A stretch of 54,268 bases of DNA from Clostridia bacterium (lineage in GTDB: Bacteria; Bacillota; Clostridia; Oscillospirales; Acutalibacteraceae). Below the pieces are notes generated by a model. That model was not told the origin of the DNA, searched no databases, and worked only from the letters and a program-made list of their open reading frames with translations. Location: positions 1 through 54,268 of the forward strand of contig JAFZOL010000002.1 in assembly GCA_017550625.1 (NCBI GenBank), given 5' to 3'. The position numbers and the translations under genes are program-made. Every line of letters begins with the position of its first letter. Within the stretch, counting starts at the first letter, position 1. This document shows positions 1-54,268 of this stretch, piece after piece.

Positions 1-1975
1 AGGTACCGTCCGCCACGCCGAAGCGGCTGAGGAACCACACGAGGATCGTGGACAGCAGGATGATTGTACCGGCCTTCTTGATGAAGCTCCAGCCGCGCTC
101 CCACATGGAACGGAGCACGTTGCCGAGCGTGGGCCAGTGGTAGGCGGGCAGCTCCATAACGAAGGGGGCGGGCTCGCCCGCGAACGGATTCGTCTTTTTG
201 AGCATGATGCCGGAGACCACGATGGCCGCCATGCCGATGAAATAGGCCGAGGTGGAGATCCACGGCGAGCCGCCGAAGATCGCGCCCGCGATCATGGCGA
301 TGAAGGGCACCTTGGCGCCGCAGGGGATGAACGTGGTGGTCATGATGGTCATGCGGCGGTCGCGCTCGTTTTCGATCGTGCGGCTCGCCATGATGCCGGG
401 CACGCCGCAGCCCACGCCGATGAGAATGGGGATGAAGGACTTGCCCGAAAGCCCGAACTTGCGGAAGATGCGGTCAAGCACGAAGGCGATGCGCGCCATG
501 TAGCCGCAGGCCTCCAAAAACGCCAGCATCAGGAACAGCACCAGCATCTGCGGCACGAAGCCAAGCACGGCGCCCACGCCCGCCACGATGCCGTTGAGGA
601 TCAATCCTTTCAGCCAGTCTGCCGCGTTTACAGCGTCAAGTCCTTTTTCCACAAGTGCCGGCACGCCGGGAACCCATACGCCGTAACCGGCGGGATCGGG
701 CGCCTCAAACCCCTTTTCGGTGAAGTATTCCTTCGCCTCAATAAAGGTCACGCCGACGGTCTCTTCTTCGTCCGCGTCGTCGGGGATGGCGTCATAGTAG
801 GCGGTCAGGGTGCTGACCTCAAGCGTTTCTTCGTCTTCCACGTCCACGGTGGCGGTCTTTTCGGCGGGGGTAAAGGCGTTCAGGTCCGCCAGAGCGGCGT
901 CGGCGTCGAAGTCCTCCGCCTCGGAGTCGATCTCAACGAACGCGCGCGCCGCGTTGAGGGCGTCGGAATAGGCTTCGTCCGCCTCTTCATACGCGCCGGA
1001 GCCGATGCCGAACAGGTGCCAGCCGTCGCCGAACAGACCGTCGTTGGCCCAGTCGGTGGCGGGCGCGCCCACGGCCACCATGGCGATCCAGTAGACGAGG
1101 AACATCACGGCGGCGAAGATGGGCAGGCCGAGCCAGCGGTTCGTGACCACCCTGTCGATCTTGTCGGAGGCGGTCAGGCCGCCCGCGTTTTTCTTTTTGT
1201 AGCAGGATTTGATGACTTCGGCGATGTAGATGTAGCGCTCGTTGGTGATGATGCTCTCGGCGTCGTCGTCCAGCTCCTCTTCGGCAGCGGCGATATCCTT
1301 TTCGATATGCGAAAGCGTTTCGGCGGGGATATGAAGCTGTTCAAGTACCTTATCGTCGCGCTCGAACACCTTGATGGCGTACCAGCGCTGCTGCTCTTCG
1401 GGCAGGTCGTGCACCGCGGCCTCTTCGATGTGCGCCAGCGCGTGCTCAACGGGGCCCGAGAACGTGTGCATCGGCACGGTTTTCGCGCCGCCGGCCGCCT
1501 CGATCGCGGCCTCGGCCGCCTCCATGACGCCCGTGCCCTTCAAAGCGGAGATCTCGACCGCCCTGCAGCCGAGCTGTTTGCCGAGGGTCTCGGCGTCGAT
1601 CTTGTCGCCGTTTTTCTTCACCACGTCCATCATGTTGATGGCAAGCACCACCGGGATGCCGAGCTCGGTGAGCTGCGTGGTGAGATAGAGGTTGCGCTCG
1701 AGGTTGGTGCCGTCGATGATGTTGAGGATCGCGTCGGGGCGCTCCCCGATCAGATAGTTGCGCGCCACGACCTCTTCGAGGGTGTAGGGCGACAGCGAAT
1801 AGATGCCCGGAAGGTCGGTGATCGTCACGTCGTCGTGCTTTTTGAGCTTGCCTTCTTTTTTCTCCACCGTCACGCCCGGCCAGTTGCCGACGAACTGGTT
1901 CGAGCCGGTGAGAGCGTTGAACAGCGTGGTTTTGCCGCTGTTCGGGTTGCCTGCAAGGGCAATGCGTATATTCAT
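1..1975 (-). CDS. feoB: Ferrous iron transporter FeoB (3' end beyond the window)
   Basis: FeoB takes up Fe2+ across the cytoplasmic membrane; its N-terminal G-protein domain controls the C-terminal permease. Translating the minus strand from an ATG at 1975 gives a G1 loop NPNSGKTT (residues 10-17), a G3 DLPG (54-57) and a G4 NMMD, then transmembrane segments. The reading frame is open to the window edge, so the C-terminus is not seen; about 658 residues are present. The start lies 8-10 nt after an AAAGGAT Shine-Dalgarno. Between the first permease helix (near residue 295) and the next hydrophobic block (near 430) sits a long acidic extracytoplasmic insertion. It is third in the feoA-feoA-feoB order and has its own TTAGC-N4-GCTAA box just upstream, so iron repression is likely. 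Confidence 0.95.
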   Translation of the reverse strand, partial: MNIRIALAGNPNSGKTTLFNALTGSNQFVGNWPGVTVEKKEGKLKKHDDVTITDLPGIYSLSPYTLEEVVARNYLIGERPDAILNIIDGTNLERNLYLTTQLTELGIPVVLAINMMDVVKKNGDKIDAETLGKQLGCRAVEISALKGTGVMEAAEAAIEAAGGAKTVPMHTFSGPVEHALAHIEEAAVHDLPEEQQRWYAIKVFERDDKVLEQLHIPAETLSHIEKDIAAAEEELDDDAESIITNERYIYIAEVIKSCYKKKNAGGLTASDKIDRVVTNRWLGLPIFAAVMFLVYWIAMVAVGAPATDWANDGLFGDGWHLFGIGSGAYEEADEAYSDALNAARAFVEIDSEAEDFDADAALADLNAFTPAEKTATVDVEDEETLEVSTLTAYYDAIPDDADEEETVGVTFIEAKEYFTEKGFEAPDPAGYGVWVPGVPALVEKGLDAVNAADWLKGLILNGIVAGVGAVLGFVPQMLVLFLMLAFLEACGYMARIAFVLDRIFRKFGLSGKSFIPILIGVGCGVPGIMASRTIENERDRRMTIMTTTFIPCGAKVPFIAMIAGAIFGGSPWISTSAYFIGMAAIVVSGIMLKKTNPFAGEPAPFVMELPAYHWPTLGNVLRSMWERGWSFIKKAGTIILLSTILVWFLSRFGVADGT

Positions 1976-2013
1976 GATTTCATATCCTTTCTGCCCGAAA
2001 AGGGCTTTGACAT

Positions 2014-2029
2014 GTTAGCGCTTGCTAAC
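2014..2029. promoter_or_regulatory. Iron box upstream of feoB (TTAGC-N4-GCTAA)
   Basis: The 16-bp palindrome GTTAGCGCTTGCTAAC lies between feoA and feoB, 39 bp before the feoB start. It has the same 5-4-5 architecture as the boxes in the feoA/dtxR intergenic region, so it is inferred to be a binding site of the DtxR-type regulator encoded at 2763. Its position suggests feoB can be controlled separately from the feoA genes. Confidence 0.65.
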
Positions 2030-2072
2030 CGTTGACTGAAAAAAGAGCGGGGTCCTCCCCCATCGGTGCCTG

Positions 2073-2294
2073 TTATTCCACTTCGATCATTTCGGCGTCC
2101 GCCTTGCGGATCGAGAGCTCGTAGCCCCGCACCGTGACCTCGATGGGGTCGCCGAGCGGCGCGACCTTGCGCACGTAAACGGGCGTGCGCCTGGTGATGC
2201 CCATATCCATGATGCGGCGCTTCACCGCGCCCTCGCCGTGAAGCCTGACCACCGTGACGGTTTCGCCGATCTCGGCGTCTCTGAGTGTTTTCAC
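2073..2294 (-). CDS. feoA: FeoA domain protein (second of two)
   Basis: This 73-residue protein is a small SH3-like FeoA domain, a cytosolic partner thought to modulate FeoB. The family pattern is visible: a start of the 'L.DAEIGETVTVVRL' type, then 'RRIMDMGITRRTPVYV' and 'DPIEVTVRGYELSIRKADAE', matching the usual FeoA order of G-x-G turn, R-L-DMG-I core and a terminal I-x-V strand. The length is typical (70-80 aa). It follows the other feoA by 28 bp and precedes feoB by about 97 bp, a gap that contains an iron box and a weak GGGG/CCCC hairpin followed by six T (minus strand). Confidence 0.92.
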   Translation of the reverse strand: MKTLRDAEIGETVTVVRLHGEGAVKRRIMDMGITRRTPVYVRKVAPLGDPIEVTVRGYELSIRKADAEMIEVE

Positions 2295-2322
2295 TGTTGT
2301 TCCCTCCTATATCAAACTTAAT

Positions 2323-2535
2323 TTATACCATTATTTTTCTCGCGAGCGCCTCGTCCACCGCCACGCGGCTTTCTTTGACCTTTACGATCAGGTTGCCCGC
2401 GAGCGCGCTCACGACGCATACTTCGCCCCCGACGTTGAAGCCGAGCGTTTCGAGATGCTGTTTGACCTCGGGATTGCCGCCGATCTTTTTGATGATCTGC
2501 GTTGAGCCCCTGTCGGCCATGCAAAGAGGTATCAT
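2323..2535 (-). CDS. feoA: FeoA domain protein (first of two)
   Basis: A 70-residue FeoA-family protein with 'IIKKIGGNPEVKQHLETLGFNVGGEVCVVS' and 'GNLIVKVKESRVAVDEALARKIMV' segments, the latter matching the FeoA C-terminal strand pair and the conserved R-x-A/L-x2-x-A turn. Tandem feoA genes before feoB are common in Clostridia; the two copies here are quite divergent from each other. It is the promoter-proximal gene of the feo operon and sits behind a perfect TTGACA-17-TATAAT promoter at 2653-2681. The leader between carries a terminator-like hairpin and two iron boxes. Confidence 0.9.
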   Translation of the reverse strand: MIPLCMADRGSTQIIKKIGGNPEVKQHLETLGFNVGGEVCVVSALAGNLIVKVKESRVAVDEALARKIMV

Positions 2536-2560
2536 GCCGTTTCCCCCTGTCCGTTACTGA

Positions 2561-2574
2561 TTAGCAATTGCTAA
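2561..2574. promoter_or_regulatory. Iron box in the feoA leader (perfect palindrome)
   Basis: TTAGCAATTGCTAA is a perfect 14-bp palindrome 26 bp before the feoA start and downstream of the mapped promoter. It shares the TTAGC-N4-GCTAA form with three other sites in 650 bp and is inferred to bind the adjacent DtxR-type repressor. Confidence 0.7.
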
Positions 2575-2586
2575 CTTGCGCCCCGT

Positions 2587-2612
2587 AAAAAAACCGGCGC
2601 CTTTGCGGCCGG
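2587..2612 (-). terminator. Terminator-like hairpin in the feoA leader
   Basis: On the minus strand the stem CCGGC/GCCGG is followed by seven T. It lies between the feoA promoter (-10 at 2653-2658) and the feoA start at 2535, so it would stop transcription before the first gene unless bypassed. This could be an attenuator; no upstream minus-strand gene needs a terminator here because the neighbour, dtxR, is divergent. Confidence 0.5.
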
Positions 2613-2629
2613 GAACGGGAGCGGAACGG

Positions 2630-2643
2630 TTAGCAGCCCCTAA
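2630..2643. promoter_or_regulatory. Iron box at the feoA transcription start
   Basis: TTAGCAGCCCCTAA matches the TTAGC-N4-GCTAA consensus with one mismatch (CCTAA). It overlaps or immediately follows the predicted feoA transcription start near 2646. Confidence 0.55.
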
Positions 2644-2652
2644 CTGATTCCC

Positions 2653-2681
2653 ATTATAGTTAGCCATCGCTAATTTGTCAA
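2653..2681 (-). promoter_or_regulatory. feoA promoter with an iron box in its spacer
   Basis: On the minus strand the -35 TTGACA (2676-2681) and -10 TATAAT (2653-2658) are both perfect consensus with a 17-bp spacer. The spacer and flank contain TTAGCGATGGCTAA (2660-2673), the same box as elsewhere, so repressor binding would directly occlude RNA polymerase. Confidence 0.85.
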
Positions 2682-2703
2682 GAGGGTTTTCAACTTTTTT
2701 CGC

Positions 2704-2732
2704 TTGATTTCCGGCGGCGTTTATGGTATGCT
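2704..2732 (+). promoter_or_regulatory. Promoter of the DtxR-type regulator
   Basis: TTGATT (2704-2709), a 17-bp spacer and TATGCT (2727-2732) precede the regulator gene. A half-site, TGCTAACC, covers the predicted transcription start near 2739, so weak autoregulation is possible. Confidence 0.55.
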
Positions 2733-2762
2733 TTTGCTAACCGAAGAATGGGAGGCGTTCGT

Positions 2763-3134
2763 ATGGCACTGCATGAATCGGGCGAGATGTATCTCGAAAC
2801 GATCTATATCCTCGCGCAGAAGTCCCCGTCCGTGCGCAGCGTGGACGTGGGAGAATACATGGGGTTCTCGAAGCCCTCGGTCAGCCGCGCCGTGGGGCTA
2901 TTGAAAAAAGACGGCTATATCACGATGGACGCGAAGGGCTATATCGCCCTGACCGAGAAGGGCGAACGCGAGGCCTCGCGCGTCTACGAGCGCCATCTGG
3001 TGCTCACGGGGCTGTTCGTCAACCTCGGCGTCAGCGAAAAGACCGCCGCCGAGGACGCGTGCCGCATCGAGCACTGCATCAGCGACGAGACCTTTGCCGC
3101 CATCAAGGCGCATATGAAGAAATATCAGAAGTGA
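2763..3134 (+). CDS. DtxR-family metal-dependent repressor, iron-type ligands
   Basis: A 123-residue regulator with an N-terminal winged helix (residues 1-65; recognition helix region 'GFSKPSVSRAVGLLKKDGY') and the DtxR dimerisation helix region. The start ATG at 2763 is chosen because GGGAGG lies 7 nt upstream; an in-frame ATG at 2748 overlaps that site. Family metal ligands can be placed: Met9 in 'GEMYLETIY', His78, and Cys100-x2-Glu103-His104 in 'ACRIEH'. These match the Met/Cys/Glu/His ancillary site of iron-sensing DtxR/IdeR rather than the Asp/Glu site of Mn-sensing MntR. The SH3-like third domain of DtxR is absent, as in short family members. It faces the feo operon and is followed after 22 bp by a metal exporter, so it is inferred to be the Fe2+-responsive repressor acting on the TTAGC-N4-GCTAA boxes. 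Confidence 0.88.
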   Translation: MALHESGEMYLETIYILAQKSPSVRSVDVGEYMGFSKPSVSRAVGLLKKDGYITMDAKGYIALTEKGEREASRVYERHLVLTGLFVNLGVSEKTAAEDACRIEHCISDETFAAIKAHMKKYQK

Positions 3135-3156
3135 GCGGACGGGAGAGGAAACGGAC

Positions 3157-4269
3157 ATGGATGAAAAAACAAGGAACCGCGTGATCGTGCGCACGAGCCT
3201 TATCGGCATCGTGACGAACGTGCTGCTGGCGGGCGGCAAGGCCGCGGTGGGGTTACTCGCGAACTCCATCGCCGTGGTGCTCGACGCCGTGAACAACCTC
3301 TCGGACGCCCTTTCGAGCGTGGTCACGATCCTCGGCGCGAAGCTCGCGGGCAAACGGCCCGACAAGAAGCATCCGCTCGGCTACGGCAGGATCGAGTATC
3401 TCAGCGCCATGATCGTATCGGCGCTGGTGCTGTACGCAGGCGTCACGTCGCTCATCGAGTCGGTGAAAAAGATCATCACGCCGGAGGAGGCGGACTATTC
3501 GACCTTATCGCTGGTGCTCATCGGCGTGGCCGTCGTGGTGAAGATCGTGCTCGGCAGATACGTCAGCGGCCAGGGCAAAAAGGCGGATTCCGCCTCGCTC
3601 GTCGCTTCGGGCAAGGACGCCCTGTTCGACGCCGTGCTGTCGCTGTCGGTGCTCGCGTGCGCGGTGGTGCGCATGACGGCGAAGGTGTCACTCGAGCCGT
3701 ACGTCGGCGTGGTGATTTCGGGCTTTATCATCAAAGCGGGCATCGAAATGATGCTTGAGACCGTGAACGACATCCTCGGCAAGCGGACCGACCCGGAGCT
3801 CGCCCAACAGATCAAAAAGCTCATTTCGGAAGAAGAGGGCGTGCGCGGCGCCTACGACCTGCTCATCAACAACTACGGCCCCGGCAGGAACTACGCCTCG
3901 GTGCACGTCGAGGTGCCGGATACCGTGACCGCCGCCGACATCGACCGCCTGACGCGCCGCATACAGGCGCGCGTGTACCGCGAGACCGGCATCGTGCTGG
4001 CGGCCGTGGGCGTGTATTCGTATAACACCGGCGACAACGACGCCGCCCGCGCGCGCGATACGGTGCGCGAGATCGTTTTGCGCCACGAGGGCGTGCTGCA
4101 GGTCCACGGGTTTTATATGGACGAAGAGACGAAGGACATGCGCTTCGACGCGGTGCTGGATTTCAAGGCCGACGGCGCGGCCCTGATCGAGACGATCAGG
4201 GGCGAGGTGCTCGAAGCCTTCCCGGGGTGGTCGTTGATCATCGCGCCAGACGTCGACATTTCGGACTAA
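3157..4269 (+). CDS. CDF-family metal cation efflux transporter
   Basis: A 370-residue cation diffusion facilitator: six transmembrane segments in residues 10-200 and a cytoplasmic C-terminal domain. The metal site can be read as Asn46-x3-Asp50 in the second helix ('DAVNNLSD') and Asp154-x3-Asp158 in the fifth ('KDALFD'). Zn-specific members carry HxxxD pairs; N/D with D/D is the arrangement known for Mn (and some Fe) exporters, so Mn2+/Fe2+ export is the likelier role. The gene starts 22 bp after the iron regulator and should be co-transcribed with it, giving a uptake-versus-efflux divergon with feoAAB. Proton antiport is expected from the family. Confidence 0.88.
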   Translation: MDEKTRNRVIVRTSLIGIVTNVLLAGGKAAVGLLANSIAVVLDAVNNLSDALSSVVTILGAKLAGKRPDKKHPLGYGRIEYLSAMIVSALVLYAGVTSLIESVKKIITPEEADYSTLSLVLIGVAVVVKIVLGRYVSGQGKKADSASLVASGKDALFDAVLSLSVLACAVVRMTAKVSLEPYVGVVISGFIIKAGIEMMLETVNDILGKRTDPELAQQIKKLISEEEGVRGAYDLLINNYGPGRNYASVHVEVPDTVTAADIDRLTRRIQARVYRETGIVLAAVGVYSYNTGDNDAARARDTVREIVLRHEGVLQVHGFYMDEETKDMRFDAVLDFKADGAALIETIRGEVLEAFPGWSLIIAPDVDISD

Positions 4270-4299
4270 GCGGAACGAAAACGGAAAAGGGGTGCTGCG

Positions 4300-5991
4300 A
4301 TGAAACGAACGACGGCAAAAACGCTCGCCTGCCTCATGGCGGCGTGCCTCATCTTCGCGTCGGTCCCGTTCGCGGCGGGCGCGGAACAGCCGCTCAGGCT
4401 GATGGTGGCGTCCGACACGCATTTCAGGTGCCGGGCGGACCTCGGCGCGCCGGGGGACGAATACACCGAATACATGCTCGACCCGGAGACGTTCGGCTAC
4501 GCCTCCACGCAGGGGCAGATGGACTATGAGTCCGAGGCGATCGTAAACGAGCTGCTGCGGGCGTTCGCCGCATCCGACGCCGAATGTCTGCTGATCGCCG
4601 GGGATCTGACCTGCGGCAGGCGCGCGAGCCACGAGGCGTTCGCCGAATATCTGAGAAAAACGGAAAAAGAGACCGGCAAACGGATCTTCGTGACCGTGGG
4701 CAACCACGACTGCGCCGCCGAGAGCAGCGAAGACAGGATCTCGATGGAGGAATTCCGCGAGATCTACAACGAGTTCGGCTATAACGAGGCGATTTCGCGC
4801 CACGAGGGCTCCGCGTCGTACGCCGCGGACCTCAGCGAAACCGTGCGGCTGATCGCCGTGGATTCGTGCGTGTACGGCGAGGACGACGGGAAATTAAATC
4901 TGTCGGTTTTCCGCTGGTTATACGAGCAAACGGAGCGGGCGGCGCGCGACGGCAAAACGCCGGTCGTGATGATGCACCACAGCCTGCTGCCGCACTACGA
5001 GCTGCAGCCGATGATCGACAACTGGCGCTTTTTCGCCGAGGTCCTCGCGGACAAGGGCGTAAAAACGGTGCTCACGGGCCACGTGCACGCCAACGATATT
5101 TCGAGCACGGTGTCGGGTCTCGGAAACACGATATACGACATCCAGACCGGGGCGCTCATCTCGTCGCCGAACGCCTACCGCGTGCTGACGGTGGAGAAGG
5201 ATTCGGTTGCGATCGAGACCCGGTTCGTCACAGAGATCGACGCTTCCCTGCTGCCGGATTATCTGACCGACGCGCAGAAAGAAAAGCTCGCCGAAGACTT
5301 CGCGGGCTACGCGAAAACGTATTTCACCGAAGGCGTGTGCAAGTGGCTCAACCGCAACGTGGGCTCGCCCAACCGTCTCGTGCGCTGGTTCAAGCTCAAG
5401 GAGGGCACAGCGGCTTACGCGGCGGCGGAGCAGCTCACGTCGCGTCTCGGGGCTGCCGTGGGGCAGGATATCTACGATACGGGGTCCGGCGCGAGCATCG
5501 AGGCGGCGCTCGCCCCCTATCATATCGAAGTGCCGGAGAGCAATTATACAAAGCCCTATGAGGTCGCGGCGAAGATCATGTACGGCTTCTATCACGGCGA
5601 CGAGGACGCCGCGGGCAACGAACAGGACGCCGCTCTGCTGCTCAAATGCCTCGAGGGCGCGGTGCTGACCGCGATGAAGCGTGAGGGCGACGAGAGCTCG
5701 CTCAAAGCCCTCGCCGCGGCACTCGGCGTCAAAGCGGAGGGCGCGGCTGCGCTGTCGTCGGCGAAGCCCGCGAAATGGACGCTTCAGCTCGCCGAAACGG
5801 TCGCGCTGGCGCTCCTTGAAACGCTGGCGGGCGGCTTCGCGGACGATTACAGCGCCCCCGGGGACCTCAACGTCACGCTTTCATCCGGCGAGAGCCGGGC
5901 GGACGCCGCGCCGCTGAGTCTGATCGCAAAGCTGTTCCGGCTGTTCGCAGAACTCCTGAAACGCACGTTCGCGGGGCTGAGAGCCGCGTGA
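4300..5991 (+). CDS. Secreted calcineurin-like metallophosphoesterase
   Basis: A 563-residue exported protein. A signal peptide (residues 1-28, ending near AAGA) is followed by the five metallophosphoesterase motifs in order: D39-x-H41 in 'ASDTHF', GD in 'LIAGDLTC', GNHD in 'VGNHDC', the metal-binding His of 'MMHHSL' and GHVH in 'LTGHVHAN'. The catalytic domain ends near residue 310; about 250 further residues have no recognised domain and end in an amphipathic helix (LIAKLFRLFAELLKRTF). The substrate is not predictable; family members hydrolyse phosphomono- or diesters. It starts 30 bp after the CDF gene behind AAAAGGGG and may share its transcript; a terminator follows at 6013. Confidence 0.85.
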   Translation: MKRTTAKTLACLMAACLIFASVPFAAGAEQPLRLMVASDTHFRCRADLGAPGDEYTEYMLDPETFGYASTQGQMDYESEAIVNELLRAFAASDAECLLIAGDLTCGRRASHEAFAEYLRKTEKETGKRIFVTVGNHDCAAESSEDRISMEEFREIYNEFGYNEAISRHEGSASYAADLSETVRLIAVDSCVYGEDDGKLNLSVFRWLYEQTERAARDGKTPVVMMHHSLLPHYELQPMIDNWRFFAEVLADKGVKTVLTGHVHANDISSTVSGLGNTIYDIQTGALISSPNAYRVLTVEKDSVAIETRFVTEIDASLLPDYLTDAQKEKLAEDFAGYAKTYFTEGVCKWLNRNVGSPNRLVRWFKLKEGTAAYAAAEQLTSRLGAAVGQDIYDTGSGASIEAALAPYHIEVPESNYTKPYEVAAKIMYGFYHGDEDAAGNEQDAALLLKCLEGAVLTAMKREGDESSLKALAAALGVKAEGAAALSSAKPAKWTLQLAETVALALLETLAGGFADDYSAPGDLNVTLSSGESRADAAPLSLIAKLFRLFAELLKRTFAGLRAA

Positions 5992-6012
5992 TACATAACA
6001 ACATAGAAAAAA

Positions 6013-6054
6013 GCCGTCTGAGGTTGATAGCCTCAGACGGCGATTTTTATTTTT
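6013..6054. terminator. Bidirectional intrinsic terminator
   Basis: GCCGTCTGAGG pairs with CCTCAGACGGC around a 7-nt loop, with a T-rich tail on the plus side and an A-run on the other, so it can end both the plus-strand phosphoesterase and the converging minus-strand acetyltransferase. Confidence 0.9.
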
Positions 6055-6592
6055 CAGCGGGGGACGGCGCGTTTTCGTGCGGGCCGATGAGCTTTTCCAT
6101 CCAGATCATGTCGTACCAGCGGCCGAACTTGAAGCCGCATTTGTGGAACTCGCCGACCTTTTGGTAGCCGAGGCGCGCGTGGAACAGCGCGCTGTTCTTC
6201 GTCAGGTATTCGTCGTCCGTTTCGGGGTAGCCGATGCAGGCGTAGAGATTGAGAAAGCCCCGCGCGCGAAGCTCCTCTTCGAGCGCCCCAAAGAGCGCGC
6301 GCCCAAGGCCCTGCCTCACGGCGCGGCGGTCGAGATAGACCGTAGTCTCGCACGAGCGCCCGTAGGCCGCCCTGCCGACGAAGGGCCCGGCGTAGGCGTA
6401 GCCCTCGACGGCGCCGTCGCGCTCAATTACCAGATAGGGATAGCGCGCCGTCGTTTGTTCCATCCGGGCGCGGAATTCATCCGCGGTCGGGGCGTCGTAA
6501 TCAAAGGTGATCGCGGTGTTTTCGACGTAATAGCGGTAGATCTCAGAGAGCCTTTCGGCGTCGGACAGCTCAGCCTTGCGAACCGTGACCAT
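6047..6592 (-). CDS. GNAT N-acetyltransferase, phosphinothricin-acetyltransferase-like
   Basis: A 181-residue GNAT enzyme. It resembles the PAT/YwnH group (COG1247), with the diagnostic early segment 'RKAELSDAERLSEIYRYYVENTAITFD', the 'PFVGRAAYGRSCETTVYL' strand and the acetyl-CoA loop 'RRAVRQGLGRALF' (Q/R-x-x-G-x-G/A). The C-terminal 'HARLGYQKVGEFHKCGFKFGRWYDMIWME' is also typical. These enzymes acetylate free amino groups of small molecules, often amino-acid analogues; the native substrate is unknown. The ATG at 6592 has a strong GGAAAGGAGG site and overlaps the end of the upstream GH3 gene by 23 bp, implying translational coupling. A longer upstream extension of the frame lacks such a site and is not used. 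Confidence 0.85.
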   Translation of the reverse strand: MVTVRKAELSDAERLSEIYRYYVENTAITFDYDAPTADEFRARMEQTTARYPYLVIERDGAVEGYAYAGPFVGRAAYGRSCETTVYLDRRAVRQGLGRALFGALEEELRARGFLNLYACIGYPETDDEYLTKNSALFHARLGYQKVGEFHKCGFKFGRWYDMIWMEKLIGPHENAPSPAEK

Positions 6593-9062
6593 ATAGCGCC
6601 TCCTTTCCGGCGTGTTCGATGAGCAGATAGGGCGAATCTTCGTCCGGCTGACGCCCGCCGACGTAAACGCGGTAGGCGCCGGGGTACACGCGGCGCACGC
6701 CGTCGGCACCGAACAGGGAGAAGCTCTCGTCGTCGAGGGCGAAGCGGATCTCCCGCTCCTCCCCCGCTTTTAAGTGGAACCGGCAAAAGCCCTTCAGCCG
6801 CAGACGGGGCTGGTCCGGCAGGCCGGCGGAATCGATGTAAAGCTCGGCGACCTCGTCCGCGTCCATAGAGCCGGCGTTTTTTACCGTGACGGCCACGCCG
6901 TCGGCCGTGCGCCGCAGGCCGGAATAGGCGAACTCTGTGTACGAAAGCCCGAAGCCGAAGTCGAAAAGGGGCTTTATCTTGCGGTACATATAGGTCCTGC
7001 CGTGCGTCATCTCGTAGTCGTCGAAGGGCGGCAGGTCCTCCGTTTTAACGGGGAACATGAGCGGCAGCCTGCCGGAGGGCGAGACCTTGCCGAAAATAAG
7101 GTCCGCGATCGCCGTGCCGCCCCGCTCGCCGGGGTACCACATTTCAAGCACAGCGGCGGCGTTTTCGGCGACCCGGGGGATCGCGACGGCGCTGCCGTTT
7201 TCGAGCACGACGACGAGGTTTTCGTTGACCGCTTTGAGCTTTTTGAGCAGCGCGAGCTGCTCGGCGGGCAGCGAGAGATCGGGCTTGTCGCAGCCCTCGC
7301 GCTCGTATTCGAGCCCGAGGCCGACCACGGCGATCACAGCGTCGGCCTCGGCGGCGATCGCGGTCTCGGCGGCGAACACGTCGTCGGCACTTTCGTCCGG
7401 CGTGATCTGCCAAAGGAGCGCGCAGGCGGGCTTATCGGTCTCGTTCACGAAGCGCAGCAAAAACGGGACGCGCTGCCCGCGGGCAAGGCGGACTTCGTCG
7501 CCGCTCTCATAGGTCCCGTTGTCGAGCGTCAGCTCGGGCGGGGCGCATCTGGAGCCGCCCTCGGCGCGCACGGAAAACCGGTAAACGCCGGTATAGGGGG
7601 CCTCGATCTCGCCGCGCCAGATCGCCGAAAAACGCCCCGGCGTGACGAGGGGATCGGGCATCTGCGCGTCCCATTCGAACCGGATCGCGGGGTCTGTCCG
7701 TTTTTTCGGCAGACCGGCGAAAGATACGTTGTCGTAATAGCTGCCCTCCGCGCCCGGCGCGCCGTCGTGCGAGAAATAGTCGGCGGGCACGGGCCTGAAG
7801 TCTTCGCCGGTCGAAGTATACTTCCACGGCGCGAACAGGACGTTCACGCCTTCATACGCCCGGATGCCTTCGAGCGGCGTGACGGGCGGATGCACCGGCA
7901 CCCCGCTGTAATCTCCGAACTGAGCCTTGTCGGCGTTGTTGCCGCACACGGCCACGGTGAGGCCTTGGGGTTTGAGGGGCAGTATTCCGTTGTTTTTTAA
8001 GAGCACCGCGCTTTTCACGGCGGCTTCATAAGCAAGGCGACCGTGTTCTTCGCAGCCGACAACGGAAAACGGCACGCCGTACCACGGCAGTTTCTCGGGC
8101 GGGTCGAGCTGCCCGGCCTTGATGCGGGCGATCAGCACGCGGCGGACGGCCTCGTCGACGCGTTCGGGCGTGACCATGCCCTTTTCGAGCGCTTCTTTGA
8201 GGTAGAGCTTGAAGAAATGGTCGCTGCACTCGTGATCGACGCCGGCGCCGAGCGCCGCGGCGGCGGCCGAGACCTCATCCGGCTCGGTGTGGTGGGCGTC
8301 CCACAGGCTGCTCACGCCCCCGCAGTCGGAGGTGACGTAGCCATCGAAGCCCCATTCATCCCGCAAAATGTCCGTCAATAGGCGGCGGTTTTCGTGGCAG
8401 GGCACGCCGTTAATCGCGTTATACGCCGCCATGACCGCCTCGGGATGGCCCTCCTGCACCGCGATGCGGAAGGGCTCCAAATGGTATTCCCTGAAGGTCT
8501 TTTCGCTCATGACCGCGTTGCAGGACATACGGTTGTGCTCTTCGTTGTTGGCGGTGAAATGCTTCGGGGTGGCCACCGCTTTGAGATAGACGGGGTCCTT
8601 CCCCTGGATGCCGCGCACGAAGGCCGCGCCGTTTTTGCCGGCGAGATACGGGTCCTCGCCGTAGGTCTCGGCCGTTCTGCCCCAGCGCGGGTCGCGGGCG
8701 AGGTTGAGGTCGGGGCTCCAGAAGGTCAGAAGGCCGTTATAGAGCCCCTCGTAGGGCTTGCCTCCGTTTTCTTCGCGCTCGCCGTGAAAGTATTTCGCGC
8801 GCGCCTCGGTCGAGATCGCGTCGGCGATCGTTTCGAGAAAGGTATCGTCGAACATCGCGCCGAAGGCGATCGCCTGCGGGAACACGGTGAATTTGCCGGG
8901 CCGCACCACGCCGTGCAGGGCCTCGTTGCCGTGATAGTATTTCGGAATGCCGAGCCGCTCCACCGCATCGGCGGTCTCCACAATGAGGCCGAGCTTTTCT
9001 TCGAGGGTGAGCTGCCGCACGAGGGCGTCGGCCCTGTCATATACTTCCCGTGTCGTTTTCAT
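6570..9062 (-). CDS. GH3 family beta-glycosidase with PA14 insert
   Basis: An 830-residue glycoside hydrolase family 3 enzyme. The (beta/alpha)8 domain contains 'RDPRWGRTAETYGEDP' (residues 123-138), 'KHF' (167-169) and the nucleophile loop 'VTSDCGG' with Asp246. The second alpha/beta domain is interrupted by a PA14 carbohydrate-binding insert (about residues 400-540, 'WRGEIEAPYTGVYRFSVRAEGG'), and a fibronectin-III-like domain ends the protein. There is no signal peptide, so it likely acts in the cytosol on imported oligosaccharides. The family contains beta-glucosidases and beta-xylosidases; the 'SDCGG' loop leans towards the xylosidase/arabinofuranosidase branch, but this is only an inference. 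A TTGACG-17-TATAAT promoter lies at 9131-9159. Confidence 0.93.
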   Translation of the reverse strand: MKTTREVYDRADALVRQLTLEEKLGLIVETADAVERLGIPKYYHGNEALHGVVRPGKFTVFPQAIAFGAMFDDTFLETIADAISTEARAKYFHGEREENGGKPYEGLYNGLLTFWSPDLNLARDPRWGRTAETYGEDPYLAGKNGAAFVRGIQGKDPVYLKAVATPKHFTANNEEHNRMSCNAVMSEKTFREYHLEPFRIAVQEGHPEAVMAAYNAINGVPCHENRRLLTDILRDEWGFDGYVTSDCGGVSSLWDAHHTEPDEVSAAAAALGAGVDHECSDHFFKLYLKEALEKGMVTPERVDEAVRRVLIARIKAGQLDPPEKLPWYGVPFSVVGCEEHGRLAYEAAVKSAVLLKNNGILPLKPQGLTVAVCGNNADKAQFGDYSGVPVHPPVTPLEGIRAYEGVNVLFAPWKYTSTGEDFRPVPADYFSHDGAPGAEGSYYDNVSFAGLPKKRTDPAIRFEWDAQMPDPLVTPGRFSAIWRGEIEAPYTGVYRFSVRAEGGSRCAPPELTLDNGTYESGDEVRLARGQRVPFLLRFVNETDKPACALLWQITPDESADDVFAAETAIAAEADAVIAVVGLGLEYEREGCDKPDLSLPAEQLALLKKLKAVNENLVVVLENGSAVAIPRVAENAAAVLEMWYPGERGGTAIADLIFGKVSPSGRLPLMFPVKTEDLPPFDDYEMTHGRTYMYRKIKPLFDFGFGLSYTEFAYSGLRRTADGVAVTVKNAGSMDADEVAELYIDSAGLPDQPRLRLKGFCRFHLKAGEEREIRFALDDESFSLFGADGVRRVYPGAYRVYVGGRQPDEDSPYLLIEHAGKEALYGHGSQG

Positions 9063-9130
9063 CGCGCAGGACTCGCTTTCTTCCGTTTTTCGGATCGGCG
9101 GGGACGCATCCGCGCCGTCCGTATGCTTCT

Positions 9131-9159
9131 ATTATATCGGCACGGCGGCACATCGTCAA
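9131..9159 (-). promoter_or_regulatory. Promoter of the GH3-acetyltransferase operon
   Basis: On the minus strand TTGACG (9154-9159) and TATAAT (9131-9136) are separated by 17 bp, 69 bp before the GH3 start codon. Confidence 0.75.
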
Positions 9160-9206
9160 GAGCGTTTATGGATGGATAGCGAAACGCGACCGTGTGGCAG
9201 CGGAAA

Positions 9207-9232
9207 AGAAAAAACCGTCCGCAAAGGGCGGT
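9207..9232 (-). terminator. Terminator abutting the MITE-like element
   Basis: On the minus strand ACCGCCC/GGACGGT closes a TTTGC loop and is followed by six T. Half of the stem is supplied by the end of the MITE-like element. It would end transcripts coming from the GH16 gene at 10412. A very similar hairpin occurs at 13669. Confidence 0.6.
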
Positions 9233-9506
9233 GCAGATAAGGGATAATATAGCCGCAGCGGCGCACTTGTTTGTGAAATACTGCGTTGCAGGGGACGGAT
9301 AACCGTCAGGTTTATCCGTCCCCTGCTTCTTGTCTTTCGCAAAAATTGCATCCTCTGCGGTGCGAAGCAGTTTTGTCGCCGGCTATTTATCGTCCGAACA
9401 ATTCTGTTCGGCAGGGGATAATCCTGGCGGATATCCCCTGCCGGGCGGGCAGTTCGGGCGGGAAAGAGCGGCGAAAAACCTGTATTATCCCTTATCTGCA
9501 CCGCCC
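9226..9506. mobile_element. MITE-like element, copy 1 (281 bp)
   Basis: The ends are a perfect 24-bp terminal inverted repeat (9226-9249 and 9483-9506) beginning GGGCGGTGCAGATAAGGG. Inside are two long perfect hairpins, one around 9289-9327 (arms GCAGGGGACGGATAA) and one around 9411-9443 (arms GGCAGGGGATA). There is no open reading frame of its own; apparent ORFs crossing it are not coding. An inverted, near-identical copy begins at 54030. Size, terminal repeats, lack of coding capacity and copy number fit a miniature inverted-repeat element mobilised in trans. No clear target-site duplication was seen. Confidence 0.75.
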
Positions 9507-9560
9507 AAAAAGGCGGACGGAACCGAAAAGGACGCAGAATTATTACGCCGGAAACCGGCG

Positions 9561-10412
9561 TCAGGGCAGCTTGTAGGCGCGCACGTAATCGACGCGGAAG
9601 TCGGCGGCGAACGAAGATTTGTCGTTCTTTTCGATATTGCCCGACCAGCCGAACGTGGGCTTGCCGCTGCCGCCGTCCACCTCGCACGAGAGGATCAGGT
9701 ATTCGGGCTTCGTCGAAACGCCGCCGTAGGCCGTGCGGGCCACCTCGCGCCGGTTAATGTAAAAGACGTATTCCTCCGGCGTCCACTTAAGGCCGTAGGT
9801 GTTGAAGTTCTCGTAGGGGTCGTTGCCGAGCCGGAAGACGCCGATGTTTTTGTAGCGGGTCTTGAGGTCGTAGCCGCTGAAATGGATGTTCTGCGTCACG
9901 CGCCAGCTCTTTTTGCCGCCGAGACGCCAGAACGGCGACTCCATGATATCGAGTTCGGCGCCGAGCAGGGCGTTTTTTGACGTGTCGTGGACGCTGTCGT
10001 TGGTCATCCAGAACGCCGACCACAGCCCCCTGCCCTTGGGCAGGACGCAGCGGCACTCGAAATAGCCGTAAGCCTGCTCGAATTTGTGCTGCGTGCTCAG
10101 ACCGCAGGTATACCACCCGGGGCCGAACTCGCCGTCGGGACGGTACTGCGTGCGGATCACGAGCTCGCCGTTTTCGACGCGCGCCTGCGCGGCGCTCCAG
10201 TAGCCGCCCTTGCGCATGCCGAAGCGCTCGTGCGCGCCCCATTTGGCGGGGTCGGGGGCGTCGCCGTCGAAGTCGTCCGAAAACGTCAGCTCGAAGGCGT
10301 CCGGGTCGATCGTGCGGCTCCCCTTTTCGGCGCTTTTCGAGTGGAACACCCGTAAGATCGCGTTCACGAACGCGATGAGGCCGTTCAGAAACCAAGCCGG
10401 GAATACGTTCAC
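9561..10412 (-). CDS. GH16 family endo-beta-glucanase-like enzyme
   Basis: A 283-residue glycoside hydrolase family 16 protein. The catalytic signature is 'GAELDIMES' with nucleophile Glu153, Asp155 and acid/base Glu158. Upstream strands such as 'FSDDFDGDAPDPAKWGAHERFG' and 'YGYFECRCVLPKGRGLWSAFWM' are typical of the laminarinase/lichenase branch. The N-terminus (FLNGLIAFVNAILRVF) is a hydrophobic amphipathic helix without a clear signal cleavage site. The start is a GTG at 10412 preceded by GGAGGGA with 7-nt spacing. Beta-1,3- or mixed-linkage glucan is a reasonable but unproven substrate. This is one of three GH16 genes in the window. Confidence 0.9.
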   Translation of the reverse strand: MNVFPAWFLNGLIAFVNAILRVFHSKSAEKGSRTIDPDAFELTFSDDFDGDAPDPAKWGAHERFGMRKGGYWSAAQARVENGELVIRTQYRPDGEFGPGWYTCGLSTQHKFEQAYGYFECRCVLPKGRGLWSAFWMTNDSVHDTSKNALLGAELDIMESPFWRLGGKKSWRVTQNIHFSGYDLKTRYKNIGVFRLGNDPYENFNTYGLKWTPEEYVFYINRREVARTAYGGVSTKPEYLILSCEVDGGSGKPTFGWSGNIEKNDKSSFAADFRVDYVRAYKLP

Positions 10413-10683
10413 GTGCCGATCCCTCCCTGTTTGTTTGTTGCTTACAGCAAATCACGTTTTTATGGGAAATGCAAAATGCAAAATACAAAATACAAAATGA
10501 TGTGGGATGTGGGATGTGAGATGTGGGATGATGGAAGGGCTTCGCCCTTACCCATTTTCCGCAGGCTCATTCATCCTGACATCCGACATCAGTATTTGCG
10601 AGGGCGGTCATTCGGACTCGGCGCCGTGCGTTTCATATTCACAGCCTTGCGACTTCCCATCCGGAACGGCGGTCGAAGATTTT
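10413..10683. repeat. Intergenic stretch with word-like repeats and a hairpin
   Basis: No gene was seen here. Positions 10468-10499 are a tract of AAATGCA/AAATACA words and 10499-10532 a tract of GATGTGG words. These are followed by the hairpin AAGGGCTTCGCCCTT (10536-10550) inside a 24-bp segment (10533-10556) that recurs perfectly, inverted, at 50880-50903. Confidence 0.7.
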
Positions 10684-11823
10684 TTACGGCCCGGCGAAAG
10701 AAACCGTATCTCTGCCGGGGAGACGCATCATCGCTTCCATCCTTTTGGAAAAACGTTTGTAGAAATCAACCGCCACCGTATCGCCGTCTTCGTTTTCGAG
10801 CCTTGAAACGGCTTCCGCTATTTCTTTCAGGATCAGCCGCATACTGTCGAACGAATACAGATTGCCGCCGTACCAGTCAAACACCCGCTGCCCGTTCACG
10901 CTGGCGTCCCATTCGTCATCTTGTATGGAAGGATCGAAATGCCGGAATAAAAACTCGCTCAAATATTCCGCCACATAGGATTCATCGACAGACATCCCGT
11001 AGCTGACGATAGAGAACTGCTTCTTATCTTCGTCCGGGTCGCCGCAGATCGGATTGATCCAGAACGTTCCGCCGCCTCCCATGCCGTTGGCAATAAAAAT
11101 TTGTTCAACCTTTTTTTGGGACGCTTTGACCCTCGCGTACGGCACCAGATCGTTCTTCCATCCGTAGCCGTACATCTCGATCGCATAATAACTCTCCCAT
11201 TTCCGTACCAACTCGATGTGATAAGGGTATTCCAAATCAAAAACGATTCTGTATTTGCTGCGGCACTCCTCGGAGCAACACCCGTTTTCCAGAGAATAAC
11301 TGTTGATGTACCGTTTCGTTTTCTTCTCGACCTTCATTTCAATACTTCTGAATTCTTTGCCTATTGCCTCGGCAAAGAAGCAGTTTGCGTCGAAATTCGG
11401 ATGGTTCAGCCCCTCTGTCAAACCCGCCGGAACGGTGTTTACGCCGATCCTGGCGCCGCCGCCCCCTATGGGCAGGATCTCAAGCGTCGTTCCGTCGTCA
11501 AAAACGAACTGGACCGGCTCGCACGCCTCGACCTTCCACGGGACCATAACATCGTCAAGGTGCGGATACGTTTCCCACCATTTTTCGCCGGGATCGATTC
11601 CCGCCTCTCTGATCTTCCAATAAACGGCGCCGCTTTGAATGCCGCCGACTTCTCTCACGAAACCGATCACATGGACGCCCGCGATCTTTTTTCCCGTGAG
11701 CTCCAAAGAGTCGAGCGCTTCGACGACTTCTTCGGGCGTAAGGTAATACGGAGCCGACCACTCAAAAAAGTCGAACACACCGTTGAAGTTATCGTTTCCT
11801 TTTATGCCTTGCAAGTACATCAC
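10684..11823 (-). CDS. Hypothetical protein, last gene of the retron operon
   Basis: I do not recognise this 379-residue protein. It is soluble and rather acidic with many aromatic residues, has no signal peptide or membrane segment, and contains a cysteine-rich spot ('GCCSEEC') near residue 180 and a glycine-rich loop ('GMGGGG') near 250. Its codons are clearly less GC-rich than those of its neighbours, suggesting separate ancestry. The open frame begins with GTG-ATG (11823/11820); no good ribosome-binding site separates the two. It starts only 22 bp after the DUF503 gene, so it appears to be the fourth gene of the retron transcript and is a candidate effector by position alone. Confidence 0.6.
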   Translation of the reverse strand: MMYLQGIKGNDNFNGVFDFFEWSAPYYLTPEEVVEALDSLELTGKKIAGVHVIGFVREVGGIQSGAVYWKIREAGIDPGEKWWETYPHLDDVMVPWKVEACEPVQFVFDDGTTLEILPIGGGGARIGVNTVPAGLTEGLNHPNFDANCFFAEAIGKEFRSIEMKVEKKTKRYINSYSLENGCCSEECRSKYRIVFDLEYPYHIELVRKWESYYAIEMYGYGWKNDLVPYARVKASQKKVEQIFIANGMGGGGTFWINPICGDPDEDKKQFSIVSYGMSVDESYVAEYLSEFLFRHFDPSIQDDEWDASVNGQRVFDWYGGNLYSFDSMRLILKEIAEAVSRLENEDGDTVAVDFYKRFSKRMEAMMRLPGRDTVSFAGP

Positions 11824-11844
11824 CTTCGTCTTATTCTGAGGATA

Positions 11845-12126
11845 TCAGCGGAGCTCCCGCACGGTCTCGACGAGCTGCGCCTCGGTGGACGCTTCGACGA
11901 AGCGGGTGATCTCGTCCGTCAGGCGGTCGGCGAAGGCGTTGTCGGGCACGACGGCAGCCACGCCGATCAGCGCGGTCTGATGCGTATCCTGCTCGCCGAT
12001 CTCGGCGGCGGAGACGTGGAACTTGTTTTGGAGCTTCGCGATCAGGCTCTTGACGAGCATGCGCTTTTCTTTCAGGCTGTGCACCCACGGCGCGTACAGC
12101 CGGAACGTTATTGCGGCGATTTTCAT
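11845..12126 (-). CDS. DUF503 (YlxP-like) protein
   Basis: A 93-residue DUF503 protein. The family core is plain: 'SLKEKRMLVKSLIAKLQNKFHVSAAEIGEQDTHQTALIGVAAV', matching YlxP with the invariant LKEKR. YlxP normally sits in the infB-rbfA ribosome-maturation cluster and is thought to associate with ribosomes; its function is not settled. Here it starts 4 bp after the 57-aa gene in the reverse-transcriptase operon, an unexpected setting. It could be a recruited retron component or simply a displaced housekeeping gene. The ATG at 12126 is used because the longer frame upstream overlaps the 57-aa gene and has no start signal. Confidence 0.82.
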   Translation of the reverse strand: MKIAAITFRLYAPWVHSLKEKRMLVKSLIAKLQNKFHVSAAEIGEQDTHQTALIGVAAVVPDNAFADRLTDEITRFVEASTEAQLVETVRELR

Positions 12127-12130
12127 AGGG

Positions 12131-12304
12131 TCACCCGTTGTCTTCGGACGCGCCGGGGGCGTCGGAGGCGTCGGACTGTTCCGGGGAGGGGGCCTTCTTT
12201 TTCTTCGGCGCGGTTTTTTTCGTGTCGGGGAAGTATTTTTCGCGGATCTCCTTCGGGAAATACGCCGCGGGCTCCACATAGGGCAGGCTTGCTTTCTTTT
12301 TCAT
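12131..12304 (-). CDS. 57-aa Lys/Pro-rich protein coupled to the retron RT
   Basis: A small protein of 57 residues whose ATG overlaps the reverse transcriptase stop as ATGA, a classic coupled arrangement. The N-terminal half ('LPYVEPAAYFPKEIREKYFPD') is hydrophobic/aromatic and looks foldable or partner-binding; the C-terminal half (TKKTAPKKKKAPSPEQSD and an acidic tail) looks disordered. No family is recognised. The tight coupling argues that it is translated together with the RT and may bind it, the msDNA or an effector. Confidence 0.65.
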   Translation of the reverse strand: MKKKASLPYVEPAAYFPKEIREKYFPDTKKTAPKKKKAPSPEQSDASDAPGASEDNG

Positions 12305-13254
12305 GGCTGTTCCTCCGGTGTTTTTTTCGGCTGCGCGGCCTCTTTGAGCCACGCGGCGACAAGCGTTTTATATCCGCGCATCTCTTCGTTTTGCGGTTCG
12401 ATCGAAAGGACGTAGTTGACGCGTCCCATAAGGCTCATAAGATAGTCGGCGGGCGGCGTCGGGTCGCCCCGGAACGAGAGGTGGTCCGCCGCGCCGTATT
12501 TTTCGCAGTAATGGACCTCCTGCCGGATCGCGCGTTTATACTCCGCCGGGACGCCGGGGCGCTCGTTCACGATGACGCCGGTGACCTGCTGCCGCCTGCC
12601 CTGCCGCAGGACGGCGGTTTTTTTCTCGTTCAGGAAGAGGCCCATCTTTTTGAGCCGCGCCTTCACGAACGCGATGAGGGGCGCGGGGTCGAAATCGCCC
12701 GAAAAGGTCATGTCGTCGCAATAGCGGGTATAGGCGATTTCGCGGGCGGCGCAGTAACGCCAAACGGCGTCGTCGAAATCCTTCATCACGATGTTCGAGA
12801 TCGCGGGGGACGTGGGCGCGCCCTGCGGGAGCGAATCCTTATACACGCACAGCATCGCGAGCAGCACGCGGTTGCTCTCGGAATACCGCGACGCCGGAAA
12901 CGCTTTTTTCTTCACCAAGGGATAGGTGATGTGGTCGAAGAACCCGCTGATATCGAGCTTGAGCACCGTTTGCCTGCCCACGTGCGGCAGGGCGTTGCGC
13001 TTCGTGCTGCCGCCCGGGCGGTAAGCCGAGGCGCAGGGCGAGATCTCTTCAAGCGGCAGCAGCGTTTCGGCGATGCGGGTCTGGATCGCCTTGAGAAGCG
13101 GGTCGGGGATATGGAGCTCCCGCGTGCCGCCGCCGCGCTTCGGGATCCGCACGGGGCGGTAGTGCTTCGTCACGGCATGGCTGACGCCGTAAAGCGTTCT
13201 GCCGGAAAAACCGAGATCCCGGGAAAGAGAGGAAAACTCCCGATATATGATCAT
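12301..13254 (-). CDS. Retron reverse transcriptase
   Basis: A 317-residue RT that copies part of a cognate structured RNA into multicopy single-stranded DNA. RT motifs occur in order: catalytic Asp101 in 'LKLDISGFFDHI', 'LPQGAPTSPAISN' (142-154), the active site YCDD (178-181, Cys where Ala is usual) and 'GLFLNEKKT' (205-213). Two retron hallmarks are present: NALPH (87-91), matching the NAxxH motif of region X, and VTG (224-226) of region Y. The length is normal for retron RTs and there is no maturase domain. The ATG at 13254 follows AGGAGGGG by 9 nt; a longer frame to 13302 would run through the RNA end. The non-coding RNA lies immediately upstream on the same strand. No fused effector domain is present. 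Confidence 0.93.
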   Translation of the reverse strand: MIIYREFSSLSRDLGFSGRTLYGVSHAVTKHYRPVRIPKRGGGTRELHIPDPLLKAIQTRIAETLLPLEEISPCASAYRPGGSTKRNALPHVGRQTVLKLDISGFFDHITYPLVKKKAFPASRYSESNRVLLAMLCVYKDSLPQGAPTSPAISNIVMKDFDDAVWRYCAAREIAYTRYCDDMTFSGDFDPAPLIAFVKARLKKMGLFLNEKKTAVLRQGRRQQVTGVIVNERPGVPAEYKRAIRQEVHYCEKYGAADHLSFRGDPTPPADYLMSLMGRVNYVLSIEPQNEEMRGYKTLVAAWLKEAAQPKKTPEEQP

Positions 13255-13279
13255 AAGGCGTTCTCCCCTCCTTCCGGGC

Positions 13280-13457
13280 GCGGAACGTAACTGAAAAAGC
13301 ATATCGCCGTTGCGAGCTGTATCTCTGAGCCCGTGAAGCGGGCTGCAATACAGCGAAGCGAACGCGATTGAGCGAAGCGAATCCTGCGGGGATGCCGCGT
13401 ACCGACCGCGACTCGCGGCCGGCGCCGTAAAAAAACGGGTCTGCGCTTACGTTCCGC
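13280..13457 (-). ncRNA. Retron msr-msd RNA
   Basis: On the minus strand, repeat a1 GCGGAACGTAA (13457-13447) and repeat a2 TTACGTTCCGC (13290-13280) are perfectly complementary over 11 bp and bound a 178-nt RNA. Right after a1 comes GC, giving the conserved AGC context with the candidate branching guanosine at 13446, as in classical retrons. The msr part has three small hairpins (13425-13438, 13402-13422 and 13386-13398). The msd part is one long hairpin: an outer stem 13303-13311/13361-13368, then GCTGTAT/ATACAGC and AGCCCG/CGGGCT inside 13316-13354. A CTTTTTC run precedes a2. The RT start codon lies 26 nt beyond a2. Predicted msDNA is about 80-90 nt; the exact ends need experiment. Confidence 0.88.
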
Positions 13458-13502
13458 CGTGATATCTCCATCCGCGTACGCCGACGCGAAATTGGGGCGT
13501 GT

Positions 13503-13540
13503 TTTGCAGGGGGCCCGCCCGGGCGGGCGGACCTGCGGGT
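13503..13540 (-). other. GC-rich hairpin in the retron leader
   Basis: Between the promoter and a1 the minus strand carries a strong hairpin with outer arms GCAGG/CCTGC and an inner CCCGCCCGGGCGGG palindrome. It lies outside a1/a2; it may insulate or stabilise the RNA 5' end. Confidence 0.5.
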
Positions 13541-13550
13541 TCCTGATTCG

Positions 13551-13580
13551 AGTATAGCACATCCCCCGGGGAAAATGCAA
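13551..13580 (-). promoter_or_regulatory. Retron promoter
   Basis: On the minus strand TTGCAT (13575-13580), an 18-bp spacer and TATACT (13551-13556) would start transcription near 13544, about 87 nt before a1, and drive the RNA, RT and downstream genes. Confidence 0.7.
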
Positions 13581-13668
13581 GGCGTTTCGGTCCCGAAAAC
13601 GGGACTGTGCGGGCAGGCGATGGAAAAAACCGCGGCGCCGACTTATAAAAAACGGGCGCTTCGCGAAA

Positions 13669-13691
13669 ACCGTCCGCAAAGGGCGGTTTTT
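13669..13691 (+). terminator. Intrinsic terminator between retron and esterase
   Basis: ACCGTCC/GGGCGGT with a GCAAA loop and a T-run. No plus-strand gene precedes it closely, so it may protect the esterase promoter from stray transcription or be a relic. Confidence 0.55.
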
Positions 13692-13733
13692 CGGGATGCC
13701 CGGAGGATCGGGCGGTTTTTTCGCGTTTTGGAA

Positions 13734-13762
13734 TTGCAAACGGCGTTCGGCTGCGGTATAAT
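13734..13762 (+). promoter_or_regulatory. Promoter of the esterase-oxidoreductase operon
   Basis: TTGCAA (13734-13739) and TATAAT (13757-13762) with a 17-bp spacer, 21 bp before the esterase start, which has an AAGGGGG ribosome-binding site. Confidence 0.8.
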
Positions 13763-13782
13763 GAAGAAAAGGGGGCGCGGAT

Positions 13783-14613
13783 ATGGACGAAACGCAAAAG
13801 GACATCCTGCTCTTCGACCGGTATTATACCGAAAACGAGACTGTGCGGCAGACCTATGACCTCGCGGTCCCGGCGGGGGCGAAGGGCAAAACGGGCCTCG
13901 TGCTGTGCGTGCACGGCGGCGGGTGGATCGAAGGCGACAAGGCCCCCTACCGCCCCGCGATCGTCGAGGCGTGCGAAAAATATAACCTCGCGGCGGCGGC
14001 GCTCAACTACCGCTACGTTTCGAAGGACGTCGGCTTTGACGAGCAGCTCGACGATATTTCGGCGGCGCTCGCGGCGATCAAAAAAACGGGGCAGGCGGTC
14101 GACGTCGACTTCGACCGCGTGCTGCTCACCGGCATTTCGGCGGGCGGGCATTTGTCGCTGCTCTACGCCTATACGAGAAAACAGAGCGCGCCCGTGCGGC
14201 CCGTGTGCGTCACGGAGCTCTGCGGCCCGGCGGACCTCGCGGACGGGTTTTACGTGGACGAAACGCCCGACCTGCCGCGCATCGTGGACGGCGGGTATTT
14301 CAGGATGGTGCTCGGGTTTGGAGTAAAGCAAACGATCGCGCCCGACGGGCTCGAAGACGCGAGGGCGGCGCTCGCAAAGTATTCGCCGGTCAATTATGTA
14401 ACCGGGGCCGTGCCGACGTTTTTCGGCCACGGCGACCGGGACGCCGTGGTGCCGTTCCGCGGCGCGAAGGCGCTGGAGGCAAGTCTCGAAGCGGCGGGCG
14501 CGGAGCATGAATTCGTACCCTTCCCGGGCGCGGGGCACGAATGCGATCATCCCGCGGCGATGAAACGGATGATGGAACTTTTTTTCCGCGCGGCGGAAAC
14601 GTATTTGAGATAA
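13783..14613 (+). CDS. Alpha/beta hydrolase (BD-FAE-like esterase)
   Basis: A 276-residue alpha/beta-hydrolase of the carboxylesterase/feruloyl-esterase-like group. Visible are the oxyanion motif 'VHGGGW', the nucleophile elbow 'GISAGG' (Ser near residue 123), the acid in 'GHGDRDAVVP' and the catalytic His in 'GAGHE'. There is no signal peptide, so it is cytosolic and probably removes acyl groups from small glycosides or oligosaccharides. It is followed after 15 bp by a Gfo/Idh/MocA oxidoreductase on the same transcript, consistent with sugar catabolism. Confidence 0.85.
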   Translation: MDETQKDILLFDRYYTENETVRQTYDLAVPAGAKGKTGLVLCVHGGGWIEGDKAPYRPAIVEACEKYNLAAAALNYRYVSKDVGFDEQLDDISAALAAIKKTGQAVDVDFDRVLLTGISAGGHLSLLYAYTRKQSAPVRPVCVTELCGPADLADGFYVDETPDLPRIVDGGYFRMVLGFGVKQTIAPDGLEDARAALAKYSPVNYVTGAVPTFFGHGDRDAVVPFRGAKALEASLEAAGAEHEFVPFPGAGHECDHPAAMKRMMELFFRAAETYLR

Positions 14614-14628
14614 ACGGAGGGATTGACG

Positions 14629-15927
14629 ATGAAAAAAGTGAGGATCGGCGTGATGGGCGCCTACCGCGGCACCAGCATGATCAGCTTTTGCGAATACGCG
14701 GACAACGCCGAGGTGGTGGCGATCTGCGACAAGTGGGAAGAGGGCCTCGAGCGCCAGAAGGAAGTTCTCAACGACCCGAACATCACCTATTACACGAACT
14801 TCGAGGACTTCATCAAGCACGATATGGACGCCGTGGTGCTGGCGAACTACGCCAACGAGCACGCGCCGTTCGCCATCAAGGCGATGAAGGCGGGCAAGCA
14901 CGTGTTTTCGGAGGTGCTGCCCGTGCAGACGATGAAGGAGGCCGTGGAGCTCATCGAGACCGTGGAACAGACCGGCAAGGTGTACGCCTACGGCGAAAAC
15001 TACTGCTATATGCCCGCGCCCTACGAGATGCGCAGGCTCTACCGCACGGGCAAGCTCGGCGAGTTCGAATACGGCGAGGGCGAATACGTGCACAACTGCG
15101 AGCCCATCTGGCCGAGCATCACCTACGGTGAGGAAGACCACTGGCGCAACAACATGTACGCCACGTTCTACTGCACCCACTCACTCGGGCCGCTGATCCA
15201 CATCACGGGCCTCAGGCCCGTGTCGGTGGTCGGGTTCGAGAGCCCGATGGCCGAGCGCAGGCGGCGCATCGGCTCCAAGGCGGGCTTATTCGGCATCGAG
15301 ATGGTCACGCTCGAAAACGGCGGCATCATCAAGAGCATCCACGGCGGGCTCTATAAAAACTCGGTGTGGTACAGCGTGTACGGGTCGCTGGGGCGCGCGG
15401 AATCCGCCCGCGAGGACACGGGCGAGGGCGTGGACCGCATTTTCGTGAACCTGGACAAGTATTCGGGCGAATACGGTCCCCAAAAGATCGAGAGCTACAA
15501 GCCCGCCGAACGGCAGAATGACGAAACGGGCGCCCAGTACGGCCACGGCGGGTCGGACTATCACACGATGAACAATTTCGTGAAAAAGATCCTCGGCGAC
15601 GAAGACGCGGACGTTATAGACGTGTACGAGGCCCTTGACATGTTCCTGCCGGGGCTGTTCGCCTACCGCTCGGTGCTCGGCGGCGGCGCGCCCGTGGAGA
15701 TCCCGAACCTCCGGAACAAAGAGGAGCGCGAAAAGTGGCGCAACGACACGGCCTGCACCGACCCGAAGACTGCGGGCGACATGCTTCTGCCTGTGTTTTC
15801 GCGCGGCAACCCCGAAATCGGGCAGGAGGTGTACGACAGGATGTACCGCCTGTGGCGCGAGGACTTCGAGGCCGAAAACGGCTACACGCACAACGCCCTG
15901 ACGCAGGGACGGAAGAAGAAAGAATAA
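14629..15927 (+). CDS. Gfo/Idh/MocA family oxidoreductase
   Basis: A 432-residue NAD(P)-dependent oxidoreductase. The N-terminal Rossmann fold starts at once with 'RIGVMGAYRGTSM' and continues through 'VVAICDK' and 'DAVVLANYANEHAPFAIKAMKAGKHVFSE'. At the site where the family usually has E-K-P, this protein reads E-V-L-P, so the common catalytic lysine is missing. The C-terminal alpha/beta domain ('HSLGPLIHITGLRPVSVVGFES') binds substrate. Family members oxidise or epimerise sugars, inositols or glycosides. The ATG at 14629 is used because GGAGGG sits 7 nt before it. It is second in the esterase operon and a terminator follows. Confidence 0.87.
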   Translation: MKKVRIGVMGAYRGTSMISFCEYADNAEVVAICDKWEEGLERQKEVLNDPNITYYTNFEDFIKHDMDAVVLANYANEHAPFAIKAMKAGKHVFSEVLPVQTMKEAVELIETVEQTGKVYAYGENYCYMPAPYEMRRLYRTGKLGEFEYGEGEYVHNCEPIWPSITYGEEDHWRNNMYATFYCTHSLGPLIHITGLRPVSVVGFESPMAERRRRIGSKAGLFGIEMVTLENGGIIKSIHGGLYKNSVWYSVYGSLGRAESAREDTGEGVDRIFVNLDKYSGEYGPQKIESYKPAERQNDETGAQYGHGGSDYHTMNNFVKKILGDEDADVIDVYEALDMFLPGLFAYRSVLGGGAPVEIPNLRNKEEREKWRNDTACTDPKTAGDMLLPVFSRGNPEIGQEVYDRMYRLWREDFEAENGYTHNALTQGRKKKE

Positions 15928-15930
15928 AAG

Positions 15931-15960
15931 ACGGCCGGTCGAAAAGACCGGCCGGTTTTT
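15931..15960 (+). terminator. Intrinsic terminator
   Basis: CGGCCGGTC pairs with GACCGGCCG around GAAAA and is followed by TTTTT, just after the oxidoreductase stop. Confidence 0.9.
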
Positions 15961-15965
15961 GAAAA

Positions 15966-16140
15966 GTGATGTGTCGCTTCGCGACGTGATGCTTGCTTCG
16001 CAAATGATGCGCCGCTATGCGGCATGATGTGTTTCGCTTGCGCGCGAAACGTTTCGGGGCCTGCGGCCGGCATTTTAAAATGGGGGTACGGGGGCGACGC
16101 CCCCGTCCTTCATTTCACATTCCACACTTCACATTCCGCA
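15966..16140. repeat. Tandem TTCG hairpin array and word-like tract
   Basis: No gene was seen. TGATG recurs at 15967, 15987, 16005 and 16025, and between copies are small self-complementary units such as GTCGCTTCGCGAC and GCCGCTATGCGGC. After this comes a GGGGGCGACGCCCCC hairpin (16096-16110) and a CATTCCACA-type word tract (16112-16140). The units vary, so this is not a CRISPR. Confidence 0.7.
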
Positions 16141-16145
16141 TTTTC

Positions 16146-17033
16146 TCAGTATCCGAAATACGTTTCGCAGAAGTCGTAAAGCGAATTGTAATAGCATTCC
16201 TCGCTCACGGGGTCCAGAAGCAGGCCGTGGCCCGAAAGCGGATAGAACACGTATTTATAGTGGTCGCTGTTCTCGCCGAAGGTCTCGGTGAAGACGTTCA
16301 CCATCGCCTCGCGGTTGCCCTTGGGCACCAACAGGTCGTTGCCGGCGTACGCGAAGAGCGACGGGACCGTGTTTTTGTTCACGTAACTGACGGGCGAGAT
16401 GTCGCGGCAAAGGCGGTCCGCCTCGCCGTTACGGCGCATCTCATCGGTGATCTTAACGCCCGTGAGCTGCTGCGTGAGGCGGTAGGCCGTGTCGCCCCAC
16501 GCCGCCGTGGTCATGTCGGCGGGGCCCACGCGGTTGGCGGTGAACGAGAGCTCCAGCGGGCAGGAGTCGGCGCGCGTGTAGCTGTACAGCATCGAGATGT
16601 GCCCGCCCGCGGAGTAGCCGGAGGGCGCGACCTTGGTGATGTTGAGGCCCTTTTCGTCCGAGAAGGCCTTGAGCGCCTCGATGCACATGCCGATCTCGTC
16701 GAGCATCGTGTAGACCGTGATATCGCCGAAGGTATCGTCGGAGCAGAGCGAATAGCTCATGGTGGCGGTGATGTAGCCCTTGCCCGCGAGCTTTTCGCAA
16801 AGCGGCGCCATATCCTCTTTCTCGCCGCCGGTCCAGGAGCCGCCGTGGATATAGAGGATCACGCCGTTATACTCGCGCCCGGCGGCGGAGTACGGCACGT
16901 AGATCGTCACAAGGTCGCGCTCGGCGTCGCCGTAGCGGATATTCTCGTAGACCTTGTATTTTTCGGACAAAAGCCCGAACATGGTGTTGAACATCAGGCC
17001 GATGCTCAGGATGAACGCAAGCAGCGTCTGCAT
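16146..17033 (-). CDS. Membrane-anchored or secreted alpha/beta hydrolase
   Basis: A 295-residue esterase/lipase-like alpha/beta hydrolase. The N-terminal 20 residues are a hydrophobic signal or anchor (QTLLAFILSIGLMFNTMFGL). 'LYIHGGSW' forms the oxyanion hole, 'GYSAGG' carries the nucleophile, 'AYAGNDLLVP' the acid and 'LSGHG' the His. The ATG at 17033 follows GGAGGGATCTTC; a longer frame upstream enters the divergent promoter region. It is transcribed away from a TetR gene, which is therefore its likely regulator. The true substrate is unknown. Confidence 0.83.
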   Translation of the reverse strand: MQTLLAFILSIGLMFNTMFGLLSEKYKVYENIRYGDAERDLVTIYVPYSAAGREYNGVILYIHGGSWTGGEKEDMAPLCEKLAGKGYITATMSYSLCSDDTFGDITVYTMLDEIGMCIEALKAFSDEKGLNITKVAPSGYSAGGHISMLYSYTRADSCPLELSFTANRVGPADMTTAAWGDTAYRLTQQLTGVKITDEMRRNGEADRLCRDISPVSYVNKNTVPSLFAYAGNDLLVPKGNREAMVNVFTETFGENSDHYKYVFYPLSGHGLLLDPVSEECYYNSLYDFCETYFGY

Positions 17034-17090
17034 GAAGATCCCTCCGTTGTTATGATTTATAAGCGCGTCCCTCTCCGTTCTGCACAAATT

Positions 17091-17104
17091 TGCACAACCG
17101 TGCA
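17091..17104. promoter_or_regulatory. Possible TetR operator
   Basis: TGCAC-aacc-GTGCA is an inverted repeat between the divergent esterase and tetR genes, preceded by an extra TGCACAA at 17081. Position and symmetry suggest an operator; this is inference only. Confidence 0.35.
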
Positions 17105-17121
17105 TTTTTTCGCGTTTCCGG

Positions 17122-17151
17122 TTGACAAGGGCGGCGCGGTTTTACGATAAT
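17122..17151 (+). promoter_or_regulatory. Promoter of the tetR gene
   Basis: TTGACA (17122-17127), an 18-bp spacer and GATAAT (17146-17151) precede the regulator. Confidence 0.65.
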
Positions 17152-17187
17152 AGACAGTGAAGTATTATTGATGAAAGAAGCCTTGGT

Positions 17188-17733
17188 ATGAGCGATATCG
17201 AAAACAGGATCCGGGACGGCTTTATAGCCCTGCTCGAAAAGAAACCCATCGAACAGATCACCGTGACCGAGATCTGCCGGGAGACGGGCGTGAGCAAACG
17301 CAGCTTTTATAACTATTTCTGCGACAAATACGACGTCATCCTCAAGGTGCAGGCGATCCCGGAGATGGAGGAGGAAGACACCGAGGTGTCGCTCGACACG
17401 CTCGAGAACTATTTCCGCGCCCGCTACCGCTGGCTTCTGGAGCACCGCGGCTTTCTCAAGAACCTGAGCCTTTACTACGGGCAGAACTCGTCGGTGCTCG
17501 CGTTCAAGGATTCGCTGAACGCCCTCATCTGGAAGATCATGAAGCAGAACGACCCCGCGCTGAAAGAATCTCCGGAGCTCGTTTACGCCGTGAACTTTTT
17601 CGTTTCGGGGTATCTCGTGTTCGTGATCACGATCATCCTGAGCGACCCCGCCTATTGCGAGGAATACTTCTCGCGCGAGCATTTCATCGGGGATTACATC
17701 CCGCCGATCCTTTTGAGATATTTCACGAAATAA
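17188..17733 (+). CDS. TetR-family transcriptional regulator
   Basis: A 181-residue regulator with the TetR helix-turn-helix at residues 5-50: 'IRDGFIALLEKKPIEQITVTEICRETGVSKRSFYNYFCDKYDVI'. The C-terminal ligand domain resembles TetR proteins of the DhaS/AcrR-like clostridial type, with a hydrophobic core ('VNFFVSGYLVFVITIIL'). It is divergent from an esterase and followed after 84 bp by a MATE exporter, so local control of export or esterase expression is the natural guess. The ligand is unknown. Confidence 0.87.
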   Translation: MSDIENRIRDGFIALLEKKPIEQITVTEICRETGVSKRSFYNYFCDKYDVILKVQAIPEMEEEDTEVSLDTLENYFRARYRWLLEHRGFLKNLSLYYGQNSSVLAFKDSLNALIWKIMKQNDPALKESPELVYAVNFFVSGYLVFVITIILSDPAYCEEYFSREHFIGDYIPPILLRYFTK

Positions 17734-17817
17734 TCATAGCACGGCGGCGTTTTCGGGAACAATTCACGCTTTCATAAAACCGTGCAAACGTAGCGCCGCG
17801 CGGAAAACAAAAGACAA

Positions 17818-19188
17818 ATGAACCGACTTGGCGGGGCCTCGATGACCGAGGGGCCCTTTTTCAGAAAAATCGTATTCTTCGCGGTCCCCGTCACCCTGAC
17901 GGGGCTTTTGCAGATCGTGTATAACACCGCCGACACGGCCGTGGTTGGCCAGTTCGCGGGCAAAACGGCGCTGGCCGCCGTGGGCTCGACGGGCTCGATG
18001 ATCAGCCTGATCGTGAACCTCTTCACGGGGCTTTCGATGGGCGCGGGCGTGCTGACCGCGCGTATGCTCGGCGCGAAAAACGCCGAGGGGACGTCCCGCG
18101 CCGTGCACACGGCTATGGGGCTGAGCGTTTTGAGCGGCGTCGCCATCAGCGTGCTCGGGGTGCTGTTCTCCCCCACGCTGCTCAGGTGGATGCAGGCGCC
18201 GGAAGACACGATCAAGCTGTCGACCTTGTACGTGCGCATCTATTTTCTCGGCGCGCCGGGCTCGATGGCGTTCAACTTCGGGGCGGCGATCATCCGCGCC
18301 ACCGGCGACACCGAGCGGCCGCTGCGGTACCTCGCGGCGTCCGGCGCGGTGAATATACTTCTCAATCTGTTCACGATCATCGTGCTCGGCTGGGGCGTGG
18401 CGGGCGTGGCGGTGGCCACGATCGCGTCGCAGTATCTCACCGCCGTGCTCGCGGTGCGGCGTCTGACGAAGACCGACGACGACACGCGCCTGACGGTGAA
18501 AAAGATCCGTTTTTACCCGGGCGAGCTCAAACAGATCTTGCGCATCGGCGTGCCGGCGGGGCTGCAGAACGCCCTGTTTTCGGTGTCGAACGTGATCATC
18601 CAGTCGAACGTGAACACCTTCGGCTCGGACGCGATGGCGGGCATTTCGGCGGGCTCGAACTTCGACGCCTACATTTTCACCGCGACCAACGGCTTCACGC
18701 AGGCCGCGATGACCTTCATCTCGCAGAACGTGGGCGCGAAGAAGAAAGAGAACGTGAGAAAGATCTGGCTCCTGTCCCTCGGCGGAGCTGCGATCGCTGC
18801 CGCCGTGCTGACGACGCTGGGATTCCTGCTGCGCGGGTACATCGTGCGGATCTTCACGACCGATCCCGCCGTGGCGGCGGTCGGCGCCGAACGAATGGCG
18901 CTCATCATGCCGTTTTACGCGTTCTGCTCGCTGTTGGACGTGACGAGCGGGGCGGTGCGCGGGCTCGGGAAATCGTTCCAGATCATGCTCGTGTCGCTGT
19001 TCGGCGCGTGCGGAATAAGGCTCGTCTGGGTGTTCTTCTTTCTGCCGATGCGGCGCACGCTGCCGTTTTTGTATCTCTCGTACCCCATCTCGTGGGGCGT
19101 GTCGTTCGCGGTGGCGGCGGGGCTGTTTTTGTGGCTCTCGGGCGGAAAACGGCTCGATAAAATCATAACCAACGCGCAAAAAACGTAA
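17818..19188 (+). CDS. MATE family multidrug/cation exporter
   Basis: A 456-residue inner-membrane antiporter with about twelve transmembrane helices and the two-fold MATE repeat. Signatures include 'LLQIVYNTADTAVVGQFAG', 'AAIIRATGDTERPLRYLA' and 'ALFSVSNVIIQSNVNTFGSDAMAG'. It exports organic cations or other toxic compounds using Na+ or H+ gradients. The first ATG (17818) has little ribosome-binding sequence; an in-frame ATG at 17842 behind GGCGGGG is an alternative. The preceding TetR gene may control it. Confidence 0.92.
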   Translation: MNRLGGASMTEGPFFRKIVFFAVPVTLTGLLQIVYNTADTAVVGQFAGKTALAAVGSTGSMISLIVNLFTGLSMGAGVLTARMLGAKNAEGTSRAVHTAMGLSVLSGVAISVLGVLFSPTLLRWMQAPEDTIKLSTLYVRIYFLGAPGSMAFNFGAAIIRATGDTERPLRYLAASGAVNILLNLFTIIVLGWGVAGVAVATIASQYLTAVLAVRRLTKTDDDTRLTVKKIRFYPGELKQILRIGVPAGLQNALFSVSNVIIQSNVNTFGSDAMAGISAGSNFDAYIFTATNGFTQAAMTFISQNVGAKKKENVRKIWLLSLGGAAIAAAVLTTLGFLLRGYIVRIFTTDPAVAAVGAERMALIMPFYAFCSLLDVTSGAVRGLGKSFQIMLVSLFGACGIRLVWVFFFLPMRRTLPFLYLSYPISWGVSFAVAAGLFLWLSGGKRLDKIITNAQKT

Positions 19189-19217
19189 ATATCCCGTTTT
19201 TGAAAGGTGGTTTTCAT

Positions 19218-20357
19218 ATGTACGCGCTCAATATGGCGATCAACGTGATCGTTTCCGCCATCATGGTGCTGCAGGCGGCGTTCGCCCTGCCCGTGACCAG
19301 CGCCGTGTTTTTCATCGACAGCGAGGCCGTGGTGTTCGAGAGCGGCGACGAGATGTATACGATCATCTGGTCCACGTCGCTGCCCGGCACGGGCTGGGTG
19401 AATTACACCTACGAGGGGACCGAATACGAGGTCAGGGACCTGCAGAACTCCGCAGTGCGTACGACCGACACGGTGCACAGCGTGCGCGTGCCGAAAGCGC
19501 ACCTCGACCATAACGCCTACACCTATTCGTCGCAGCAGATCGGCACGCGGCGCGCCTACGTCGCCGTGAAGGGCCGCACGGTCACCTCGGGCCCGGTCGA
19601 GTTCAAAGGCTACGCGGGGCAGGAGGAAATAAACGTCCTTGTGCTCTCGGACATCCACGAGGACCCGTACGTGGCGCAGAAGGCCGTTGACAATTTCACA
19701 GCCGAGCCGGACCTGTTGATCCTCAACGGCGACCTCGTGAGCTATATGACGTCGGTGCTGAAATTCAAGCAAATCCTGTCGTACGCGCACCGCTTTTCGG
19801 GCGGGCAGATCCCGGTGATCTACACGCGCGGCAACCACGAGAACCGCGGCACCTACGGCCCCGAGGCGGTGGATATCTTCAAGATCTCCACGCGCGGGCA
19901 GTATTTCACCTGCAGCTACGGGCCGATCTCGTTTTTGTGCCTCGACACCGGCGAAGACAAGGATGACGACGACTGGACCTACAGCGGCCTCGTGGACTCG
20001 ACGACCTATATCGCCGGCGAGACCGAATGGCTGAAGACCCTGTCACCGGACGAGGACGCCGCCTACCGGATCGCGGTGGGCCACATGCCGAACGTGGACA
20101 ACCGCTACGGCTTCAACTGGGTGCCCACGCTCACGGCCCTGAAAACCGACCTGTTCGTGGCAGGGCACAAGCACCGCCTGAATTTCGCCTACCGGCGGCA
20201 GGCTTCGCCCTTCCCGGTGATGATCGACGGCGGCAAGACCAACGACGACGGCTTCATCGCGACGATGCTCACGTTCGGCGGCGGCAAGGTGAAGGCCCTG
20301 TGCTACGACAATGAGAACAACCTCGCGGGCGAGCACGTCTACGAGATCGGAAGATAA
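19218..20357 (+). CDS. Exported metallophosphoesterase
   Basis: A 379-residue protein starting with a hydrophobic export segment (ALNMAINVIVSAIMVLQAAF). Residues to about 130 look like an Ig-like N-terminal domain of purple-acid-phosphatase type, followed by a calcineurin-like domain with 'LSDIHED', 'LNGDLVS', 'RGNHEN' and 'VAGHKHR'. The ATG at 19218 has AAAGGTGG upstream. It begins 30 bp after the MATE gene and is closed by a terminator at 20374. It is one of four metallophosphoesterases in the window; the substrate is unknown. Confidence 0.85.
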   Translation: MYALNMAINVIVSAIMVLQAAFALPVTSAVFFIDSEAVVFESGDEMYTIIWSTSLPGTGWVNYTYEGTEYEVRDLQNSAVRTTDTVHSVRVPKAHLDHNAYTYSSQQIGTRRAYVAVKGRTVTSGPVEFKGYAGQEEINVLVLSDIHEDPYVAQKAVDNFTAEPDLLILNGDLVSYMTSVLKFKQILSYAHRFSGGQIPVIYTRGNHENRGTYGPEAVDIFKISTRGQYFTCSYGPISFLCLDTGEDKDDDDWTYSGLVDSTTYIAGETEWLKTLSPDEDAAYRIAVGHMPNVDNRYGFNWVPTLTALKTDLFVAGHKHRLNFAYRRQASPFPVMIDGGKTNDDGFIATMLTFGGGKVKALCYDNENNLAGEHVYEIGR

Positions 20358-20373
20358 GAGCGCATGAAAAAAA

Positions 20374-20395
20374 GAGCCCACAGGGCTCTTTTTTT
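20374..20395. terminator. Bidirectional intrinsic terminator
   Basis: GAGCCC/GGGCTC with loop ACA, T7 on one side and A-run on the other; it separates the convergent phosphoesterase and the alpha-mannosidase operon. Confidence 0.9.
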
Positions 20396-20402
20396 ATGGG
20401 GT

Positions 20403-20525
20403 TCAGTCGCCGATGCCGTAACGCTCTTCCATTCTTTCTACCCAGGCGTCCGCCGCGCCGCTGAGTTTGAACACGGCGATCGAGATCTTGACGATCTTGA
20501 CGAAAATTTTGATCAGGGTTACCAC
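20403..20525 (-). CDS. 40-aa amphipathic small protein
   Basis: A small gene starting with GTG at 20525, 8 nt after a strong GGGAGG, and 43 bp after the alpha-mannosidase stop. The product begins VTLIKIFVKIVKISIAVFKL, an amphipathic Lys/Ile/Phe-rich helix, and ends in a charged segment (AWVERMEERYGIGD). It could associate with the membrane. No family is recognised. Good ribosome-binding sequence and operon position support translation. Confidence 0.6.
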   Translation of the reverse strand: MVTLIKIFVKIVKISIAVFKLSGAADAWVERMEERYGIGD

Positions 20526-20568
20526 TGCGCTCACCTCCCGTTATCGTGGATTATCGTGGTTTATCATT

Positions 20569-23500
20569 TCAGCCTCTGCGGCATTTGACCGTTTTGATCT
20601 CGAACGGACGGAACGTAAGGCTTACGGCCCCGCCGTTGAGCGCGAGGGCTTCGCCCTCGTCCTCGAGAAGGTTCGTGAGAACCGCCGATCCGACGGGCGT
20701 GCCGAAGCGGACTTTCGTTTGCGTTTTCGTGCCCTCGCACTCGTAAAGACGGAGAACAAAGGCGTCGGACCCGTCCTCGGCGGGTTTCAGGGCCTCGGCG
20801 ATCACGTTGGGCGCGTCGACCGTGAGGAAGGGCGGGCGTTCGGCTTTGCCGGGGGATACGACGTGCGGGACGTTGAGCTCATACGCCGGGCGCGTGACCG
20901 TTTCGGCCGAGAACGCGCCCTCGTGCGGCAAGAGCGAATAGGTCAGCTCGTGGTCGCCGCGGTCGCCGGTATAGTCGGGGTGCGTGCCGCCGCGGTGCAG
21001 CGACAGGCGCAGATCGCAGCCCGCCACGGTGATGCCGTATTTGCAGTCGTTGAGCAGCGCCACACCGAAGCCGGGCTCGCTGAGGTCGGTGAAGTTGCGG
21101 TTGCAGACCTCGAACTTCGCGAGCTGCAGGCTGTCGTTCTGTGTGGTGGGGCGCTCGACGCACCCAAACTGGATCTCGCTTTTGGCGCGCAGGGCCGAAA
21201 CGTCGAGGTCGAAGCCGGCCTTCAGAAGGCGGTGCGGGCTGCTCCAATGGATAAGGGTATGGAAGTCCACGCGCGGGCTGTCGGCGTAGCAGACGAGGTC
21301 CTGCGTGACGACGGTGCCGTTTTCGAGCTCGAAGACGCTGCGCAGCCTTATTTCGACCGCGCCGTCGGTGACGAGCGTGCGGCTCTTGAAACCGGAAACG
21401 GGCGCGAGCTTATCGACCACGTCCTTGTCCACGTCCCAGTTGTCGTAGAAGAGGGGCACGTCCTCGCCGAAGAGCAGGACGTTCAGCGGCCTGCCGCCGG
21501 GTTTGCGGAGCTCGCGGCCCGAAGCGAGATCGATAAACGACGAAATATAGCCGTTTTCGTCGAAGGTCAGTTCGGCGAAGGGGGTTTTGAGCGTGGTCCC
21601 GTCGTAAACGAAGGGACTATCGGCGGCGACGGGCGCGTCGGCGAGGGCGAGCGGCACGCTGCCGAAGCCCGGCACGGACACGTTACCGACGGCGAGCACG
21701 TTTCTGCCGCAGACGTCCGTGTAGCGCTGGGAGGGCCAGTCCTTCGCGAAGCCTTCGGCTTCGATCACTGCGGCGTCGGCGCGGTCGAACGACAGAGTGT
21801 TGAACAGCGTGACGCCCTCGGTCCCGTCGGTGAGCAGGGCGGCGTAACGGGCGGTCTCGTCCTTATAATTCTTGAGCAGGGCGTCGAGCTCCTTGTGATA
21901 GACGTCGTAGACGGGCTTGATCGAGGTGCCGGGCAGGATGTCGTGGAACTGGTTCTTGAGCAGGGTCTTCAGCCATTCGTCGCCCTTTTCGTGCGGCTTT
22001 TCGCCCGAGAGGACGTTGAAATACTCGAAGTCGCGCAGGGCGTATTCGGCCTTGCGGTTCTTGCGCTTCACGTCGTGCATCTGCGTGAGGGTGCCGCGGT
22101 GCAGCTCGAGATAGAGCTCGTCGTGATAGACGGGCAGGTCCTCCTTTTGCGCCTCGAGCTCTTTCATGAAGGCGCTCGCCGACATCGGCACGACCTCGGG
22201 CATGCCCTCCATGGCGGAAGCGCGAAGCGACGTTTCGATCATGCCGGGGGTGGGTCCGCCGCCGCCGTCGCCGAAGCCGTAGGCGACGAAGCGCAGGTCG
22301 GTGACGTCCTTTTGCTGCAGGTCGCGCACGGCGGCGGAGCAGTCGTTGACGTCGGTCCAGCAGTGGGTGCGGTTGAAGTGCGTGAGCACCTCGCTGCCGT
22401 CCACGCCCTTCCAGATGAAGCTCTCGAACGGAAAGCGGTTGAGCTCGTTCCAGCCGATCTTGGTGGTGTAGAAATATCTGACCTCGCTTTCGCGCATGAT
22501 CTGCGGGATGTTCGCGTTATAGCCGAAGGTATCGGGCAGCCAGAAGCAGTCCGCCGTGTAGCCGAAGTTTTCGCGCGTGAACTGCTGCCCCTTCAAAAAC
22601 TGGCGCGCCATCAGCTCGCCCGAGGTGATGTTGCAGTCGCACTCGACCCACACCCCGCCGTTCGGCTCGTAGCGCCCCTCGGCGACGCGGCGCTTCATCT
22701 CTGCGAAGACGTCGGGATAGTATTCCTTCATCCACGCACTGTGCAGGGCCGACGACTGGATGAAGGTGTAGGTCGGGTACTGCTCCATGAGGCGCAGGGC
22801 GTTGGAATAGGTGCGCGCGCATTTGCGCACGGTTTCGGCCACGGGCCAGAGCCACGCGGTATCCATATGCGAGTGGCCGGTGATCCCTACCCTGCCGAAC
22901 ACGCGCGAATTGCCGCCCGTGAAGAAGGGGCGGGTGATCCTGAGCGCGGCGGCGACGCCCGCGTCGACGGCCTCGGGCGAGGTATCCTTCGGGAAGATGG
23001 GCAGGACGTCCGCCACCTTCATGAGCGCGCGCTTGGCCTTGCCGGACACGAAGCGGTCAGCGGGGAGGTTCCGCGCGGCGTTCAGGAGTTCCCTGAGGTC
23101 GAAGAGCAGCGTGTAGATATCGTCGCGCCGGGTGCAGATCTCGACGCCGTTGAAAACGTGCGTGAAGCTCTGCGTGGGGTCGGGACGGAAATAGTCGTCG
23201 TAGGGGTCGGTGTTGGGGTCGTAGTGCCCGGCGTAGCACTCGAAGGCAAGGCGCAGCGTTTCACCCGCCTTGGCGTTGCCGAGCCACTGGCAGGCGTGCG
23301 AGCCGCCGATGAAATCGCGGTTCTTGCTGTTAATGAGCCCCTTCGGCACGCCGTTCAGAAAGAAAAGCTGCTCGTTGCCGCCGCAGCCGGACACCGCCCA
23401 GAGCGGCTGCCCGTCGAGCTCGGCGGGGACGGTGAACCCACCCTTGAGCCACATGTTCTGCCACTCGTGCCCCCAGCTCTCGCCGGGAGCGATCGGGACG

Positions 23501-23655
23501 AAGCCCGTTTCAGGGACCGCGCGCAGGTGCTCTTCGGTGAAATACGCCTCGGTGTTTGAAAGCTCGCCGACCTTGACGTAAACGAGGTTCTCGTAGAGCT
23601 TCAGCGCGGCACCCAGCTTATTGAAGACTCTGTTCTGAAGGTTTTCGTGATACAT
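20569..23655 (-). CDS. GH38 family alpha-mannosidase
   Basis: A 1028-residue retaining alpha-mannosidase. The N-terminal domain precedes the GH38 catalytic fold, whose zinc motif 'GHSHMDTAWLWP' supplies His261, His263 and Asp265, and whose nucleophile is Asp375 in 'WLPDTFGYN'. 'TKIGWNELNRFPFESFIWKG' and 'THFNRTH' are also typical. A middle helical domain and C-terminal beta-sandwiches follow, matching the class II bacterial/cytosolic type in length. There is no signal peptide, so it acts inside the cell on mannose-containing oligosaccharides. It is third in a minus-strand operon after a YgjV-like protein and a metallophosphoesterase, spaced by 41 bp. Confidence 0.95.
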   Translation of the reverse strand: MYHENLQNRVFNKLGAALKLYENLVYVKVGELSNTEAYFTEEHLRAVPETGFVPIAPGESWGHEWQNMWLKGGFTVPAELDGQPLWAVSGCGGNEQLFFLNGVPKGLINSKNRDFIGGSHACQWLGNAKAGETLRLAFECYAGHYDPNTDPYDDYFRPDPTQSFTHVFNGVEICTRRDDIYTLLFDLRELLNAARNLPADRFVSGKAKRALMKVADVLPIFPKDTSPEAVDAGVAAALRITRPFFTGGNSRVFGRVGITGHSHMDTAWLWPVAETVRKCARTYSNALRLMEQYPTYTFIQSSALHSAWMKEYYPDVFAEMKRRVAEGRYEPNGGVWVECDCNITSGELMARQFLKGQQFTRENFGYTADCFWLPDTFGYNANIPQIMRESEVRYFYTTKIGWNELNRFPFESFIWKGVDGSEVLTHFNRTHCWTDVNDCSAAVRDLQQKDVTDLRFVAYGFGDGGGGPTPGMIETSLRASAMEGMPEVVPMSASAFMKELEAQKEDLPVYHDELYLELHRGTLTQMHDVKRKNRKAEYALRDFEYFNVLSGEKPHEKGDEWLKTLLKNQFHDILPGTSIKPVYDVYHKELDALLKNYKDETARYAALLTDGTEGVTLFNTLSFDRADAAVIEAEGFAKDWPSQRYTDVCGRNVLAVGNVSVPGFGSVPLALADAPVAADSPFVYDGTTLKTPFAELTFDENGYISSFIDLASGRELRKPGGRPLNVLLFGEDVPLFYDNWDVDKDVVDKLAPVSGFKSRTLVTDGAVEIRLRSVFELENGTVVTQDLVCYADSPRVDFHTLIHWSSPHRLLKAGFDLDVSALRAKSEIQFGCVERPTTQNDSLQLAKFEVCNRNFTDLSEPGFGVALLNDCKYGITVAGCDLRLSLHRGGTHPDYTGDRGDHELTYSLLPHEGAFSAETVTRPAYELNVPHVVSPGKAERPPFLTVDAPNVIAEALKPAEDGSDAFVLRLYECEGTKTQTKVRFGTPVGSAVLTNLLEDEGEALALNGGAVSLTFRPFEIKTVKCRRG

Positions 23656-23696
23656 CGCGTCTTCTCCTTCTTTTTTGTATTGCTGTGCGCCGGGCG

Positions 23697-24794
23697 TTAT
23701 GCCGCGGGGCGCAGCGTGATCACTTCGTAATAACAGCCGGCCTCGGTGCGCATGGGGAAGCGCCAGCCGCAGGCCCCGGGGCTCACGTTCATCACGGCGT
23801 TTCCCTCGGCATAGTCGCCGCGGCAGTAGCCGATCAGGGGGTAAAGGAGGCCAAGCGGGAAGAGCTGGCCCGCGTGCGTGTGGCCCGAGAGCTGCAGGTC
23901 CGCGCCCGCCGTGAGATTGTCTTTGAACGCGTTCGGCTGGTGGTCCGCCACGATCAGGTATTTCTCCGGCGCGGGATTCGTAAGCGCCGCGATATCCGCC
24001 CTGCCGTCGCCCTCACTGAGGTCCTCTCTGCCGAGGATCAGTAGGTCGGGCGCTACTTCGACGTAGGAATCGCGCAGCAGGACGATGCCGTTGTCTTCGA
24101 GCGCTTTTTCGAGCTCCTCCGGCGTGAACTTGCGCCCGCCCGCGTATTCGGCGTGGCCCTGCCGGTCGTGGTTGCCGTAGACGTAATAGACGGGCGTCTC
24201 AAAGTCGGCGAAGAGGCGGAACGCCGCCTCCATCTCCTCTTTCGTGGTGTAGTCGTCCACGATGTCGCCGCCGAGGATGGTGGCGTCGGGGTGCAAAGCG
24301 CGGACCTCGGCGACCGTTTTTTCGGTCACGGAGAAGGGCTGCGCGCTGCCGACGTGCAGGTCGGCGATGAACACGACGGTATGCTCACTCTGCAATTTAT
24401 TTGAGGTATAAGTATGATATTCGGGCTTGACGGTCTCCATGTTGACCGCGCCGTAAACGACGAACAGCGCGCCGAGGACGAGCCCGGCGACCCTGACGGC
24501 GACGAAGCGCCGCTCTTTTTTGCGGATCGCCGCGACGGCCGAGCACACGGCGTCGGCGAGGGCGTCCATCAGGAGGGCAGCGTAGAGGGCCGTCATCAGC
24601 GGCTGGACGGCGCGCAGCTGCACGGGCCCCGCCATGGTGAGAAACGCGAACAGCACCGCCAAAAGCGCCTTGCCCGCGATCAGGGCGATGCGAAACGCGG
24701 CTTTGAGCTGTTTTTTTCTGAGCGGCAGCCCCGCCAGCGTGACGAGCGCCTCGGCCAGTAAAAACCAGAGCGCGAATTCCACGAACACGTTCAT
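23697..24794 (-). CDS. Membrane metallophosphoesterase (YaeI/YkuE type)
   Basis: A 365-residue protein with four hydrophobic segments in the first 125 residues, followed by an extracytoplasmic calcineurin-like domain: 'IADLHVG', 'LGGDIVDD', 'VYGNHDR', 'VADHQPN' and 'LSGHTHAGQ'. This combination is typical of the YaeI/YkuE group, some of which hydrolyse lipid A-type or other lipid phosphates. Its ATG overlaps the upstream gene's stop by 4 bp, showing translational coupling. Confidence 0.85.
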   Translation of the reverse strand: MNVFVEFALWFLLAEALVTLAGLPLRKKQLKAAFRIALIAGKALLAVLFAFLTMAGPVQLRAVQPLMTALYAALLMDALADAVCSAVAAIRKKERRFVAVRVAGLVLGALFVVYGAVNMETVKPEYHTYTSNKLQSEHTVVFIADLHVGSAQPFSVTEKTVAEVRALHPDATILGGDIVDDYTTKEEMEAAFRLFADFETPVYYVYGNHDRQGHAEYAGGRKFTPEELEKALEDNGIVLLRDSYVEVAPDLLILGREDLSEGDGRADIAALTNPAPEKYLIVADHQPNAFKDNLTAGADLQLSGHTHAGQLFPLGLLYPLIGYCRGDYAEGNAVMNVSPGACGWRFPMRTEAGCYYEVITLRPAA

Positions 24795-25357
24795 GCTTTA
24801 TCCTCCGAAATTTCCAGGTTTTCCGTTTCTTCGGGTGCGTCTTTCTTTCTTGTTTTCCAGAGCGAAATTGCCGTGGTCACGGCGACGACGACGTTGGCGG
24901 CCGCGCCCACGTAATTCATGATCACGGCGCTGAACGCGGCGTACATCACCATATTGGCGATGAATGCGTATTTGAGCGCCCGTTCGCGGTCCCTGAACCG
25001 GAACACGGCGACCGAATACTCAAGGTTCGCCACGATCGGCAGGTACCCGAGCAGGCCGCGGTTGTTGAACCACACGCCCAGCACCACGCCGAGGGCGATA
25101 AGCGACCACTCGACGATATATTTGACGGTCTTGTTCTTGATCTCGAACATCGCGGCGAGGTTGCGCCCCACGGCGGCGACGTTCTGGGCGGTGCTGCTGT
25201 AACCCTTGAGGATGATCGACCCCGCGGCGTAGAAAAACTGGCTGACGATCTGCACCGCGAGGATCTGGCGGTGCTTTTTGCGCGTGCCGCTGATCGAATC
25301 CGTGACCATCGCGCACAAACTGCACACGTTGCCGACAACGATCTCTTTGATATCCAA
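24791..25357 (-). CDS. YgjV-family inner membrane protein
   Basis: A 188-residue membrane protein with about five helices, including 'ILAVQIVSQFFYAAGSIIL' and 'LIALGVVLGVWFN'. The pattern matches the YgjV family of uncharacterised inner-membrane proteins, usually 160-190 residues. The start is a TTG at 25357 preceded by GGGAGG. It leads the operon with the metallophosphoesterase, alpha-mannosidase and 40-aa protein. No reaction is known for the family. Confidence 0.7.
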   Translation of the reverse strand: MDIKEIVVGNVCSLCAMVTDSISGTRKKHRQILAVQIVSQFFYAAGSIILKGYSSTAQNVAAVGRNLAAMFEIKNKTVKYIVEWSLIALGVVLGVWFNNRGLLGYLPIVANLEYSVAVFRFRDRERALKYAFIANMVMYAAFSAVIMNYVGAAANVVVAVTTAISLWKTRKKDAPEETENLEISEDKA

Positions 25358-25382
25358 GGCGCTTTTCCTCCCGTTCTATTCC

Positions 25383-25411
25383 ATCATACCGCAAAGAGGG
25401 CGAAAAAGCAA
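25383..25411 (-). promoter_or_regulatory. Promoter of the alpha-mannosidase operon
   Basis: On the minus strand TTGCTT (25406-25411) and TATGAT (25383-25388) are 17 bp apart. Confidence 0.6.
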
Positions 25412-25432
25412 GAACGAATCCGCGGGATGTAC

Positions 25433-25461
25433 TTGATAAATCGCGCGTGATATAGTATAGT
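25433..25461 (+). promoter_or_regulatory. Promoter of the six-gene operon
   Basis: TTGATA (25433-25438) and TATAGT (25456-25461) with a 17-bp spacer, divergent from the mannosidase operon promoter. Confidence 0.65.
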
Positions 25462-25528
25462 AACAGTATGGCGATACCCCAATATGCCCGCGTGCGGAGC
25501 GGCGCCGGGAAACGAAGGGAGAAAACCT

Positions 25529-26668
25529 ATGAAAACGAAGACCATAAAGGCCGTATGCCTGCTGCTCGCCCTCTGCCTGCTTGCGGGCGCGATCGCGGGC
25601 TGCGGCGCGGAAGAAGAAAAGGACCTCAGCGTCACGGGGCGCGCGATCACGCACGAGCTCGAATTCGGCGGCGTTTACATTGATCTCTCGATCGACGACT
25701 TCAACGCCCTCGGCTTTTCTTACGGCGACGGCGTGACCGTGACCTTCTCGAACGGCTACAAGCTCGAGAACGTCCCCTATTATAACGGCTATTACACGCA
25801 GACCGGCGAACCGCTGCTCGTGGCGTATCCGGGCTACCCCTATATCAAGGCCTGCATCAACAACGGCGACGACCTTTGGACCGTCGCGGGGCTCGGGGAG
25901 GGCGACACCGCCGACATTTCGCTCGCCGAAGCCGGGGCGTTCGCCGCGATCCAGAACGCGCGCGACATCCATTATAAGGACGACCGCGAGCTTTTTGCGA
26001 GCGACGAGGTCTTCGCGAATTTCAGAAGCGTAAAGGCAACGGGGATCGGCGAGAATAAACTCTTCCGTTCCGCATCGCCCTGCGACAACCAGCACAGCCG
26101 CGCGCCCTACGTGGACGCGCTCATTAAGGCCGCCGGCGTGGGGTGCGTGCTGAACCTCTCGGACAACGACGAGAAGATCGCGGGGTACCTCGCGAAGGAG
26201 GACTATAACTCCCCCTATTTCCGTTCGCTCTATGAAAACGGCGGCGTGATCCCGCTCGCGCTCAACATGAACTTCGGCTCGGCGGACTTCCGCAAAAAGG
26301 TCGCGGACGGGCTCATTGAGATGATCGGGCACGAGGGGCCGTATCTCGTGCACTGCACCGAGGGCAAGGACCGCACGGGCTTCGTGTGCATGCTGCTCGA
26401 GGCGCTGTGCGGGGCGGGCTACGACGAGATCGCCGAGGATTACATGATCACCTACGACAACTATTACGGCATCACGAAAGATCGCGACGAGGCGCGCTAT
26501 ACCGTGATCCTTGAGAACGTGCTCGATCCGATGATCCGCAGCGTCCTCGGCGACGAAAAGGCGGACCTGAGAACCGCCGACCTCGCCGGGGCCGCGGAAA
26601 CTCTGCTTAAGAACGCCGGCATGACGGACGCCCAGATCGCAACGCTCAGAGAAAAGCTCGGCGCGTGA
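25529..26668 (+). CDS. Lipoprotein tyrosine phosphatase
   Basis: A 379-residue lipoprotein: signal peptide and lipobox 'AIAGC' with Cys25. The phosphatase domain has the P-loop 'HCTEGKDRTG' with nucleophile Cys276 and Arg at the end, the atypical dual-specificity/Y_phosphatase3 form with K-D. The N-terminal 130 residues have no recognised domain. As a surface-anchored enzyme it may dephosphorylate proteins, phosphoinositides or small molecules outside the cell. It leads a plus-strand operon of six genes. The ATG at 25529 follows AAGGGAGA. Confidence 0.85.
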   Translation: MKTKTIKAVCLLLALCLLAGAIAGCGAEEEKDLSVTGRAITHELEFGGVYIDLSIDDFNALGFSYGDGVTVTFSNGYKLENVPYYNGYYTQTGEPLLVAYPGYPYIKACINNGDDLWTVAGLGEGDTADISLAEAGAFAAIQNARDIHYKDDRELFASDEVFANFRSVKATGIGENKLFRSASPCDNQHSRAPYVDALIKAAGVGCVLNLSDNDEKIAGYLAKEDYNSPYFRSLYENGGVIPLALNMNFGSADFRKKVADGLIEMIGHEGPYLVHCTEGKDRTGFVCMLLEALCGAGYDEIAEDYMITYDNYYGITKDRDEARYTVILENVLDPMIRSVLGDEKADLRTADLAGAAETLLKNAGMTDAQIATLREKLGA

Positions 26669-26710
26669 CGCGCGGCAAGTGATATTGACGAAAAGAAAGG
26701 AAGAATTCCC

Positions 26711-27472
26711 GTGAAAAAACTCAGGACCGTATTTTTGTTCCTGCTCGCGCTGCCGCTGTGCTTTTGCCTCATCGGCTGCGGAAACGGCCGGACCGAAGAC
26801 ACACCGGAGCCCGACGCCGACGGCCGTGTCTTTTCGGACGACGCCTCGGATTTCGTATCGGTCACCGACGCCGTGCCCGACGTCATTTTAGAGATCCGCT
26901 ATTTTTCGACCTATAATTTCGTGGGCGACCGCATCGACGGCTATGAGGAGCCGCTGGCGCTGTTAACGAAAGAGGCCGCCGCCGCGCTCAGGGAAGTGAG
27001 CGAAGAGGTGATATCGAAGGGCTACCGCCTGAAGATCTACGACGCCTACCGCCCGCAGAAAGCCGTGACGAATTTTGTGAACTGGGCGAAGGACGCTTCG
27101 GACGTACGTATGAAGGCGTATTTCTATCCCGATCTCGAGAAGGACGTGCTGTTCCCGCAGGGGTATATCGCCGAGCACTCCGGCCACAGCCGCGGCAGCA
27201 CGTTGGACCTCACGCTCGTGGACATGCAAACGGGCAAGGAGCTCGACATGGGCGGCGTGTTCGACTTCTTCGGCGAAATAAGCCACCCCGATTACCGCGA
27301 CATCACCGACGAGCAGTATTCGAACCGCATGCTGCTGCGCGAGGCGATGCTCGGGCACGGCTTCAAGCCGCTCGACGAAGAGTGGTGGCATTTCACGCTC
27401 GAAAACGAGCCCTATCCGAATACGTATTTCACCTTCCCCGTCAACAGCGCAACGCTTAACGGGAACAAATAA
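26711..27472 (+). CDS. VanX-like D-Ala-D-Ala dipeptidase (M15D), lipoprotein
   Basis: A 253-residue peptidase of family M15D with a lipobox 'LIGC' (Cys23). Zinc and catalytic residues are intact: His159 and Asp166 in 'SGHSRGSTLDLT', and Glu224-x2-His227 in 'EEWWHF'. VanX-type enzymes split D-Ala-D-Ala. Here there are no vanH/vanA or vanRS neighbours, so a role in scavenging peptidoglycan-derived dipeptide is likelier than glycopeptide resistance. The start is GTG at 26711 behind GAAAGGAAG. Confidence 0.9.
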   Translation: MKKLRTVFLFLLALPLCFCLIGCGNGRTEDTPEPDADGRVFSDDASDFVSVTDAVPDVILEIRYFSTYNFVGDRIDGYEEPLALLTKEAAAALREVSEEVISKGYRLKIYDAYRPQKAVTNFVNWAKDASDVRMKAYFYPDLEKDVLFPQGYIAEHSGHSRGSTLDLTLVDMQTGKELDMGGVFDFFGEISHPDYRDITDEQYSNRMLLREAMLGHGFKPLDEEWWHFTLENEPYPNTYFTFPVNSATLNGNK

Positions 27473-27487
27473 AAAGGAGTGACCGAC

Positions 27488-29326
27488 ATGAAGAAAAAAG
27501 CCGTTCTGTGCATCCTGCTCGTAATTGCCCTGCTGTTCACGGCGGCGGCGCCCGTGTTCGCAGCGTCCGGCCAGGGCGCGGCGCAGAGCGAGACCTCGTC
27601 CGAAAACGGGATCGCTTCGTTTTTTAACCGGATCGTGGAGAAGATCAAGGCGATCTTTGAACGGATCAAGGCCGTTTTCAACGTAAAGAAGGAACAGGTG
27701 AGGAACACGATGAACCAGAACGCCATCCATATGCTCAAATCGGTGACGGATACGATCGGCGACAGCTTCATCATCACGACCGACGACGGCAAGGTGATCG
27801 TGATCGACGGCGGCCATAAGACCGAGACCGAATACTTCATCGAGTATCTCAAGGCCGTGACCGGGCAGAAGAAGCCGCATATCGACGCGTGGTTTTTGTC
27901 GCATCCGCACGACGACCACTGCGAAGTGTTTCTCGAAATCGCCCAAAACCGCGCACACGAGGTCACGTTCGGCAGAGTGTACGCCAACTTCCCGGACGAC
28001 CCCGCGTTTTACGAGGGGGTCGACGAGTGGGCGTTCACCGTCGTGTCGGAGTATAACCGCCTGAAGCCGACGTTCGCCGATAGAGCGGCAAGCCTTGCCG
28101 AGGGCGACGTGTTCAGCGTGGGGTCGGCAGAATTCAAGGTGTTCTATACCTTCAACCCCGCATGGAAAAACTGCAACGAGGCTTCGACCATCATGCGCAT
28201 GGATCTCGCCGGCACGAGCGTGATGTTCAACGGCGACGCGGGGCCGAACGCCGGGAACTACGTTGTTGAGAAATACGGCGATACCGGCGCGCTCGACTGC
28301 GATTACTGCAAGATGGCGCACCACGGCCAGGACGGCGTGGACCGCAATTTCTATGAGGCCGTGTCGCCCGAAACCTGCCTGTGGCCCACGCCCACGTGGG
28401 TGTATGAGAACACCAACGGCAATCTCAAGACCTTCGAGACCCGCGCATGGGTGGAAGAGCTCGGCGTCACGAAGGAATATAAGTCCTTTGAGGGCAGCGT
28501 TGTGATCCCGATGAAACCGCGCATCGTGACCACGACCGACGTGTTCGAGGACGGCTACGACGCCGCCCTCGCCGCGCGGCGGCTGACGAACCTCGGCTAT
28601 GAGGGCATCGACATGGGCCTCGACTACTGGATGTTCGAGGGCTCGCCCTTCATCGGCGATAACTATCTCGCTTGGGCGAACGAGCTTCGCGCCGAGGCGG
28701 ACGCCGCGGGGGCCGTTTATACCCACGCGCACGCCCCGGGTGAGGCAGATTCCGAATACATCGGGCGGTCCATCGAGGTCACCGCCGCCCTCGGCGCGAA
28801 GTATCTCGTGGTGCACCCGGTCTGGCGCGACGGCAGCGGCAACGTCATCAAAACGAAGCTCCGCTTCATTGAGATCAACAGACGCGCGATCGAAAAATGG
28901 CTGCCCATGGCCGAGGAATACGGCGTGACGCTGCTGTCCGAAAACATTTTGTGGGGCGCGTCGTCCGACCCGCGCATCATCGCGGACCTCGTGAAAAAGG
29001 TGGGGTCCGACCGGTTCGGCTGGTGCTTCGACGTGGGCCACGCCTGGTGCTGCGGCTACGCCCCGGACGTGCTGAAGGATTGCTCCGTGGTGCCTATGTC
29101 GCTGCACATTCAGGATAACGACGGCAGCGGGGACCAGCACCTCTTCCCGGGCGACGGCACGATCGACTGGGCTCTGTTCACTTCGACGCTCCGGGAGATC
29201 GGCTATCTCGGAGACTGCGTGATGGAGGCCCATCACCAGAGCCTCGTGGCGCCCGACGGCGAGCGCGACGCGATCTTGACGCGCCTGCTCGAAAAATCGA
29301 AGGAACTGCAGAAAGAACTGCGGTAA
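27488..29326 (+). CDS. Secreted fusion: metallo-beta-lactamase fold plus xylose-isomerase-like TIM barrel
   Basis: A 612-residue exported protein. After the signal peptide (residues 1-26) comes an amphipathic helix (FFNRIVEKIKAIFERIKAVF). Residues 75-350 are a metallo-beta-lactamase fold with the zinc motif 'HPHDDH' (His139, His141, Asp143, His144), 'NGDAG' and 'MAHHGQDG'. Residues 355-605 are a sugar-phosphate isomerase/epimerase TIM barrel ('LGYEGIDMGL', 'LVVHPVW', 'FDVGHA', 'LHIQDNDG'). The two folds are normally separate proteins, and the barrel type is normally cytosolic. The reaction is unknown; it could act on a released glycan or lactone. The ATG at 27488 follows AAGGAG. Confidence 0.82.
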   Translation: MKKKAVLCILLVIALLFTAAAPVFAASGQGAAQSETSSENGIASFFNRIVEKIKAIFERIKAVFNVKKEQVRNTMNQNAIHMLKSVTDTIGDSFIITTDDGKVIVIDGGHKTETEYFIEYLKAVTGQKKPHIDAWFLSHPHDDHCEVFLEIAQNRAHEVTFGRVYANFPDDPAFYEGVDEWAFTVVSEYNRLKPTFADRAASLAEGDVFSVGSAEFKVFYTFNPAWKNCNEASTIMRMDLAGTSVMFNGDAGPNAGNYVVEKYGDTGALDCDYCKMAHHGQDGVDRNFYEAVSPETCLWPTPTWVYENTNGNLKTFETRAWVEELGVTKEYKSFEGSVVIPMKPRIVTTTDVFEDGYDAALAARRLTNLGYEGIDMGLDYWMFEGSPFIGDNYLAWANELRAEADAAGAVYTHAHAPGEADSEYIGRSIEVTAALGAKYLVVHPVWRDGSGNVIKTKLRFIEINRRAIEKWLPMAEEYGVTLLSENILWGASSDPRIIADLVKKVGSDRFGWCFDVGHAWCCGYAPDVLKDCSVVPMSLHIQDNDGSGDQHLFPGDGTIDWALFTSTLREIGYLGDCVMEAHHQSLVAPDGERDAILTRLLEKSKELQKELR

Positions 29327-29337
29327 AAGGAGATCAT

Positions 29338-30444
29338 ATGAAGACTTACGACGTGGCGGCTTATATCTGGCCGTCCTATACCGGCAAAGAGAAGCGCGCC
29401 CGGCAGTTCTGGGAGCAGGGCATCGGCGAGTGGCAGTCCGTGCTGAGCGCCGAAAAACGCACCGAGGACCAGATTTTGCCGCGAAAACCCCTTTGGGGCA
29501 CTGTGGACGAGGCCGACCCCAAGGTGATGGAATTTCAAATCAAAGAAGCGACGCGCCACGGGGTGAACGTGTTCATCTACGACTGGTACTGGTACGACCG
29601 GCGCCCGTTTCTGGAGCAGTGCCTCGACGAGGGGTTTCTGGGCGCGCCGAACAACGCGGATATGCGCTTTTATCTCATGTGGGCGAACCACGACGCCGGT
29701 TACACGTGGGACAAGCGCCAGTCTGGCCTCGACGAAGTCATCTGGCTCGGCACCCAGCCGCGGGAGGAATTCGACCGCGTGTGCCGCCGCGTGATCGACT
29801 TGTATTTCAAACGCCCGAATTACTATAAGATCGGCGGCTGCCCCGTGTTCATGATCTATGAGATGTCGAATCTCGTGCGCGGGCTCGGCGGCGTTGAGAA
29901 CACGCGCGCCGCGCTTGAGCATTTCAGGGAGCTGACGAAGGCGGCGGGCTTTCCGGGGCTGCATCTGCAGGCCGCGATCTACGCCGAGCACGCGGTGAAC
30001 GTGAGCGGTGTGGACGCCGCGCGCGAAGGGTCCACGAAGGACCTCGTGGACATGCTCGGCTTCGACTCGGTCACGCACTACCAGTTCGCGCATTTCGTCG
30101 ACTGCAACCGCGATTATCTTGAGATCCTGCCCGACGTGCAAAAGGAGTGGGACCGCATCCGCAGGGATTATAAGGTCCCCTATTATCCGCACATGTCCGT
30201 CGGCTGGGACAATAACCCGCGGCACCGGTTCCTCACGCTGCCGATCATGAAGAACAACACGCCCGAAAACTTCAAAAAGGGGCTCGAAATGGCGAAGGAC
30301 TACGCCGACCGCTATAACGGCGTGCCCCTCGTGACGGTCAACTCGTGGAACGAGTGGACCGAGATGAGCTACCTCGAGCCGGACGACGTATACGGCTACG
30401 GGTACCTTGAGGCGGTCAGGGACGTGTTTCTCGGGCAGGAATAA
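29338..30444 (+). CDS. GH99-like / WbsX-type glycan-active protein
   Basis: A 368-residue cytosolic protein of the glycoside hydrolase 99-like domain group (also annotated WbsX). It begins with the typical 'DVAAYIWPSYTG' strand and has 'HGVNVFIYDWYWYD', 'YLMWANHDAGYTW' and the signature 'NSWNEWTEMSYLEPD' near the C-terminus. Related proteins include endo-alpha-mannosidases and polysaccharide-biosynthesis proteins, so activity on mannose-type or complex glycans is plausible. It is fourth in the operon, 11 bp after the fusion gene and 19 bp before a GH16 gene. Confidence 0.82.
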   Translation: MKTYDVAAYIWPSYTGKEKRARQFWEQGIGEWQSVLSAEKRTEDQILPRKPLWGTVDEADPKVMEFQIKEATRHGVNVFIYDWYWYDRRPFLEQCLDEGFLGAPNNADMRFYLMWANHDAGYTWDKRQSGLDEVIWLGTQPREEFDRVCRRVIDLYFKRPNYYKIGGCPVFMIYEMSNLVRGLGGVENTRAALEHFRELTKAAGFPGLHLQAAIYAEHAVNVSGVDAAREGSTKDLVDMLGFDSVTHYQFAHFVDCNRDYLEILPDVQKEWDRIRRDYKVPYYPHMSVGWDNNPRHRFLTLPIMKNNTPENFKKGLEMAKDYADRYNGVPLVTVNSWNEWTEMSYLEPDDVYGYGYLEAVRDVFLGQE

Positions 30445-30463
30445 ACGATAAGGAGGGGGCAGC

Positions 30464-31345
30464 GTGAAAAAGAAGCTCCGGATCGCCCTCGCGGTCGTGC
30501 TCGCGGCGGCGGTCGTCACCGTGGGCGGAGGCCTCGCTTGGGAGATCTCGGCGGTGAAAAACCCGCGCGTGCCGCACGAAAAGGAGCTCGAGCTCGTGTG
30601 GGCCGACGAATTCGACGGCGACACGCTCGACTTGACGAAATGGGAGGGCCACGGCTGCGGCGGCGATGAAGCGAAGATCCGGCGCGGCGGCTACTGGCAT
30701 ACCGATATGGCAACCGTGAAAGACGGGTGCCTGCATATCCGTACCGAGTATTATCCCGACGGCTACAACGGCAACGGCCTGCCCGGCTGGTACACCTGCG
30801 GGCTCGACACCAACGGCCTGTTCGAGCCGACCTACGGCTATTTCGAGGTCCGCTGCATATTGCCCAAGGGCGTCGGGATGTGGGCGGCGTTCTGGCTGCT
30901 CGCCGACAGCATGTCGGCGGGCGCGGGCGACGTTGAGAACAGCGGCGTTGACGGCGCGGAGATCGACGTGTTCGAATCGGCGTTTTATGAGAGCAAACGC
31001 CCAAACCGCGTGTCGACGAACGTACACATCGACGGCTACGGCGAAGCGCATCAGTCGCAGAACGTGTGTAAACCGTATCTCCGCTTCAGCGACCCCTATG
31101 AGGACTTCAACACCTACGGCGTGGCGTGGAACGAGGACGGCTACACCTTTTACATCAACGGCCTGAAAACCGGGCATTCGGATTTCGGCGGCGCGTCGCA
31201 GACGCCCGAATATCTCATCCTCTCGGTGGAGGTTGGCGGCAGGGACGGCTCCCCCGCCGCGGACTGGACCGGCGGCCCCATCACGCCCGACAGCGAGACC
31301 ACCGACTTCGTGATCGACTACGTGCGGGCGTACCGCTATAAATGA
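30464..31345 (+). CDS. Secreted GH16 family glycanase
   Basis: A 293-residue GH16 enzyme with a signal peptide or anchor (residues 1-25). Catalytic residues lie in 'GAEIDVFES': Glu166, Asp168 and Glu171. 'LVWADEFDGDTLDLTKW' and 'YGYFEVRCILPKGVGMWAAFW' are typical of beta-1,3(4)-glucanases and related enzymes. The start has GGAGGGGG 8 nt upstream. It is fifth in the operon and shares the fold with the GH16 genes at 9561 and 44080, although the three are diverged. Confidence 0.9.
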   Translation: MKKKLRIALAVVLAAAVVTVGGGLAWEISAVKNPRVPHEKELELVWADEFDGDTLDLTKWEGHGCGGDEAKIRRGGYWHTDMATVKDGCLHIRTEYYPDGYNGNGLPGWYTCGLDTNGLFEPTYGYFEVRCILPKGVGMWAAFWLLADSMSAGAGDVENSGVDGAEIDVFESAFYESKRPNRVSTNVHIDGYGEAHQSQNVCKPYLRFSDPYEDFNTYGVAWNEDGYTFYINGLKTGHSDFGGASQTPEYLILSVEVGGRDGSPAADWTGGPITPDSETTDFVIDYVRAYRYK

Positions 31346-31360
31346 GAAAGGAGCACGCCC

Positions 31361-32425
31361 ATGCGGATCGAGGTCGTTGAAGGAGCGAGGACGATCCTGT
31401 CAAACCCCGGCGGGGTCTTTAACTATTTCGGGTGGCCGACGGTGGCGCGCCTGCAAAACGGCAAGCTGGCCGTGACGTGCTCGGGCTTCCGGCGGGCGCA
31501 CGTGTGCCCGTTCGGGCGGGCGGTGATGATGACGAGCGAGGACGAGGGGAAGACCTATTCCCCGCCCCGGGCGGTCATCGACACGCCGCTCGACGACCGC
31601 GACGCGGGCGTAGTTCCCTTCGGCGAGACCGGCGTGATCGTAACCTCGTTCAACAACACCCGCGCCGACCAGCGCGGCTGGAACCCCGGCAACGCCGAAT
31701 TCATGGCGAGGGTGGACGAAATCACGGACGAGGACGAAGCGCGCTTTCTCGGCAGCACCTTCCGCCTGAGCTTTGACGGCGGCGAGACCTTCGGGCAGCT
31801 GCATAAAAGCCCCGTCACGTCCCCGCACGGGCCGACAGAGCTTCGGGACGGCACGCTTTTGTGGGTGGGCAGGACCTTCGCCGAGGACAAAATAAACGAA
31901 GAAAACAACCGCGCGGAGGCGTGGCGCGTCCAGACGGACGGGACGATGGGATTCGTGGGAGCGGTGCCGCCCGTATACCGGGACGGCAAGCTTGTTTACG
32001 CCTGCGAGCCGAGCTGCGTCGAACTGCCGGACGGCACGCTTATGTGCCATTTCCGCGCCGAGAGCGGCCTGTTCACGGTGTTTGAGACCCGTTCTGTTGA
32101 CGGCGGGAAAACGTGGAGCGCGCCGAAGCAGCTTTTATCCGATCACGGCGGTTCCCCGCCGCATCTGATGGTCCACTCTTCGGGCATCGTCGTCAGCGCC
32201 TACGGCTACCGCCTCGCGCCCTACGGCGTGCGCGTGATGCTGAGCGCCGACTTCGGCGAAACGTGGCAGACCGATCTCGTTCTCTGGGACGAAGGCCCGG
32301 ACGCGGACCTCGGCTACCCCGCCACGGTCGAGCTTGCCGACGGCACGCTTTTGACTGTGTTCTACGCGAAGGACGAAAAAGACGGGCCCGCGGTGATCAA
32401 ACAGATCCGCTGGCGGATCGTGTGA
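31361..32425 (+). CDS. BNR/Asp-box sialidase-like beta-propeller
   Basis: A 354-residue protein without signal peptide. Four Asp-box repeats (S-x-D-x-G-x-T-W type) are visible: 'SEDEGKTYS', 'SFDGGETFG', 'SVDGGKTWS' and 'SADFGETWQ', spaced as in a six-bladed sialidase propeller. 'GYPATVELADGTLLTVFY' is a characteristic final blade. A full GH33 catalytic set was not identified with certainty, so it may be a sialidase or another exo-glycosidase of the superfamily. It ends the operon and is followed by a terminator. Confidence 0.8.
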   Translation: MRIEVVEGARTILSNPGGVFNYFGWPTVARLQNGKLAVTCSGFRRAHVCPFGRAVMMTSEDEGKTYSPPRAVIDTPLDDRDAGVVPFGETGVIVTSFNNTRADQRGWNPGNAEFMARVDEITDEDEARFLGSTFRLSFDGGETFGQLHKSPVTSPHGPTELRDGTLLWVGRTFAEDKINEENNRAEAWRVQTDGTMGFVGAVPPVYRDGKLVYACEPSCVELPDGTLMCHFRAESGLFTVFETRSVDGGKTWSAPKQLLSDHGGSPPHLMVHSSGIVVSAYGYRLAPYGVRVMLSADFGETWQTDLVLWDEGPDADLGYPATVELADGTLLTVFYAKDEKDGPAVIKQIRWRIV

Positions 32426-32440
32426 ATGGGATGACAAAAA

Positions 32441-32467
32441 AAACGGACCGCGCGGGTCCGTTTTTTT
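32441..32467. terminator. Intrinsic terminator
   Basis: ACGGACC/GGTCCGT with a GCGCG-type loop, flanked by A7 and T7, so it serves both the six-gene operon and the converging phosphoesterase. Confidence 0.9.
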
Positions 32468-32489
32468 ATGATTCAATTCCAATGAGCCG

Positions 32490-33848
32490 TCATTTCGTGG
32501 TGACGTCGCAGGCGATGGGCTCGCCCTTGCCGAGCCAGACGTTGAGCGGCGTGACGGTGACGTTGTAGGTCGCGCCGGACTTGAGGCCGTCGATCTTCAC
32601 GGTGAGGGTCTCGGGCATGGGCTCGAAATAGTATTCGGAGTAGATCTCCTTTTCGACCTTGTCAAAGAGGCCGTTTTTCAGCGTGATGCGGTAGCCGTAG
32701 ACGCAGATATCGTCCTCGGCCTGCGGGAAGGTCAGCGTGACGGAATCGGACGTCACCTCGTTCACCGTGATCGCGTCGCCCGCCTCGAAATACGGGGTGG
32801 TAGCGGTCTTTTTGCGCGCGGCGGTGTAGGCGAAGGTGGAGGTGTCGGCGGGGTCGTGGATCAGATACACGAGCTGCTTGTCGGGGTCGTCGGTGGTGGA
32901 CGGCGTCTTCATGAAGTCGTTCGTGAGGAGGTTAAAGGGCAGCAGGCGCACGCGGTTGTTCGCGTCCACCTCCACGATGAAATACTGGGCGGCGTTGCGC
33001 GAGCCCTCGGGCACCGTTTCGTCGCCGATGTCGTTTTCCATCTCAAAATAGTTGAGCGTGCCGGTGCCCACCGTGGTGTAGCCGGTCTGCCAGATATCGA
33101 GCGGGTTGTTGATGGGCCCGTGCGAATGGCCCGAGAAGTTCACGACCTGCGGATAGCGGGCGTAGACCATGTGCAGCGGCAGCGACATCTGCGTGTACCA
33201 GCTGCGGCTGACGTAGACCGTGTTCCAGATGTGGCCGTGCTGCATCGTGAAGATCGGCTTGTCGGGGTCGTCGGCGGCGGCCTTTCTGAGCTCGGCGCTG
33301 AGCCAGTTGATCTGCGTGGGGGTGTGCCACGTATCCTTCGGGTCGGGCGAGAGGCCGATGATGTGGAAGCCCTTGATCACCACGTGCTTGTCGAGATCCT
33401 CGCCCATGTTGCGCACGTACCCCTCGTGGCCGGTGGTGCCGAACTCGTGGTTGCCCATCACGGTGACCATCTGCGTGCCCTCGCGGATGTTCTCTTTGAT
33501 CACGCGGTTGAGGATCGCGTATTCCTCGTCGCGGCCGCTGTCGCAGTTGTCGCCCGCGAGAAGCACGGCATCGAGGCAGTTATAGGTCTCGTGCGCGTCC
33601 GCGTAGGCGTAGGCGGTCTGAAAGAGCTTTGCAAGGCGCTTGGCGGTGGTGTCGTCAGACGTGGAGATGTGCACGTCCGAGGCGATCGCGAACCGGAACA
33701 CCGGCACGAACTCTTCCTGGATTTCGGCCTCGAGGTCTTTTTCGCGTTCTTCCTGCTTGCTCTTCGTGACCGTGGACGTGCCCGTGACGAGCATGATGAA
33801 CACGAGGGGCAGGGATAAGATCGTGAGCAGGGGTTTGAGAGAAAACAT
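32490..33848 (-). CDS. Exported metallophosphoesterase with C-terminal beta-sandwich
   Basis: A 452-residue protein with an N-terminal signal/anchor (LLTILSLPLVFIMLV). The calcineurin-like motifs are 'ASDVHIS', 'LAGDNCD', 'VMGNHEF', 'TMQHGH' and 'FSGHSHG'. Residues 350-452 look like a fibronectin-III-type sandwich ('VNEVTSDSVTLTFP', 'DGLKSGATYNVTVTPLN'), which may bind glycan or protein. A TTGCAA-17-TATAAT promoter lies upstream. The substrate is unknown; the partner domain and surroundings suggest an extracellular phosphoester. Confidence 0.85.
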   Translation of the reverse strand: MFSLKPLLTILSLPLVFIMLVTGTSTVTKSKQEEREKDLEAEIQEEFVPVFRFAIASDVHISTSDDTTAKRLAKLFQTAYAYADAHETYNCLDAVLLAGDNCDSGRDEEYAILNRVIKENIREGTQMVTVMGNHEFGTTGHEGYVRNMGEDLDKHVVIKGFHIIGLSPDPKDTWHTPTQINWLSAELRKAAADDPDKPIFTMQHGHIWNTVYVSRSWYTQMSLPLHMVYARYPQVVNFSGHSHGPINNPLDIWQTGYTTVGTGTLNYFEMENDIGDETVPEGSRNAAQYFIVEVDANNRVRLLPFNLLTNDFMKTPSTTDDPDKQLVYLIHDPADTSTFAYTAARKKTATTPYFEAGDAITVNEVTSDSVTLTFPQAEDDICVYGYRITLKNGLFDKVEKEIYSEYYFEPMPETLTVKIDGLKSGATYNVTVTPLNVWLGKGEPIACDVTTK

Positions 33849-33882
33849 AATATCGACCCGCTTTCATATAGTTTACCATATG

Positions 33883-33911
33883 ATTATATCACGGAAAACC
33901 GCGGTTTGCAA
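33883..33911 (-). promoter_or_regulatory. Promoter of the 32490-33848 phosphoesterase
   Basis: On the minus strand TTGCAA (33906-33911) and TATAAT (33883-33888) are 17 bp apart. Confidence 0.75.
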
Positions 33912-33970
33912 CCGGATATCCGCGAAAACGCTTTTTTTCGCGGCGGGGACACGAAAAGCGAAAAGAAAGA

Positions 33971-33998
33971 TTGACTTTTTCGCGAATTGCGGTATGAT
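33971..33998 (+). promoter_or_regulatory. Promoter of the alanine symporter gene
   Basis: TTGACT (33971-33976) and TATGAT (33993-33998) with a 16-bp spacer. Confidence 0.6.
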
Positions 33999-34033
33999 GG
34001 AATTGAGATCTGACGTACGCTTGGAGGCACGTT

Positions 34034-35458
34034 ATGGAGAAACTCGTTGAGACCGTCGCGTCCGTCAACAACGCGGTCAACGCCTTCGCGTGGGGGCCGG
34101 TGATGCTCGTTCTGCTCGTGGGAACGGGCATTTATCTGAGCTTCCGGACCCGTTTCATCCAGGTCCGGAAATTCGGGTTCATCATAAAAAACACCTTGGG
34201 CTCGCTGTTCCGGAAACAGAAGCGCGACGACGGCAAGAACCTGAGTCCCTTTCAGGCCGTGAGCACCGCCCTCGCGGGGACGGTGGGCACCGGCAACATC
34301 GCCGGCGTGACCGGCGCTCTGTTCGCGGGCGGCCCGGGCGCCGTGTTCTGGATGTGGGTGTCGGCCTTTTTCGGCATGTGCACGAAATACGCCGAGATCG
34401 CCCTTGCCGTGAACTACCGGCAGACCGACGAGCGCGGCGAATACCACGGCGGCCCGATGTATTACATCACCGAGGGCCTCGGCAGACGCTGGAAGTGGCT
34501 CGCCGCCGTGTTCGCGGTGCTCGGGGGCCTCGCGAGCTTCGGCATCGGCAACATCGCCCAGAGTAGCGAGATCGCGGGGGCGGTGAACGGCCTGTTCGGC
34601 ATGGACCCGCTCGTGACCGGAATCCTGCTCGCCGCGCTCGTGGCGGTGGTGGTGCTCGGCGGCGTGAAGCGCATCGGCACCGTGACCTCTTATCTCGTGC
34701 CGTTCATGGGCGTGTTCTACATCCTCGCGGGGCTTCTGCTCATCATCATGAAGCTCCCCGCCGTGCCCGGCGTGTTCGGCCTCATCTTCCGCGAGGCGTT
34801 CTCGCTCAAAGCGGTCGGCGGCGGCGTGTTCGGCTACGCGATCTTGCAGGCGATGCGGCAGGGCGTTTCGCGCGGCGTGTTCTCGAACGAGGCGGGCCTC
34901 GGGTCCGCGCCCATCGCGCATGCGGCGTCCTCGACGAAGGAGCCCGCCGAGCAGGCCATGTGGGGCGTGTTCGAGGTGTTCGTAGACACCGTGGTGATCT
35001 GCACGATCACGGCCCTCGCGGTCATTTTGTCGGGCATTCTGCAAACGCCCGGGGGCGTCGAGAGCTTCCCCTCGAAAGGCGCGGCGGCGGTGGCGGCGTT
35101 CAACGAGATCTTGCCCGGAAAGCTCGGCGGCACGCTGATCGAGATAAGCCTCGTGTTCTTCGCGCTGTCGACGATCCTCGGCTGGAGCTATTACGGCGAC
35201 GCGTGCTTCGGGTACCTCAGCCGCAACAACCGCATCGTGCGCATGGTGTATAAGGTGATCTTCATCGGCGTGTGCGTGATCGGCGCGACCGGCAGCGGGA
35301 AGCTGATGTGGGAGATCAGCGACACCCTGAACGGCCTGATGGCGCTGCCGAACCTCATCGCCCTGATCCCGCTTGCGGGCGTGGCGGCGAAGCTCACCGA
35401 CCGGTATTTCCCGCACAAAGAGAAAAAACGGACGCTCAAACAGAGCGGAAACGAATGA
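34034..35458 (+). CDS. Alanine/glycine:cation symporter (AGCS family)
   Basis: A 474-residue inner-membrane transporter that imports alanine or glycine with Na+ (or H+). About eleven helices are visible. Family signatures are present: 'FQAVSTALAGTVGTGNIAGV' early, 'GGPGAVFWMW', 'KYAEIALAVNYR', 'YHGGPMYYI' and 'RGVFSNEAGLGSAPIAHA'. The length matches AgcS/AlsT. The ATG has GGAGG 8 nt upstream. It is a single-gene unit with its own promoter and terminator. Confidence 0.95.
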   Translation: MEKLVETVASVNNAVNAFAWGPVMLVLLVGTGIYLSFRTRFIQVRKFGFIIKNTLGSLFRKQKRDDGKNLSPFQAVSTALAGTVGTGNIAGVTGALFAGGPGAVFWMWVSAFFGMCTKYAEIALAVNYRQTDERGEYHGGPMYYITEGLGRRWKWLAAVFAVLGGLASFGIGNIAQSSEIAGAVNGLFGMDPLVTGILLAALVAVVVLGGVKRIGTVTSYLVPFMGVFYILAGLLLIIMKLPAVPGVFGLIFREAFSLKAVGGGVFGYAILQAMRQGVSRGVFSNEAGLGSAPIAHAASSTKEPAEQAMWGVFEVFVDTVVICTITALAVILSGILQTPGGVESFPSKGAAAVAAFNEILPGKLGGTLIEISLVFFALSTILGWSYYGDACFGYLSRNNRIVRMVYKVIFIGVCVIGATGSGKLMWEISDTLNGLMALPNLIALIPLAGVAAKLTDRYFPHKEKKRTLKQSGNE

Positions 35459-35469
35459 TTGAAGCACAA

Positions 35470-35496
35470 GACCCGCTCACGAGCGGGTCTTTTTTT
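35470..35496 (+). terminator. Intrinsic terminator
   Basis: GACCCGCTC/GAGCGGGTC hairpin followed by T7 after the symporter gene. Confidence 0.92.
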
Positions 35497-35507
35497 GCGA
35501 AAATTCG

Positions 35508-36164
35508 TCAATCTGGCCAGACGAAGGTGGGGTTGAGGTCCCGTTCGCCGTTGTCGATCAGCAGGTTCTGGCCGGACATCGAACGGTTGTGAAGGGTCAG
35601 GAAGATGACCCAGTCGGCGACCTCATCGGGCGTCATCCACTTTTTGAGGGGCGTGACGTCCATGATTTTCTGCCAGAGGGCGGGGTCCTTCGTCACGGGG
35701 TCGTTGAGGGGCGTGAGCACGCCGCCGGGCGAGATCGCGTTGCAGGTGACGCCCCGGGGCGCGAGGCGGATCGCGGCGTTTTTCATATAGCCGAGAAGCC
35801 CCGCCTTCGCGGCGGCGTAGACCGGGAACTCCTGCCCCGTGACGGCAGACGCGGAGGCGTTGAACAGGATGCTCACGAGGGCGGGAGACTTCATATATTC
35901 CTCGGTGACGCGGATCGCGGTCTCGAGATTGTTGCCGATATCGTCGGGGCCGTTCTGCTCGCCCGCGTTGTTGAAGAGGACGTGGACCGGTTCGATCGGC
36001 GGCAGCGGGTCGGTAAGCAGATCGAGGGTATAATGCGTATAGCCCGGGTGCGAAAGCGCAGCGGGCAGGCGGTCGAGCCCCACCACGGTGTGCCCGAGCT
36101 CCAGAAAGCGTTTCGCCACCGCCGCGCCGATGCCGCCGGCGGCCCCCGTGATCACGATGTTCAT
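35508..36164 (-). CDS. Short-chain dehydrogenase/reductase
   Basis: A 218-residue NAD(P)-dependent SDR. The cofactor loop is 'TGAAGGIG' (residues 7-14), 'NNAG' follows the fourth strand, and the active site has Ser in 'NASASA' and Tyr-x3-Lys in 'YAAAK'. It is shorter than the usual 250 residues because the segment between strands 2 and 4 is trimmed. Its ATG overlaps the upstream transporter's stop by 4 bp (ATGA), so the two are translated together. The substrate is unknown; linkage to a queuosine-precursor transporter is suggestive only. Confidence 0.85.
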   Translation of the reverse strand: MNIVITGAAGGIGAAVAKRFLELGHTVVGLDRLPAALSHPGYTHYTLDLLTDPLPPIEPVHVLFNNAGEQNGPDDIGNNLETAIRVTEEYMKSPALVSILFNASASAVTGQEFPVYAAAKAGLLGYMKNAAIRLAPRGVTCNAISPGGVLTPLNDPVTKDPALWQKIMDVTPLKKWMTPDEVADWVIFLTLHNRSMSGQNLLIDNGERDLNPTFVWPD

Positions 36165-36889
36165 TGGACAGTCCCCCTTTTTCTGTAAGCTTCGCCGACG
36201 CCGTCGCGCTCCCACGCGCGCAGGATGCGGTAGCCGAGCGGCGAGAACACGACCTCCATCACGAGCTCGAGCGCCGCGCCGAGCAGCGAGCAGCCCACGC
36301 ACTGCGTGAAGGTCCACGAAAAGCCCCAGAACGCCGGCGCGAACACCATGAACAGCATCACCGCGAACACGAGGTTATCGGCGAACTGGCCGATGAAGGT
36401 CGAAACGAAGCTCGATACGGCGTAAGCGAGCCTGCCGTCGGGCTTTTTGCGGAAGCGGCCGGCGATCGCCCAGTTTAAGAAGTTGTTGATCACGGCGGAC
36501 ACGAAAAACGCCGTGCAGCTGCTCAGGAGCACGAACCACGTGCCGCCGAGGGTCTGGTTGAACGCCGAGAAATCCTCCCACGGGGTGGGGATCGCGCACA
36601 CGGCGGCGAATAGGGCGCACACGAACAGGTTCACGAGCATGGCGAACACCGACAGCTTCGTGGCGGCCTTCGGGCCGAACGCCTTGGTGGCGACGTCCAT
36701 GCATAAAAAAGACAGCCAGGATATCAGGAACCCGCCGTCGAGCGCAATGAGCTCAGACTGCAAAATCGTTTTGCCGGCGAGGATATTCATCACCACGACC
36801 GACACGGTGAACAAGGTGACGAGCACCGCGGGCACGCTGCCGAAAAGCAGCCGGGTATCCGCCCAACTTCTTTTGAGTCTGTCTTTCAT
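36161..36889 (-). CDS. VUT-family (YhhQ-like) queuosine precursor transporter
   Basis: A 242-residue inner-membrane protein of the VUT/DUF165 family, whose best-known member YhhQ imports the queuosine precursors preQ0/preQ1. About six helices are seen, with the typical 'DGGFLISWLSFLCMDVATKAFG', 'FVSAVINNFLNW' and 'VSTFIGQFADNLVF' segments. The ATG at 36889 follows AAGGAG. The 5' leader can fold as a preQ1-like riboswitch (see 36899-36952), which would fit the function. Confidence 0.85.
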   Translation of the reverse strand: MKDRLKRSWADTRLLFGSVPAVLVTLFTVSVVVMNILAGKTILQSELIALDGGFLISWLSFLCMDVATKAFGPKAATKLSVFAMLVNLFVCALFAAVCAIPTPWEDFSAFNQTLGGTWFVLLSSCTAFFVSAVINNFLNWAIAGRFRKKPDGRLAYAVSSFVSTFIGQFADNLVFAVMLFMVFAPAFWGFSWTFTQCVGCSLLGAALELVMEVVFSPLGYRILRAWERDGVGEAYRKRGTVQ

Positions 36890-36898
36890 ATTGTTGTT

Positions 36899-36952
36899 CT
36901 CCTTGGTTTTGATTTATAAAGCGGAGGATTTAGAGGCCGAACTCCGCCGGCT
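36899..36952 (-). promoter_or_regulatory. Candidate preQ1-type riboswitch
   Basis: On the minus strand GCGGAG (36947-36942) pairs with CTCCGC (36926-36921) around a loop beginning TTCGGC, followed by an A-rich tail ending CAAAACCAAGGAG, in which AAGGAG is the Shine-Dalgarno. A small P1 stem, C-containing loop and A-rich tail running into the ribosome-binding site is the layout of preQ1-I riboswitches. The loop departs from the consensus, so this is tentative; the queuosine-precursor transporter downstream supports it. Confidence 0.4.
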
Positions 36953-36978
36953 GGCGTCAAAGAAACGCCGCAAGGGGT

Positions 36979-37007
36979 ATTATAGCACCTGAAAGCGCGG
37001 GAATCAA
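36979..37007 (-). promoter_or_regulatory. Promoter of the transporter-SDR operon
   Basis: On the minus strand TTGATT (37002-37007) and TATAAT (36979-36984) are 17 bp apart; the resulting leader of about 80 nt contains the riboswitch candidate. Confidence 0.7.
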
Positions 37008-37030
37008 TCCCCAAAAAAGAAAAAGGCGTG

Positions 37031-37059
37031 AAAAAGCCCCGGACACGCGGTCCGGGGCC
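37031..37059 (-). terminator. Intrinsic terminator
   Basis: On the minus strand GGCCCCGGAC/GTCCGGGGC closes a short loop and is followed by T5, after the zinc-ribbon gene. Confidence 0.88.
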
Positions 37060-37080
37060 GAAAGAATGCGGGGAAAAGCG

Positions 37081-37665
37081 TCAGATAAGTCCCTCGGGGT
37101 CGAAGGTGTAGGAGCCGATCAGCATCTTGATGAAGTCGATGATCACCAGCACGCTCACGCCGATGGCCGGAACGATCAGCCAACAGAACAAAGTGAGCAC
37201 CAGCCTGAGGATACCTTTTTTGTTTTCACCGAGATAGAAATTGTGGATCCCGAAGCCGCCGAGGAAGAAGCACAGCAAAATCGCGGTGGTCTTATCCTTG
37301 CCCGCGGGCACCCACGCGTCCTTCGCCGCGGGGTCGGTATAGCCGCGCTGCACGTTGCCGTTGTAGCCGTTGTAGCCGTTCGGATACACCTGCTGCTGGG
37401 GGCCGCCCTGATAGCCCTGCTGCTGGCCGGGATTATAGCCGTAGGCCTGCTGCGGACCGTTCTGGTAGGTCTGCTGCTGGGGGCCGCGGTAGACCTGCTG
37501 GCCGTAGTTCGCGGCAACGCCGCAGCGCATGCACACGGCCGCGCCGGGATTCAGCTGGCCGCCGCAGTTGGCGCAATAGGTGGTGCCCATGCCGTTCTGG
37601 CACCCGCACGAGAGACAGACAGCCTGGTTCGGCTGCATTTCGGCGCCGCAATTCTTACAAAACAT
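37081..37665 (-). CDS. Zinc-ribbon and TM2-domain protein
   Basis: A 194-residue protein. Residues 1-50 hold two zinc ribbons (CKNCG...CLSCG and CANCG...CMRCG), then a low-complexity Gln/Gly/Tyr-rich linker (55-110) and a C-terminal TM2 domain (122-190) with two helices and the family '[14 protein letters not shown]' turn. Such proteins sit in the membrane with the ribbons facing the cytosol; their roles are not established. The linker resembles prion-like or condensate-forming segments. It is a single-gene unit with its own promoter and terminator. Confidence 0.88.
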
Positions 37666-37694
37666 ATTATGTAGCTCCTCATTCTTTTTTGTTT

Positions 37695-37722
37695 ATTATA
37701 ACATCCCTGTGAAAAAAGTCAA
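37695..37722 (-). promoter_or_regulatory. Promoter of the zinc-ribbon/TM2 gene
   Basis: On the minus strand TTGACT (37717-37722), 16-bp spacer, TATAAT (37695-37700). Confidence 0.75.
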
Positions 37723-37764
37723 TCCGAAAACGGGATTTCTTTTTTGTTTTCGTCAAAAAGCGGG

Positions 37765-38628
37765 TCACGCGGGGAGATTGAGCAGCACGAGCGACAGGAG
37801 AATGAGCCCGAGGCCGACGGCCTGCCGTTTGGTGGGGCGCTCGCCCAGGAGCGCCACGCTGACCGCCGTGACCACGAGGATCGCCCCGCCCGAGGACACC
37901 GGATACGCCACCACGCCCGGCAGCACGGACAGGCTTTTTAGGAGCATGTAGGACGACAGATAGTTCGGCGCGCCCACCGCCACGCCGGCCGCGAGCTCGC
38001 GGAAGTAGAGCTTTTTTCTGGTGCGGCGGTATTCGATCACGAGCAGCACAGTTGCGAGCACGGCTGCAGTCGCGAACAGGTAAAACAGGAACAGGGGCTT
38101 TTCATCTTCCGTGCCGATCTCATCGAACACCTTCGACATGCCTTCGCTGCCGCCGCCCGTGAGCAGCACCGCGATGAGAAGCGGTGAGAAGCGGCGTTTT
38201 TCGCCCTTTTCCTCTCGCGTTTTCTTGCTCTCGGTGTTCATGAGCACCACGGCGGCGAGGGCGATGAGGATGCCCGCGATCTGGAACACGCCGGGCTTTT
38301 CGCCGAAGAAAAGGCTGAGCCCCACGGCCACCACGAGGCCGAGCTTGGCGAAGGCCGCCGTGACCGACGCCCCGTTTTTCACCACGCTCGACTGCATCGA
38401 CACGATGCCGCCGACGTAAAACAGGCCCGCGACGACGCCGCAGACGAGAGGGATACGCGGGAAGGCGGTCACCGCGTTTTTTTGGGGCAGAAACGCGAGG
38501 GCGAACGCCACGCACGTGAGATAATTGCCGAGGATGATGCCGAAGCGGTTGCCTTTGCCTTCGCCGAACACCTTGAGCACGATCGACAGCGCCGCGGCGA
38601 AGAGGATCGCGAGAATCAGATAGAGCAT
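37765..38628 (-). CDS. EamA/DMT-superfamily permease
   Basis: A 287-residue membrane protein with ten helices arranged as two EamA repeats, typical of drug/metabolite transporters: 'VAFALAFLPQKN', 'GASVTAAFAKLGLVVAVGLSLFFGEKP' and the second-repeat equivalent 'PVSSGGAILVVTAVSVALLGERP'. A hydrophilic loop near residue 145 (TESKKTREEKGEKRR) separates the repeats. The ATG at 38628 follows AAAGGA. The substrate is unknown. Confidence 0.85.
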   Translation of the reverse strand: MLYLILAILFAAALSIVLKVFGEGKGNRFGIILGNYLTCVAFALAFLPQKNAVTAFPRIPLVCGVVAGLFYVGGIVSMQSSVVKNGASVTAAFAKLGLVVAVGLSLFFGEKPGVFQIAGILIALAAVVLMNTESKKTREEKGEKRRFSPLLIAVLLTGGGSEGMSKVFDEIGTEDEKPLFLFYLFATAAVLATVLLVIEYRRTRKKLYFRELAAGVAVGAPNYLSSYMLLKSLSVLPGVVAYPVSSGGAILVVTAVSVALLGERPTKRQAVGLGLILLSLVLLNLPA

Positions 38629-38677
38629 ATACAGTCCTTTCGGGAAAGAGGTCCCGACGCATAATATCAACGCTCCC

Positions 38678-38706
38678 ACTATACCACGCCCGCCGGCGTT
38701 TGTAAA
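38678..38706 (-). promoter_or_regulatory. Promoter of the EamA permease gene
   Basis: On the minus strand TTTACA (38701-38706) and TATAGT (38678-38683) are 17 bp apart. Confidence 0.65.
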
Positions 38707-38764
38707 GCGCGGTTTCGGGGTTTTGAAAGAATCTTTTCGAATGGTTTTCGGTGCGACTTGTCGG

Positions 38765-38793
38765 TTGACTTTCGGTCGCGGATGTGATAGGAT
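38765..38793 (+). promoter_or_regulatory. Promoter of the dockerin-protease gene
   Basis: TTGACT (38765-38770) and TAGGAT (38788-38793) with a 17-bp spacer. Confidence 0.55.
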
Positions 38794-38822
38794 AAAAGTA
38801 CCAAAGAAAGGGGTAAACCTTT

Positions 38823-40361
38823 ATGAAGAAAACCTTATCCGTACTGCTCGCTCTGGTGATGACGGCCCTGCTGTTCACACCGGGCGTGTTCGCCGCCTCA
38901 AAGGCCGGCGATATTGACTCGAGCGGCGTTGTGGACGCCGCCGACGCCCGCCTCGCCCTGCGCATGGCGGTCGGCCTTGAAACCTATATCCCGGGCGGTC
39001 CGCGCTTCAAGGCCGCCGACGTTGACGGCGACGGCAAGCTGACCGCAAGCGACGCCCGCATCATCCTGCGCGCGGCCGTGGGCCTTGAGACCCTGCCGGA
39101 GCTCGAAGACGGGGACGAAGAGCCCCTCACGCGCCTGACGTCGAAAGAGGTGTACCGCAAGGGCTGCACCTTCACCTTTGAGATCACCACCGTGACCGCC
39201 GAATACACCGCGATCGGCTCGGGCTTCGCCATCACCGCCGACGGCGAGATCGTGACGAACTACCACGTGATAGAGGACGCTTTGAGCATCACCGTGAAGG
39301 ACTACGACGGCAAAGAGTATCCCGTGACCGGCGTGGTAGCCTTCGACCGCCACATCGACCTCGCGGTCATCCGCGTGGAGGGCACCCTGACCCCCGCCGT
39401 GCTCGATTATTCCGACTACGAGACCGGCGACACGGTGTATACGCTCGGCTCGTCGAACGGCTATACCGGCACCTTCGCCAACGGCGTGATCGCAAACGAC
39501 CACCGCATGATCGAGGACTATAATCCCGACGTGGTGTATATCCAGACCTCGGCGCCGATCTCGGGCGGCAACTCCGGCGGCCCGCTGATCGACGAATACG
39601 GCCGCGTGATCGGCGTGAACACCCTGACCGACGAGCAGGGCCAGAACCTGAATTTCGCGATCCCGGTGTCGTATCTCGAGGCGCTCGACCGCAGCCATCC
39701 GATGACGGTCGACGAGTTCAGCAAGCAGGAAGAGACCCGCCGCGGCATGACGAAGCTCTTCGGCGACAACAACGTTTCGATGCGCGTTGGCGGCGTGGCC
39801 TCGTACATCTTCTATATCGACGCCCGCGGCGATGCGACGCTGACGGCCTCGTGCCCGTCCGACAAGGTGAGCGTGCGCGTCAGCCAGACGAGCGACGGCT
39901 ATTACACCTACGGCTTCGTGCGCGTCATCGCCCTCGGTGAGACCGACGACGCCGCAGTGACCGTCAGCTTCAAGGAAGACGCCTCGGTGTCGTGCGTGCT
40001 GCACGTGACCGTGACGCCCGACGCCCCGGCGGAGCACCCCGGCATGGCGGGCACCCCCGACCTCGGCGCGCTGTTCGGCGTGGCGCCCTCGTCGTTTGAA
40101 TACGAGACGGCGCTGGCGGAATACCCCGACCTCGTTTACGACGGCTCCGCCCTGACCGCGAAGGCCGGCAGTGCCGACAACGTGCGGGCGACCTACGAGG
40201 CCGCGCTGACCGAAGCGGGCTTCACGCTGAACGAACAGACCAACGACCTGCTGCGCACGACCTTCAGCTACGTGTATTACAACGCGAAGACCGGCCTGTC
40301 GCTATTGTACCTCGAGCACCGCGTGCTCGGCAGACTGGTCGACGTAACGGTCTCGTTCTGA
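38823..40361 (+). CDS. Secreted dockerin-HtrA-type serine protease
   Basis: A 512-residue exported protein. After the signal peptide (1-24) there is a type I dockerin (residues 28-90) with two calcium-binding repeats, 'GDIDSSGVVDAADARLALRMAV' compressed here to its key D-x-D-x-S-G pattern, and 'ADVDGDGKLTASDARIILR'. A trypsin-like S1C domain follows with His148 ('NYHVIED'), Asp179 ('RHIDLAVI') and Ser251 ('GGNSGGP'). No PDZ domain was recognised; residues 310-512 form unassigned beta-rich domains. Dockerins bind cohesins, so the protease may be displayed on a cohesin scaffold. No cohesin gene lies in the window. Confidence 0.88.
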   Translation: MKKTLSVLLALVMTALLFTPGVFAASKAGDIDSSGVVDAADARLALRMAVGLETYIPGGPRFKAADVDGDGKLTASDARIILRAAVGLETLPELEDGDEEPLTRLTSKEVYRKGCTFTFEITTVTAEYTAIGSGFAITADGEIVTNYHVIEDALSITVKDYDGKEYPVTGVVAFDRHIDLAVIRVEGTLTPAVLDYSDYETGDTVYTLGSSNGYTGTFANGVIANDHRMIEDYNPDVVYIQTSAPISGGNSGGPLIDEYGRVIGVNTLTDEQGQNLNFAIPVSYLEALDRSHPMTVDEFSKQEETRRGMTKLFGDNNVSMRVGGVASYIFYIDARGDATLTASCPSDKVSVRVSQTSDGYYTYGFVRVIALGETDDAAVTVSFKEDASVSCVLHVTVTPDAPAEHPGMAGTPDLGALFGVAPSSFEYETALAEYPDLVYDGSALTAKAGSADNVRATYEAALTEAGFTLNEQTNDLLRTTFSYVYYNAKTGLSLLYLEHRVLGRLVDVTVSF

Positions 40362-40380
40362 TTTGATCGACAATAACCAA

Positions 40381-40415
40381 GGGGAGCCTCACGGCGCGTG
40401 AGGCTCCCCTTTTTT
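40381..40415. terminator. Bidirectional intrinsic terminator
   Basis: GGGGAGCCTCAC/GTGAGGCTCCCC with loop GGCGC and T6; lies between the protease and the convergent helicase gene. Confidence 0.92.
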
Positions 40416-40425
40416 GTTGTTTTTA

Positions 40426-43104
40426 TCAAAGGGCTTTGAACGGGTCGGCGCGGAAACGGAAAGCGTCGGCCGGGACGAGGGGGACGAGCGCCCTGAGCGC
40501 GCGGCGGATGGCCTCGAGCTCCACGACTCCGGCTTTTTCGGCGAAGTTTGTGTAAGCGAGCTTTTCGAGCACGCCGCGCACCTTTTCGAGCTCCGGTTTT
40601 TCGCCAAGACCGTGCAGGGTCTTCGCGAGGGCGGCGAGGTCCTCGGCCGCGTCCGAAAGGGGCTTGTTCGCGAGGCGGCGGCGCTGCAGGTCGTAAAGCA
40701 GGGCGTCGAAGCGCAGCGTGCGTTCGTCGTCACCCTCTTCGGGCCCGTCGAAGAGGAGCGAGAGCTCCTTCGCGGAGACGACGGCTTCGTCGTAAGAAAG
40801 GCCGTCGTAGCCCTCGGGTTTTGAGAAGCGGAGTACCTCCCTGAGGTGCTGGCGCACGGCGAAGTCGTCGGCGGGCAGCGACGCTGCCGTTTCGGCGAGC
40901 GACGACACGAGGCTCTTGCGGTAAGAAGCGAGTTTTTCGTCGTTTTGCGCGCCGAGGAGCGACGCGAGCTCCATTCTGAGGGCGAACACCCCGCCCGAAA
41001 GCCCCGCCGGGGAGGCCGGGGCATGCCCGGCAAGGCGGAAGTATTCGAAGTTTGAGCAGAAGTCGAATACGTAGAAGCGCGTCTTATCCGCGCCGTCGAT
41101 GAGGCCCTTGCAAAGGCGCGTGCCGCGCCCGATCATTTGCCTGAGGCGCGCGGGGCTCTCGACGCGCCGGAAGAACACGAGGTTCAACACGCCCGGCACG
41201 TCCACGCCGATGTCGAGCAGGCCCGCCGACAGGGCGATGCGCGGCTGGCGGGCGGGGTCGGCGAAGGCGTCGAGGGCGCTCTGGTCGAGGCGCGACGAGC
41301 CGTCGATGCGTTTCATGTCGCCCGCGCGGTCCGGAAAGCGCTTTTGAAACACCTCTTCGATCGCGGCGGCGTGCTGCCGGTCGCGCGCGAATAAGATGGT
41401 CTTGCCGAGCGTCTTTCCGCCGTCGACCTTCAGGCCCTTTTCGTAGAGGGCGTCCAGCGCGGCTGCGATCAAGTCCTCGCGGTCGAGCCACGCCGAAAGG
41501 GCGTCGGCGCCGCCGGAGACGTCGAACCGGAGCTTCGTGTCGACGGTCACGTAGTCGGCGAGATACCCGTCGGCGACCGCCTTCGCGTGCTCGTAGACGT
41601 AGACGGGCGCGCGGGTTTCGGGCGCGAAGACCGTGAGCGTGAGGTCGTCGAGCTCTTCGGGCGGCTCGGCGGTCATCGAGAGCAGGGGCGCGTCGAAATA
41701 GTTGAGGACGTCGCGGCAGCCCTCGCTTACCGAGCGCGAGGCCTCGTCGCAGATCACGAGGTCGAAATGGCCGGGCGTGAACACGCGTTTGCCGCCGACG
41801 CGCGTTTCGTCGATGCGCTCTTTCAGCACGTCGTAGGTCGAGAAAACGACGCCGGCGCGGTGGTCAGCCCGGCTTTCGCCGAGGTCGGAAATACCCCTGT
41901 CGGCGAGATACGGCTCGAACGCGCGCAGCGCCTGCGTGACGAGGAACTGCCGCTCGGCGAGATACAGCACATTTGCCGTGCGGCCCTGCCGGAACAGGGC
42001 GTCGCACACCGAAACGACGGTGCGCGTCTTGCCCGCGCCCGCCGCCATGGCGACGAGCACGCGGCGCGAACCGGCGGCGAAGGCGGAGAGCACGCGCTCG
42101 ACCGCGGCGATCTGGTAATAGCGGTCGGCGATCGTGCGCGAGGGACTGACTTCCTTCGCGGGCGCCGATTTCAGCGTGAACAGCTTTTCGAGGTCGGGGC
42201 GCGAATAGAGGGCGGCGATCTGCCGCAGGGGCTCGCCGAAGGGCGTTTGGAGCCACACGCCGAAGCCGTCGGTCAGAAACACAGCGGGGCGGCGGCCGCC
42301 CTGCTTTTCGAGGGCGAGCGCGACGTCTTCGGTTTGTCCGAGAGCGTCCTGAGGCGTTTCGGACGCTTCGATGAACTGCACGAACGCGAGGGGTCTTCCG
42401 TCGTCGCCGTAGAGGACCTTATCGGCGGCAAGGCCGCCCGGCAGACGCACGCCGGACAACAGATCGTCCCCTTCGCGCCAGCCGGCGTCTTCGAGCGCCA
42501 CGTCGAGATACAACCGCCGTACGTCCCCGCCCGCGTCTTCGATCGGCTTCGGCACGTAGGCGGTCTGCTGCGTCACGCGGCGCGCCGTGAGCTCCTCGCG
42601 CAGCTTCGGGTTGCGCGTGAGAAGGGCGTGCAGGTCCTCTTCGTGCTCGGTGACGAACGAGAGTGCCTCGCTCGTGGTGAGCTCGAGAAGCTTGGGGTTA
42701 AAGGGCGTTTCGCGGTAGTCGGTAGCGTAGCAGCAGGCCACGAAATCCATGAAATAATAAAGGTTTTCGAGGCACAAGGCGCCCTCGGCGGGCGTGAGCC
42801 GCCGCCCGCAGGTGTGCGCGGCGGAGTTGCCGAGCTTGCGGATATAGTCCATGCGGCGGTAGACGTCGCCGTCCACGAGCGCGCGGAAATCCGCGTCGCC
42901 CATCAGGTTCACCAGCGTGTCGGAATCGGGCGCGTGAAGGGCGTCGTCGACCGTGTACATCCACTTGACGGCGAACTCCATCGCGCGGCGGCACGCGAGC
43001 ACGCAGGATTCGACGTCGATGTGTAATAGGTGCTCCGCCTTCACGGCGATGGACGAAAAGCCGGCGAACTGCTTATCGCGCTGCAGAAAATCGAAATTGG
43101 TCAT
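40426..43104 (-). CDS. Orphan HsdR-like DEAD/DEAH helicase
   Basis: An 892-residue protein resembling the restriction subunit of type I systems. An N-terminal DUF4145-like helical domain (1-130) is followed by a degenerate nuclease-like region (180-250), a superfamily 2 helicase with Walker A 'AAGAGKT' (354-360), a Walker B of 'ICDEAS' type, 'SMTAEP' and an arginine-finger motif VI ('QMIGRGTRLCKG'), and an EcoEI-type C-terminal domain. In the nuclease region Asp228 can be placed, but the expected E-x-K strand ('PLA-x-IEAK') reads 'PLAFVQFIEAS', without the key Glu and Lys. No hsdM or hsdS gene is nearby. Translocation without cutting, or use as a stand-alone defence ATPase, is possible. Confidence 0.82.
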   Translation of the reverse strand: MTNFDFLQRDKQFAGFSSIAVKAEHLLHIDVESCVLACRRAMEFAVKWMYTVDDALHAPDSDTLVNLMGDADFRALVDGDVYRRMDYIRKLGNSAAHTCGRRLTPAEGALCLENLYYFMDFVACCYATDYRETPFNPKLLELTTSEALSFVTEHEEDLHALLTRNPKLREELTARRVTQQTAYVPKPIEDAGGDVRRLYLDVALEDAGWREGDDLLSGVRLPGGLAADKVLYGDDGRPLAFVQFIEASETPQDALGQTEDVALALEKQGGRRPAVFLTDGFGVWLQTPFGEPLRQIAALYSRPDLEKLFTLKSAPAKEVSPSRTIADRYYQIAAVERVLSAFAAGSRRVLVAMAAGAGKTRTVVSVCDALFRQGRTANVLYLAERQFLVTQALRAFEPYLADRGISDLGESRADHRAGVVFSTYDVLKERIDETRVGGKRVFTPGHFDLVICDEASRSVSEGCRDVLNYFDAPLLSMTAEPPEELDDLTLTVFAPETRAPVYVYEHAKAVADGYLADYVTVDTKLRFDVSGGADALSAWLDREDLIAAALDALYEKGLKVDGGKTLGKTILFARDRQHAAAIEEVFQKRFPDRAGDMKRIDGSSRLDQSALDAFADPARQPRIALSAGLLDIGVDVPGVLNLVFFRRVESPARLRQMIGRGTRLCKGLIDGADKTRFYVFDFCSNFEYFRLAGHAPASPAGLSGGVFALRMELASLLGAQNDEKLASYRKSLVSSLAETAASLPADDFAVRQHLREVLRFSKPEGYDGLSYDEAVVSAKELSLLFDGPEEGDDERTLRFDALLYDLQRRRLANKPLSDAAEDLAALAKTLHGLGEKPELEKVRGVLEKLAYTNFAEKAGVVELEAIRRALRALVPLVPADAFRFRADPFKAL

Positions 43105-43136
43105 AGCGATCGCTCCGTTTTTTCTGAACTTCCTGT

Positions 43137-43907
43137 TTATTTTTCCCCCGACGTTACGGGACGCTGGACGCCGTCGGGGTCCACGTAGGTATCGCCGTCG
43201 AGCAGCAGCGACGACACGGTAACGAAGGTGTAGCCCTCGGCTTTGAGGGCGTCGATGAGCGCAGGGAGGGCTTCAAGGGTGTTTTCTTTGCCGAGGTGCA
43301 GAAGGATAATGCCGCCGGGCGCGGCTTTTGCCAGCACGCGGCGCACGACGGTTTCGGGCGGCGGGTCCTTCCAGTCCACGGGGTCGACGGACCATTGCAC
43401 GGCCGTGAGGCCGAGATCCTTCGCCGCCAGAACGGTGCGCGCGTCCCACGAGCCCGAGGGGGCGCGGTAGAGGGCGGGGGCGACGCCGGTGAGGGAAAAA
43501 AGCACATCGCTGCACTCGGAGATCTCACGGTAAAGGGTTTCATCGTCCGCCGTTACGGGGTCGAGGTGCGTCATCGAGTGGTTCGCGACCTCGTGCCCGG
43601 CGTTGTGGATTTTTACGACGTCGGTCGGATATCTGCGGGCGTAGGAACCCACGAAAAAGAAGGTGGCCTTCACCTGCCGGTCATTAAGAACGGCGAGCAC
43701 GCCGTCGGTGGTGGAATCGTCCCACGCCGCGTCGAAGGTGAGGGCGATGCGCTTATCCTCCCGCGCGACGCTGTAAACGGGGCGCACCGTTTGCCCCGCC
43801 GACACGGGGGACGAAGCGAGGAGATACAGAACCGCGACCACGGCAGCGAGCCAGATGAGCAGCGCCGCGAACAGGAATACCTTTTTTCTGCCGGCCAAAC
43901 GCACCAT
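43137..43907 (-). CDS. Polysaccharide deacetylase (CE4, PdaB/YlxY-like)
   Basis: A 256-residue membrane-anchored CE4 enzyme. An N-terminal helix (10-32) precedes the NodB fold: 'TFDAAWDD' (57-64), the metal pair His110-x3-His114 in 'NHSMTH', and 'RAPSGSWD'. The 'A-W' first motif resembles PdaB-type deacetylases linked to sporulation rather than the TFDDGP of chitin enzymes. It likely removes acetyl groups from peptidoglycan or spore cortex glycan. The GTG-ATG start (43910/43907) has its ribosome-binding G-run inside one arm of a 9-bp inverted repeat. Confidence 0.87.
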   Translation of the reverse strand: MVRLAGRKKVFLFAALLIWLAAVVAVLYLLASSPVSAGQTVRPVYSVAREDKRIALTFDAAWDDSTTDGVLAVLNDRQVKATFFFVGSYARRYPTDVVKIHNAGHEVANHSMTHLDPVTADDETLYREISECSDVLFSLTGVAPALYRAPSGSWDARTVLAAKDLGLTAVQWSVDPVDWKDPPPETVVRRVLAKAAPGGIILLHLGKENTLEALPALIDALKAEGYTFVTVSSLLLDGDTYVDPDGVQRPVTSGEK

Positions 43908-43916
43908 CACTTTGCA

Positions 43917-43950
43917 CCCCGCATACCGTTTTGTCTGATACTATGCGGGG
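43917..43950 (-). promoter_or_regulatory. Inverted repeat over the deacetylase ribosome-binding site
   Basis: CCCCGCATA (43917-43925) and TATGCGGGG (43942-43950) are perfect inverted repeats separated by 16 nt. On the mRNA the GGGG of one arm is the presumed Shine-Dalgarno, so the hairpin would hide the start site. Confidence 0.5.
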
Positions 43951-44038
43951 CGGGCGGAAAAGATGAACGCGCTCAGCCGGGCTTTTCTTCGGAATGCGGT
44001 TCATCGGAATTGCAGCATATTTCCGTGCCGAAAGCAAG

Positions 44039-44063
44039 GAAAACCGCCGGGTCGGGCGGTTTT
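44039..44063 (-). terminator. Intrinsic terminator
   Basis: AACCGCC/GGCGGTT with loop GGGTCG; T-rich on both strands. Follows the GH16 gene on the minus strand. Confidence 0.75.
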
Positions 44064-44079
44064 TCGCGAAAACGGACGG

Positions 44080-45027
44080 TTATTTATACTGATAGCAGCG
44101 CACGTAGTCCACGATGAACGAGGCGGGCAGATATTCGTTGCCTGCCGCCTTTTCGTCCACGCCGACCGAGAGGATGAGATAGAGCGGCACTTTGCACACG
44201 CCGCCGAAGGACGTGCGCGCGGTCTCGACGCCGTTGACGTAGAAGATATATTCGTTCTCGTTCCACTCCACGCCGTAGGTGTTGAAGGTGTTATACGGGT
44301 CGTTTGCGTAGAACGAGCCCTGGATCTCTTTGCGGTGCGCATCGCCGTAGGCGTCCACGTGGACGGTGTGGTAGACGGAGCCGAAATCTTTGGACGAAGC
44401 GTCGTAGTCCGTGTTCGTTTCGAACACGTCGATCTCGGCGCCCGTGACGCCGCCGTCGGTGTCGTCGGCCCACATGCCGTCGGTGAGCAGCCAGAAGGCG
44501 GGGTTGAGCCCCGCGCCCTTCGGCAGGATGCAGCGGACCTCGAAATAGCCGTAGAGCTGCTCGTAGCCCGTATGGTCGCCCGAATAGTTCTTGTTCGGGT
44601 TCGTTTCCATGCCGTAGGAGTAATAGCCGGGGCCCTTGGGGCCGTCCTCGCGGTACGAGACGTTGATCGAAAGGCAGCCGTCGTCGGTGAAGCTGACCTG
44701 CTCGCGGTTCCACCAAGCGGTGTCCCTTAACTGCGTGTCGTTTTCGCCGTAGACGTAATGCCCCTGCCAGATTGAGGTGTCGAAGCCGCGGTCGAATTCG
44801 TCCGCCCACACGAGCTCGAAGCGGGACATGTCGATTTCGTCCTTATAGGGCGTGACGGGCGTGTCGAAAAACGCCGCGCCGAAGAGCTGCCCCAGCGCCG
44901 TGAACAGGGCCGCGACCTTTTTGAAGTCGAAGGCCGCGAACGCCTTCGCAAGATTGCCGAACACGGCGAACAGATCGGTGAACGAGCTCAAAGAGCGCTT
45001 GGTGATAAATGAGAACAGACCTTCCAT
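44080..45027 (-). CDS. GH16 family glycanase with N-terminal amphipathic segment
   Basis: A 315-residue GH16 enzyme. Residues 1-56 are unusual: alternating Phe/Leu/Ala amphipathic helices (LSSFTDLFAVFGNLAKAF, KKVAALFTALGQLFG) instead of a normal signal peptide. The catalytic motif is 'GAEIDVFET' with Glu198, Asp200 and Glu203. 'ELVWADEFDRGFDTSIWQGH' and 'YFEVRCILPKGAGLNPAFW' are typical of the family. The ATG at 45027 follows GGGAGGAG. A perfect TTGACA-17-TATAAT promoter lies upstream. Confidence 0.9.
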   Translation of the reverse strand: MEGLFSFITKRSLSSFTDLFAVFGNLAKAFAAFDFKKVAALFTALGQLFGAAFFDTPVTPYKDEIDMSRFELVWADEFDRGFDTSIWQGHYVYGENDTQLRDTAWWNREQVSFTDDGCLSINVSYREDGPKGPGYYSYGMETNPNKNYSGDHTGYEQLYGYFEVRCILPKGAGLNPAFWLLTDGMWADDTDGGVTGAEIDVFETNTDYDASSKDFGSVYHTVHVDAYGDAHRKEIQGSFYANDPYNTFNTYGVEWNENEYIFYVNGVETARTSFGGVCKVPLYLILSVGVDEKAAGNEYLPASFIVDYVRCYQYK

Positions 45028-45058
45028 AGTGACTCCTCCCATCACTTATTTCAGTTTT

Positions 45059-45087
45059 ATTATATTGCCTCGGGCGGGCGTTGTCAA
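45059..45087 (-). promoter_or_regulatory. Consensus promoter of the GH16 gene
   Basis: On the minus strand TTGACA (45082-45087) and TATAAT (45059-45064) with a 17-bp spacer: full consensus, so expression may be high unless repressed. Confidence 0.88.
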
Positions 45088-45113
45088 GTCGTCTGAAATT
45101 TACAAAAAAACCG

Positions 45114-45142
45114 TTGTAACGTCGGCGCAGGTATGCTACAAT
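45114..45142 (+). promoter_or_regulatory. Promoter of the GH106/GH2-like gene
   Basis: TTGTAA (45114-45119) and TACAAT (45137-45142) with a 17-bp spacer, divergent from the GH16 promoter. Confidence 0.65.
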
Positions 45143-45174
45143 TGAAATGTAAAATACGGGAACGGAGGGAGCCT

Positions 45175-48100
45175 ATGCTTTATAAACATTCTCATTGCGC
45201 TGCGCTCAGCCGCGAGACGTTCAAAAACCCGCCCTCGGAATACCGCGGCGCGCCCTTCTGGGCGTGGAACGACCGCCTGACCGAGGAGGAGCTCACGCGC
45301 CAGATCGACGTGTTCCGCGAGATGGGGCTCGGCGGCTACCACATGCACGTGCGCACGGGCCTCAAAACGCCCTATCTCGGAAACGAGTTCATGGACCTCG
45401 TGGACGCGTGCGTGAAAAAGGCCGAAAAAGAGAATATGTACGCCTATCTCTACGACGAGGACCGCTGGCCCTCGGGCGCGGCGGGCGGCCTTGTGACGGC
45501 GGACGAGCGCTACCGCGCGAGGTGCCTGTTATTCACGAACGCGCTTTACGGCGAAGAGACCGTGACCGGCGACTCGTGCAGCGAGGGCGGGCGCACCAAC
45601 AAGGGCACGCTTCTCGCCTGCTACGACGTGGCGCTGGACGAAACGGGGGCGCTGCGCGGTTACCGCAGGATCGGCGAAAACGACGAAGCCGCGGGGCAGA
45701 AATGGTACGCGATCCTCGAGATCCACCACCCCTCGGCGTGGTATAACGACAAGACCTACGCGGACACGCTGAACCCCGACGCGATACGCCGCTTCGTGGA
45801 GGTGACCCACGAGAAGTATAAAGAGAAGGTCGGCTACGCCTTCGGAAACGCGGTGCCGTCGATCTTCACCGACGAGCCGCAGTTCACGCGCAAAACGGTG
45901 CTCGGCAACAGCCTGCCCGACGGCGACGTGGACGTGCTGATCCCCTGGACCGACGCGGTGCCGGAAAAATATCAAAAGGCATACGGCGCGGACGTGTTCG
46001 AGACCCTGCCCGAGCTCTTCTGGGAGCGCGCGGACGGCAAACCGAGCCTCGCGCGGTGGCGCTATCACGATTTCATCGCCGAGCTCTTCGCCTCGAGCTT
46101 CGCCGACGTGGTAGGCGGCTGGTGCGAGCAAAACGGAATCGCCCTGACCGGCCACATGATGGAAGAGCCGTCACTGAGAAGCCAGACCGCGGCCCTCGGC
46201 GAGGCGATGCGCTCGTACCGCAGCTTCGGCATCCCGGGCATCGATATGCTGTGCAATTCGCACGAGTTCACGACCGCGAAGCAGGCCGAATCCGCCCGGC
46301 GGCAGTTCGGGCGCGAGGGGGTGCTGAGCGAGCTCTACGGCGTGACCGGCTGGGACGCCGATTTCAGGCTCTATAAGCATCAGGGCGACTGGCAGGCCTG
46401 CCTCGGCGTGACACTCAGGGTGCCGCACCTGTCGTGGTATTCGATGCAGGGCGAGGCCAAGCGCGACTACCCCGCCTCGATCTCGTATCAGTCCGCCTGG
46501 TATAAGGAATATTCGGCGGTGGAGGACCATTTCGCCCGCGTCAACGCCGCCCTCACGCGCGGCAAGGCAAGGGTGAAGGTGGCGATGATCCACCCCGTGG
46601 AGAGCTTTTGGCTCCATTTCGGGCCCGACGACAAGACCAAACGCGTGCGCGAGGACCTCGACGCCCGCTTCAAGGACCTGACGACCTGGCTGCTCACGGG
46701 CGGGGTCGACTTCGACTACGTGAGCGAGAGCCTGCTGCCCACGCTCTGCGGGCGCGGGGGCAATCCGCTGAGAGTCGGCGAGATGGCCTACGACGCGGTG
46801 ATCGTGCCGGCGCTCGAGACCATCCGCCATACGACCCTCGAAAGGCTCGCCGCTTTCGCCGAAGCGGGCGGCAAACTCGTGGTGCTCGACGCCTACCCCA
46901 CCCTCGTGGACGCTTCTCCCTCCGACGAGCCCGCGAGGCTCTTCGCGGGCATCAAGCCCATCCCGTTCTCGCGCGGGGCGGTGCTCGACGCCCTCGAGTG
47001 CGTGCGCGAGATATCCCTCGGCGACAAACGCGGCAGGCCCGCCGACGACCTATTGTATACGATGCGCGACGACGGCGACGGGCGATGGCTCTTCATCGCC
47101 CACGCGAACGAGCCGCGCAACAAGGACGTGGACGGCGCGCGCGACCTGCGCATCCGCCTCAAAGGCGAGTTCGTCCCCGAGCTCTGGGATACGTCCGACG
47201 GCAGCGTAAAAAACCTGCCCGCGGAATATATAAACGGCGACACGCGCATTGACCTGAAGTTCTTCCCCTACGACTCGCTGCTGCTGCGCCTGACGCCCGG
47301 CAGGAGCGCCGCGGAAGCAAATACGGAAGTAGACCGCCGCACCGACCGCGTGGAGATCCGCCGCCCCGCGGGCTTTACGATCGGCGAGGAGAACGTGCTG
47401 CTGCTTGACGAGGCGTTCTACGCCCTCGACGACGCGCCGTATTCCCTGAAAAAAGAAGAGATTTTGCGGCTCGACAACATCTGCCGCGAACAACTCGGCT
47501 GGGACGAGCGCGGCGGGCACATCGTGCAGCCGTGGGTCTACGGCGAACAGCCCGCGGACCATAAGCTGCACCTGATGTTCGCGTTCGACAGCGAGATCGA
47601 GGCCGACGCGTGCCTCGCGCTCGAGGATGCCGCCGACGCCGAGATCGTTTTGAACGGCGACGCGGTTGCGCCGGACGTGAAGGGCAATTTCGTGGATATT
47701 TCGATCGGCAAGGTGGCGCTGCCGGGCGTCAAGCGCGGCACGAACATCCTTGAGGTGACGCTCCCCTTCGGCAAGTCGCGCGGGGCGGAGGCGATGTATC
47801 TTCTCGGCCGCTTCGGCGTGCGCCTCACGGGCGAGGACGCCTGCCTCATCCCCTTCCCGGAGAACGTGGGCTTCGGCGATCTCACGACGCAGGGCTTCCC
47901 GTTCTACGGCAGCACGGTGACCTACCGGTTCAAGGTCGTGGCGAAAAACGGGCGCATGACGCTCAGGGCATCCGACTACGCCGGGGCGCTCATCACGGTC
48001 GAAGTCGACGGCGAACGGCGCGGGCGCATCATTTATCCGCCGTATGAACTGGCCCTCGACGGCCTTTCGGACGGCGTGCACGACGTCTCGCTCACGGTGT

Positions 48101-48267
48101 GGCTGTCGCGCCAGAACACCTTCGGCGACGTGCACAACGTGGACGAGAGCGCCCGCTGGTACGGCCCCGGGGCGTGGCGCACCGAGGACGAAAGCTGGAG
48201 CTACGGCTACGTGCTGCGGCGCGTGGGGCTTCTGAAAGCCCCCGAGATCGAAACGCCGACCGATTAA
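45175..48267 (+). CDS. Large cytosolic glycoside hydrolase (GH106/GH2-like)
   Basis: A 1030-residue protein. The N-terminal segment 'PPSEYRGAPFWAWNDRLTEEEL' and 'EMGLGGYHMHVRTGL' opens a long TIM-barrel region like that of GH106 alpha-L-rhamnosidases and related uncharacterised glycosyl hydrolases; 'YDEDRWPSGAAGG' and 'IFTDEPQF' are conserved there. The C-terminal 300 residues contain GH2-type sugar-binding beta-sandwiches ('YRFKVVAKNGRMTLRASDY'). No signal peptide. The ATG at 45175 follows GGAGGGAG. Rhamnose- or galacturonate-containing oligosaccharides are plausible substrates; the exact family is uncertain. Confidence 0.75.
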   Translation: MLYKHSHCAALSRETFKNPPSEYRGAPFWAWNDRLTEEELTRQIDVFREMGLGGYHMHVRTGLKTPYLGNEFMDLVDACVKKAEKENMYAYLYDEDRWPSGAAGGLVTADERYRARCLLFTNALYGEETVTGDSCSEGGRTNKGTLLACYDVALDETGALRGYRRIGENDEAAGQKWYAILEIHHPSAWYNDKTYADTLNPDAIRRFVEVTHEKYKEKVGYAFGNAVPSIFTDEPQFTRKTVLGNSLPDGDVDVLIPWTDAVPEKYQKAYGADVFETLPELFWERADGKPSLARWRYHDFIAELFASSFADVVGGWCEQNGIALTGHMMEEPSLRSQTAALGEAMRSYRSFGIPGIDMLCNSHEFTTAKQAESARRQFGREGVLSELYGVTGWDADFRLYKHQGDWQACLGVTLRVPHLSWYSMQGEAKRDYPASISYQSAWYKEYSAVEDHFARVNAALTRGKARVKVAMIHPVESFWLHFGPDDKTKRVREDLDARFKDLTTWLLTGGVDFDYVSESLLPTLCGRGGNPLRVGEMAYDAVIVPALETIRHTTLERLAAFAEAGGKLVVLDAYPTLVDASPSDEPARLFAGIKPIPFSRGAVLDALECVREISLGDKRGRPADDLLYTMRDDGDGRWLFIAHANEPRNKDVDGARDLRIRLKGEFVPELWDTSDGSVKNLPAEYINGDTRIDLKFFPYDSLLLRLTPGRSAAEANTEVDRRTDRVEIRRPAGFTIGEENVLLLDEAFYALDDAPYSLKKEEILRLDNICREQLGWDERGGHIVQPWVYGEQPADHKLHLMFAFDSEIEADACLALEDAADAEIVLNGDAVAPDVKGNFVDISIGKVALPGVKRGTNILEVTLPFGKSRGAEAMYLLGRFGVRLTGEDACLIPFPENVGFGDLTTQGFPFYGSTVTYRFKVVAKNGRMTLRASDYAGALITVEVDGERRGRIIYPPYELALDGLSDGVHDVSLTVWLSRQNTFGDVHNVDESARWYGPGAWRTEDESWSYGYVLRRVGLLKAPEIETPTD

Positions 48268-48301
48268 GACAAACTTTACGGATAATAGGCGATATAATAG
48301 G

Positions 48302-48333
48302 CCTGTCTGACACAGACAGGTCTTTTTATTTTT
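48302..48333 (+). terminator. Intrinsic terminator
   Basis: CCTGTCTG/CAGACAGG with loop ACA and a T-rich tail, between the glycoside hydrolase and the spoIIA operon. Confidence 0.88.
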
Positions 48334-48351
48334 GAAAAAAGGAGTGTTTCG

Positions 48352-48672
48352 ATGCGGATCACGAAAGAAGACGGCGTTCTCACGGTGTATCTGACCGGCG
48401 AGATCGACCACCACACGGCAAAGGCCGCCCGCGAGCAGGCCGACGCGGCGCTGACACAGGAAAAACCGCGTTTGCTGCGGCTCGATTTTTCGGGCGTGAC
48501 GTTCATGGATTCATCCGGCGTGGGGCTCATCATGGGGCGATACCGGAAGGCGGCCGCCCTCGGGGCGGCGGTCACGGTGCGGGGCCTCACGCGTCGCGAC
48601 GAACGGATCGTGAAGATGGCGGGGCTCGGCAGGCTCATACGCTTTGAAGAGAGAAAGGAGATCACGGTATGA
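48352..48672 (+). CDS. spoIIAA: Anti-sigma-F factor antagonist SpoIIAA
   Basis: A 106-residue STAS protein. 'LRLDFSGVTFMDSSGVGLIMGRY' contains the Ser-Ser pair (54-55); the second Ser is the residue phosphorylated by SpoIIAB in the family. Unphosphorylated SpoIIAA frees sigma-F in the forespore. It heads the classic spoIIAA-spoIIAB-sigF operon. The ATG follows AAAGGAG by 8 nt. Its stop overlaps the next start by 4 bp. Confidence 0.93.
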   Translation: MRITKEDGVLTVYLTGEIDHHTAKAAREQADAALTQEKPRLLRLDFSGVTFMDSSGVGLIMGRYRKAAALGAAVTVRGLTRRDERIVKMAGLGRLIRFEERKEITV

Positions 48673-49100
48673 ACAAACTCAATTCCTGCAAGCTACAGTT
48701 CCCGGCAAGATCGGTCAACGAGGGCTTCGCGCGCGCCGCGGCCGCGGCCTTCGCGGCCCTCGCCGACCCCACGGTGGAGGAGCTTTCGGACCTTCGCACC
48801 GCCGTGAGCGAGGCGGTGACGAACGCAATCGTGCACGGCTACCGGGAAACGAACGGCGCGGTGACGCTGGATATGACGCTGTACGAAGGCGGGCTCCTCC
48901 GCGTGAAGGTGCGCGATAAAGGCGTGGGGATCGAGGACGTGGAAAAGGCCCGCGAGCCCCTTTTCACCACAGCGGGCGGCGAGCGCAGCGGCCTCGGGTT
49001 TACGGTGATGGAGAGCTTCTGCGACCGCGTGACCGTGCGCTCGGTCCCGGGGCGCGGCACGGCCGTGACGCTCGACAAGTACATCAAGGGCAAGGCATGA
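48669..49100 (+). CDS. spoIIAB: Anti-sigma-F factor / serine kinase SpoIIAB
   Basis: A 143-residue GHKL-type kinase that holds sigma-F inactive and phosphorylates SpoIIAA. The ATP-binding boxes are clear: N-box 'SEAVTNAIVHGY', G1 'VRDKGVGIED' and G2 'GGERSGLGFTVM'. The length matches SpoIIAB (140-147). It overlaps both neighbours by 4 bp (ATGA), giving tight stoichiometric coupling. Confidence 0.95.
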   Translation: MNKLNSCKLQFPARSVNEGFARAAAAAFAALADPTVEELSDLRTAVSEAVTNAIVHGYRETNGAVTLDMTLYEGGLLRVKVRDKGVGIEDVEKAREPLFTTAGGERSGLGFTVMESFCDRVTVRSVPGRGTAVTLDKYIKGKA

Positions 49101-49750
49101 CGCTCACCGAAGCGCAGAAGGCGCTTGCCGAAGAAAACGTGGGGCTCGTGCACGCGTGCGCGAGGCGCTTTTTGGGGCGCGGGATCGATTACGAAGAGCT
49201 CGTGGGCGCGGGCAGCGTGGGGCTCGTGAAGGCCGCGGCGGGCTTCGAGCCCGCGCGCGGCTTTTGCTTTTCGACCTACGCCGTGCCGTCGATTTTGGGC
49301 GAGATGCGAAGGCTCTTTCGCGAGGGCGGCGGCGTGAAGCTCGGCCGCGGCGCGAAGGAGAAGGCGGCGGCGCTCATCAAAACGGCAAAAGCGCTCGGCG
49401 ACGAGCTCGGGCGCGAGCCGACCGTGGGCGAGATCGCGGCGAAAACGGGCGACGACCCCTGCGAGGCCGCCGCCCTGCTCGCGGCCATGCTGCCCGTAAA
49501 GTCCCTCACGACCGACGAAAACGACGAATCGGACCTGCCCGTGCCCTCGCACGAGGACGGGGTGATCGCGCGCCTCGACCTTCATACGGCGCTGGGGCGC
49601 TTAACGGACGGAGAGCGGGAGCTGATCAATCTCAGGTACCTCAAGAACCTGACGCAGAGCGAAGCCGGAAAGGCCCTCGGCATGACGCAGGTGCAGGTGT
49701 CGCGCGCCGAAAAACGCGTGCTTATGAAGCTTCGAAGATGGATGGAATAG
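49097..49750 (+). CDS. sigF: Forespore sigma factor SigF
   Basis: A 217-residue sigma-70-family factor. Region 2 is 'DYEELVGAGSVGLVKAAAGFEPARGFCFSTYAVPSILGEMRR', region 3 starts 'GREPTVGEIAAKTG', and region 4 'LRYLKNLTQSEAGKALGMTQVQVSRAEKRVL' is the -35 recognition helix-turn-helix. It directs early forespore transcription. The complete operon is strong evidence that this organism makes or once made endospores. It is somewhat shorter than Bacillus SigF (255), through a reduced N-terminus. Confidence 0.93.
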   Translation: MTLTEAQKALAEENVGLVHACARRFLGRGIDYEELVGAGSVGLVKAAAGFEPARGFCFSTYAVPSILGEMRRLFREGGGVKLGRGAKEKAAALIKTAKALGDELGREPTVGEIAAKTGDDPCEAAALLAAMLPVKSLTTDENDESDLPVPSHEDGVIARLDLHTALGRLTDGERELINLRYLKNLTQSEAGKALGMTQVQVSRAEKRVLMKLRRWME

Positions 49751-49761
49751 TCCCGAAAAAC

Positions 49762-49790
49762 ACTTGCAAATCACGCCCGGTTGTTGTATA
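49762..49790 (+). promoter_or_regulatory. hprK promoter
   Basis: TTGCAA (49762-49767) and TATACT (49785-49790) with a 17-bp spacer. Transcription would begin near 49797, so the first in-frame ATG (49801) is almost at the 5' end and the GTG at 49822 is the better start. Confidence 0.75.
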
Positions 49791-49821
49791 CTGAATCTGT
49801 ATGGGAAGGAGCGTGAGCGCG

Positions 49822-50790
49822 GTGGCAAAGACCTATTCGGTGTCGCTTGAAAAGGTGATCCGTGAAAATGCGCTGGAGACCCTGTATACGCCGACGGACC
49901 CGAAGGATCTGTTCGTGACGTCGAAGGATATTAACCGCCCGGGGCTGCTGCTCGCCGGGCACGACGCGTTTTTCGACCCCAAGCGCATCCAGTTTTTGGG
50001 GCTGGCGGAATTCGGTTATCTCAACTCTTTGACGGCGGACGAGCGCGAAGAGAGCCTCAGGCGCTTTTTCGAGACGAAGCCCGTTTGCACCATCGTGACG
50101 CGCGGCCTTGAGCCCACCGCCGAGATGCTGCCGCTTGCCGAAACCTATGAGGTTCCGCTCTTGAGGACCAACGAATCCACCTCCGCCGCCTCGGCCGCCC
50201 TCATCGCCTATCTCGGCGTGGAGCTCGCCGAGCGCATCACGCGCCACGGCGTGCTGGTGGAGGTGTACGGCGAGGGCATTCTGATCGTGGGCGACTCCGG
50301 GGTCGGCAAGAGCGAAACGGCGCTCGAGCTCATCAACCGCGGCCACCGGCTCATCGCCGACGACGCGGTGGAGATCCGCAAGGTGTCGTCGAAATCCCTC
50401 GTGGGCAGCGCGCCCGAGAACATCAGGCATTTCATAGAGCTGAGAGGCGTGGGCATCATCAACGCGCGCAACCTCTTCGGCATCGGCGCGGTGAAGCTGA
50501 CCGAAAAGATCAACATGATCATCAAGCTCGAGCAGTGGAACGAGAACCGCGTGTACGACCGCCTGGGGCTCGAGGACGACTATATGTCGGTGCTCGGCAT
50601 CAACATACCGGTCACCACGGTGCCCGTGAAGCCCGGGCGCAACCTCGCCATCATCATCGAGACCGCGGCGAAGAACAACCGCCAGAAGCGCATGGGCTAT
50701 TCGGCCGCCAAGGAGCTCATGATGAGCCTCGGCATGGGCCCCGAAGAGATCGAGGAGCCCGAGATCAATATTATCGAAGAATGGCTGTAA
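49822..50790 (+). CDS. hprK: HPr kinase/phosphorylase
   Basis: A 322-residue enzyme that phosphorylates HPr on Ser46 and reverses it, controlling carbon catabolite repression. Walker A 'GDSGVGKS' is at residues 157-164 and the K/P signature 'LRGVGIINARNLFGIGAV' follows. The N-terminal domain is also typical. The GTG at 49822 is preferred because AAGGAG lies 10 nt upstream and the promoter leaves no leader for the earlier ATG. It sets global sugar control for the many glycosidases around. Confidence 0.95.
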   Translation: MAKTYSVSLEKVIRENALETLYTPTDPKDLFVTSKDINRPGLLLAGHDAFFDPKRIQFLGLAEFGYLNSLTADEREESLRRFFETKPVCTIVTRGLEPTAEMLPLAETYEVPLLRTNESTSAASAALIAYLGVELAERITRHGVLVEVYGEGILIVGDSGVGKSETALELINRGHRLIADDAVEIRKVSSKSLVGSAPENIRHFIELRGVGIINARNLFGIGAVKLTEKINMIIKLEQWNENRVYDRLGLEDDYMSVLGINIPVTTVPVKPGRNLAIIIETAAKNNRQKRMGYSAAKELMMSLGMGPEEIEEPEINIIEEWL

Positions 50791-51088
50791 TAGCGCGGCA
50801 AAGCCGCGCGGGTGCGCGGGTGCACGGGTGCACGGTCCACGGGAGCGCGCAGAGCGCGCGGGGATGCGCCAGGTTTTTTAATGGGTAAGGGCGAAGCCCT
50901 TCCGACACTCCTCACTTCTCACCCCTCACCCCTCACTCTTTCTTTCCCCCTCGCTCCTGATTCCTAACTTGTTCTTTTGCGGCAGAGGTCTGCCGCGCTA
51001 CCGGATAAAACATTCCCGTGCACCCGTGCACCCATGCACCCGTGCACCCGCCGCCGCAGGCGGCAAATAAAAGAGAAGGAGACCTACC
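50791..51088. repeat. Intergenic stretch with word-like inverted tracts
   Basis: No gene was seen. It contains a GGGTGCAC-type tract (50808-50840), the inverted 24-bp segment shared with 10533 (50880-50903, with an AAGGGCGAAGCCCTT hairpin), a CTCACCC-type tract (50907-50936) and a GCACCCGT-type tract (51016-51050) that is the reverse complement of the first. Confidence 0.7.
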
Positions 51089-52039
51089 ATGTACAGAATC
51101 GGAATCGATCTCGGCGGCACGAACATCGTGGCCGGCGTGGTCAACGAAAACCTTGAGATCGTGGCAAAGGCCAACCGCCCCACCAACGCCCCCAGAGCCG
51201 CCGAAGGCATTTTCGACGACATGGCGCTGTGCGTCAGAGAGGCGATGGAGAAGGCCGGCGTCACGAAGGAGCAGGTCCGGAGCATCGGCGTTGGCACGCC
51301 GGGGAGCGTCAACAAGGAGCTCGGGCTCATCGAGTTCGCGAACAACCTCGGCTTCGACAACGTGCCCGCCTACCGCATGCTGCGCGAGCGCACGGGGATC
51401 GAAAACGTGTATTTCGACAACGACGCGAACTGCGCGGCGCTGGGCGAGGCGCTCGCCGGGTGCGGCAAGGGCGCGAAGGACTTCGTGATGATCACCCTCG
51501 GCACGGGCGTGGGCTCGGGCATCATCGCCAACGGCAAGCTCGTGACCGGCCTCAACTACGCCGCCGGCGAGATGGGCCACACCGTGATCGTCTACGGCGG
51601 CCTGCCCTGCAACTGCGGCAGACGCGGCTGCTGGGAGAAATATTCCTCCGCCACCGCCCTCATCTCGCAGACGAAGGACGCGATGCGCGAGAACCCCGAT
51701 TCCGTGATGTGGGACCTCGTGGACGACGACATTCTGAAGGTCACCGGGCGCACCGCCTTCGACGCGGCGCGCAAGGGCGACGAGCCCGCGAAAAAGGTCG
51801 TGGACACCTACGTCGCCTACCTCGCGTGCGGCATCTCGAACGTGGTGAACATCTTCCAGCCCGAGATCATCGCCGTGGGCGGCGGCATCGGCAACGAAAA
51901 AGAAAACCTGCTCGCGCCCGTGCGCAAGATTCTGGCGAGCGAGCGGTATTCCATCCACGCAAAGAAGCAGACCGAGCTCCGCGCCGCCACGCTCGGCAAC
52001 GACGCCGGCGTGATCGGCGCCGCGATGCTGGACGAATGA
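51089..52039 (+). CDS. ROK-family glucokinase
   Basis: A 316-residue sugar kinase that phosphorylates glucose or related hexoses in the cytosol. ATP loop 'GIDLGGTNIVAGVV' at residue 5, 'DNDANCAALGE' with the catalytic Asp, and the ROK zinc signature 'CNCGRRGCWEKYSS' preceded by 'GEMGH' are all present. The ATG follows AAGGAG. It is the entry step for sugars released by the glycosidases. Its stop overlaps murB. Confidence 0.93.
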   Translation: MYRIGIDLGGTNIVAGVVNENLEIVAKANRPTNAPRAAEGIFDDMALCVREAMEKAGVTKEQVRSIGVGTPGSVNKELGLIEFANNLGFDNVPAYRMLRERTGIENVYFDNDANCAALGEALAGCGKGAKDFVMITLGTGVGSGIIANGKLVTGLNYAAGEMGHTVIVYGGLPCNCGRRGCWEKYSSATALISQTKDAMRENPDSVMWDLVDDDILKVTGRTAFDAARKGDEPAKKVVDTYVAYLACGISNVVNIFQPEIIAVGGGIGNEKENLLAPVRKILASERYSIHAKKQTELRAATLGNDAGVIGAAMLDE

Positions 52040-52938
52040 GCATGGAGAAGTTCGACTTTCTCTCTTCCCTCGACGGCACGCTGCTTTATGAAGAGCCGCT
52101 GGCGGGGCATACGTCGTTTAAGATCGGCGGGAACGCCGAGGCGTTTTTCACGCCCCGTACCGAAGAAGCTCTCGCAAAGGCCGTGCGTTTCGCGAATGAA
52201 AACGATATCCCCTGCAGGATTTTAGGCAACGGCACGAACCTCTTGGTTCGCGACGAAGGCGTGCGGGGGCTCGTGATCGCGCTCTCGGGGGGCCTTACGG
52301 AGCTTTCTGAAACGGGCGACGGGGAAATTTATTGCGCCGCGGGCGTGAGCCTCAAGCGGCTTTGCACGTTCGCGCTCGAACGGTCGCTCACCGGCCTCGA
52401 GTTTGCCTACGGCATCCCGGGGAGCGTGGGCGGCGCGATCTATATGAACGCAGGCGCCTACGGCGGCGAAATCAAAAACGTGCTCGTGAGCGCGCGCGTG
52501 CTCGACCCGAAAACCGGCAGCATCGAGACGCTCGCCGCGGCGGGGCTTGACATCTCGTACCGCCACACACCGTTCATGACGAACGGGCTTGTGATCCTCG
52601 GCGGCACGTTCCGCCTCGAAAAGGGCGACGAAGAAACGATCCGCGCGCGCATGAACGAGCTCATGGGCAAACGTAAGGCGTCGCAGCCCCTCACCTACCC
52701 CTCGGCGGGGTCCACGTTCAAGCGCCCGAAAACCGGCTACGCCGCCGCTTTGATCGACGAGTGCGGCCTCAAGGGCTTTTCGGTGGGCGACGCGGAGGTA
52801 TCGATGAAGCACGCGGGCTTTGTGATCAATAAAGGCAGCGCCTCGTTCGACGACGTGATGCGCGTGATCGCGAACGTGCGCGAGACGGTGCTCGAGAAGA
52901 AACATACCTATCTCAGGACCGAAGTGGAGATCTGGTAG
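52036..52938 (+). CDS. murB: UDP-N-acetylenolpyruvoylglucosamine reductase
   Basis: A 300-residue FAD enzyme that makes UDP-MurNAc in peptidoglycan synthesis. The FAD-binding segment 'ILGNGTNLLVRDEGVRGLVI', the 'GIPGSVGGAIYMNAGAYGGEI' motif and the catalytic Ser in 'YPSAGSTFKRP' identify a type II MurB. Two ATGs are possible (52036 and 52042); the first overlaps the ROK stop as ATGA and is used. murB before whiA is a usual Firmicute order, although rapZ and the YvcK gene that normally stand between are missing. Confidence 0.95.
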   Translation: MSMEKFDFLSSLDGTLLYEEPLAGHTSFKIGGNAEAFFTPRTEEALAKAVRFANENDIPCRILGNGTNLLVRDEGVRGLVIALSGGLTELSETGDGEIYCAAGVSLKRLCTFALERSLTGLEFAYGIPGSVGGAIYMNAGAYGGEIKNVLVSARVLDPKTGSIETLAAAGLDISYRHTPFMTNGLVILGGTFRLEKGDEETIRARMNELMGKRKASQPLTYPSAGSTFKRPKTGYAAALIDECGLKGFSVGDAEVSMKHAGFVINKGSASFDDVMRVIANVRETVLEKKHTYLRTEVEIW

Positions 52939-52939
52939 C

Positions 52940-53839
52940 ATGTCTTTTTCATACGACGTAAAAACCGAACTGTCGCAGATCGAAAACGCCGCCTGCTGTG
53001 AAACGCAGCAGGCGCGCGCGCTGTTGCTGTTCGGGCGCGCGTGCTCGGGCGTGAGTTTGTCGCTCCTCACGGAGCACGAGGGCGCGGCGAACCGCTACGC
53101 CGACGCCGTGGCGCTGTTTTCGGGCGTGAAGCCGGACATAAGCCGCAGCGAAAGCGGGAACTATAAGGTGCAGGTGGACGACCGCAACGTGACCGACGCG
53201 GTGATGGGCGAGCTTTCGGCCGCCCGCAACGCGAAAAAGCAGCTGTGCATCGGCAAAATCGAGCGCGACTGCTGCGTGTCGGCGTTTCTGCGCGGGGCGT
53301 TTCTGTCCGCCGGGACCGTAACGAACCCCGACGTAGAGTACCACCTCGAGTTCTCGTGCCCCTCGGCTCACCTCGCGGAGGAGCTCATCGCCCTGCTGCA
53401 AAAGGCCGGGATCGAGGCCAGACGCACTTTGCGCGGCGGCGTGAACGTGGTGTATCTCAAAAAGAGCGAGGCCATCGAGGAGCTGCTGACCCTGATGGGC
53501 GCGACCGAAAATTCGCTGCTGCTGATGGGCGCGAAGATGTATAAGGACGTGCGCAACACCGTGAACAGGCGCGTCAATTTTGAGAATGCCAACACCGCGC
53601 GCTCGGTGGCCGCCGCCGGCAAGCAGCGGCAGGCGATCGAGATTCTGCAAAAGACCGGCCGCCTCAAGGAGCTGCCCGAAGAGCTTCGCACCCTTGCCGA
53701 AATGCGCATGGAGAACCCCGAGAGCACCACGAAGGAGCTCGTGGAGATGCTCGGCGGCACGCTCACGGTGTCGGGCGTGAACCACCGCTTCGGGCGGATC
53801 ATCAAGGCCGCGGGGCTTTCGGACACGCCGAAAAAATAA
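52940..53839 (+). CDS. whiA: DNA-binding protein WhiA
   Basis: A 299-residue WhiA, a LAGLIDADG-derived domain joined to a C-terminal helix-turn-helix. 'SYDVKTELSQI' at the N-terminus, 'RDCCVSAFLRGAFLSAGTVTNP', 'NTVNRRVNFENANTARSV' and 'SGVNHRFGRIIKAA' are characteristic. In Bacillus it influences chromosome segregation and division; in Actinobacteria it controls sporulation. It starts 1 bp after the murB stop. Confidence 0.95.
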   Translation: MSFSYDVKTELSQIENAACCETQQARALLLFGRACSGVSLSLLTEHEGAANRYADAVALFSGVKPDISRSESGNYKVQVDDRNVTDAVMGELSAARNAKKQLCIGKIERDCCVSAFLRGAFLSAGTVTNPDVEYHLEFSCPSAHLAEELIALLQKAGIEARRTLRGGVNVVYLKKSEAIEELLTLMGATENSLLLMGAKMYKDVRNTVNRRVNFENANTARSVAAAGKQRQAIEILQKTGRLKELPEELRTLAEMRMENPESTTKELVEMLGGTLTVSGVNHRFGRIIKAAGLSDTPKK

Positions 53840-53861
53840 ACACGGCAGTATATGCATATAT

Positions 53862-53897
53862 AAAAAAGCAGACTGATTTCAAATCAGCCTGCTTTTT
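53862..53897 (+). terminator. Intrinsic terminator
   Basis: GCAG-a-CTGATTT pairs with AAATCAG-c-CTGC and is followed by T5, after whiA. Confidence 0.88.
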
Positions 53898-53913
53898 CTG
53901 TTCTGCAGGGGAA

Positions 53914-54000
53914 ATGAAGTCGTCGGCTTCGCCGACTGATGAAGTTGTTCGCTTCGCTCACGAATGAAGACGGTCGCTTCGCTCCCTAATGAAGCAAAGA
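53914..54000. repeat. Tandem TTCG hairpin array, 25-bp period
   Basis: ATGAAG recurs at 53914, 53939, 53964 and 53989, exactly every 25 bp. Each unit holds a small hairpin core of the type TCGGCTTCGCCGA or TCGCTTCGCT. Related in style to the array at 15966. Confidence 0.72.
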
Positions 54001-54029
54001 CGCCCGCTGAAAGAAATCATTCCTTCATT

Positions 54030-54268
54030 GGGCGGTGCAGATAAGGGATAATACAGGTTTTTCGCCGCTCTTTCCCGCCCGAACTGCCCGCCCGGCAGGG
54101 GATATCCGCCAGGATTATCCCCTGCCGTTCAGATTGCTCGGACGAGAAATAGCTGGCGATAAAACTGCTTCGCACCGCAGGGGATGCAATTTTTGCGAAA
54201 GACAAGGCGCAGGGGACGGATAAACCTGACGGTTATCCGTCCCCTGCAACGCAGTATTTCACAAATAA
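54030..54268. mobile_element. MITE-like element, copy 2 (cut by window end)
   Basis: This is the reverse complement of the element at 9226-9506. It begins with the same 24-bp terminal repeat (GGGCGGTGCAGATAAGGG...) and keeps both internal hairpins; roughly 40 bp including the other end lie outside the window. By eye the copies differ at only a few positions per hundred, mostly just after the first hairpin. Confidence 0.75.

What the first reader, a model, noticed from the sequence alone, without database searches (positions are those of the whole stretch)
12301..13580. A complete retron: RT plus msr-msd RNA
The RT at 13254-12301 carries NALPH and VTG, two motifs that distinguish retron RTs from group II intron and other RTs. 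Just upstream on the same strand is a 178-nt segment bounded by perfect 11-bp a1/a2 repeats (13447-13457 and 13280-13290), with AGC immediately after a1, three msr hairpins, one long msd hairpin and a CTTTTTC run before a2. A promoter lies 100 bp further up. All parts of a retron are seen together, in an unusual YCDD-type RT.
Basis: partly seen in the sequence, partly recalled or inferred. Interest (0 to 1): 0.92.

Follow-up and report, generated by a model that had tools for sequence, protein, structure and literature searches.

The report
Solo Ec107-type retron without linked effector
This is a genuine bacterial retron, a reverse transcriptase with the RNA it is expected to turn into a small hybrid DNA, related to the long-known E. 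coli retron Ec107 and, like it, sitting alone without an obvious partner toxin gene.

Summary
The minus strand carries an intact 317-aa RT (13254-12301) and a 178-nt RNA gene bounded by exact 11-bp a1/a2 repeats. The RT is a retron RT: best PADLOC model RT_Ec107-like, 406 bits; it lies in an 18-row clade (100/98) inside a 30-row group that includes the E. coli retron at the slmA-pyrE site, apart from intron-type RTs. The RNA structure is kept by compensatory change: 31 of 39 pairs change on both sides in at least one of 18 relatives. A covariance model built without the E. coli sequence finds that RNA at E 2.4e-9. YCDD is not unusual here: 18 of 18 close relatives have it, and Ec107 is published as YCDD. 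No neighbour gene family occurs in more than 3 of 30 loci, so this looks like a two-part solo retron. Unexpected detail: the msd encodes, near the predicted 3' end of the DNA, a two-base-pair mini-hairpin with a covarying stem and a GNA loop in 9 of 14 relatives that hold the segment, a DNA fold known for stability. New member of a known kind.

The parts
12301..13254 (-). retron reverse transcriptase (317 aa; NALPH, YCDD, VTG)
13280..13457 (-). msr-msd RNA, 178 nt
13447..13457 (-). a1 repeat
   Evidence: covarying helix 1
13446..13446 (-). predicted branching guanosine (2'-OH primer)
   Evidence: G right after a1, invariant in the 18-row alignment; branching itself not testable here
13425..13439 (-). 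msr hairpin 1 (approximate ends)
   Evidence: helix 2 (3 of 3 pairs change on both sides; in the window row one of the three aligned pairs is not standard and the single-sequence fold uses a shifted register)
13402..13422 (-). msr hairpin 2 with GCGAGTCGC core
   Evidence: helix 3 (7 of 9 pairs change on both sides, 2 invariant); a GCGAGTCG-type core also found upstream of 11 of 12 more distant RTs, the twelfth (L080) having only 90 nt upstream
13291..13393 (-). predicted msd template; the DNA product would read as the + strand 13291-13393 (about 103 nt)
   Evidence: inference by alignment with the E. coli RNA and the 107-nt product length in the name Ec107
13303..13368 (-). long msd hairpin (helices 4 and 5)
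   Evidence: helices 4 and 5; these two were picked by scanning the same alignment
13328..13344 (-). msd tip hairpin
   Evidence: helix 6 (4 of 5 pairs change on both sides)
13372..13378 (+). d(GCGAAGC) mini-hairpin in the predicted DNA product, conserved position
13353..13359 (+). second GCGAAGC copy, in an 18-nt direct repeat with the first
13280..13290 (-). a2 repeat
13551..13580 (-). weak promoter candidate (TTGCAT / TATACT, extended -10 TGC)
   Evidence: sequence (8 of 12); not reported

Best explanation
A solo retron of the Ec107 type. One transcript carries msr-msd and the RT. a1 pairs with a2, placing G13446 at the priming site. The RT recognises the msr, most likely at the GCGAGTCGC hairpin, starts DNA from the 2'-OH of that G and copies the msd from about 13291 to about 13393, while host RNase H removes the template, leaving a DNA of about 100 nt joined 2'-5' to an RNA of about 65-70 nt. 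Shown by computation: gene integrity, retron ancestry, conserved RNA structure, homology to the E. coli RNA at the Ec107 site. Inferred: transcript, product, branch, ends. Function: most likely the RT-msDNA complex acts as a sensor or antitoxin in phage defence together with a partner encoded elsewhere in the genome (about 45% on this last step, from analogy with other retrons); no linked effector was found.
For: RT matches retron RTs of solved structure (Ec86 E 4e-30) and RT_Ec107-like better than any typed model (406 against 326 bits for III-A); the E. coli RT at the slmA-pyrE site fits the same model best (437 bits). Tree. Compensatory changes. Model R1, with only the window among the 26 sources as a training row, finds the E. 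coli RNA (2.4e-9) and RNAs in L075, L081 (two), L082, L083, L070, L071 and L073 at E below 0.01, each just upstream of an RT frame. One copy in its genome. RT frames open at full length in 18 of 18 close loci. dN/dS about 0.3 in two pairs of the more distant group (L082/L083, L070/L071); the three close-clade pairs tried could not be computed.
Against: No linked effector, so defence is unproven. The window's own promoter is weak. No Rfam family matches the RNA, but none reaches its threshold in the E. coli locus either. RT is below the cut-offs of the NCBIfam retron models. DNA product, branch and ends were not testable. R1 gave nothing in L069 and L072 and only partial matches (E 1.2 and worse) in L074; L080 lacks the upstream region. 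One distant member, L081, has about 190 extra residues behind the RT without a Pfam match, so the wider group may not be solo throughout.
Confidence: 0.88

Rival explanations
1. A three-part defence retron whose effector is the 57-aa protein overlapping the RT stop codon (12304-12131), possibly with the DUF503 gene behind it.
For: ATGA overlap suggests translational coupling; same strand, short distance.
Against: The closest relative L059 (70% identical RT; listed as L005) has no such ORF and a transposase-like gene behind the RT; I saw no similar ORF in the lists of the 12 other close loci; no match in 25 other genomes of the genus; its only relative among 295 genomes of the order, its own aside, lies in L087, whose listed ORFs show nothing RT-like to the eye. 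The DUF503 gene too has no match in 25 other genus genomes.
Confidence: 0.06
2. A group II intron, DGR or other RT with an accidental repeat upstream.
For: The RVT_1 domain is shared by all.
Against: The RT lies apart from the seven intron-type RTs in the tree; region X and Y motifs present; retron-type RNA with covariation; the intron-type RT L010 hits general RT and DRT models and no retron model at E 1e-20.
Confidence: 0.01
3. A degenerate leftover of a type III-A retron that lost its phosphoribosyltransferase and small DNA-binding protein genes and makes msDNA without function.
For: The one III-A row is the sister of the group; solo state; the related RT in E. coli L054 is annotated as a pseudogene.
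Against: 18 of 18 close loci keep a full-length RT frame and the RNA changes by compensation, which needs long-term selection.
Confidence: 0.1

Closest known systems
Retron Ec107 (Eco5), Escherichia coli
   Same: YCDD RT (43% identical over residues 21-302), GCGAGTCGC msr hairpin, a1/a2 layout, RNA found by the same covariance model, lone position between chromosomal genes (PMC6868368 passages). That L053 is Ec107 rests on PADLOC's model and a recalled site.
   Different: Host phylum; shorter a1/a2 (11 against 17 pairs, G-U included); part of the segment with the mini-hairpin is a gap in the E. coli RNA and no such hairpin lies at that place.
Type III-A retrons (phosphoribosyltransferase plus small protein)
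   Same: Sister RT in the tree (one row); second-best PADLOC models.
   Different: The representative L055 has YADD and a phosphoribosyltransferase and a small protein gene upstream; absent here.
Retron Ec86 (Eco1)
   Same: RT by sequence (E 4e-30); msr-msd-RT order (recalled).
   Different: Ec86 belongs to another type with its own effector (recalled).

Membership tests
Retron (classical: RT + msr-msd) | RT with region X NAxxH and region Y VTG | tested here: met
   the motifs as described in PMC6868368 passages
Retron (classical: RT + msr-msd) | RT inside the retron group, apart from group II intron-type RTs | tested here: met
   (43 rows)
Retron (classical: RT + msr-msd) | a1/a2 inverted repeats with G after a1 | tested here: met
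Retron (classical: RT + msr-msd) | msr stem-loops and long msd hairpin, conserved | tested here: met
Retron (classical: RT + msr-msd) | branched msDNA with 2'-5' bond | not testable with these tools
   needs expression and debranching
Ec107-like retron | RT scores best with RT_Ec107-like | tested here: met
Ec107-like retron | YCDD catalytic box | tested here: met
   PMC6868368 passage for Ec107
Ec107-like retron | homologous msr-msd RNA | tested here: met
   L053 2529-2331
Ec107-like retron | no linked effector, chromosomal intergenic site | tested here: met
   for the window; for relatives
Type III-A retron | PRTase and small DNA-binding protein genes in the operon | tested here: not met
   neighbours are a divergent alpha/beta hydrolase, a 57-aa ORF without a family, DUF503 and a 378-aa protein without a family
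Tripartite retron defence operon | linked effector gene | tested here: not met
   no PADLOC or Pfam effector in the three genes behind the RT; divergent hydrolase in front
Tripartite retron defence operon | phage defence | not testable with these tools
   needs plaque assays
Group II intron | intron-type RT with maturase family score | tested here: not met
   TIGR04416 77 bits against a cut-off of 300

The most novel reading that the evidence does not exclude
In this Clostridia-type branch of solo retrons, selection acts on the DNA product itself: the msDNA carries, about 15 nt before its predicted 3' end, a d(GNA) mini-hairpin, a fold with special stability in DNA and known to protect 3' ends from exonucleases. 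It would fold behind the RT and either set the termination point or cap the DNA, making a self-protecting msDNA in retrons that have no linked effector.
Probability: 0.25. Interest if true: 0.6.

Novelty: new member of a known kind. Interest (0 to 1): 0.38.

Why it matters
It turns the lone Ec107 into a broader group with a defined RNA: 18 close loci with an alignable RNA and 12 more distant ones, of which 8 are found by the RNA model, and no neighbour gene family in more than 3 of the 30. That makes the question of what a retron without linked effector does testable by comparison and in laboratory strains. The RNA has no Rfam match. The mini-hairpin, if real, offers a handle on how retron DNA ends are set (PMC8989520, abstract and passages, proposes that the structure of the DNA and remaining RNA causes termination) and a natural protective element for retron-based DNA production.

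Tried and rejected
Effector as neighbour: for the 17 close loci other than the window, the nearest ORF of 90 aa or more on each side was taken from a crude ORF finder, which may include spurious ORFs. Pfam scanned all 34, PADLOC 20 of the 34: one strong defence hit, AbiEi beside L003; L079's weak hits (E about 0.001) belong to an IstB-like ATPase. All-against-all over 385 flank ORFs (50 aa or more, up to 7 kb each side, E 1e-4) of 30 loci gave no family in more than 3 loci; genes at the same distance recur only in the two pairs of close relatives L070/L071 and L082/L083. Several contigs are short (for example 810 bases behind the RT in L068, 90 in front in L080), so flanks are incomplete. The nearest neighbours of the 12 more distant loci were not scanned with Pfam or PADLOC.

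Empty-site test: the hydrolase has homologues in 19 of 26 genus genomes, its own included, but the best other one is 55% identical; the DUF503 gene and the 57-aa ORF and, except weakly in G011, the 378-aa gene have no match there, so no clean empty site could be defined.

Viral origin: no close relative in viral contigs (two at 28-31% identity); phage and plasmid relatives are below 60% identity.

Rfam: no match; with permissive settings four hits well under their gathering scores.

Mini-hairpin, results against: nearest-neighbour DNA folding does not predict it, though I do not know whether those parameters hold a GNA bonus; an xyGNAy'x' word somewhere in the msd is expected by chance in about 7 of 18 sequences and is seen in 16, so the case rests on the fixed position and covarying stem; 4 of 18 relatives lack the segment, L004 and L061 do not form both pairs, L065 and L066 have AAA loops, L076 a two-base loop; in the more distant group the search behind msr hairpin 2 found such a word at a comparable place only in L074, and in L053 and L075 only further on, at the tip hairpin. 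Of the five measures, 'pairs with a change on both sides' is reached by 107 of 500 shuffles and 'further pair types' by 88; the other three by none. GCGAAGC is not enriched in the window as a whole.

Not used: structure prediction, as sequence evidence was decisive.

Full report
What is there. On the minus strand, 13254-12301 is an open frame of 317 aa with NALPH, YCDD and VTG behind a clear Shine-Dalgarno stretch (GGAAGGAGG). Upstream lies a 178-nt segment bounded by an exact 11-bp inverted repeat, 13457-13447 and 13290-13280. No tRNA and no Rfam family at its gathering score were found in the window.

The RT. By sequence it is closest among solved structures to the Ec86 RT (E 4e-30) and other retron RTs, with group II intron RTs behind. 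PADLOC's RT_Ec107-like model scores 406 bits, III-A models at most 326. It is below the cut-offs of the three NCBIfam retron models that it matches (St85 family 208 against 235). Matches at E 1e-40 or better occur in 19 of 394 genomes of the order but 2 of 26 of the genus, the window's own genome counted in both, which suggests gain and loss (inference). I compared it with the E. coli retron at the slmA-pyrE site, L053, found by searching that site. I take L053 to be Ec107 because PADLOC's Ec107-like model fits its RT best (437 bits) and because I recall that Ec107 lies beside pyrE; a paper search for retron, Ec107 and pyrE together found nothing. [quoted passage not shown] In a tree of 43 rows the window RT is in an 18-row clade (100/98) within a 30-row group (98/92) that holds L053; the one III-A row is its sister, and the intron-type RTs are separate. 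The tree tool warns of long branches and of uneven composition in some rows, L053 and L067 among them. YCDD is in 18 of 18 close and 9 of 12 more distant members (the other three have YSDD); NAxxH in 17 of 18 and 10 of 12; VTG in 14 of 18 and 12 of 12.

The RNA. The 18 upstream regions align. RNAalifold finds a1/a2, two msr hairpins and the msd tip hairpin, 20 of 25 pairs with a change on both sides. With two further msd helices and two more a1/a2 pairs, the helices picked by scanning the alignment and so favoured by that choice, 31 of 39 pairs change on both sides, 85.5% of cells pair, and the covariation score is 0.475 against 0.193 in shuffles and 0.09-0.12 in slid versions. A covariance model from these 18 was run on 26 sources that included only one of its own sequences, the window. 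It found the L053 RNA (2.4e-9, from just before a1 to near the end of a2) and RNAs in L075, L083, L082, L081 (two), L070, L071 and L073 at E below 0.01. None of the seven intron-type loci gave a match at E up to 10. L069 and L072 gave none either, and L074 only partial ones. The E. coli RNA has a 17-pair a1/a2 with the AGC in the same place. I recall that Ec107 msDNA has 107 nt of DNA on G18 of a 75-nt RNA; the G after its 17-nt a1 is number 18, and counting 107 nt back from a2 gives a 5-nt overlap with a 75-nt RNA, so the recalled figures fit (sequence; counted by hand). Transfer by alignment gives for the window G13446 as the branch and DNA from 13291 to about 13393, 103 nt (inference).

Promoter. 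The window's own candidate matches 8 of 12 positions with an extended -10 and is not striking alone (12 of 200 shuffles as good). L059, L077, L064 and L065 have 12 of 12 promoters ending roughly 31-52 nt before the RNA and L066 11 of 12; five loci have nothing better than most shuffles. A transcript starting before a1 is therefore likely but not shown for the window.

No effector found. The genes on either side differ from locus to locus: transposase, acyltransferase, ornithine cyclodeaminase, glutamine amidotransferase, TrmO, alanine racemase, radical SAM enzyme, glycosidases and so on; one locus (L003) has AbiEi. The window's neighbours are a divergent alpha/beta hydrolase, a 57-aa ORF that overlaps the RT stop by four bases, DUF503 and a 378-aa protein without a family. 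The 57-aa ORF is absent behind the RT of the closest relative and from 25 other genus genomes; its one distant relative in the order search lies in a locus whose ORF list shows no RT to the eye. So the retron is a solo cassette, as at the E. coli site. In the wider group this may not be universal: the RT frame of L081 runs on for about 190 residues without a Pfam match, which could be a fused partner domain. PMC8867640 (passages) states that some retrons seem to lack a clear association with nearby effector genes, so the solo state itself is known; PMC12548924 (passages) describes another retron without apparent effector, Bth1, that still makes DNA.

An extra feature. 14 of the 18 aligned sequences have letters at columns 120-126; I read them as the DNA product. 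The window, L059, L063 and L067 read GCGAAGC; L077 and L078 ACGAAGT; L060 AGGTACT; L064 and L079 GCGCAGC: 9 of 14 are a GNA loop on a two-pair stem. L065 and L066 have AAA loops on such a stem, L076 keeps the stem with a two-base loop, L004 and L061 do not form both pairs (segments). The two pairs are kept in 92.9% of 28 cells with 7 double changes; slid versions give 4-50%. PMC4686876 (passages) states that DNA mini-hairpins with GNA or GNNA loops and at least two G-C pairs are extraordinarily stable, that GCGAAGC melts at 78 degrees, and that attaching one to a 3' end gives resistance to 3'-exonucleases; the stems with A-T pairs here are not strictly of that kind. A library search for retron together with these terms listed 15 of 17 papers, none of which holds 'retron'; that is the only search behind this statement. 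The loop preference (G and A on the DNA strand) points to the DNA rather than the RNA as the selected molecule, but sequence recognition by the RT is not excluded, and the folding program did not predict the hairpin.

Verdict. A well-supported new member of the Ec107-type retrons. What deserves a second look is the broad clade without linked effector and the mini-hairpin.

Noticed in passing
window 12131-12304, and L087 1456-1671: Small proteins sharing a YFPKEIRxKYF-like stretch in two genomes in different contexts; no Pfam or NCBIfam match and only a chance-level PADLOC hit for the window copy.
   Followed up: partly
L081 9468-10964: RT of the Ec107-like group with about 190 extra C-terminal residues and no Pfam match there; a possible fused partner domain; YSDD box.
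   Followed up: partly
L081 4617-4811 and 9223-9393: Two retron RNAs about 4.6 kb apart on one strand, each before an RT frame, the first of which has a stop inside (L035): a tandem pair with one decaying copy.
   Followed up: no
L054 1335-2294: The RT at the E. coli slmA-pyrE site is annotated as a pseudogene with an internal stop in strain 2020CK-00188.
   Followed up: no
window 53926-53982: Three GCGAAGC words spaced exactly 25 bases on the minus strand, hinting at a 25-base tandem repeat near the window end.
   Followed up: no
window 9561-10412: Glycoside hydrolase family 16 gene downstream of the retron.
   Followed up: no
L003 7247-7987: An AbiEi gene 334 bases behind the retron RT of Butyrivibrio, the only strong defence neighbour among those scanned.
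   Followed up: partly
control genome: Methanosarcina acetivorans is the one of 14 control genomes that matches RT_Ec107-like.
   Followed up: no
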